DNA from: a virus
Reading direction: 5' to 3' (one strand)
IMG/VR virus record: IMGVR_UViG_3300049215_000835
Coordinates: 1-22,550 of that record
Length of the DNA stretch: 22,550 nt
In this document: positions 1 to 22,550 of the stretch, piece by piece
Numbering within the stretch: position 1 is the first letter of the stretch
How the letters are laid out: each line of letters begins with the position of its first letter
The notes under the pieces: model-generated
What the model saw: only the letters and a program-made list of their open reading frames with translations
Databases searched by the model: none
What the model was told of the DNA's origin: nothing
Position numbers and translations under genes: made by a program

Positions 1-21
1 TTGCACCACAGGGGAATTGTG

Positions 22-1950
22 ATGCCGGGAATAGTGAGAAAAAGATTAGGAGAGAACCATGTAAGGGCGGCAGTAGATACGACCAGCTTTAATGAAAGCG
101 ACCGCACGGTCGAGGTAGTATTTGCTACGGAAGCCGAAGTGGTTCGTTATGGATGGGACGGCAAATTTATCGAGGTACTCGATTGCAACAAAACTTCTGT
201 GCGCCTTGAGCGGCTCAATAGCGGCGCTCCGGTTCTGGACAACCACAGTGCGTATTCACTGACCAATCAAATAGGTGTGGTTGTAAGGGCTTGGGTGACC
301 GCTAATGAGTGCCGGGCATTACTGCGCTTTTCAGACCGCGACGACATAGCGGGCATTATCCAGGACATTAAGAACGGTATTATCCGCAACGTATCCGTAG
401 GATACCGGGTATATACCTATGAGCAAAGCGAGCAGGTAAAGGACGAAGCGCCGACCTACCGTGCGCTCGATTGGGAGCCTATGGAAATATCTATGGTTCC
501 TATCCCCGCCGATTATAACGCCGGTACGCGCAGCGAGGGCGGCTTCTACGAAGTACAAATCATTACCAAAGAAAAATCAAATACAACAATGCCAGAGGAG
601 AGCAAGGAAAGAGGCGCGGAACAGCAGCCTCCTACGCCACCAGCCGCAGCGCCAGCCGCGCCGCCGGTGGATACGGAAGCTGTGCGCGGTGAAGGAGTAA
701 AAGCGGAGCGCCAGCGCGTAACGGATATTCGCGGCGCGGTACGCGCGGCAAAACTGGAAGAAGATTTTGCCGACAATTTAATCAGCCGCGGCGTAGCCAT
801 AGAGGAAGCCCGCCGACTGATCATTGACAAGCTGGCGGAAACGCAGCCGGTAGAAACACGCGGTACGCATGTTCCGCGCGTAGGTACTGGCGGCGTAGAT
901 GAAACGGTACAGAACCGTAACGCAATGGAGGAAGCATTAGCGCACCGCGCCGACCCTTCCAACTTCAAGCTGGAAAGCGACAAGGCGAAGGATTACCGCG
1001 GGCATTCGCTAACGGATTTCTGCCGCAGCGTACTGGATGCGCAGGGCGTGAAAACTACCGGCATGACGAAGGACGAATTAGCCAGCCGCGCCCTGACCAC
1101 ATCGGATTTCCCGGCGCTTATGTCCAACGTAGTAAATAAGTTCCTGCGCCGCGCTTATAACGCCGCGCCGCAAACATGGAAGCGTTTAGCTAACCAAATG
1201 AGCGCCAGCGACTTTAAACAGATCACTGGCGTACAGTTCGGCGGTTCGCTGAAACTGGAAAAGGTCAACGAACACGGCGAGTTCAAATACGGCAAGCTGA
1301 CCGACAGCAAGGAAAACTTTAAGCTGGATACTTACGGTAAGATCATTTCCATTACAAGGCAGGCGATCATTAACGACGACCTGAACGGTTTTACCCGTCT
1401 GAGCCAGCTGTTCGGAGCGGCAGCGGCAAATCTTGAGAGCGATATTATGTGGGGGCTTATCCTCGGCAACCCGAAGATGGGCGACAACAAGACGTTGTTC
1501 CATGCCGACCACAAAAACCTTGCAGGCGCTGGCGGCGCTATCAGCGAAACGACATTATCCGCCGCGCGTATTGCCATGATGCGGCAGAAAGGGCTGGAGG
1601 ACGAGGCGCTCAATATCCTTGCCAAATTCTTTATCGTACCCGTGGAACTGCTCACCGACGCACAAAAGATCATGAGCAGTATTACCGCCAATAAGACCGG
1701 CGACGTGAACGTGTTTAACAGCGCGTATGAAATTATCACCGAGGCACGTATCACCGACCCCAAAGCGTGGTACTTAGCCGCTGACCCCTCACAGGTGGAT
1801 ATGCTTTCTTATGCCTACCTGAACGGACAGGGACTATTTACCGAAACTCGTAACGGTTGGGAAGTGGACGGCGTGGAAGTAAAAGCAAGGCTGGACTTCG
1901 GCGGCGTTTGTTGGGATCACCGCGGCTTCTATAAAAATCCGGGCGCTTAA
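22..1950 (+). CDS. Prohead protease / major capsid protein fusion
   Basis: A single chain seems to carry both the capsid maturation protease and the shell protein. The frame is open from base 1. I choose ATG at 22 because AGGGGA lies about 8 nt upstream, which gives 642 residues; a start further upstream cannot be excluded. Residues about 15-185 look like a U35/HK97-type prohead protease, with a likely catalytic His near 75 (LDNHSAY) and Ser near 157 (EISMVPIPAD). A Pro/Ala linker follows (about 205-220), then a charged helical stretch that may act as scaffold or delta domain. From about 340 to the end it resembles the Mu gpT major head subunit (ANQMSASDFK, LFHADHKNLA). Fused protease-capsid proteins are known in this phage group. 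I infer self-cleavage between the two halves. It heads the structural operon. Confidence 0.85.
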   Translation: MPGIVRKRLGENHVRAAVDTTSFNESDRTVEVVFATEAEVVRYGWDGKFIEVLDCNKTSVRLERLNSGAPVLDNHSAYSLTNQIGVVVRAWVTANECRALLRFSDRDDIAGIIQDIKNGIIRNVSVGYRVYTYEQSEQVKDEAPTYRALDWEPMEISMVPIPADYNAGTRSEGGFYEVQIITKEKSNTTMPEESKERGAEQQPPTPPAAAPAAPPVDTEAVRGEGVKAERQRVTDIRGAVRAAKLEEDFADNLISRGVAIEEARRLIIDKLAETQPVETRGTHVPRVGTGGVDETVQNRNAMEEALAHRADPSNFKLESDKAKDYRGHSLTDFCRSVLDAQGVKTTGMTKDELASRALTTSDFPALMSNVVNKFLRRAYNAAPQTWKRLANQMSASDFKQITGVQFGGSLKLEKVNEHGEFKYGKLTDSKENFKLDTYGKIISITRQAIINDDLNGFTRLSQLFGAAAANLESDIMWGLILGNPKMGDNKTLFHADHKNLAGAGGAISETTLSAARIAMMRQKGLEDEALNILAKFFIVPVELLTDAQKIMSSITANKTGDVNVFNSAYEIITEARITDPKAWYLAADPSQVDMLSYAYLNGQGLFTETRNGWEVDGVEVKARLDFGGVCWDHRGFYKNPGA

Positions 1951-2017
1951 CAGGGTTTACAGGAGGGCTTACAGCATAAGCATAGAAAGGATTTAGCAAT
2001 TACAACAAACAGACAGG

Positions 2018-2347
2018 ATGAAAAATTTAATAGCGAAAGGAAAAGTAGTAACAGTCATTGCCGCCGCCGCTATACTCGCGGGCGACCTTGTAAAGATCGG
2101 CGGCGGCGGCCTGGTTGGTATAGCGGCCAGCAGCGCGGACATTGGCGAAGAAACGGAAGTATCGCTTACGGGTGTGTTTGCGGTCGCCAAAGCGGGAATA
2201 GCCATCAGCCAGGGCGACAAACTCTATGCGGATGCGGACGGCGAATTATCAAAAACGGCGGAGGGCAACACATTTGCCGGTTATGCGTATGAAGATGCCG
2301 CCGCCGGTGACGCAACCGTAAACCTGCTTTTGGCTAATGGCATTTGA
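2018..2347 (+). CDS. DUF2190-family capsid decoration protein
   Basis: This small protein (109 residues) is rich in Ala and Gly and resembles the DUF2190 family, whose members decorate or cement phage capsids and usually sit directly after the major capsid gene, as here. It starts with MKNLIAKGKVVTV and has a run of short beta-type segments with Gly-rich turns (GGGGLVG near 28-34, then SQGDKLYADADGEL), the usual DUF2190 pattern. The start at ATG 2018 is preceded by the A-rich leader ACAAACAGACAGG, which has only a weak Shine-Dalgarno. The last 11 nt overlap the next gene, which suggests translational coupling. The family call is from recognised sequence pattern; the decoration role is established for the family and inferred here. 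Confidence 0.75.
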   Translation: MKNLIAKGKVVTVIAAAAILAGDLVKIGGGGLVGIAASSADIGEETEVSLTGVFAVAKAGIAISQGDKLYADADGELSKTAEGNTFAGYAYEDAAAGDATVNLLLANGI

Positions 2348-2684
2348 TAACCTGTTCGACGGGCTGCAGGCGGCGACTTTTGACACGGTGACGGCGATTA
2401 TGGGGTATAGCGCCGTCTGGCAGCCTTCCGACGGGACACCTGCACAAACGGCAAGGGTACTATTCAAAAACCCCACAGAGCATCAAAAAATCGGCGATCA
2501 GGAGTACGACCCTTACCGATATACAATGGAGTACAAAATGGGCGTGTTCCCCGGCTTAAAACAAAGCGTGGACGCTAACCATACGGAGGAAGTAACCATA
2601 GGCGGAACCGGCTATTATGTGCGGCAGGTACACGCAAGGTTTGATGGTAAGACCATGACGGCAACGCTGGAATTAAAACAATAG
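2337..2684 (+). CDS. Putative head-tail joining protein
   Basis: The product is a 115-residue protein without signal peptide or membrane segment. It begins MAFDNLFDGLQAATFDTV and has mostly alternating beta-strand character in its second half (EVTIGGTGYYVRQVHARFDGKTM), as seen in small head-completion and head-tail connector proteins of the lambda FII or gp10-like type. It lies between the capsid decoration gene and the tail terminator, the usual place for a head closure protein. Its start overlaps the previous gene by 11 nt. The stop codon is part of a TAGGGTTTA motif that recurs behind several genes in this operon. The exact family is not certain; the role is drawn mainly from position and size. 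Confidence 0.6.
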   Translation: MAFDNLFDGLQAATFDTVTAIMGYSAVWQPSDGTPAQTARVLFKNPTEHQKIGDQEYDPYRYTMEYKMGVFPGLKQSVDANHTEEVTIGGTGYYVRQVHARFDGKTMTATLELKQ

Positions 2685-2706
2685 GGTTTATAGAGGATTA
2701 GAGGCA

Positions 2707-3183
2707 ATGGATTACGGGGCGCTGGAGATAGAGATAGCAAACAGGCTGCAACAGAAATTACAGGCACAGGGCTTTGATGCCATACCGCTGCCGGAAACGC
2801 AGGCGGAATATTCAAAACCCTTTACCAACGGGCGGGCAACGGTAGCGTTCACGAACGCCAAGCTGGACGACCCGCAAAGTACCGGCGAAATATCGCAATA
2901 CTTAGTCGTTACTTTTTCACTCAGCCTGCAATCGCGTTTCCTGCGCGGCGATAACGGCATACACCGTTTGTCGCAACTGGTCAAGCAATACCTGCTCGGC
3001 TTCCGCCCTACCGATTGCGACCGCCTGTATCATGTATCCCATGAGTTTGTCCGTTACGAGGACGGCGTGTGGGAGCATGTAATGGACTTTGAAGCAAAGA
3101 CCCTGTGGGTACAGGGCATTGACGATAACGACGACGAGGATTTACCGCTATTGAAGCGACTGGATTTTGAGGAAAAGGAATAG
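2707..3183 (+). CDS. Gp37-like tail terminator protein
   Basis: This acidic 158-residue protein resembles the Mu gp37 family. These proteins cap the tail tube and form the interface with the head-tail connector. The N-terminal helix (ALEIEIANRLQQKLQAQGFD, residues about 4-23) followed by a beta-rich core and a very acidic tail (DDNDDEDLP near 138-146) fits tail terminators, which commonly open with such a helix. The ATG at 2707 lies behind GAGGATTAGAGGC, a reasonable ribosome binding site. The neighbours agree with the call: a head-tail protein before it, then a DUF2635 protein and the sheath, which is the Mu order. The terminator role comes from family and context and was not shown by a diagnostic residue. 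Confidence 0.7.
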   Translation: MDYGALEIEIANRLQQKLQAQGFDAIPLPETQAEYSKPFTNGRATVAFTNAKLDDPQSTGEISQYLVVTFSLSLQSRFLRGDNGIHRLSQLVKQYLLGFRPTDCDRLYHVSHEFVRYEDGVWEHVMDFEAKTLWVQGIDDNDDEDLPLLKRLDFEEKE

Positions 3184-3190
3184 AGGGTTA

Positions 3191-3364
3191 ATGAAACAGT
3201 ACACATACACGGCAGCGACGCCCTGCCATTTTTCCATAGGAACAAAAGATTACTCCCTGCATCCCGGAGGCACTTACAGCCTCCCGGCGGATAACGGCTT
3301 CATTCAATCGCTGGCAGCGCAGGGGCTGCTTCAGCAAACCACAAACGACAAAACAGAGGAGTAA
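3191..3364 (+). CDS. DUF2635 (Mu gp38-like) small tail protein
   Basis: A 57-residue protein starts at ATG 3191, behind AGAGGG and just after the stop of the previous gene. An earlier in-frame start at 3167 would add eight residues that overlap the previous gene, and I consider it less likely. The sequence (HFSIGTKDYSLHPGGTYSLP, then a short helix) matches the short Mu gp38 / DUF2635 type, which is found between the tail terminator and the sheath in Mu-like phages. Its function is not established. The stop TAA overlaps the ATG of the sheath gene (TAATG), so the two are probably translationally coupled. The assignment depends on size, position and overall pattern. Confidence 0.6.
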   Translation: MKQYTYTAATPCHFSIGTKDYSLHPGGTYSLPADNGFIQSLAAQGLLQQTTNDKTEE

Positions 3365-4779
3365 TGGCTGCAAATTTTTTGCACGGTGTAGAGACAATAG
3401 AAATAGAGAGCGGCTCCCGGACGATACAGGTAGTAAAATCTGCGGTAATAGGTTTAATAGGCATTGCGCCAATGGGCGACACCAACACGCCGGTACTGGT
3501 GGGCAATGACCGCGACGCTGCGCAGTTCGGTAATAAGCTGCCGGGTTTTACCATACCGCAATCATTGGACGCAATCTTCAAACAGGGCGCGGGTACAGTG
3601 GTTGTGGTAAATATTTTTAACCCGGCGCTGCATACGGCGCAGGTAAACGACGAGGCACTGGTCGTTACCAACGGCAAGGCAAAATTATCCGCTGCGCCTA
3701 TTGGGAATGTTACCATAAACGACAGTAACGGCGATCCCATAACCTTTATAGCGGATACGGATTATACGCTGGACAGCTACGGCAATTTCATAGTAACATC
3801 TTCCGCCATTGCGGACGGTACGGCGCTGAAATTCACGTACAAGAAACTGGACGCTTCCGCTGTTACCGCGGCGGCGCTGATTGGTGAAGTAGACGCGCTT
3901 ACGGGTAACAGAACCGGCATGAAATGTTGGGACTTGACGTACAACCTGTACGGCTTCAAACCTAAAATACTGATTGCGCCGGGTTATTCCAGCCTGAACG
4001 CCGTATCAACGGAATTGATCAGTGTAGCCACCAAGCTAAGGGCGGTAAGCTATTTAGACGCGCCTTATGGTATTACGGTATCGCAGGCCATCAGCGGGCG
4101 CGGCGTTGCCGGTACGATCAATTTCAATACCAGCAGCAAACGCGCGGAGCTTTTGTACCCGCACCTGAAATGGTACGATGCGGCAACGGACAGTAATGCA
4201 GATTTCCCGTACAGCGCATTTAAAGCCGGGATACGGGCTGCGGTGGACAACAACGAGGGTTTTTGGGTGTCCGATTCCAACCACGAAATTTTAGGCATTG
4301 TAGGTACGGAGCGCAATATCTCCGCCGGTATCAGCGACGCGGACTCCGACGCTAACCTGCTGAATGAAAAAGGCATTACGACCATTTTTAACAGCTTCGG
4401 TTCCGGCATCCGCACCTGGGGAAACCGTAACGCCTCTTTCCCGACCAGTACCGCGCCGGACAATTTCGTTTGTGTCCGTCGTACCGCGGACATACTGCTG
4501 GAAAGCGTAGAGCAGGCAACGCTGCAATTCATAGATAAGCCGATCAATAACGCGCTGATAGATGCCATTAAAGAAAGCGTCAACAGCTTTATACGCACCC
4601 TGATCGGTCGCGGTGCATTGATAGACGGCAAATGCACCTTTGACCGTAGCAAAAACAGTAACGAGGAAATAGCCGCGGGACACCTCGTGTTCGACATATC
4701 CTTCATGGCTCCGCCCGCCGGTGAGCGCATCACTTTCAACAGCTTCATAGACATCAACCTGCTTAAAGCACTTAAATAA
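3364..4779 (+). CDS. Contractile tail sheath protein
   Basis: The 471-residue product is a phage tail sheath subunit of the Mu gpL / P2 FI type. This protein surrounds the tail tube and contracts to drive it through the host envelope. Visible support: the N-terminal region MAANFLHGVETIEIESGSR followed by VVKSAVIGLIGIAPMG, typical of sheath N-termini, and the C-terminal part (residues about 375-471) with RTADILLESVEQATLQF, a helix INNALIDAIKESVNSFIR, and a final beta strand hairpin ending in FNSFIDINLLKAL. Length is usual for the family. The start overlaps the previous stop (TAATG) and the stop overlaps the start of the tube gene in the same way, which fits balanced expression of sheath and tube. 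Confidence 0.93.
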   Translation: MAANFLHGVETIEIESGSRTIQVVKSAVIGLIGIAPMGDTNTPVLVGNDRDAAQFGNKLPGFTIPQSLDAIFKQGAGTVVVVNIFNPALHTAQVNDEALVVTNGKAKLSAAPIGNVTINDSNGDPITFIADTDYTLDSYGNFIVTSSAIADGTALKFTYKKLDASAVTAAALIGEVDALTGNRTGMKCWDLTYNLYGFKPKILIAPGYSSLNAVSTELISVATKLRAVSYLDAPYGITVSQAISGRGVAGTINFNTSSKRAELLYPHLKWYDAATDSNADFPYSAFKAGIRAAVDNNEGFWVSDSNHEILGIVGTERNISAGISDADSDANLLNEKGITTIFNSFGSGIRTWGNRNASFPTSTAPDNFVCVRRTADILLESVEQATLQFIDKPINNALIDAIKESVNSFIRTLIGRGALIDGKCTFDRSKNSNEEIAAGHLVFDISFMAPPAGERITFNSFIDINLLKALK

Positions 4780-5303
4780 TGGCTAATAAAATATCCATCA
4801 ACAGGCTGACCAATGCCAACATATACGCGGACGGTAATTCCTTTTTAGGACGTGCCGAAGAAATAAACCTGCCGCAGGTAAAATTCAAGAACGGGGAACA
4901 TAAAGCCCTCGGTATGATCGGCGCTATTGAGTATTTCTCCGGCATTGACAAACTGGAAGGAAAAATTAAATGGAACTGCTATTACCCGGAGGTCATGACC
5001 AAAATGGCAAATCCATTTGAGGCAATGCAATTGCAGATACGCGCCTCTTTGGAAACCTACGAAGGCGGCAGCCGTGTATCACAGGTTCCGGTAGTGTGCT
5101 ATATCACCGCGCAATCAAAAGATTTTCCGCTTGGCAACTTCAAGCAGCATGATAACGTGGAACTGGAAAACAACTTCGGAGCTACCTATTGCAAACTGGA
5201 AGTGGACGGCGAGGAGATAATCGAAATAGACGTGGAAGCAAACATTTTCAAGGTCGGCGGTGAAGATCTGCTGGCGGAGTACCGCGCTAACCTCGGCATA
5301 TAA
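4779..5303 (+). CDS. Major tail tube protein
   Basis: The 174-residue protein forms the inner tail tube through which the genome passes. It matches the P2 FII / Mu gpM tube family: an N-terminal stretch that introduces a named feature (NRLTNANIYADGNSFLGRAEEINLP), a central EYFSGIDKLEGKIKWNCYYPEV segment, and a C-terminal half with PLGNFKQHDNVELENNF followed by CKLEVDGEEIIEIDVEANIF, the usual tube-protein ending. Position directly after the sheath, length, and TAATG coupling agree. The tRNA gene follows after only 7 nt, so tRNA and tube are likely on one transcript and need processing. Confidence 0.92.
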   Translation: MANKISINRLTNANIYADGNSFLGRAEEINLPQVKFKNGEHKALGMIGAIEYFSGIDKLEGKIKWNCYYPEVMTKMANPFEAMQLQIRASLETYEGGSRVSQVPVVCYITAQSKDFPLGNFKQHDNVELENNFGATYCKLEVDGEEIIEIDVEANIFKVGGEDLLAEYRANLGI

Positions 5304-5310
5304 AAAACTC

Positions 5311-5382
5311 AGCGCGGTAGAGCAGCGGTAGCTCGGCGGGCTCATTACCCGCAGGTCATGGGTTCGAGTCCCATCCGCGCAA
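5311..5382 (+). tRNA. tRNA-Met (CAT), initiator-type
   Basis: The 72-nt sequence folds into a full cloverleaf. Acceptor positions 2-7 pair perfectly with 66-71, while position 1 (A) faces A72 and does not pair. The D stem is GAGC/GCTC, the anticodon stem GCGGG/CCCGC, the loop CTCATTA with anticodon CAT at 5343-5345, and the T arm ATGGG-TTCGAGT-CCCAT. Three features mark bacterial initiator tRNA: the unpaired 1-72 position, three consecutive G-C pairs next to the anticodon loop, and A11-T24. Position 37 is T, which is odd, since a purine is expected there. No 3' CCA is encoded (discriminator A, then CAA). The gene is wedged in the tail operon between the tube and chaperone genes. Confidence 0.9.
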
Positions 5383-5398
5383 CAAAATTTAAATCAGT

Positions 5399-5734
5399 AT
5401 GGCAGAACAAACCAAAGAGCAGGAACTGAAATTTTACTTTGCCGACAAGGACGACGAAGTAATGGGTATTGAAACGCATGTGTACCCTAACGGCAATATG
5501 ATAAAGCGCCTCAAACTTTCCAACGGTAAAAGCGCCGTTATCCGCGAATTAAAGGGCATGGATATGACCGAAGTAGAAAAGCTGACCGACGGCGATACCT
5601 CAAAAGTATTTCCCGCGATCATTGCAGTAGCTACCAAGATAGACGGCGCGGGTATCGTTATGGAAGATGTACTCCAGTACAAAGCCAAAGATTACAACCG
5701 CCTGAAAATTGCCGCGTCCGCGCTAAATTTTTAG
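5399..5734 (+). CDS. Tail assembly chaperone, short form (gp41-like)
   Basis: This 111-residue protein is the zero-frame product of the tail assembly chaperone gene, comparable to Mu gp41, P2 E and lambda G. Such proteins coat the tape measure during tail assembly. Support comes from the conserved place between tube and tape measure, the length, and a pattern such as HVYPNGNMIKRLKLSNGKS followed by IRELKGMDMTEVEKL and a C-terminal helix (YKAKDYNRLKIAASALNF). The last two sense codons (AAT TTT) form a slippery site with the base before them, so a fraction of ribosomes should continue in the -1 frame. There is no clear Shine-Dalgarno before ATG 5399; the leader is CAAAATTTAAATCAGT. Confidence 0.85.
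   Translation: MAEQTKEQELKFYFADKDDEVMGIETHVYPNGNMIKRLKLSNGKSAVIRELKGMDMTEVEKLTDGDTSKVFPAIIAVATKIDGAGIVMEDVLQYKAKDYNRLKIAASALNF
5725..5731 (+). promoter_or_regulatory. -1 frameshift slippery heptamer A_AAT_TTT
   Basis: The sequence A AAT TTT, with AAT and TTT as zero-frame codons, obeys the X_XXY_YYZ rule for simultaneous -1 slippage. The zero-frame stop TAG follows at once, and the -1 frame stays open to 5874. Programmed -1 slippage at this gene is a conserved property of long-tailed phages. Confidence 0.85.
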
Positions 5735-5874
5735 TAAGTGCCGAGAGCGTCATGTTTTTGGCACATTTCTCCCATACGCCGCTGGATACAATCATGCAGT
5801 GGCCGTCAAAGAAAATACAGTACTGGTTCGTAGAGGCAGACAAGTTGTTTAAGAAAATGCACCCGGACAAATAG
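5731..5874 (+). CDS. Tail chaperone -1 frameshift extension
   Basis: Reading on in the -1 frame from the slip site gives 47 more residues (LVSAESVMFLAHFSHTPLDT, then a Trp-rich helix ending KLFKKMHPDK), for a 158-residue long form. This corresponds to the P2 E', Mu gp42 and lambda T extensions, whose long form links chaperone and tape measure. The extension has its own ATG at 5752 (MFLAHFSHTP), so independent initiation is a possible alternative, but no ribosome binding site precedes it. The stop at 5872-5874 is part of a TAGGGTTTA motif, and the tape measure starts 21 nt later. Confidence 0.8.
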   Translation, partial: LVSAESVMFLAHFSHTPLDTIMQWPSKKIQYWFVEADKLFKKMHPDK

Positions 5875-5895
5875 GGTTTATAGGAGGCAGGAACA

Positions 5896-7734
5896 GTGGA
5901 TAGGGAAACCAAGATAGCGGTCATACTTACGGCGTATGACCGCATGTCGTCTGTAATAAACAGGTCGGTCAACAGCGCGTCGGCAAAAATGAAGTCGCTG
6001 AAAAAGGTAAGCGAAGGGCTTAACAGTTTCGGCGATAAGGCACTAATCGGCGGCGGGCTGGCCACGGCGTATTTCGGTACGACGCTGGAAGCCGCGGAGG
6101 AAAACGAGGTGGCGGTAAACCGGCTGCGGCAGGTCTTTAAAAGTATGGGCGCTGCCAATGATCAGGCTGCGGCACAGGCGGAAGCCTACGCCGGTAAGCT
6201 GGAGTTTCAGATAGGCGTAGAGGACGAGGCAATTATGGCGGTGCAGGCAAAGATCGCCACCTTTAAATCCCTGAGCAGTGAAACCGGGCGTATGGCGGGC
6301 ATGTTTGACCGCGCGACAAAGGCTTCCTTTGATATGGCGGCGACCGGCTTCGGCGAAGCAGACCAGAACGCGGTGCAATTGGGTAAGGCATTGGAAGACC
6401 CGATAAAAGGCATTAGCGCCCTGCGCCGTTCCGGTATCACCTTTACCGAATCGGAAAAGGCAAAGATTAAAGCCCTTACCGAAAGCGGGAAAAAGCTGAA
6501 GGCGCAGGAAATGATTATGAAAGCCGTGGAAAAGCAGGTCGGCGGCGTTGCGGAAAAGACGGTAACGAGTACGCGCATGGCTAAGGTAGCGTGGAGCGAG
6601 GTAACGGAGAATATCGGTAAAATCCTGATGCCTACCGTTGCGCAATTAGGTAACAAATTCGTTAATGATGTTGTGCCGAAAGTCCAGGCATTTATCGAGA
6701 AGCACCCGCAGCTGATTAAATACGCCGCCGCAGCCAGCGTTGGTTTACTGGCATTGGGCGGCGCGGCTAAAATATTAGCCTTCGGCATCAACGGCGTTAT
6801 TTCCATTGTCAACGGGGCAAGCACGGCAATAAAATTCATGGGTAATACCTTTTCCTTTGTCGGCAAACTTTTTGCCACAAACCCGGTATTGCTCATTATT
6901 GCGGCAGTCGCTGTTGCTGCGCTGTTGATATACAAGTATTGGGATCAGATAAAGGCGTTCTTTACCCGGCTATGGGATAGCGTGACGGCAGCATTTGCCA
7001 AAGCGTGGGAATGGATAAAGCGCATGTTCCTGAACTACACACCGCAGGGACTTGTTATAAAGCATTGGGATAAGATACGCGCGTGGTTCAGCAATCTATG
7101 GGACAAGGTAAAAGCCATTTTCCGGGTAACATGGGAAGCTATTAAAACGCTGTTCCTGAATTATACACCGCAGGGTTTGATCATTAAACATTGGGATAAG
7201 ATTGTGGCGTGGTTCGGTGAATTATGGAACCGGGTAAAGAGTATTTTTACGGGCTTCGTGTCCTGGTTGTTCGGACTTGGTAATACCTTCCTGAATGCCG
7301 GTAAAAATATTGTTGACAGTATATGGAAGGGCATAAAAAGCGTGGCGCACAAACCTATTGAAGCCATTAAAGGCATGGTCAGCAAGATACGTGATTACCT
7401 GCCCTTCTCACCGGCTAAGACCGGCGCATTAAAAGATATTCACCGTATCAAATTGGTGGAGACCATTGCGCAGAATATCAAAGCTACGCCGCTCCTACAG
7501 GCAATCAGTAATGTTGCCGATCAGGTGTTCCATTTCAAAGGACAGCAATTTATGCCCGCACCCGTGATGGCGGGTAATAACGGCGGCACGGTTACAATAC
7601 ACTTTGCGCCGGTTATACAGTTAAGCGGCAGCGCCACACCAAAGGACGCAAATATGCTGACCTCTGAAATGCGCAGGCAGTTTGATAAAATGATGAAAGA
7701 TTATGAAGCGCGAATGAGGCGAGTCCGGTTTTAA
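5896..7734 (+). CDS. Tape measure protein
   Basis: The 612-residue product sets tail length and passes into the host at injection. It starts at GTG 5896 behind AGGAGG (5882-5887), the clearest ribosome binding site of the region. Residues 1-260 are mostly helical (MDRETKIAVILTAYDRMSSV, then charged coiled-coil-like stretches), followed by two hydrophobic segments (about 274-305 and 329-346). Three copies of a Trp-rich repeat with a 42-residue period occupy about 347-460, and the ending contains the motif YLPFSPAKTGAL (501-512), typical of tape measure C-termini. It is short for the family; with the usual 1.5 A per residue the tail would be about 90 nm long. The next + strand tail gene is 1.9 kb away because of the inserted antisense gene. 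Confidence 0.92.
   Translation: MDRETKIAVILTAYDRMSSVINRSVNSASAKMKSLKKVSEGLNSFGDKALIGGGLATAYFGTTLEAAEENEVAVNRLRQVFKSMGAANDQAAAQAEAYAGKLEFQIGVEDEAIMAVQAKIATFKSLSSETGRMAGMFDRATKASFDMAATGFGEADQNAVQLGKALEDPIKGISALRRSGITFTESEKAKIKALTESGKKLKAQEMIMKAVEKQVGGVAEKTVTSTRMAKVAWSEVTENIGKILMPTVAQLGNKFVNDVVPKVQAFIEKHPQLIKYAAAASVGLLALGGAAKILAFGINGVISIVNGASTAIKFMGNTFSFVGKLFATNPVLLIIAAVAVAALLIYKYWDQIKAFFTRLWDSVTAAFAKAWEWIKRMFLNYTPQGLVIKHWDKIRAWFSNLWDKVKAIFRVTWEAIKTLFLNYTPQGLIIKHWDKIVAWFGELWNRVKSIFTGFVSWLFGLGNTFLNAGKNIVDSIWKGIKSVAHKPIEAIKGMVSKIRDYLPFSPAKTGALKDIHRIKLVETIAQNIKATPLLQAISNVADQVFHFKGQQFMPAPVMAGNNGGTVTIHFAPVIQLSGSATPKDANMLTSEMRRQFDKMMKDYEARMRRVRF
6934..7275 (+). repeat. Tape measure 126-bp tandem repeat (about 2.7 copies)
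   Basis: Inside the tape measure gene a 42-codon unit recurs at 6934, 7060 and 7186. Each copy begins with a YWDQI or HWDKI motif followed by an AFF/AWF ... LW pattern. The first two copies end in the identical FLNYTPQGL, and the third degenerates after SIF. The copies differ at many silent positions, so the duplication is not recent. Confidence 0.8.
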
Positions 7735-7744
7735 TGACACAACT

Positions 7745-9484
7745 TTACGCCGTAACGGTGTTAGCATGTTGAGCCGCTTCCGCATTATGACCAACAACGT
7801 ATTGATCAACTTTATTTAGTATCAGCCGCGCTCTTTCAGTAATAAAATCTTCAAACTTATCTTCCGTCCAAAGGGTTTCATTTGCTGGTATTAAGTGCCT
7901 CATCGTAAATGCTTTTTTATCGGGCAGACTATCTATCCATTGTTTGAACGGTTTAGCATTCTTTTCACCACGGTTCGTACCATAATCCAACAATTGAAAA
8001 TTCTTTATACTGTTGATTTTACCCCAATCATATCCTAAGCCCTCCAGAATAGACTTCGGCATTATATGGTCAATATCCTGAGCCCTAATTGTTTGCTTCC
8101 TATCGTAGATGAGATAATACAAAAATTGACTATCCAAAGCGTCTAAATTTGAAGTGTCAAAGCTCTCCGTAAATATTACTCCGTGGTCATAATAAACATC
8201 AAATAACTCAGTTACCGGGAAATCGGTGTTCTTATAATTTACGATGACTTCAAGTATTTTTCTTATTCCGGTTTTGTAAGGTATCCAGCCCGCGCCTTTG
8301 CTTTTAAATACGCCGTTTAACAGAGAATAATAAACCCACTTTTTTATTTTAATAAATTCTGGATTGTTAGCATCGTGATTGTCAAAGAAAGCCTCTATTT
8401 GCTGATTTGAAATATTCTTATGGAAGATATGGTATGCAATAAAAAACAGTGGGATAAAAGAGCGGTTACCGTCCTTATAGTAAAACTGTAAATCGGAGTA
8501 AATCAAAAATTTCTTTAAGCCTGTTAAAACGCTTTTTATACGTTCGGATTGATCAATAGCAAATTGAGCGTCGGCTGCGCCTATGTCTGTCATTTCTTTT
8601 TTATGATTATCCTGAAGCAAGAAAATCAGCTTAATTAAATTATCCTGAGTAAGTCCAATATCACTATACTCAACTAATGTTTCCTCTAAAAAGCCCTCCA
8701 TTTGCCATTCAAATCCTTTTAAAATAGACGCTACTAAGTCAAAAGGCGATAGCTTTGTTCCGCCATCATTTAAACGTCTAAATAACTCAACAATTCTTTG
8801 CCGGTTCTGAGTTTCATTAAACGTTTTATCAATGGCAACCTCCGAAATGCCTAAACTTTTACCGCCAATAACATTTCGATAAAAGGCAGCAACATTTTCT
8901 AAAATGTGGTCTTTTTCATTATCGTCAGTTATGCTATCAGAAGCAATAATGCTCTTTGCCGTAGTCTTATCATTATTGGTTAGCTTAAGGCTTTTGAAAA
9001 GCTCGGTTAAAGGATACCATTTATACTCTTTGATCGTTTTGTTAGTATCATCTTTTGCGAACTTCGGCAATTTTTTATAGTCGCCTTCAAACTTAAACTC
9101 AAATTCAGCATTGTAATTGCTGAATAGGTCGAAGTACAATATTTTTCCATTGATTGTTCCGGACAAGCCAATGTAAAATGATTGCAGGCGCTGCTGCCCA
9201 TCAATTACAAAACTTTGACTTTGCTCTATCCGGGCTACTTCTAAAGAATTTATAGGCTCGCCGTCTTTTGTAAATGGCCGGAAGGAAAAAAGCGGCTTGC
9301 TGTTTTTTTCTTCTTTTATCACCATAATACCTCCAAAAGAATCTCCTTTTAGCAGCGTATCAAAAAGTAACTCCATTTTATCTTCATCCCATACAAGACG
9401 CCTCTGAATAACAGGCAGAACAAATTTCTTGTCGTCTATATCTGATATAATATCTCCAATACGATATGCCTCCCAATTTGCCAT
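7745..9484 (-). CDS. DUF262/DUF1524 nuclease (GmrSD-like)
   Basis: The 579-residue protein combines a DUF262 domain with a DUF1524 HNH-type domain, as in GmrSD type IV restriction enzymes that use NTP hydrolysis to cut modified DNA. DUF262 landmarks are LPVIQRRLVWD (23-33), the signature VIDGQQRL (93-100), and RRLNDGGTKLSPFDL (236-250). The DUF1524 part has the IDHIMPKS motif (His473), NFQLLD (495-500) and an Asn at 504 or 509, a complete-looking beta-beta-alpha metal site. It is the only minus-strand gene in the window, visibly AT-richer than its neighbours, and interrupts a tail operon that normally runs from tape measure straight to gpU. I infer an acquired defence or exclusion gene. The target is unknown. 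The convergent end lies 10 nt from the tape measure stop. Confidence 0.9.
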   Translation of the reverse strand: MANWEAYRIGDIISDIDDKKFVLPVIQRRLVWDEDKMELLFDTLLKGDSFGGIMVIKEEKNSKPLFSFRPFTKDGEPINSLEVARIEQSQSFVIDGQQRLQSFYIGLSGTINGKILYFDLFSNYNAEFEFKFEGDYKKLPKFAKDDTNKTIKEYKWYPLTELFKSLKLTNNDKTTAKSIIASDSITDDNEKDHILENVAAFYRNVIGGKSLGISEVAIDKTFNETQNRQRIVELFRRLNDGGTKLSPFDLVASILKGFEWQMEGFLEETLVEYSDIGLTQDNLIKLIFLLQDNHKKEMTDIGAADAQFAIDQSERIKSVLTGLKKFLIYSDLQFYYKDGNRSFIPLFFIAYHIFHKNISNQQIEAFFDNHDANNPEFIKIKKWVYYSLLNGVFKSKGAGWIPYKTGIRKILEVIVNYKNTDFPVTELFDVYYDHGVIFTESFDTSNLDALDSQFLYYLIYDRKQTIRAQDIDHIMPKSILEGLGYDWGKINSIKNFQLLDYGTNRGEKNAKPFKQWIDSLPDKKAFTMRHLIPANETLWTEDKFEDFITERARLILNKVDQYVVGHNAEAAQHANTVTA

Positions 9485-9519
9485 ATAAATATTATAAGTT
9501 GTTAGATTAAAAAAATGCT

Positions 9520-9527
9520 GAAATATA
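9520..9527 (-). promoter_or_regulatory. Candidate -7 element of the DUF262 gene
   Basis: On the minus strand TATATTTC matches the Bacteroidota -7 consensus TAnnTTTG at five of six fixed positions and lies 36 nt upstream of the start codon. A -33 TTTG box at ideal spacing is not obvious (TTTTA about 23 nt upstream is the nearest). The 112-bp gap around it is AT-rich, unlike the rest of the window, so an own promoter for the cargo gene is plausible but unproven. Confidence 0.4.
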
Positions 9528-9596
9528 GCAAACTTTTGCTCTATCTGTATAAAACTGGTCTAAATCTTTTTCCGACTATTCTCCAACTTAGCAACC

Positions 9597-10454
9597 ATGT
9601 ATTGCCAGTTGGGGGATATTCTTTTTGAGGGGCTGAAAGGCATTGAAGCGTGGAGCGTGGACGGTAACGAGGCATCCTACGGCGAACATGCGTTGATTGA
9701 CGGCAAGCCGCGTTTGCAAAAGACCGGCGACACCTTGCAGGAACTTACGCTTACGTTCCACCTTCATGCCAAATTCTGCAACCCTGCGCAGGAACTTTCC
9801 AAACTGGATAAATCAAAAACGGACGGCGAGATACTACCGCTGCTCATGGGCGACGGTACTTACGTTTCGGATTACGTGATTATCTCCGCGCCTTATACGG
9901 TAGATCATGCCCTTGCCGACGGTACAATCGTGCAGGCAACCGTTACGCTTTCCCTGAAAGAATTTGTACCCTATTCCAAAGACGAGCAGCAACAGCAGGC
10001 GGCGCGTAAAAATTCGTTTGCTACCGGGGATAAAAAGCCGGTCATTACCAAACCGCCGCAAGCGCCCACGGCAGCGGCAGCCGCGGCAAAGAACGTCACC
10101 GAAACCGCGCAGCAGGCAAACGAGGTGGACGGGCTGGTGGGCGATTATGAAAACAACGTGTCCGCCCGGCATTCCATAGAGCAGGCAATCAAAAACGCCT
10201 GCGATAAAGGCAACGACGCAATAGATGCTCTGGACGACAAACTGGATAATATCGAGGAACTGCAAGGCGTATATACCGCGTTGCAAGCCGCGGCAGTAGT
10301 GGTATCCGGCAGGTTCGGTTCTATAAAGGCATTGTTTCCTATTACGGATATTTCGGACTTGCAGGACGCTAATACCTACCTGCAAGCCGCCATGCGCAGT
10401 ATGAACCGCGCGTCCATTCCTTTACTTAATAATGTGATAACGCGCCGCGGATAG
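9597..10454 (+). CDS. P2 gpU-like tail protein
   Basis: The first 125 residues match the P2 gpU family of small tail-completion proteins: the opening MYCQLGDILFEGLKGIEAW, then ALIDGKPRLQKTGDTLQEL and KEFVPYSK. P2 gpU is about 160 residues, so this 285-residue protein carries a long C-terminal extension with a low-complexity linker (PPQAPTAAAAAAK) and a helical part (SARHSIEQAIKNACDKG, DALDDKLDNIEELQGVYTAL). gpU-type proteins act at tail completion. The order gpU-gpX-gpD is that of P2. The start ATG lacks a Shine-Dalgarno, and the transcript reaching it must run through 1.8 kb antisense to the DUF262 gene unless a promoter lies in 9485-9596. Confidence 0.82.
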   Translation: MYCQLGDILFEGLKGIEAWSVDGNEASYGEHALIDGKPRLQKTGDTLQELTLTFHLHAKFCNPAQELSKLDKSKTDGEILPLLMGDGTYVSDYVIISAPYTVDHALADGTIVQATVTLSLKEFVPYSKDEQQQQAARKNSFATGDKKPVITKPPQAPTAAAAAAKNVTETAQQANEVDGLVGDYENNVSARHSIEQAIKNACDKGNDAIDALDDKLDNIEELQGVYTALQAAAVVVSGRFGSIKALFPITDISDLQDANTYLQAAMRSMNRASIPLLNNVITRRG

Positions 10455-10467
10455 GGTTTACAGCATA

Positions 10468-10692
10468 ATGGCAAATACACAATACACGGTTCGAGACGGC
10501 GAGCGTTGGGACACCATCGCATACAAAGCATACGGGCGGGCAGACCTGGCTCATGTCATTATCACCGCCAACCCAAAAGTACCCATCACCGCGCGGCTAA
10601 CGGGCGGTACGGTGCTGGACATACCCATACTGGAAGATACAGCGGTAAAAACGGACGCGGAATTATTACCGCCGTGGAAAAGAGATATTTAG
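10468..10692 (+). CDS. Tail protein X (LysM-like, P2 gpX)
   Basis: A 74-residue protein with a LysM-like fold signature (QYTVRDGERWDTIAYKAYGR, then HVIITANPKVP and a hydrophobic strand TVLDIPIL) matches P2 gpX. gpX-type proteins belong to the baseplate hub and are thought to link tube and hub or hold the tape measure. It sits between gpU and gpD as in P2, and length agrees. The leader TAGGGTTTACAGCATA is one of the recurring TAGGGTTTA leaders of this operon. The downstream gene starts immediately after the stop codon. Confidence 0.9.
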   Translation: MANTQYTVRDGERWDTIAYKAYGRADLAHVIITANPKVPITARLTGGTVLDIPILEDTAVKTDAELLPPWKRDI

Positions 10693-11715
10693 ATGAGCGC
10701 AGCACCGAAGCCGTATTACAAAGTATTGTATGACGGCAAGAACATAACGGAGGATATTAGCAAACACCTGCTTTCCCTGTCCTATACAGACAAAACGGAA
10801 GGCGAAAGCGACGAGCTGGAGATACAACTGGAAGACGTTGACCGGCTGTGGCAAAACGAATGGTATCCGGCTAAGGGCAGCATTATTAAAGCCGAAATAG
10901 GCATGGCGGGCGGCGCGATACTGTCCTGCGGCTCTTTTATGATTGACGAAATAGAATTTACCGCGCCCCCGGACGTGGTCAGCATCAAAGGGCTTGCAGC
11001 CGGTACGCATTCCGGTATCCGCACTAAAAAAAGCTACGCCCACGAAAACAAAACCCTGTCCGAAGTGATACGCACCGTTGCCGGTAATGCGGGCTTCCAG
11101 GTGTCGGGTAAAATAGAAAATATCCGTATCGGCAGGATCATGCAGCACCGGGAAACCGACCTTGCCTTTATCAAGCGTTTAAGCCGCGATTACGGCTATG
11201 TTTTCAGCGTCCGCGACAAAACCCTTGTCTTTACTTCCATCTATGATTTAGAGGCGAAAGACAAGGTATTAACGCTGGACAGGACAGACCTTACCGGCTT
11301 TTCTTTCCGGGATAAATCCGCCGACACTTATAACGGCTCACGGGTACAATACCACAACGTTGCCACAAAGGAATTGATCACCTACAGCGAGGACGATGCG
11401 GACGGCGACGGCGCAGAGGAAAAATACGAACTACGCACGAAGGCGGAGAACAAACAACAGGCGGAGGCTAAAGCTAAAGCAGCACTGCACCGGGCGAACT
11501 CGCGGGAGAAAACCGGGACTATTACCAGCCCCGGCAATGTATTGATCGTGGCGGGGATAAACATAGAGCTGACCGGCTTGGGCGTACTATCCGGCAAGTA
11601 CCATGTTACCGGCTCGCACCACACCATTGATAAATCTATGGCTTACGGAACCGAGGCGGAATTAAAGCGCGTGGGTACTGTACCGGAAAGCAAATACAAA
11701 AGCAAAAAGAAATAG
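10693..11715 (+). CDS. Late control D / baseplate hub protein
   Basis: The 340-residue protein is a P2 gpD-type baseplate hub protein (homologous in fold to T4 gp27), which carries the spike and anchors the tube. Recognised features are the N-terminal KPYYKVLYDGKNITEDI, the gpD-like DELEIQLEDVDRLW, the segment IRTKKSYAHENKTLSEVI and, near residue 155, RETDLAFIKRLSRDYGYVFSV, the best-conserved gpD motif. The C-terminal part contains a charged stretch (YSEDDADGDGAEEKY) and the SGKYHVTGSHHTID motif. It starts directly after the gpX stop and is followed by the spike gene after 3 nt. The name late control derives from P2, where gpD affects late transcription; that role is not implied here. Confidence 0.92.
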   Translation: MSAAPKPYYKVLYDGKNITEDISKHLLSLSYTDKTEGESDELEIQLEDVDRLWQNEWYPAKGSIIKAEIGMAGGAILSCGSFMIDEIEFTAPPDVVSIKGLAAGTHSGIRTKKSYAHENKTLSEVIRTVAGNAGFQVSGKIENIRIGRIMQHRETDLAFIKRLSRDYGYVFSVRDKTLVFTSIYDLEAKDKVLTLDRTDLTGFSFRDKSADTYNGSRVQYHNVATKELITYSEDDADGDGAEEKYELRTKAENKQQAEAKAKAALHRANSREKTGTITSPGNVLIVAGINIELTGLGVLSGKYHVTGSHHTIDKSMAYGTEAELKRVGTVPESKYKSKKK

Positions 11716-11718
11716 GGC

Positions 11719-12465
11719 GTGTTAAAATTCGGATTGATATGCGAGGTGGACGCAGCTAAGGGGCTGGCTAAGGTACATTTTCAGGACGACGATGTACCGA
11801 GCGGCTGGCTGCCTATGAGCGTGCAAAAATCCCTGAAGGATAAATGGTCGTTTCCCTTCGACGTGAACGAGCATGTATGGTGCGTTATGGATGAGCATTG
11901 CGAGTACGGCGTGATCGGCGGCGCTGTCTACAGCGACAAAGACCAGCCCGCCGGTGCGGGTGACGGTAAGCTGGTCATACAGTTTGCCGATAACTCGTCT
12001 ATAACCTATGACCGGAATAATAAAACTTTATCGCTCCAGATCAAAGGCGACATACAAATAGTTGCGGACGAAAAAGTGAGCGTACAATGTAAAGAGGCGG
12101 AAGTTACCGTAACCAATACGGCGAAGGTAAAAGCAAACGAGGTGAGCGTAGAGGCGCAGGGCAATGCCACGGTAAAGGCTGCGTCCGTAAAGCTGGACGC
12201 GCCGAATGCGCAGGCTACCGGCAACCTGAGCGTAACCGGGAGTATCACCGCCGCAGCTGTTACCGCTTCCGGTGCGGTCACGGCGGGAACAGTAGCTACC
12301 GGCGGCCTGGGCGCAAGCGGCGGCGGTTCGCTGAATGTGACCAGCCCTATCAGCGTCAGCAATATAAACGCCAGCGGTGATGTAGTCGCGGGAGCGGTCA
12401 GCCTGAAAAATCACAAGCACACCGCGCCAAGCGGCGGCGGCGCTACAACACCACCGATACCATAA
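11719..12465 (+). CDS. Baseplate spike protein gpV
   Basis: The 248-residue protein resembles P2 gpV and Mu gp45, the trimeric membrane-piercing spike. An OB-like domain lies at the N-terminus (FGLICEVDAAKGLAKVHFQD and residues to about 75, with GVIGGAVYS), followed by a long repetitive beta-helix (EVTVTNTAKVKANEVSVEAQ and on) and the tip motif NHKHTAPSGGG with His-x-His, which in gpV binds an iron ion. The start is GTG at 11719 (VLKFGLICEVD), 3 nt after the hub gene. The stop overlaps the start of the next gene (TAATG). No lysozyme domain is present. Confidence 0.9.
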   Translation: MLKFGLICEVDAAKGLAKVHFQDDDVPSGWLPMSVQKSLKDKWSFPFDVNEHVWCVMDEHCEYGVIGGAVYSDKDQPAGAGDGKLVIQFADNSSITYDRNNKTLSLQIKGDIQIVADEKVSVQCKEAEVTVTNTAKVKANEVSVEAQGNATVKAASVKLDAPNAQATGNLSVTGSITAAAVTASGAVTAGTVATGGLGASGGGSLNVTSPISVSNINASGDVVAGAVSLKNHKHTAPSGGGATTPPIP

Positions 12466-12758
12466 TGGCACAGGTAAGCGACATAACGGCAACGGACTGG
12501 CAAATATCCGCGGATGGTGTGGGCATCATTGCGCAGGGCATGGACGATGTAAAGCAATGCGTCAACATCATACTGCTGACCCGCAAGGGCAGCGACCCTT
12601 TGCGCCCGGAATTTGGCTGCGATATGTACCTGTACATTGACAAGCCTGTTAATACAGCGTTGCCGCAAATGATAAAAGCCATGCTGGAGGCGATACGCCA
12701 ATGGGAACCGAGAATAGAAATATTAGGCATTACACACGATTTTGATTTTGGCAGCTAA
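12465..12758 (+). CDS. Baseplate wedge gp25/gpW-like
   Basis: A 97-residue protein with the gp25-like lysozyme-fold wedge signature: LLTRKGSDPLRPEFGCDMYLYID (positions about 38-60), then a helix NTALPQMIKAMLEAIRQWEPR. This corresponds to P2 gpW and T4 gp25, which attach the sheath to the baseplate wedges. Length and order fit. The start overlaps the spike stop (TAATG). The 3' end overlaps the proposed TTG start of the next gene by 17 nt. Confidence 0.92.
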   Translation: MAQVSDITATDWQISADGVGIIAQGMDDVKQCVNIILLTRKGSDPLRPEFGCDMYLYIDKPVNTALPQMIKAMLEAIRQWEPRIEILGITHDFDFGS

Positions 12759-13410
12759 TTCACTCATACGATTTACGATCAGTTATAGAATGGTGGACAG
12801 CGGAACGCTGGACAGCCTCGATTTTATCGTAGGTACTAAGGCAGCCGCCAGTAGTGCCGCCGGTATGCTGATATTGGAAGCCGCTTTGCCACAGGACATT
12901 AGCAGCGCCTCGCGGCTCTTTATTGCGTTGAGCCTTGACGGTACGCCGGTACAGCCGGAAACACCGCCGGGCGGATTTATCAGCGCCAGCGACCTGTATA
13001 ACTGGCTTCAGGCAAACTGGTACATATACGGCAGGTGGTTTATTACCGCAGACAAGGTCATGCTGTACCTGAATGCCGGGCTTGCCACAAACGGGACGCT
13101 GTTCGTTACTTCCGCTTCGCAGTATGTATATACGGCGCTCATTCCTGCAATGGAAGAGGACGCTTACTACTATGTAACCTTTACTAAAGACGGCGCTGCC
13201 ATATCCCCGGCGTTCCCTGAAGATATGGCAACGACCTACGAGGACATACTGGTATGGGTAAGCCAGAACTGGCAGGACGCGGGCAGCTGGCATATAGACG
13301 GTAGTAACCTGATGCTGACAACGGACACGCCGTCGGATATAACACTTACGGTTGTGGTACGCTTGCCGGGCGGCTTTGACTTTGGATTTTCGGACGGCTT
13401 TGATACATAG
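12742..13410 (+). CDS. Unrecognised baseplate-region protein with internal duplication
   Basis: I do not recognise the family. It is 222 residues long from TTG 12742; ATG 12790 (206 residues) is an alternative, and neither has a good ribosome binding site. It lacks signal peptide and membrane segments. Two copies of a module are visible with an 84-residue offset: residues about 61-124 and 145-208 both run from a DG turn (66 and 150) through a helix with Trp at 88/172 and 93/177, a second Trp at 99/183, and a beta strand near the end (LFVTS and LTVVV). The C-terminus is GFDFGFSDGFDT. It lies between gp25/W and J, where P2-like phages normally have no gene. A baseplate accessory or small spike-associated role is plausible from position only. 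Confidence 0.6.
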   Translation: MILAANSLIRFTISYRMVDSGTLDSLDFIVGTKAAASSAAGMLILEAALPQDISSASRLFIALSLDGTPVQPETPPGGFISASDLYNWLQANWYIYGRWFITADKVMLYLNAGLATNGTLFVTSASQYVYTALIPAMEEDAYYYVTFTKDGAAISPAFPEDMATTYEDILVWVSQNWQDAGSWHIDGSNLMLTTDTPSDITLTVVVRLPGGFDFGFSDGFDT

Positions 13411-13444
13411 ATAAAAAGAAACAGCGGAGTAAGGAACAGAGGGC

Positions 13445-14551
13445 ATGGATTTGACGAAACCGCAATTTATTGATACCAACGCGGCAGCTATTGTAAACGA
13501 CATGGTGGCGGATTATGAAACCGCCACCGGCAAGAAACTTGCACCCGCGCAGGCGGAGCGGCTGTTGATAAACGGCTTCGCGTACAGGGAGTATATACTA
13601 CGCACGGCGATCAACGAAGCCGCGCTGCAAAACTTGGTATCCTTTGCCAGTTTCCCGGCACTGGACTACCTCGGAGAGCTGGTCGGCGTTCGCCGTTTAC
13701 CGGCAAGTAAGGCGCAGTGCCTGATCCGGTTTACACTTGTTTCAGGGCATGGCAGTTTAGCCATACCCGACGGCATCCGCGTACAGAGCGTGGACGGGCA
13801 GGCGGTATTTATCACTACGGAAACAAAGACCGTGGACAGTACCGTAATGACCGTGGACGTAAAGGCAGAGTGTACCGCTGAGGGCAATGTCGGCAATAAT
13901 TACGCGCCGGGAGATATAGCCCCGATACTTGACCCGCAGGCATACATAACAACAGCGGTAAACCTCGATACCAGCAACGGCGGCGCAGATGAGGAAAACG
14001 ACGAGGAACTGCGGGAGCGCATCAAACTTGCCCCCGCGGGTTTTTCCAACGCGGGCAGCAAAGGCGCTTATAAATTCTTTGCGAAGTCCGCTCACCCTTC
14101 CATTATTGACGTTGCGGTTACATCCCCTGTTCCGGGGCAGGTCAATATTTACCCATTGCTCCTGGACGGGCAACCGCCCTCACCGGAAATAATGGACGCG
14201 GTATTCGCCAAATGCAACGCGGACAAAGTGCGACCGCTTACCGATACCGTGGTGGTACAAGCCCCGGTAATGGTCAGCTATGCCCTTGTCGTCAATCTTA
14301 CCCTGCTCACCAACGCCATTACTACCGATGTAGTAAACGAAGTGACCAAAAACCTGCAAGCCTATGTGGACGACCGTAAGACCCGCCTCGGCGTGGACGT
14401 GGTCGGTGCGCAGATCATACGGCAATCCAATGTTGCCGATGTGTATAAAGCGGACGTAATAAGCCCCGCCGCGGATATAGTGGTGGCGGAGAATGAATAT
14501 ACCAGCTGTACCGGCATCACCATAAACGTAACAGGATTTAGTGATGAGTAA
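13445..14551 (+). CDS. Baseplate protein J
   Basis: The 368-residue protein is a P2 gpJ / Mu gp47-type wedge protein. Characteristic are the early segment ALQNLVSFASFPALDYLGEL, the ADGIRVQS-like piece (IPDGIRVQSVDGQAVFITTE), the turn EGNVGNNYAPGDIAPIL, and the core motif ELRERIKLAPAGFSNAGSKGAYKFFA (residues about 189-214), the best conserved in the family. J trimerises in baseplate wedges and joins gp25 to gpI. The ATG at 13445 has GAGGGC upstream. The reading frame overlaps gpI by 8 nt (GTGATGAG...TAA). Confidence 0.95.
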   Translation: MDLTKPQFIDTNAAAIVNDMVADYETATGKKLAPAQAERLLINGFAYREYILRTAINEAALQNLVSFASFPALDYLGELVGVRRLPASKAQCLIRFTLVSGHGSLAIPDGIRVQSVDGQAVFITTETKTVDSTVMTVDVKAECTAEGNVGNNYAPGDIAPILDPQAYITTAVNLDTSNGGADEENDEELRERIKLAPAGFSNAGSKGAYKFFAKSAHPSIIDVAVTSPVPGQVNIYPLLLDGQPPSPEIMDAVFAKCNADKVRPLTDTVVVQAPVMVSYALVVNLTLLTNAITTDVVNEVTKNLQAYVDDRKTRLGVDVVGAQIIRQSNVADVYKADVISPAADIVVAENEYTSCTGITINVTGFSDE

Positions 14552-15203
14552 TAAAGACGTGGTACTGGCTAACAGCATTGCGGGCGTTCCGCATTTCGCC
14601 GCCTTCGACCTGATCGCAAAGAAAAGGCTGGAGGCGATACAACTGGACGCGCTGCTGGTGTACCTGATTGATACGGTGTCGGAGGACGCACTTTCCTTCC
14701 TTGCCGACCAATTCGATGTATTGGGTTACAAGGGGCTGCGACTGGCAACGACGACAGACCAAAAACGCGAAGTAATAAAACGCGCTATTGAGCTGCACCG
14801 TTTCAAAGGCACGGTATGGGCGGTAAAGGAAGCCCTTAAAACAATCGGCTACCCGGACGCGGTACTTACGGAGCATGTAGGAAGCGGCGCGGGAGCGTGG
14901 GCAACCTTCCGCATAGAAATAGACGCGGGCAGCAATCCTATATCAGCGGCTGCGGTAGATGAACTGGTGCGCATGATTGACGAATATAAAAACGTTCGCA
15001 GCCACCTGCTGGACATTTCCTATAAAATCAGTTTCGACCCGGACGCGGTGACGCTTGCCGATGAAAGCTACGAAAGCCCCGCGGTGGATGACAGCGACGA
15101 TATATACGTGGGCGGCGACTTCCGCTACAACGGCGCATATACTTACAACGGGGACAGGAACTACAGCACGGACACAGATATTTTGACAGTAACGATTATA
15201 TGA
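14544..15203 (+). CDS. Tail protein I (baseplate wedge/fibre attachment)
   Basis: This 219-residue protein is like P2 gpI, a wedge protein that carries the fibres. The start could also be the GTG three bases earlier; I choose ATG 14544. Features typical of the family are the N-terminal DALLVYLIDTVSEDALSFLA and the motif VIKRAIELHRFKGTVWAVKEAL (residues about 77-98), which is diagnostic for gpI-like proteins. The stop overlaps the next start (ATGA). The C-terminal 40 residues are Asp/Gly/Tyr-rich and may bind the adaptor encoded next. Confidence 0.92.
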   Translation: MSNKDVVLANSIAGVPHFAAFDLIAKKRLEAIQLDALLVYLIDTVSEDALSFLADQFDVLGYKGLRLATTTDQKREVIKRAIELHRFKGTVWAVKEALKTIGYPDAVLTEHVGSGAGAWATFRIEIDAGSNPISAAAVDELVRMIDEYKNVRSHLLDISYKISFDPDAVTLADESYESPAVDDSDDIYVGGDFRYNGAYTYNGDRNYSTDTDILTVTII

Positions 15204-15652
15204 TGAAGGACGGAATAGGATTTATAGAGGCAAAGGGACTTTTCAGCGTAAAGGTCATTGAAGCGGCCACAGGAAAAATACTGGAGGACTATACGGACAA
15301 TAACCTCGTGGTCACGCTTGGCAAAGCCAATACCGCGCAGCTGCTGGCTGGCGCGGTTACGGGCAAGAAGATAAACAAGATCGCCGTGGGTGAAGGAACC
15401 GCACCGCCGGACGTAGCGGATACGGCACTTACTACGCCGTTCATTAAAAACATTGACGGCTATTCATTTCCGGGAACTAATGAGGTACTGTTTAGCTGGA
15501 CAATAGAAACGACGGAGGCAAACGGGCTGAACATTACCGAGTTCGGGTTGATGAATGACGGCGGTGTATTGTTCGCCAGAAAGATACGCTCGGTCATTGT
15601 GAAAAGCGCGGCGATCAAGCTGGTAGGTACTTGGAAAATCACGATTAATTAA
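15200..15652 (+). CDS. Fibre-attachment / adaptor-like protein
   Basis: The 150-residue product follows gpI at an ATGA overlap. It resembles the N-terminal adaptor found in many phage fibres and tail proteins: the stretch GKANTAQLLAGAVTGKKINK followed by VGEGTAPPDVADTALTTPFI and then FSWTIETTEANGLNITEFGL with a final alternation of beta strands. It has no membrane segment. Such proteins join the baseplate to exchangeable fibres. The precise partner is inferred from gene order only. Confidence 0.6.
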   Translation: MMKDGIGFIEAKGLFSVKVIEAATGKILEDYTDNNLVVTLGKANTAQLLAGAVTGKKINKIAVGEGTAPPDVADTALTTPFIKNIDGYSFPGTNEVLFSWTIETTEANGLNITEFGLMNDGGVLFARKIRSVIVKSAAIKLVGTWKITIN

Positions 15653-15664
15653 AGGCAGGACAGA

Positions 15665-16738
15665 ATGGCAAATTTGACGGAAGCGGCAACATGGGAACCC
15701 GGTATATACCAGTTAGAGCAGACCGACCTTGTAATAGGCGGCGCGGGCGGCATTTCCAATACACAGGGGCAGCAATTAGCCAACCGCACAACCTGGCTCA
15801 AAGGACAAATAGGTATGGCAAACCGGCTGGCGGACGTAGCGTGGATAGATACGAATACAACGCTTACCGCTGCCCATGCCGGTAATGCGATCATAGCGAA
15901 CGCGGATAATAAAACGCTGACCATTACGCTGCCATTGGGCAGCAGCGTACCCAAAGGAACGATCATACCGATAACGGCTATCAACGTCAATAAATCGCAG
16001 GTGACGATAAGGACAAGCTCCTACACCGTCGGCTATCCTTTTGGCATTACCTACAACGACATTATACAATATGGCGGCTCCGCAAGAACAACCATGTTTC
16101 TCGGACAGGGTGATAGTATCATGCTGGTAAAAGGCGATCCCCCGCCACCTATTTTGGGCGGTGGCGTTATTTACCTGACCGGCAGTTACTGGTATGTGAT
16201 AGAGGCGAAGGGCAATTTTGACGATGTAGGCGAGGCGGTGTATTCGTACAAGGTTTTGCCTAACATGATCGAAGCAAACGGACAAGTATTGAACCGCGTG
16301 GATTATCCCCGCCTGTGGGAGTTCGCTAACGGTATTCCCGGCGGGCTGCCAACAGACGCGCAGTGGCTGGCAGGTACAGGCGGGCAGGTAAACGCTTTCC
16401 GCGGCTGCTTCAGCTATGGCAACGGCAGCACGACCTTCCGCGCACCAGATCTCCGCGCCATGTTCCTACGCGCATTGGATAACGGCAGGGGCATAGACCT
16501 CGGCAGGGTAACGACCGTACCCGGTGGTTATGAAAAGGACGAGGTAATAGCGCACAACCACATTAACGGAAGTTTTGACCGTTTGATGCGCTACGACAAC
16601 GGTTACAATACAACCAGCACCAGCGCGGACTATACCGCAGGTGAACCGGACATTTATAACAGCGCACCGATACAGCCTTACGGCGGCGCGGAAACACGCC
16701 CTAAGAACGTCGGCATGGTAGCGCAGATAAAAGCATAA
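15665..16738 (+). CDS. Tail fibre protein with phage collar domain
   Basis: The 357-residue protein has a beta-rich N-terminal part (residues 60-155, with an alternating hydrophobic run near TLTITLPLGSSVPKGTIIPI) and a phage tail-collar/tip domain from about 208: GQVLNRVDYPRLWEFANG, then FRAPDLRAMFLRALDNGRG and the ending RPKNVGMVAQIKA. This ending is the common mark of T4 gp12/short-fibre-like tips in P2- and Mu-like phages. I infer host receptor binding or fibre-tip function. A His-containing turn (IAHNHINGS) within the C-terminal domain fits metal-bound tips. The start ATG 15665 follows GGCAGGACAGA. Confidence 0.88.
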   Translation: MANLTEAATWEPGIYQLEQTDLVIGGAGGISNTQGQQLANRTTWLKGQIGMANRLADVAWIDTNTTLTAAHAGNAIIANADNKTLTITLPLGSSVPKGTIIPITAINVNKSQVTIRTSSYTVGYPFGITYNDIIQYGGSARTTMFLGQGDSIMLVKGDPPPPILGGGVIYLTGSYWYVIEAKGNFDDVGEAVYSYKVLPNMIEANGQVLNRVDYPRLWEFANGIPGGLPTDAQWLAGTGGQVNAFRGCFSYGNGSTTFRAPDLRAMFLRALDNGRGIDLGRVTTVPGGYEKDEVIAHNHINGSFDRLMRYDNGYNTTSTSADYTAGEPDIYNSAPIQPYGGAETRPKNVGMVAQIKA

Positions 16739-16741
16739 ACA

Positions 16742-17218
16742 ATGAACCCGGCAAAACAGACACTCAGAAATAAAATATCGCTCAATATCCCCGACAACCA
16801 TGCGCGGGCGGTTACGCCTGCCCTGCTCAGGGATGTACTGGAAAACATGCTCGACTTTTCAGAAGACGCGGCAACCGGCGGCATACAGGATTTAACCACG
16901 ACGGAGGATAGCGCGGAATGGGACGTGGAATTAGGCAATAAGGCTATGATTACGTTAAGCGGGGACGTGGCGCTATCCCTTACAAACGCTACGCCCGGCG
17001 GCATGTACTGGCTTGCGGTAAAGCAGGACGTTACCGGCGGGCATACGCTTACGCTGCCGCCCGACAGCATTTTTGAAAACGGGCAGGAACCGGGGGTTAG
17101 TGATGAGCCGGGTGCGATCACTGTTTTACCCGTACTGTTCGACGGTACGAATTACCTGTGGCTCGGCAAAAATGGAAATGATACCGCTGCCGTATTATGG
17201 CAGCGAATGGATTGGTAA
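16742..17218 (+). CDS. Fibre-associated protein, unrecognised
   Basis: The product is 158 residues long and starts ATG 16742, 3 nt after the collar fibre. The first 40 residues are helical (HARAVTPALLRDVLENMLDF) and the rest is beta-rich with Gly turns (TPGGMYWLAVKQDVTGGHTL, VLFDGTNYLWLG), a short module resembling beta-sandwich fragments found in fibre proteins. No enzyme motif, signal peptide or membrane segment is seen. Its place in the fibre cluster suggests a fibre head or chaperone; the function is not known. Confidence 0.55.
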   Translation: MNPAKQTLRNKISLNIPDNHARAVTPALLRDVLENMLDFSEDAATGGIQDLTTTEDSAEWDVELGNKAMITLSGDVALSLTNATPGGMYWLAVKQDVTGGHTLTLPPDSIFENGQEPGVSDEPGAITVLPVLFDGTNYLWLGKNGNDTAAVLWQRMDW

Positions 17219-17248
17219 TTTTTTCACAAACAACAAATACAACAGACA

Positions 17249-18421
17249 ATGGCAGGAAATGCACAATTGAAAGTGTTTAAGGTAAACGTATTACCCGGCA
17301 CGTTAGAGGCGAATGCAATTTATTATGTGAAGACAGGCGCAATGTTCCGCTGTTATATTACGGACAATACGGGGGCAATCGTCCAGGAGGACTCGGTTAC
17401 AGCTGCGCAATTATCCGGCAAACAAAATACCAGTACGGAGCTGACAACGATTGCCGGTATTGCCGCGGCAAACAATGATATTATCCAGCGTAAAGGAGGC
17501 GTATGGGTCAACCGTACACCCGCGCTGTTTAAGGCGGATTTAGCCCTTGTAAAAGCCGACGTGGGTTTGGCTAACGTAGATAATACATCGGACGTAAACA
17601 AGCCCATATCTACAGCAACGCAAACAGCTATCAACAATACCAACGCCACCGTTACCGCGCATACCGGCAATACGGCAAACCCGCACGGCACTACACTGGA
17701 GCAGGCGCGTACCGCGGGCAATATTCTGGCGGGCGCTATCAATATGAACGGCAACCGCATACAGAATTTGCCGGACGCTGCTTCCGCTTCCGAGCCGGTA
17801 ACAAAGGCGCAGTTTGATGCGGTAAATACTTCCGCGGGTAAGCAGCGCGGGGAAATAGACTGCTCGGCAAACCCTAACTATCCCGCTTCAAAAGCGGGTG
17901 ACCGTTGGGAGGTAAGCGTTGCGGGTAAGATCGGCGGCGCTGCCGGTATTGACGTGGACGTGTACGATGAAATTGTTTGTAAGACGGACAGCGCGGGCGG
18001 TACGCAGGCAGCCGTGGGTAATAGCTTCTATGTCATACAGGGTAATTTGACACGCGCCACGGAAACGGTAACAGGCTATTCCCGTATTGCGACTACCGAA
18101 GAAGCCAATGCCGGTGCGGATAATACCACGTTCATGACGCCGCTGAAAGTAAGGCAGGTCATGGACACGGTTACGGTAAAGACTTCCGGCAATCAGGTTA
18201 TAAGTGGCGTAAAGACATTTAGCTCCTCACCTGTTATTCCTGACGCGGTAAATGATACCGAGCCTACCTCTAAACGTCAGGTAACAGGTATGATCACCGC
18301 TTCCGGTGCGCATACCCACCCGAACATTGCGGTACTGAACAGCCTTGTCGACGTAGGCGACGGTAAAAGCCTTGCCTATCAGGGGTCGCCGGTAATGCGT
18401 TGGGAAACGGTAGAATGGTAA
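17249..18421 (+). CDS. Tail fibre protein
   Basis: The 390-residue protein is a fibre or its host-binding shaft. The N-terminal 45 residues (MAGNAQLKVFKVNVLPGTLE and on) are shared in pattern with the next gene. A helical/trimeric coil zone (about 50-130) includes the motif VGLANVDNTSDVNKPIST, widespread in tail fibres, followed by HTGNTANPHGTT and a second segment GNRIQNLPDAASASEPVTKAQ. Near the end a repeat of the type DTEPTSKRQV leads to the C-terminus. No catalytic residues are visible. The leader is A-rich without Shine-Dalgarno. Confidence 0.85.
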   Translation: MAGNAQLKVFKVNVLPGTLEANAIYYVKTGAMFRCYITDNTGAIVQEDSVTAAQLSGKQNTSTELTTIAGIAAANNDIIQRKGGVWVNRTPALFKADLALVKADVGLANVDNTSDVNKPISTATQTAINNTNATVTAHTGNTANPHGTTLEQARTAGNILAGAINMNGNRIQNLPDAASASEPVTKAQFDAVNTSAGKQRGEIDCSANPNYPASKAGDRWEVSVAGKIGGAAGIDVDVYDEIVCKTDSAGGTQAAVGNSFYVIQGNLTRATETVTGYSRIATTEEANAGADNTTFMTPLKVRQVMDTVTVKTSGNQVISGVKTFSSSPVIPDAVNDTEPTSKRQVTGMITASGAHTHPNIAVLNSLVDVGDGKSLAYQGSPVMRWETVEW

Positions 18422-18444
18422 AACGAAAACAGACGAAATAAGAA

Positions 18445-18954
18445 ATGGCAGGAAACAGATTATTGAAATTGTACAAGGTAGCGGAGGAGCCGGGGGCATT
18501 GACCCCGGACTCCGTTTACATCATCAAAAAGCCGGGCGACACCGGCTTTGACATAAAGGTATCAGACGCAGGCGGCGGCGTTTTGTATGCTATGAATTGC
18601 TGCGCTGACGGCGGCGGAAGTAACCCCGGTGGTGGTGGCACAACAACGCTGCCGTATAAATCCTATACGGCTATCTTCTTACAAAGAGACCAGCGCCCGC
18701 CGACTTTAGCGATAGAATTGCAAAACGATTTCGAGGGAGCTACGCCGCAGACAATCTACAATGAGCCGGGTATGTATAGTATCATTATGCCGGGAGTATT
18801 CACGGAGCGGACGTTGGTATTCTGCAACGCAATGGATACCGATATGGTCAAGCCGCGCATTGCCGCCGGGCGATATACAGAGGGCAGTGAAATACAGATA
18901 AGTTGCGGGCAGGATAATAACATTATCCAGCTCGACGTAAGGATATACGGATAG
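18445..18954 (+). CDS. Second fibre-type protein, shared N-terminus
   Basis: The 169-residue protein begins MAGNRLLKLYKVAEEPGALT, closely patterned after the start of the fibre encoded just upstream. Both give MAGN..LK..KV, then PGxL, a YxIK or YYVK strand and a second strand pair. A Gly/Ser linker (GGGSNPGGGG, residues about 55-65) then joins a beta-rich C-terminal part without any homology to the upstream fibre that I can see. I interpret it as a short fibre or cap using the same attachment site. The A-rich leader (GAAATAAGAA) is again without Shine-Dalgarno. Confidence 0.7.
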   Translation: MAGNRLLKLYKVAEEPGALTPDSVYIIKKPGDTGFDIKVSDAGGGVLYAMNCCADGGGSNPGGGGTTTLPYKSYTAIFLQRDQRPPTLAIELQNDFEGATPQTIYNEPGMYSIIMPGVFTERTLVFCNAMDTDMVKPRIAAGRYTEGSEIQISCGQDNNIIQLDVRIYG

Positions 18955-19039
18955 TACAAAACATGGACTATTACGCTCCGTGGGTAATGACCATCTTTGT
19001 TTCACATTCGGGAAGTGAAGCAGGAAAAGTGAAGTAAGG

Positions 19040-19094
19040 ACGGGAAGCGGCAAGGGATAGAAAGAGAGTATGAGCATAGAACGCCGCTTCCCGT
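19040..19094. repeat. 12-bp perfect inverted repeat between fibre and lysis genes
   Basis: ACGGGAAGCGGC at 19040-19051 is exactly complementary to GCCGCTTCCCGT at 19083-19094 with a 31-nt loop. It lies in the 165-nt gap between the fibre cluster and the holin. There is no T-run behind it, so it does not look like a simple intrinsic terminator; a protein site or an mRNA structure controlling holin translation are alternatives. Confidence 0.6.
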
Positions 19095-19119
19095 ATTCCC
19101 GGTACACCGGCAAATGTGA

Positions 19120-19602
19120 ATGAGAGCATTTTTGATGAAGACGATTGCAGGAAAAATTATAGCGCATACCAGCCCCACGTTATTAGTTGCCAGCGGCATC
19201 GGGGCATTAATCCAAAAATATATTTTCAGCGACACCGAGTATTTGACCTGGCTCTTGATTGCCGTCATGCTCGACCTGATTACCGGCATTACAAAAGTGT
19301 GGGTCAACCGTGGTTTAAGCCATGTTACCAGCCGGGGGCTACGCATGACCGTAATAAAATTTATCCAGTACGGAGCCTTTCTCATCATTACGCACACGCT
19401 CGCAAATTTTACGGTGAACGGCCAGCACGTTTCACCACTTGCCTTTATAGAAAATTGGGCATACTCGCTATTAATACTCATCGAGGCAAAGAGCGTGTAT
19501 GAAAACATTGTCGCTATTAATCCTAAGCTGGACTTTATAAAGCCGCTTATCGACAAAATCAGTAAAACAATAAAAGACCCGGAAAATGAAGAAGAGCATT
19601 AG
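19120..19602 (+). CDS. Phage holin (family 4-like)
   Basis: The 160-residue protein has hydrophobic segments typical of the phage_holin_4/toxin-secretion holin family: about 21-35 (LLVASGIGALIQKYIF), 43-58 (YLTWLLIAVMLDLITG), 80-98 and 112-125. The motif AVMLDLITGITKVWVNRGL is common to this family. Holins open the inner membrane at the programmed time. The next gene, a spanin, overlaps by 17 nt. The start ATG 19120 is not preceded by a good Shine-Dalgarno; ATG 19135 (MKTIAGKI) is a plausible alternative and would not change the topology. Confidence 0.85.
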   Translation: MRAFLMKTIAGKIIAHTSPTLLVASGIGALIQKYIFSDTEYLTWLLIAVMLDLITGITKVWVNRGLSHVTSRGLRMTVIKFIQYGAFLIITHTLANFTVNGQHVSPLAFIENWAYSLLILIEAKSVYENIVAINPKLDFIKPLIDKISKTIKDPENEEEH

Positions 19603-20071
19603 TATTTACCTGTGCGCCCTTTTGGTGCTTTCAGGCTGTTATAGCCAGCGAAAGGCAGAAAAGCAGGTATTGAAAGCGCAGGCGCATTACCCGCAGGTGG
19701 TTGGCTCCGATTGCGGCAACTGGTATCCGCCAAAGGAAACGACCGTCACCAAAACGGAGTATAAGCCCGGCGCTACCGTGTATCATTCGGACACGGTAAA
19801 AGTGGACTGCGACAGCGTCGTAAAAAATGGCAAGGGCAACAGCGTTGTTTATTTGCCCTGCCCGCCGCAGGGTGTACGCGTGGATACCTTCTATACTACC
19901 AGCCTTAAAACAGTCGAAAATACCGCCAAAATAACGGCGTTACAGCAATCCTATGACAAGGAGCATGACCGCGCGGAGCAGCTGTTATTCGAGCGTAACC
20001 TGTGGCGCATTATTGCGCTGGTATGTTTATCCGCCGTTGCAGTATATGTAGTCATCAAGTTTGTTTTATAG
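19586..20071 (+). CDS. Unimolecular spanin (lipoprotein plus C-terminal TM)
   Basis: The 161-residue protein starts with a lipoprotein signal peptide (MKKSISIYLCALLVLSGC, lipobox Cys18), has a periplasmic region with a probable coiled coil (NTAKITALQQSYDKEHDRAE, then EQLLFERNLW) and ends in a transmembrane helix (about 141-161, IIALVCLSAVAVYVVIKFVL). This outer-membrane anchor plus inner-membrane anchor layout is that of a unimolecular spanin such as T1 gp11, which fuses the two membranes in the last step of lysis. It follows the holin with an overlap of 17 nt. The topology is seen directly; the fusion role is inferred. Confidence 0.82.
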   Translation: MKKSISIYLCALLVLSGCYSQRKAEKQVLKAQAHYPQVVGSDCGNWYPPKETTVTKTEYKPGATVYHSDTVKVDCDSVVKNGKGNSVVYLPCPPQGVRVDTFYTTSLKTVENTAKITALQQSYDKEHDRAEQLLFERNLWRIIALVCLSAVAVYVVIKFVL

Positions 20072-20075
20072 GCGT

Positions 20076-20234
20076 ATGGAAAATGAAAAAGAAAAGAAGG
20101 ACAATCCGAAAGGGTTTAATTACCGGGAGCAACATGCGGTCATTGTCCGGGTAGCAACGGAACAGGAGCAGAAAGAAGTATTTGAAAAACTAAGGGAATT
20201 AGGATTTACGGATTTAAAGGTCGTATCGGTATGA
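20076..20234 (+). CDS. Small 52-residue protein of the ATPase cassette
   Basis: A 52-residue open frame starts at ATG 20076, five bases after the spanin stop (TAG 20069-20071), and its TGA stop overlaps the next ATG (ATGA). The product is highly charged at the start (MENEKEKKDNPKGFNYR) and then predicted beta-alpha-beta (AVIVRVATEQEQKEVFEKLR, GFTDLKVVSV). The rigid overlap with the ATPase gene argues for a coupled real gene. I do not recognise its family. A regulatory or subunit role for the ATPase-acyltransferase is possible. Confidence 0.65.
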   Translation: MENEKEKKDNPKGFNYREQHAVIVRVATEQEQKEVFEKLRELGFTDLKVVSV

Positions 20235-20920
20235 GGATAGAGGTAAACCATAGTTGCGAAAACTACAAATCATTCAGGGCGGAAAAAGTAAAGTCCCTGT
20301 TCAACCCGGAAAGCGGGCATACGTGGAGCCATATTGCCGATATACCCGTCGAAGGGAACGGCTGGCAGATAGGATTGATCGTCGGTGCTTCCGGTAGCGG
20401 TAAATCCAGCCTCGGCAAACAGGTATGGGGCGCTGACCGCGTACATGACCTGTACAGCGGTTGGGATAACGATAAACCTATTGTCGACTGCATTGCACCG
20501 GAAGGAGATTTTAAAGCCGTTACGGGTGCGCTGGCATCGGTCGGCCTCGGCGATGTTCCGGCGTGGCTGCGTCCTTTTAAAGTTTTGTCCAACGGGGAGC
20601 AATTCCGCGCGGGGCTGGCAAGGCTTACCATTGACGCGCCGGACAAAGTAGTGGTGGACGAGTTCACCTCCGTTATTGACCGGCAGATTGCGCAGGTCGG
20701 CGCTTCCGCCTTTGCAAAGGCATGGCGCAGGAATACGGGTAAGCAGATCATTCTGCTATCCTGCCATTATGATATTATTGATTGGCTGCAGCCGGATTGG
20801 GTCTATGATACCCGGACGGCGGAAGTAAAAAAAAACTCCAGCCAAGGCCTCCTGTTTCCCTTGACGTATGGAAGGTCAACGGAAGTTACTGGAAGTTTTT
20901 TAAAGCGCATTATTATTTAG
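20231..20920 (+). CDS. ABC-type ATPase, zero-frame part of ATPase-GNAT
   Basis: The zero frame encodes 229 residues, but the authentic ABC domain ends near residue 202; the last 27 residues are a short out-of-frame tail. Walker A is VGASGSGKSS (51-60), the signature LSNGEQ (119-124), Walker B VVDEFTSVID (141-150) with Asp143/Glu144, and the H-loop His179 (SCHYDIIDW). The combination resembles the ABC ATPase of COG2401-type proteins, in which an ATPase is joined to an acetyltransferase domain. It has no membrane partner, so it should act as a soluble ATPase, not as a transporter. The overlap ATGA couples it to the 52-residue protein. Codons 201-202 and the base before form a slip site that would connect it to the GNAT frame. 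Confidence 0.82.
   Translation: MRIEVNHSCENYKSFRAEKVKSLFNPESGHTWSHIADIPVEGNGWQIGLIVGASGSGKSSLGKQVWGADRVHDLYSGWDNDKPIVDCIAPEGDFKAVTGALASVGLGDVPAWLRPFKVLSNGEQFRAGLARLTIDAPDKVVVDEFTSVIDRQIAQVGASAFAKAWRRNTGKQIILLSCHYDIIDWLQPDWVYDTRTAEVKKNSSQGLLFPLTYGRSTEVTGSFLKRIII
20830..20836 (+). promoter_or_regulatory. Candidate -1 frameshift heptamer A_AAA_AAC
   Basis: In the nine-A run 20827-20835 followed by C, the zero-frame codons AAA AAC with the preceding A form A_AAA_AAC, a canonical -1 slippery heptamer. A shift there makes the open GNAT frame continuous with the ATPase (374 residues in total). A possible stem (20854-20865 with 20875-20886, one C-C mismatch) lies about 18 nt downstream, which is further than usual. 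A sequencing or replication indel in the A-run is the alternative. Confidence 0.6.
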
Positions 20921-21354
20921 ACCTGCCGCACCCGCCGTGCGCGGAATATTTTGTCGCCACGGTAAATGGTGAGCTGGTCGCCCATGTTGCGGTTACACCT
21001 TTCTTTACCGCCAAAGCATACCGCGCAACACGCTTGGTGGTAATGCCTGAATGGCAAGGGGCGGGCGTAGGTACGCAGTTCTTAAAATTTGTTTGCCAGT
21101 ACCATTTAGAGGGCAACGGCAGGAAGGGTAACAAATACCCTGTTTTCTTTCATACTTCCCACCCGCAGTTATGTGCCTACCTGCGAAAAGCAAAAGGCTG
21201 GATACAGACCGGCGCAATGATGTACGGCGCAAATAAAAAGCGGAGCATGGAAAGTATCAGGCGTACACATAAATCAAAAAGTTTTAAAGATTCTTCCGCG
21301 GGATACGGCGGGCATTTCCGCGCAATACAGGCGTTTAAATACATAGGTGAGTGA
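20836..21354 (+). CDS. GNAT acyltransferase domain, -1 frame part of ATPase-GNAT
   Basis: The -1 frame is open from the slip site to 21354 (172 residues). It shows a GNAT fold: strands around CAEYFVATVNGELVAHVAVT, then the acyl-CoA-binding motif RLVVMPEWQGAGVGTQFLKFV (Q-G-A-G-V-G pyrophosphate loop), and a further strand with FFHTSHPQLCAYLRKAKGW. The C-terminus is basic (NKKRSMESIRRTHKSKSFKD), suitable for nucleic acid contact. An own start at TTG 21034 would remove the first GNAT strands, so fusion by frameshift is more likely than separate translation. The stop overlaps the formyltransferase GTG start (GTGA). The substrate is unknown; a nucleic acid base is proposed by analogy with Mom, a GNAT-related protein of Mu. 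Confidence 0.75.
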   Translation, partial: LQPRPPVSLDVWKVNGSYWKFFKAHYYLDLPHPPCAEYFVATVNGELVAHVAVTPFFTAKAYRATRLVVMPEWQGAGVGTQFLKFVCQYHLEGNGRKGNKYPVFFHTSHPQLCAYLRKAKGWIQTGAMMYGANKKRSMESIRRTHKSKSFKDSSAGYGGHFRAIQAFKYIGE

Positions 21355-22016
21355 GCAGAGGGTTGAAGATTTTTATATCAGGACAAAAGAAGTTTGGAGA
21401 GGAAGTATTGCGGCTGTGCCTGCAAAAAGGTTGCGAAGTAAAGGGCGTATGCTGCCCGCCGCAGGATAAGTACATAGGGACGTTAGCCCGCCTGCATGAA
21501 ATACCCATAATTCCCGCCGGTACACTGAACGCGGACACTATGACCGGCGACGTGGACTTGGGCATTACCGCGCATTCATTTGACTACATAGGAAAGCGGA
21601 CACGCTATATACCGCGCCTCGGCTGGATCGGATACCACCCGTCCTTACTGCCGCGTCACCGCGGGCGCTCCGCCATTGAGTGGGCTATCCGCATGAATGA
21701 CCCCGTTACCGGGGGGACTGTATTCTGGCTTAATGCCGGGATAGACCGCGGCGACATTGCATACCAGGACTGGTGCTTTATTGACCCCGCCCTGCGTATC
21801 AAAGAGCCAAAGAAAGCTGCCGCGGCATTATGGCGGGATACGCTGCTGCCTATGGGCGTAAAGCTGATAGGCAAGGCAATAGACGACATATCCGCCGGGG
21901 TCATTATCAAAATTCCGCAGGAAGACAGGTATTCCACATTTGAGCCGGGGACGGATGTTAAAGACGTGTTCAAACCTGACCTGCTGATGCTTCCCGCCAA
22001 AACCTCCGCAGGATAA
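21351..22016 (+). CDS. Formyltransferase-family protein (FDH hydrolase-like)
   Basis: The 221-residue protein has the formyltransferase N-terminal fold. The start KIFISGQKKFGEEVLRLCL and the core GWIGYHPSLLPRHRGRSAIE (residues about 91-110) match the hydrolase domain of 10-formyltetrahydrofolate dehydrogenase better than Met-tRNA formyltransferase. Likely catalytic His is 96 and Asp 132 in GIDRGD. The Asn used by Fmt and GART two residues before the His is replaced by Gly94, as FDH-type enzymes also lack it. The C-terminal segment LPMGVKLIGKAIDDISAG again fits FDH. The OB-like C-terminal domain of Met-tRNA formyltransferase is missing. The GTG start overlaps the GNAT stop. A one-carbon donor role in base modification is inferred. 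Confidence 0.82.
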   Translation: MSRGLKIFISGQKKFGEEVLRLCLQKGCEVKGVCCPPQDKYIGTLARLHEIPIIPAGTLNADTMTGDVDLGITAHSFDYIGKRTRYIPRLGWIGYHPSLLPRHRGRSAIEWAIRMNDPVTGGTVFWLNAGIDRGDIAYQDWCFIDPALRIKEPKKAAAALWRDTLLPMGVKLIGKAIDDISAGVIIKIPQEDRYSTFEPGTDVKDVFKPDLLMLPAKTSAG

Positions 22017-22046
22017 TACAATAGTTTTTTTCAAATCAACAATACA

Positions 22047-22550
22047 ATGAAGCCGAGTGAATTTGTGAAGGCATACCTACCGTATGCAAAGGAGACAGAA
22101 CGTAAGACAGGAATTAGCGCCGCGGCGATACTGGCGCAGGCGGCACTGGAAAGCGGATGGGGAGCAGCGGCTCCGGGCAATATGTTTTTCGGTGTGAAAG
22201 ATACCGACGGTATCAACGGTAATGAGCAACTGGTGACGACAACGGAGTACAGCCGCCGGGCGGACTTAAAGTTTCCGGTTATCGTTTCCGTTACGCCCGT
22301 CATTCGTAACGGGCAGAAATGGTTTAAGTACGTGGTAAAAGATTACTTCCGCAAGTATCATTCACCGGAGGAAAGTTTTACCGACCACGCGAATTTCTTT
22401 ATTAAAAATGAGCGGTATAGCAAGGCGCTGGAGGTAAAAGGCGACCCGTACAACTTTGCGGAGGCTATTGCTGCAGCCGGGTACGCTACCGATCCGAACT
22501 ATGCCGGTACGCTCAAACAGTTAATAAAGATGGTGGAGCAGGCAGCGTAA
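22047..22550 (+). CDS. Endolysin, N-acetylglucosaminidase (FlgJ/LytG-like)
   Basis: The 167-residue protein is a soluble glucosaminidase of the mannosyl-glycoprotein endo-beta-N-acetylglucosaminidase (FlgJ-type, Pfam Glucosaminidase) family that cuts peptidoglycan glycan strands. Marks are the N-terminal helix KPSEFVKAYLPYAKETERKT, the catalytic motif AAILAQAALESGWGAAAPGN with Glu35, then FFGVKDTDG and the C-terminal FAEAIAAAGYATDPNYAGTL, typical of the family. There is no signal peptide, so release depends on the holin. It lies 1.98 kb after the spanin, separated by the modification cassette. The leader TTTTTTTCAAATCAACAATACA has no Shine-Dalgarno. Confidence 0.92.
   Translation: MKPSEFVKAYLPYAKETERKTGISAAAILAQAALESGWGAAAPGNMFFGVKDTDGINGNEQLVTTTEYSRRADLKFPVIVSVTPVIRNGQKWFKYVVKDYFRKYHSPEESFTDHANFFIKNERYSKALEVKGDPYNFAEAIAAAGYATDPNYAGTLKQLIKMVEQAA

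Follow-up and report, generated by a model that had tools for sequence, protein, structure and literature searches.

Our analysis identifies the junction between the tape measure and gpU tail genes as a true cargo hot spot, which belongs to a group of Chitinophagaceae phages and in the DNA studied here carries a gene for a GmrSD-family nuclease resembling BrxU. We propose that this nuclease is a lysogenic-conversion ('moron') defence cargo, a type IV restriction enzyme housed in a slot between late transcription units, and we consider this reading probable. The window, an IMG/VR virus record of 22,550 bases, covers a late region with a capsid/protease fusion, sheath, tube, tape measure, gpU, LysM-type hub, gpD and holin; no integration genes were recognised within it, and it represents a phage fragment. 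It is a single metagenomic contig, for which a chimera is conceivable; its architecture is common to independent contigs.

A BrxU-like nuclease gene between two tail genes

The first-pass annotation had described an AT-rich DUF262/DUF1524 gene with intact DGQQR and HNH motifs in the interval 7735-9596, separated by 10 nt from the tape measure stop and by 112 nt from gpU. This interval is exactly that between the two tail genes, the gap coordinates agree, and the gene has a GC content of 36.1% against 51.5% in the rest of the window (Table 1).

Table 1. Coordinates of the nuclease locus, the 17-nt elements and the cargo of related phages.
Feature	Locus	Position	Strand or orientation	Remarks
Tape measure gene, left anchor	Window	5896-7734	+	612 aa; PHROG 28/58, E 2e-37/8e-36
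Gap left of cargo	Window	7735-7744		10 nt; left boundary
Cargo nuclease gene	Window	7745-9484	-	ATG start, 579 aa, single gene; GmrSD family, BrxU/HEC-05-like, predicted modification-dependent
DHIMP motif	Window	8057-8071	-	Residues 472-476; DUF1524 HNH/His-Me finger; invariant in alignment
DGQQR motif	Window	9188-9202	-	Residues 95-99; DUF262 nucleotide hydrolysis site; invariant in alignment
Gap right of cargo	Window	9485-9596		112 nt; between divergent nuclease and gpU starts
17-nt element TAAAACTGGTCTAAATC	Window	9550-9566	+	31-47 nt before gpU ATG; right cargo boundary; candidate late promoter/activator site
gpU tail gene, right anchor	Window	9597-10454	+	Phage_P2_GpU, E 4e-22
Second element copy AAAACATGGACTATTAC	Window	18958-18974	+	Ahead of holin gene 19120-19602
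Further element copy	L030	3296		
Further element copy	L080	8861		
Tape measure-gpU junction	L002			Empty, 50 nt
Tape measure-gpU junction	L003			Sequence at contig end
Tape measure-gpU cargo	L004		Antisense (RHH-like)	67-aa RHH-like gene and XRE gene running off contig
Tape measure-gpU cargo	L005	5567-5896	Antisense	109-aa membrane-type protein; left gap 14 nt
Tape measure-gpU junction	L006			Empty, 76 nt
Tape measure-gpU cargo	L007	4423-6903	Sense	826 aa; HSDR_N-like domain and KAP/AAA NTPase
Tape measure-gpU cargo	L034	6617-7758	Divergent pair	Antisense HxlR regulator and sense DsbA-like lipoprotein; left gap 151 nt
Portal-capsid cargo	L080	5782-8680	Antisense	DUF4297 and HerA; 34% GC
Portal-capsid cargo, prophage G002	L074	2194-9907		Split type IIG-like RM and PDC-M19A/B pair
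Portal-capsid cargo, prophage G001	L072 to L030	L072 11404 to L030 3045		RND metal-efflux cassette

The N-terminal GmrSD_N profile (PF03235, DUF262) matches above its cut-off (E 3.6e-27). The GmrSD_C (DUF1524) match is weak (19.1 bits, E 0.0012) and falls short of the curated cut-off of 23, although the DHIMP motif of the nuclease aligns to the DHIYP motif of BrxU. The PADLOC profile for HEC-05, which has been equated with BrxU and described as acting alone (PMC11411939), covers residues 1-563 (E 5.3e-49). The crystal chain of BrxU (PDB 7P9K) was matched with an E-value of 7e-15 from the protein alone and of 3.1e-22 with the family profile, and it was the sole significant solved relative in the PDB search with that profile; the SspE chain gave no match in this search even at E 10. 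No ssp genes were recognised among the window proteins searched, a result for the window only. The nuclease motifs read LLFDT, DGQQR and DHIMP, and their BrxU counterparts are RLFDS, DGQQR and DHIYP (PMC8565348); in an alignment of eight bacterial homologues, which are 60-66% identical to the window nuclease, the DGQQR and DHIMP motifs are kept throughout. A single-sequence structure prediction of the nuclease had a pLDDT of 35 and was not usable for a fold search.

Judged by its sequence, the window nuclease is a full-length member of the GmrSD family, closest to BrxU and with its motifs intact, and it is predicted by homology to cleave DNA with modified cytosines; BrxU itself cuts DNA bearing various cytosine modifications (PMC10952713; PMC12409352). 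The two proteins share a single-chain form, a similar length, the order of DUF262 then DUF1524, the DGQQR and DHI(Y/M)P motifs and a full-length match, and BrxU works as a single gene, as the window nuclease is likewise a single gene. They are nevertheless distant in sequence, the likeness being found by profile (E 3e-22), and their settings differ: BrxU was described from a BREX or Hma cluster, which is a matter of context and not a trait of the protein, whereas the window nuclease lies among late phage genes and has nothing but tail genes on either side.

Homologues of the nuclease with at least 89% coverage and 60-67% identity are present in nine of 394 genomes from the family of the nearest host, and three further genomes of this set have split or partial homologues. 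Comparison with homologues gave a pS of about 0.8, which is saturated, and a pN of about 0.25, indicating that the lineage of the gene is under purifying selection. The neighbours at the 10 homologue loci read were genes for SSB, DUF932 and a 142-aa protein, metal-resistance-like genes, a DNA methylase or a tyrosine recombinase (the last at one locus), and tail genes adjoined the homologue at none of the 10. The homologues thus lie on chromosomal islands away from tail genes, and the phage holds a gene otherwise sited on islands. Other viral contigs yielded no nuclease relative by pattern search, with either the single protein or the family profile, and the relatives in annotated phages are only about 23-25% identical. 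Within the reading of the gene as cargo, which we favour as a whole, horizontal acquisition is likewise probable.

Among the chromosomal homologues, loci L057-L063 have as common neighbours SSB, a DUF932 protein and the 142-aa gene, which shows faint restriction-fold similarity. Their neighbourhoods also contain di-haem/metal genes, which likewise occur as cargo in prophage G001. This suggests that the homologue islands and the phage cargo draw on a common mobile gene pool.

The tape measure-gpU junction in related phages

Eight loci were compared at this junction, the window and seven relatives. Six relatives have a gpU at least 83% (83-95%) identical to that of the window, four of them viral contigs (L002-L005) and two (L006 and L007) from Flavipsychrobacter MAGs of the Chitinophagaceae; the seventh, L034, was added through a search with the tape-measure C-terminus (80% identical). 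Two of the eight junctions are empty, and at least five different cargos occur among the rest. An insertion hot spot with neat boundaries had been proposed from the window alone, and the junctions of the relatives bear this out: they are empty or filled with unrelated cargo, so that the site is variable and the nuclease is not an ordinary resident of it. The two tail genes are also mostly adjacent elsewhere, as had been supposed. Of eight distant prophages, whose gpU is 30-40% identical, seven have them side by side or almost so (from an overlap to 56 nt), and the same holds for Pseudomonas phage Komp_PAO1_1; the exception, L024, has 498 nt with an 82-aa ORF between them. Two other distant tape-measure matches (L035 and L036) came from unrelated phages or elements and were set aside, and a genus-level search brought to light neither more gpU copies nor any relative of the L007 cargo.

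All scored cargos have a GC content of 33-39% in phages of 47-51%. No direct or inverted repeats of 7-8 nt or more were found at the cargo boundaries, so nothing there points to transposition or to insertion at a specific site. The 826-aa nuclease-NTPase of L007, for which there was no PADLOC system match except a weak one to mad8, is likely a candidate for an unrecognised defence gene. The 109-aa cargo of L005, in which two stretches appear hydrophobic and which matched no family, is a candidate exclusion or defence protein. The HxlR and DsbA-like pair of L034 indicates that the tail site takes more than defence genes; L034 and L003 come from one metagenome and may be halves of a single phage. 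The tape measure is 96-97% identical in L002 and L005. Across the group it occurs in two forms, of 612 aa (window) and 658 aa (L006, 4948-6924), which are about 45% identical overall and share a C-terminus (about 80%), pointing to a module swap inside the gene.

A probable late-control element and a second cargo site

When the loci are aligned from the gpU start, mean identity is 0.87 in gpU and 0.29, the chance level, upstream of position -48. Just inside this limit lies a 17-nt element of the type AAAAC-N5-CTAATA, at a fixed distance from gpU in all seven sequences, which the first-pass annotation had missed, as it had the second cargo site. A strict consensus string missed most element sites and a matrix was used instead, built from the gpU sites alone with the capsid and holin sites held out. 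In five relatives the sequence TAAAACTCGGCTATTAC precedes the capsid gene, and where its distance to the annotated start was measured it is 42-60 nt. In three cases AAAAC(A/T)TGGACTA(A/T)TAC stands before the holin gene. These held-out sites have P values up to 0.001 each, and the matrix scores 16-19 at the sites against at most 6.2 in other gaps of the window; a match in L077, an unrelated large phage, was rejected as due to chance. Its recurrence before the capsid and holin genes makes the element a probable late promoter or activator site. Phage Mu offers a parallel in its several separate late promoters, lys, I, P and mom, which are activated by C (PMC4461284); the putative promoters here would stand before the lysis, head and tail/baseplate units.

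These observations suggest a model for the slot. One late transcription unit would end at the tape measure and the next would start at the element just before gpU; DNA inserted upstream of the element would leave both late units intact, and we propose that the slot exists for this reason. The link between slot and element would provide a simple rule for where a phage genome can take up cargo and keep its late operons undamaged.

The portal-capsid junction is a second cargo site in the same phage group and is likewise upstream of the element. The recognised defence genes among the cargo are HEC-05 in the window and HerA-DUF4297, the IIG-like RM and PDC-M19 at the second site; cargo other than defence is represented by HxlR and DsbA at the tail site and by RND efflux at portal-capsid. 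The tail site is covered by six viral contigs, counting the window, and each of them has an end at or close to either the capsid start or the tape measure-gpU junction; this would be expected if variable sites cause assemblies to break. The two anchor-gene pairs can now serve to look for new systems in short contigs from metagenomes. A broader reading would make both junctions cargo docks, each directly upstream of the 17-nt late-control element, which swap defence and fitness cassettes and where neighbouring late transcription silences the antisense ones lytically; in this full form we think it rather unlikely.

P2-like phages and P4 satellites have defence hot spots of 1-5 kb, in which genes for nucleases, ATPases and RM systems abound (Rousset et al., 2022, PMC9122126). 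The site described here resembles them as a small, high-turnover locus between two conserved phage genes. The P2 and P4 hot spots adjoin cos and those of Vibrio phages lie between cI and the integrase (PMC9122126), whereas in the present Chitinophagaceae phages they lie at tape measure-gpU and portal-capsid, in both cases with a late-promoter-like element immediately downstream. The cargo site appears to be of a kind already known, a prophage defence hot spot with a BrxU-type nuclease, but its position and its host group appear new; no report of a hot spot at tape measure-gpU in this host group was found in the literature searched. A phage group of Bacteroidota joins the known prophage defence hot spots.

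Proposed role of the nuclease and alternative readings

We propose that the DUF262 NTPase/sensor domain licenses the DUF1524 HNH nuclease, which would then attack invading phages whose DNA has modified cytosines, and that cleavage of the invader's DNA would protect the lysogen and the resident prophage. The suggestion of a lysogenic anti-phage cargo, made in the first-pass annotation, gains support from the BrxU/HEC-05 grouping of the nuclease and from its temperate relatives; its expression in the lysogen and its anti-phage phenotype are what we infer. Two of the relatives, L006 and L007, sit in bacterial contigs of 92 and 435 kb, where the phage region is bordered on one side by a large serine recombinase; this indicates that the phage group is temperate. 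Morons such as that of DLP4 (PMC6469090) are similarly horizontally acquired and compositionally odd, and are thought to be independently transcribed; the present case differs in having one fixed slot, where cargos of many unrelated kinds are found and may face either way.

A promoter of its own in the 112-bp gap had been suggested for the nuclease gene, and this found no support: the best Bacteroidota-type -7 match at the nuclease start has five of six positions and is at chance level (P 0.49 against shuffles), so the gene could be silent in the lysogen. Complete TAnnTTTG (Bacteroidota -7) boxes precede five other cargo genes, with a shuffle P below 0.05 in four. In generic sigma-70 and terminator scans the matches exceed shuffles across the AT-rich gene, and none explains the gene ends.

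The antisense placement of the nuclease might be purposeful, with late transcription of the tail operon silencing the gene lytically, as the first-pass annotation had suggested, and so preventing self-damage. The antisense orientation recurs in L005 and L004, and in L080 at the second site, and antisense coupling is proven for Tha/Ith of S. aureus phage 80alpha, where a prophage defence gene likewise faces an opposite transcript (PMC11087260). In that system, however, there is a dedicated inhibitor and the coupling was tested, whereas here orientation varies among relatives: the sense cargo of L007 and the divergent pair of L034 make antisense shut-off a possibility and not a conserved design. 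Furthermore, transcription from the tape measure may stop short of the nuclease gene, given that gpU and what follows have an element to themselves; and a modification-dependent nuclease should spare its own unmodified phage DNA, so that shut-off would not be needed. We therefore regard a purposeful antisense arrangement as improbable.

The AT-rich composition of the gene and its chance-level promoter match would also suit a degenerate or functionless passenger, caught through illegitimate recombination. Its 579 intact codons, the retention of all catalytic residues and the strong purifying signal in its lineage speak against decay, and we rejected this reading as very improbable. Least credible, and also rejected, is a selfish gene akin to a homing endonuclease, whose HNH nuclease would cut empty tape measure-gpU sites and so spread itself: the gene does lie exactly between two conserved genes and empty alleles exist, but non-nuclease genes fill the same site in relatives, family relatives occupy unrelated chromosomal sites, the protein falls by its family match with NTP-dependent restriction enzymes and not with homing HNH proteins, and no boundary repeats were found.

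Elsewhere in these phages, an ABC-type ATPase-like protein of 229 aa is encoded near the lysis end of the window (20231-20920), and L073 encodes at 2134-3933 an ATPase-like protein followed by a formyltransferase-domain protein, which is unusual for a phage.

Follow-up and report, generated by a model that had tools for sequence, protein, structure and literature searches.

ABC ATPase-GNAT systems of the COG2401-like type are the closest described relatives of the locus analysed here. These systems were predicted to acyl-modify DNA bases by Iyer et al. 2021 (PMC7824862), restating Iyer et al. 2013, and Tenacibaculum phage pT24, whose ATPase was recovered as a match with 45% identity, is named among them. 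Our cassette shares with them a phage ABC ATPase coupled to a GNAT, but it departs from the published account by the -1 frameshift at the junction of the two domains, by a detached ParB C-terminal domain upstream and by a formyltransferase resembling 10-formyl-THF dehydrogenase (FDH) downstream. Neither the frameshift, nor the ParB C-domain, nor the formyl-CoA link was found in the searchable literature, a scope without Iyer et al. 2013, and searches on the COG number or on a ParB/GNAT/formyltransferase cassette returned nothing relevant. An earlier, sequence-only reading of this DNA had treated base modification by such a cassette as a new idea; its ABC-GNAT part is already a published prediction (PMC7824862).

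Mom of phage Mu offers another point of comparison. It is a GNAT-superfamily enzyme of a transposable phage, encoded at the right genome end, where the cassette of Porphyromonas phages also lies, and the role of both is likely similar, namely DNA masking. Mom lacks the ABC ATPase, the ParB domain and the formyltransferase of the cassette. Set beside Mom by family and fold matches only, the GNAT studied here falls within the general Acetyltransf families (Pfam, PHROGs, NCBIfam) and the PaiA, RimI and SpeG folds.

The window, i.e. the whole stretch of 22,550 nt that was analysed, covers positions 1 to 22,550 of the IMG/VR virus record IMGVR_UViG_3300049215_000835, itself a 22.5-kb fragment. Its cassette comprises, in this order, the ORF of a 52-aa protein, an ABC ATPase, a GNAT domain and a formyltransferase (Table 1). 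The three-gene set and the stop-to-start overlaps pointed out by the sequence-only reading are indeed present (ATGA between the 52-aa ORF and the ATPase, GTGA between the GNAT and the formyltransferase), and the three genes are translationally coupled. On the other hand, the single joined ATPase-GNAT ORF that it described does not exist as such, since the ATPase and the GNAT sit in different frames. We propose that this cassette, common to many bacterial viruses, probably marks viral DNA with a one-carbon or acyl group.

Table 1. Features of the cassette in the window (positions in nt).
Feature	Position	Strand	Support
52-aa protein, stand-alone C-terminal domain of ParB-like protein (phrog_28816 family, by profile match)	20076..20234	+	phrog_28816 E = 4.2e-7
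ABC ATPase, zero-frame product, 229 aa	20231..20920	+	Pfam ABC_tran above cutoff; phrog_11143 residues 1-195 E = 3.1e-82
Walker A (GASGSGKSS)	20384..20410	+	G52, S54, G55, G57, K58 invariant, alignments A1 and A4
ABC signature (LSNGEQ)	20585..20602	+	L119, S120, G122 invariant, alignments A1 and A4
Walker B (VVVDEF)	20648..20665	+	D143, E144, F145 invariant, alignments A1 and A4
H-loop His179 of ATPase	20765..20767	+	H179 invariant, alignments A1 and A4
A9 slippery run	20827..20835	+	in-phase -1 heptamers A_AAA_AAA (20827-20833) and A_AAA_AAC (20830-20836)
GNAT acyltransferase domain, -1 frame	20827..21354	+	Pfam Acetyltransf_7/_1 above cutoff; phrog_11143 residues 197-351
GNAT acyl-CoA-binding motif QGAGVG	21055..21072	+	Q77, G78, G80 invariant, alignment A5
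FDH-like 10-formyl-THF formyltransferase	21351..22016	+	Formyl_trans_N E = 2.5e-17; best PDB match 1s3i E = 8e-20
Formyltransferase catalytic His96 and Ser98 (GYHPSLLP), Gly94 replacing Fmt/PurN Asn	21636..21644	+	conservation among 92 sequences
Formyltransferase catalytic Asp132, equivalent to FDH Asp142	21744..21746	+	92/92 invariant; aligned to FDH

The cassette is far beyond chance, being conserved in over 100 distinct loci, and the unit composed of ParB or its C-domain, ABC-GNAT and formyltransferase recurs across phyla. The co-occurrence check suggested by the sequence-only reading was run on loci seeded with the ATPase (ATPases at least 55% identical) and bore out the association: the ATPase-GNAT adjoins a formyltransferase in 87 of the 94 independently found loci. 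In seven loci of at least 55% identity whose downstream sequence is long enough to tell, no formyltransferase adjoins the ATPase-GNAT, while in L188 the ATPase-GNAT and the formyltransferase are encoded by a single 534-aa ORF. No formyltransferase occurs in any of the 40 loci of a sister clade, so the GNAT core can act alone.

The window ATPase carries the full ABC motif set (Walker A, signature, Walker B, H-loop), the ATPase of the relative L139 has the ABC-NBD fold, and one profile, phrog_11143, spans the ATPase and the GNAT. The model of the GNAT (pLDDT 86.4) adopts the GNAT fold and retrieved numerous GNATs at Foldseek E < 1e-6; its top matches are polyamine and protein acetyltransferases (PaiA, RimI, SpeG), the fold being generic. 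Residue 53 of the GNAT separates the clades, as it is His in 161/161 sequences of the cassette clade, including those where the adjacent formyltransferase is absent, versus Phe in 35/35 sequences of the formyltransferase-free clade. An identity as an ABC transporter was rejected: the NBD fold is present, but no membrane partner was seen, the ATPase is joined to a GNAT and its neighbours are DNA-packaging or late genes. A known defence system was likewise discarded, PADLOC giving weak matches for the ATPase and none for the GNAT.

The ATPase frame of the window closes with a stop codon at 20918-20920, and the GNAT frame lies at -1 relative to it, the two meeting at the A9 run with its in-phase A_AAA_AAC. 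No ATG, GTG or TTG occurs in the window GNAT frame upstream of 21034, a position already deep inside the domain. The GNAT can therefore be produced only by a slip at A9, and an independent start is ruled out. In the related loci, the GNAT frame ahead of an invariant residue is devoid of ATG, GTG and TTG in 49 of 66 cases and of ATG in 63 of 66. A -1 shift is needed in 62 distinct related loci, 61 of which have an in-phase A-heptamer, versus only 1 of 70 in-frame ATPase-GNAT fusions (Fisher p = 1.5e-35). The runs comprise 9 (29 loci), 10 (23), 7 (6), 6 (2) or 11 (1) A's, and each of these lengths is accompanied by flanking changes that preserve the -1 relation. This relation is kept among ATPases 55-96% identical, and the frame label changes only 3 times on the ATPase tree versus 46.6 times after shuffling. 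In the A6/A7 loci, a hairpin lies 5-7 nt downstream of the run (mean z -2.8 vs -0.44 for runs of at least 9 A's, p = 5.7e-6) and shows compensatory changes at two pairs. No strong hairpin follows the window A9 (z about +0.7), and a universal strong stimulatory hairpin was dismissed, none being found in the A9-A11 members. On this comparative evidence, the ATPase-GNAT junction is a case of conserved programmed -1 frameshifting and neither an erroneous sequence nor a fusion of the usual kind. Similar features are known from dnaX-type programmed frameshifting (PMC3711429): slip sites of the form A_AAA_AAG/A_AAA_AAN that lie in phase, extended A-runs and, in part of the members, hairpins. There, too, one ATPase is made in a short and a long form, and both forms are predicted here from the sequence; unlike in dnaX, the extension of the cassette adds a catalytic acyltransferase domain. 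A literature search gave no report of frameshifting in an ABC-GNAT. Plain ORF calling yields two pieces, an ATPase and a fragment with no start, so this frameshifted branch is easily missed.

Homopolymer lengths do mutate, and the A-run could in principle be a phase-variation switch, a sequencing error or the mark of a decayed fusion gene. Several exceptions point in this direction: L139 has an A10 yet reads in frame, meaning that not every relative strictly needs the frameshift, L153 combines an A8 with a +1 relation, L013 is frameshifted without any A-run and L036 has a second shift within the ATPase. Such an origin is nevertheless very improbable. A switch would produce a mixture of in-frame and out-of-frame lengths, whereas the shift needed is exactly -1 in each of more than 60 distinct loci, recovered from both isolates and metagenomes; this number of independent loci also rules out a sequencing error or a pseudogene at A9. 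Moreover, all motifs are retained in both the ATPase and the GNAT domains, and hairpins are present where the run is short. The mechanism of the programmed shift leaves more room for discussion, as it is possible, if short of an even chance, that RNA polymerase slippage adds A's, at least in the A9-A11 members, without any slip on the ribosome. Runs of 9-11 A's, found in the window and most relatives, fall within the known slippage range (cf. Thermus dnaX, PMC3711429) and come without a clear downstream hairpin. However, the A6/A7 runs are too short for efficient slippage and bear hairpins, and the in-phase X_XXY_YYZ heptamer is retained in all but one locus. Ribosomal and transcriptional shifting yield an identical fusion protein, and the main conclusion therefore stands in either case.

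Profile matches identify the 52-aa protein as the C-terminal domain of a ParB-like protein, here encoded on its own; the N-terminal half of this ParB-like protein is otherwise found at the head of phage DNA methyltransferases. Its profile, phrog_28816, matches the last ~37 aa of the full ParB-like proteins located upstream of the ATPase (residues 160-197 in L017, E = 2.8e-11; 237-273 in L211, E = 7.4e-13), and a C-terminal domain of this type ends the ORF upstream of the ATPase in nearly all loci. Indeed, full ParB_N proteins hold the place of the 52-aa protein in relatives. The N-terminal part of these proteins resembles phage DNA methyltransferases (phrog_498, E to 3.9e-44; PADLOC MTase_II, E = 1.4e-21), and the ParB part that precedes the ATPase in many relatives is also the beginning of the phage ParB-like/DNA methyltransferase proteins of phrog_498 and phrog_620. 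Unlike them, the cassette has no methyltransferase domain, and in the Mu-like phages that carry it only the ~40-aa ParB C-terminal domain is left, as a separate protein. A PF02195 scan, an insensitive one that also missed Ligma gp1, ParB-like according to PHROGs, detected no ParB_N in the 52-aa protein or elsewhere in the window record; among nine viral relatives it found a separate ParB_N only in L014, and none in Komp_PAO1_1, the Porphyromonas phage or the Gordonia phage. In the window, the other eight viral relatives, Komp_PAO1_1 and the Porphyromonas phage, DNA targeting would therefore rest on the 40-50-aa domain alone.

The best PDB match of the formyltransferase, by a wide margin, is the hydrolase domain of FDH (1s3i; ALDH1L1), with which it shares sequence similarity, the His-Ser-Asp triad and the missing Asn. 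Each residue of this triad is invariant in the cassette enzymes (92/92 for His, Ser and Asp), whereas the site at which amine formyltransferases carry Asn is occupied by Gly (90/92) or Ala (2/92), so that the Asn-His-Asp triad of Fmt, PurN and ArnA is absent. In FDH, the His-Ser-Asp triad hands the formyl to the thiol of 4'-phosphopantetheine, and the N-terminal domain of HypX is proposed to form formyl-CoA by the same chemistry, with CoA as the acceptor (PMC6802093). Sequence comparison with HypX itself gives no significant similarity (E about 0.6). Unlike FDH and HypX, the cassette enzyme is free-standing, without a carrier or aldehyde dehydrogenase domain, and is linked to a GNAT instead. 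Since its partner is a GNAT and the cassette has no carrier domain, CoA would be the expected formyl acceptor.

Together, these parts could constitute a phage nucleic-acid acyl-modification module in which formyl-CoA is relayed to a ParB-guided GNAT acting on a DNA base. We consider this reading, for which the anatomy is observed and the substrate is inferred, about evenly balanced between right and wrong. In its favour count the conserved adjacency of the formyltransferase, the one-ORF fusion of L188, the clade-wide His53 and the FDH triad without the Asn; against it count the generic GNAT fold, the relatives in which no ParB_N was detected, the seven loci lacking an adjacent formyltransferase, the window A9 with no strong hairpin behind it and the in-frame A10 of L139. 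The ParB-like protein, or its C-terminal domain alone in the window, would tether the enzyme to DNA or to a DNA-bound partner, and the ABC ATPase dimer may act as an ATP-driven clamp that opens or scans DNA. Through FDH/HypX chemistry, the formyltransferase would take formyl from 10-formyl-THF and load it onto CoA, at its phosphopantetheine thiol; the GNAT could then move the group from the resulting formyl-CoA, or a similar thioester, to an exocyclic base amine (adenine N6, cytosine N4 or guanine N2). The resulting mark would mask phage DNA against host nucleases, much as Mom does for Mu. Frameshifting is expected to yield the ATPase alone and the ATPase-GNAT; these two products would set the number of GNAT-bearing subunits per ATPase dimer and therefore catalysis per clamp. 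In its most specific form, a new base modification made from folate one-carbon units with a frameshift-set catalytic dose, for example N6-formyladenine or N4-formylcytosine, the proposal is tentative and somewhat unlikely. To our knowledge, neither a formyl-CoA-using GNAT nor an enzymatic N-formylation of DNA has been described.

The idea of DNA modification gains support because the small protein is a ParB C-domain and the ParB N-terminal part is common to phage DNA methyltransferases, and also because ABC-GNAT systems were already predicted to acyl-modify DNA bases (PMC7824862). DNA could still be the substrate with the two enzymes acting in the reverse order: the GNAT would add an amine-bearing acyl group, such as glycyl or another aminoacyl, and the formyltransferase would then cap the amine, as Fmt does on Met-tRNA. 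Mom adds a glycinamide-like group, the closest characterised folds include the amine formyltransferases Fmt and PurN, and the sister clade has the GNAT core without the formyltransferase. We nonetheless regard capping as unlikely, given the loss of the catalytic Asn, the invariant FDH triad and the wide margin by which FDH is the best match. A target other than DNA, i.e. a protein, tRNA or small molecule (host RNA polymerase, the ribosome, a surface sugar) modified for host takeover or anti-defence, seems rather unlikely too. It would accord with the likeness of the GNAT model to PaiA, RimI and SpeG, with the sugar and tRNA formyltransferases among the known relatives of the formyltransferase and with phage GNATs known to modify host proteins (PMC7824862). 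In addition, the annotators of P. gingivalis phages labelled the small gene an acr candidate, a label that is not needed since this gene has identified homology. That very homology to ParB, shared in its other half with DNA methyltransferases, argues against a non-DNA target, as do the terminase and portal genes neighbouring the cassette in other phages. The preferred reading, formyl transfer to a DNA base, gives the vague prediction that ABC-GNATs modify DNA a concrete and testable form, in which the parts are defined and a mass shift is expected, and for which a cultured representative exists, Pseudomonas phage Komp_PAO1_1 on the laboratory strain PAO1. If true, folate-derived acyl marks would join the known ways by which phages hide their DNA, formyl-CoA would acquire a use, and programmed frameshifting would be seen to tune a modification enzyme.

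The genomic setting of the cassette varies. In the window, it is flanked by a holin and a putative spanin lipoprotein on one side (a weak assignment, PHROG Rz-like, E = 0.014) and by a glucosaminidase on the other. Its insertion among lysis genes, emphasized by the sequence-only reading, is thus real as to the position between the putative spanin and the glucosaminidase but not meaningful, being restricted to the nearest relatives L002-L004, L137 and L138, of which L002 ends before the glucosaminidase. Elsewhere, the cassette occupies the right end in Mu-like genomes or else neighbours terminase and portal genes. For instance, the gene order in Gordonia phage Ligma is ParB/ABC-GNAT/formyltransferase/terminase, and in the transposable Porphyromonas phage BK068090 the cassette occupies 32.7-34.4 kb of 34.6 kb, that is, the right end.

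The ATPase and GNAT domains, taken for one joined ORF in the sequence-only reading, actually lie in two different frames of the window. The A9 run contains an in-phase slip site A_AAA_AAC and is the only plausible junction between them. Since no ATG, GTG or TTG occurs in the GNAT frame ahead of position 21034, near the acyl-CoA motif, GNAT is incapable of its own start. The stop-to-start overlaps proposed for the three genes are both present.

Coordinates of the cassette, of related loci found by scans (L-numbers) and of other features
Feature	Record	Position	Detail
52-aa ORF	window	20076-20234	overlaps ATPase start via ATGA
ATPase	window	from 20231, stop at 20920	frame 1
A9 run	window	20827-20835	GTA AAA AAA AAC
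GNAT	window	end at 21354	-1 frame
Formyltransferase	window	21351-22016	start overlaps GNAT-frame end via GTGA
579-aa ORF	window	7745-9484	opposite strand (-); phrog_17051 (unknown)
Fibre-region proteins	window	17249-18421, 18445-18954	motif MAGN..LK..KV...PG.L....Y.
In-frame fusion	L139, MAG	8001-9119	A10, 373 aa
Second frame change	L036	6318	inside ATPase
Frameshift without A-run	L013	~6550	
Single-ORF cassette	L188, Oscillospiraceae MAG contig	1245-2849	534 aa
ATPase-formyltransferase fusions	L134; L135	4545-4880; 1721-2056	
Plasmid match to ATPase (example)	CP116443.1	107661-108038	
'acr candidate' gene	BK068090.1, Porphyromonas phage (L218:4876-5004)	32675-32803	

Scans with the ATPase, with the formyltransferase and of GTDB genomes turned up more than 160 loci whose ATPases share at least 50% identity. 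Once near-duplicates were removed, these comprised 62 loci that require a -1 shift, 70 fused in frame and 2 with a +1 relation. An in-phase A-heptamer is found at the junction in 61 of the 62 loci needing -1 (A9 in 29, A10 in 23, A7 in 6, A6 in 2, A11 in 1), whereas an A-run occurs in only one of the 70 in-frame loci (Fisher p = 1.5e-35). In the maximum-likelihood ATPase tree, the label, frameshifted or in-frame, changes 3 times versus 46.6 for shuffled labels; the direction of these changes is uncertain, since the bootstrap had not converged completely and the outgroup sits on a long branch. Before the invariant Phe25, the GNAT frame lacks a start codon in 49 of 66 loci and an ATG in 63. Judged from these comparisons, the -1 shift is conserved and programmed, and a conserved frameshifted cassette is almost certain.

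Loci with short runs (A6, A7) carry a hairpin 5-7 nt downstream of the run, with a mean z of -2.79 versus -0.44 in A9 and longer (p = 5.7e-6). In the six A7 sequences, 93% of cells are paired and two pairs have both sides changed, a suggestive sign of compensation in so small a set. A simple reading is that the hairpin stands in for a long slippery run, an exchange expected if selection acts on frameshifting itself. In A9-A11 members, the shift could be either ribosomal or transcriptional. The sole in-frame locus with an A-run, L139, lies within the frameshift clade; a single extra A restores a constitutive fusion there, though it could be an assembly error. The oddities of L036 and L013 are possibly decay or sequencing errors.

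Co-occurrence in other phages, the check suggested by the sequence-only reading, is borne out. The formyltransferase adjoins the ATPase-GNAT in 114 of 121 distinct loci at least 55% identical, and in 87 of 94 from ATPase-seeded scans only, a count that leaves out the formyltransferase-seeded set, which is biased. More distant loci have no adjacent formyltransferase (0/40) and keep ParB and ABC-GNAT. The cassette forms CDS 29-31 of Pseudomonas phage Komp_PAO1_1, stands at the right end of ~35-kb Porphyromonas phage genomes, and occupies genes 1-4 of Gordonia phage Ligma (ParB-like, ABC-GNAT, formyltransferase, terminase). It is spread over genomes of Bacteroidota, Pseudomonadota, Bacillota, Verrucomicrobiota and Planctomycetota; the window's cassette has its nearest genomic relatives in Flavipsychrobacter MAGs (94%). 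L188 carries ATPase, GNAT and formyltransferase in a single ORF. In L134 and L135 the ATPase start is fused straight to the formyltransferase C-terminus through an internal deletion in the cassette.

Hundreds of plasmid records (Klebsiella, Escherichia, Acinetobacter) also match the ATPase. Among the matches listed, ~104-145 kb Acinetobacter plasmids align at ~33% identity over its C-terminal two thirds and are possibly phage-plasmids with a distant version. For relatives in Streptococcus, Oenococcus and Lactococcus phages (H22-H31), the annotations 'ABC iron siderophore transporter' and 'ABC-transporter' are probably wrong.

The ORF directly upstream of the ATPase ends, in nearly all loci, in a common ~40-aa segment (YxxQYGVIVICxxExEQxxVFxxLxxxGxxxKVVxV), which in many loci closes a longer protein of 170-270 aa that has a ParB_N domain. 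The N-terminal parts of these proteins hit families of phage DNA methyltransferases and of ParB proteins (phrog_498, with E as low as 3.9e-44), and the PADLOC type II methyltransferase model concurs (E = 1.4e-21). The family of the 52-aa protein, phrog_28816, matches precisely the C-termini of the ParB_N proteins, which identifies this small protein as a detached ParB C-terminal domain; it probably docks with the ATPase-GNAT. The 'acr candidate' gene encodes the same domain, which probably makes its anti-CRISPR label superfluous.

Every ABC motif of the ATP site is invariant in alignments of relatives, and the predicted L139 fusion structure (pLDDT 86) matches ABC ATPase domains. The predicted GNAT (pLDDT 86) matches PaiA, SpeG and RimI, and its acyl-CoA motif is invariant. 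A formyl-CoA-type thioester is exactly the kind of donor that GNATs use. Residue 53 is His in 161/161 of the cassette clade and Phe in 35/35 of the formyltransferase-free clade, which fits an altered active site but is also simply a difference between clades. The formyltransferase is nearest to the hydrolase domain of 10-formyl-THF dehydrogenase (FDH; E = 8e-20) and shares its triad, with His96, Ser98 and Asp132 invariant in 92 sequences; unlike amine formyltransferases, it has Gly (90/92) or Ala (2/92) in place of their Asn. FDH uses this triad to transfer formyl to the thiol of phosphopantetheine, and an FDH-like route to formyl-CoA has been proposed for HypX (PMC6802093); FDH transfers by a carrier arm (PMC8748788).

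Base modification by ABC-GNAT proteins was predicted earlier (PMC7824862). Within the searchable literature, whose scope excludes the 2013 source paper, no report was found of frameshifting in ABC-GNAT, of a detached ParB C-domain with it, or of its link to an FDH-type formyltransferase or formyl-CoA. The anatomy, conservation and active-site residues of the cassette are direct observations, and DNA is fairly likely to be its substrate. A ParB-type element would tether the complex, the ATPase would act as an ATP-driven clamp, the transformylase would make formyl-CoA, and GNAT would move the acyl group onto a base amine, with frameshifting setting the dose. Formyl as the group transferred is a tentative choice, and formyl-CoA as donor is rather doubtful.

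The window, a single 22,550-base virus record, carries the genes of a contractile-tailed phage, among them those for head, tail sheath, tape measure, baseplate and fibres. Its right end carries a holin, a lipoprotein, the cassette and a glucosaminidase; the proposed placement between spanin and endolysin stands as regards these flanking genes, but the spanin annotation of the lipoprotein is weak. This position is peculiar to the nearest relatives, and other loci adjoin terminase and portal genes. The 579-aa ORF splits the tail block between the tape measure and a tail protein. The two adjacent fibre-region proteins have near-identical N-terminal motifs, which suggests a duplicated attachment domain.
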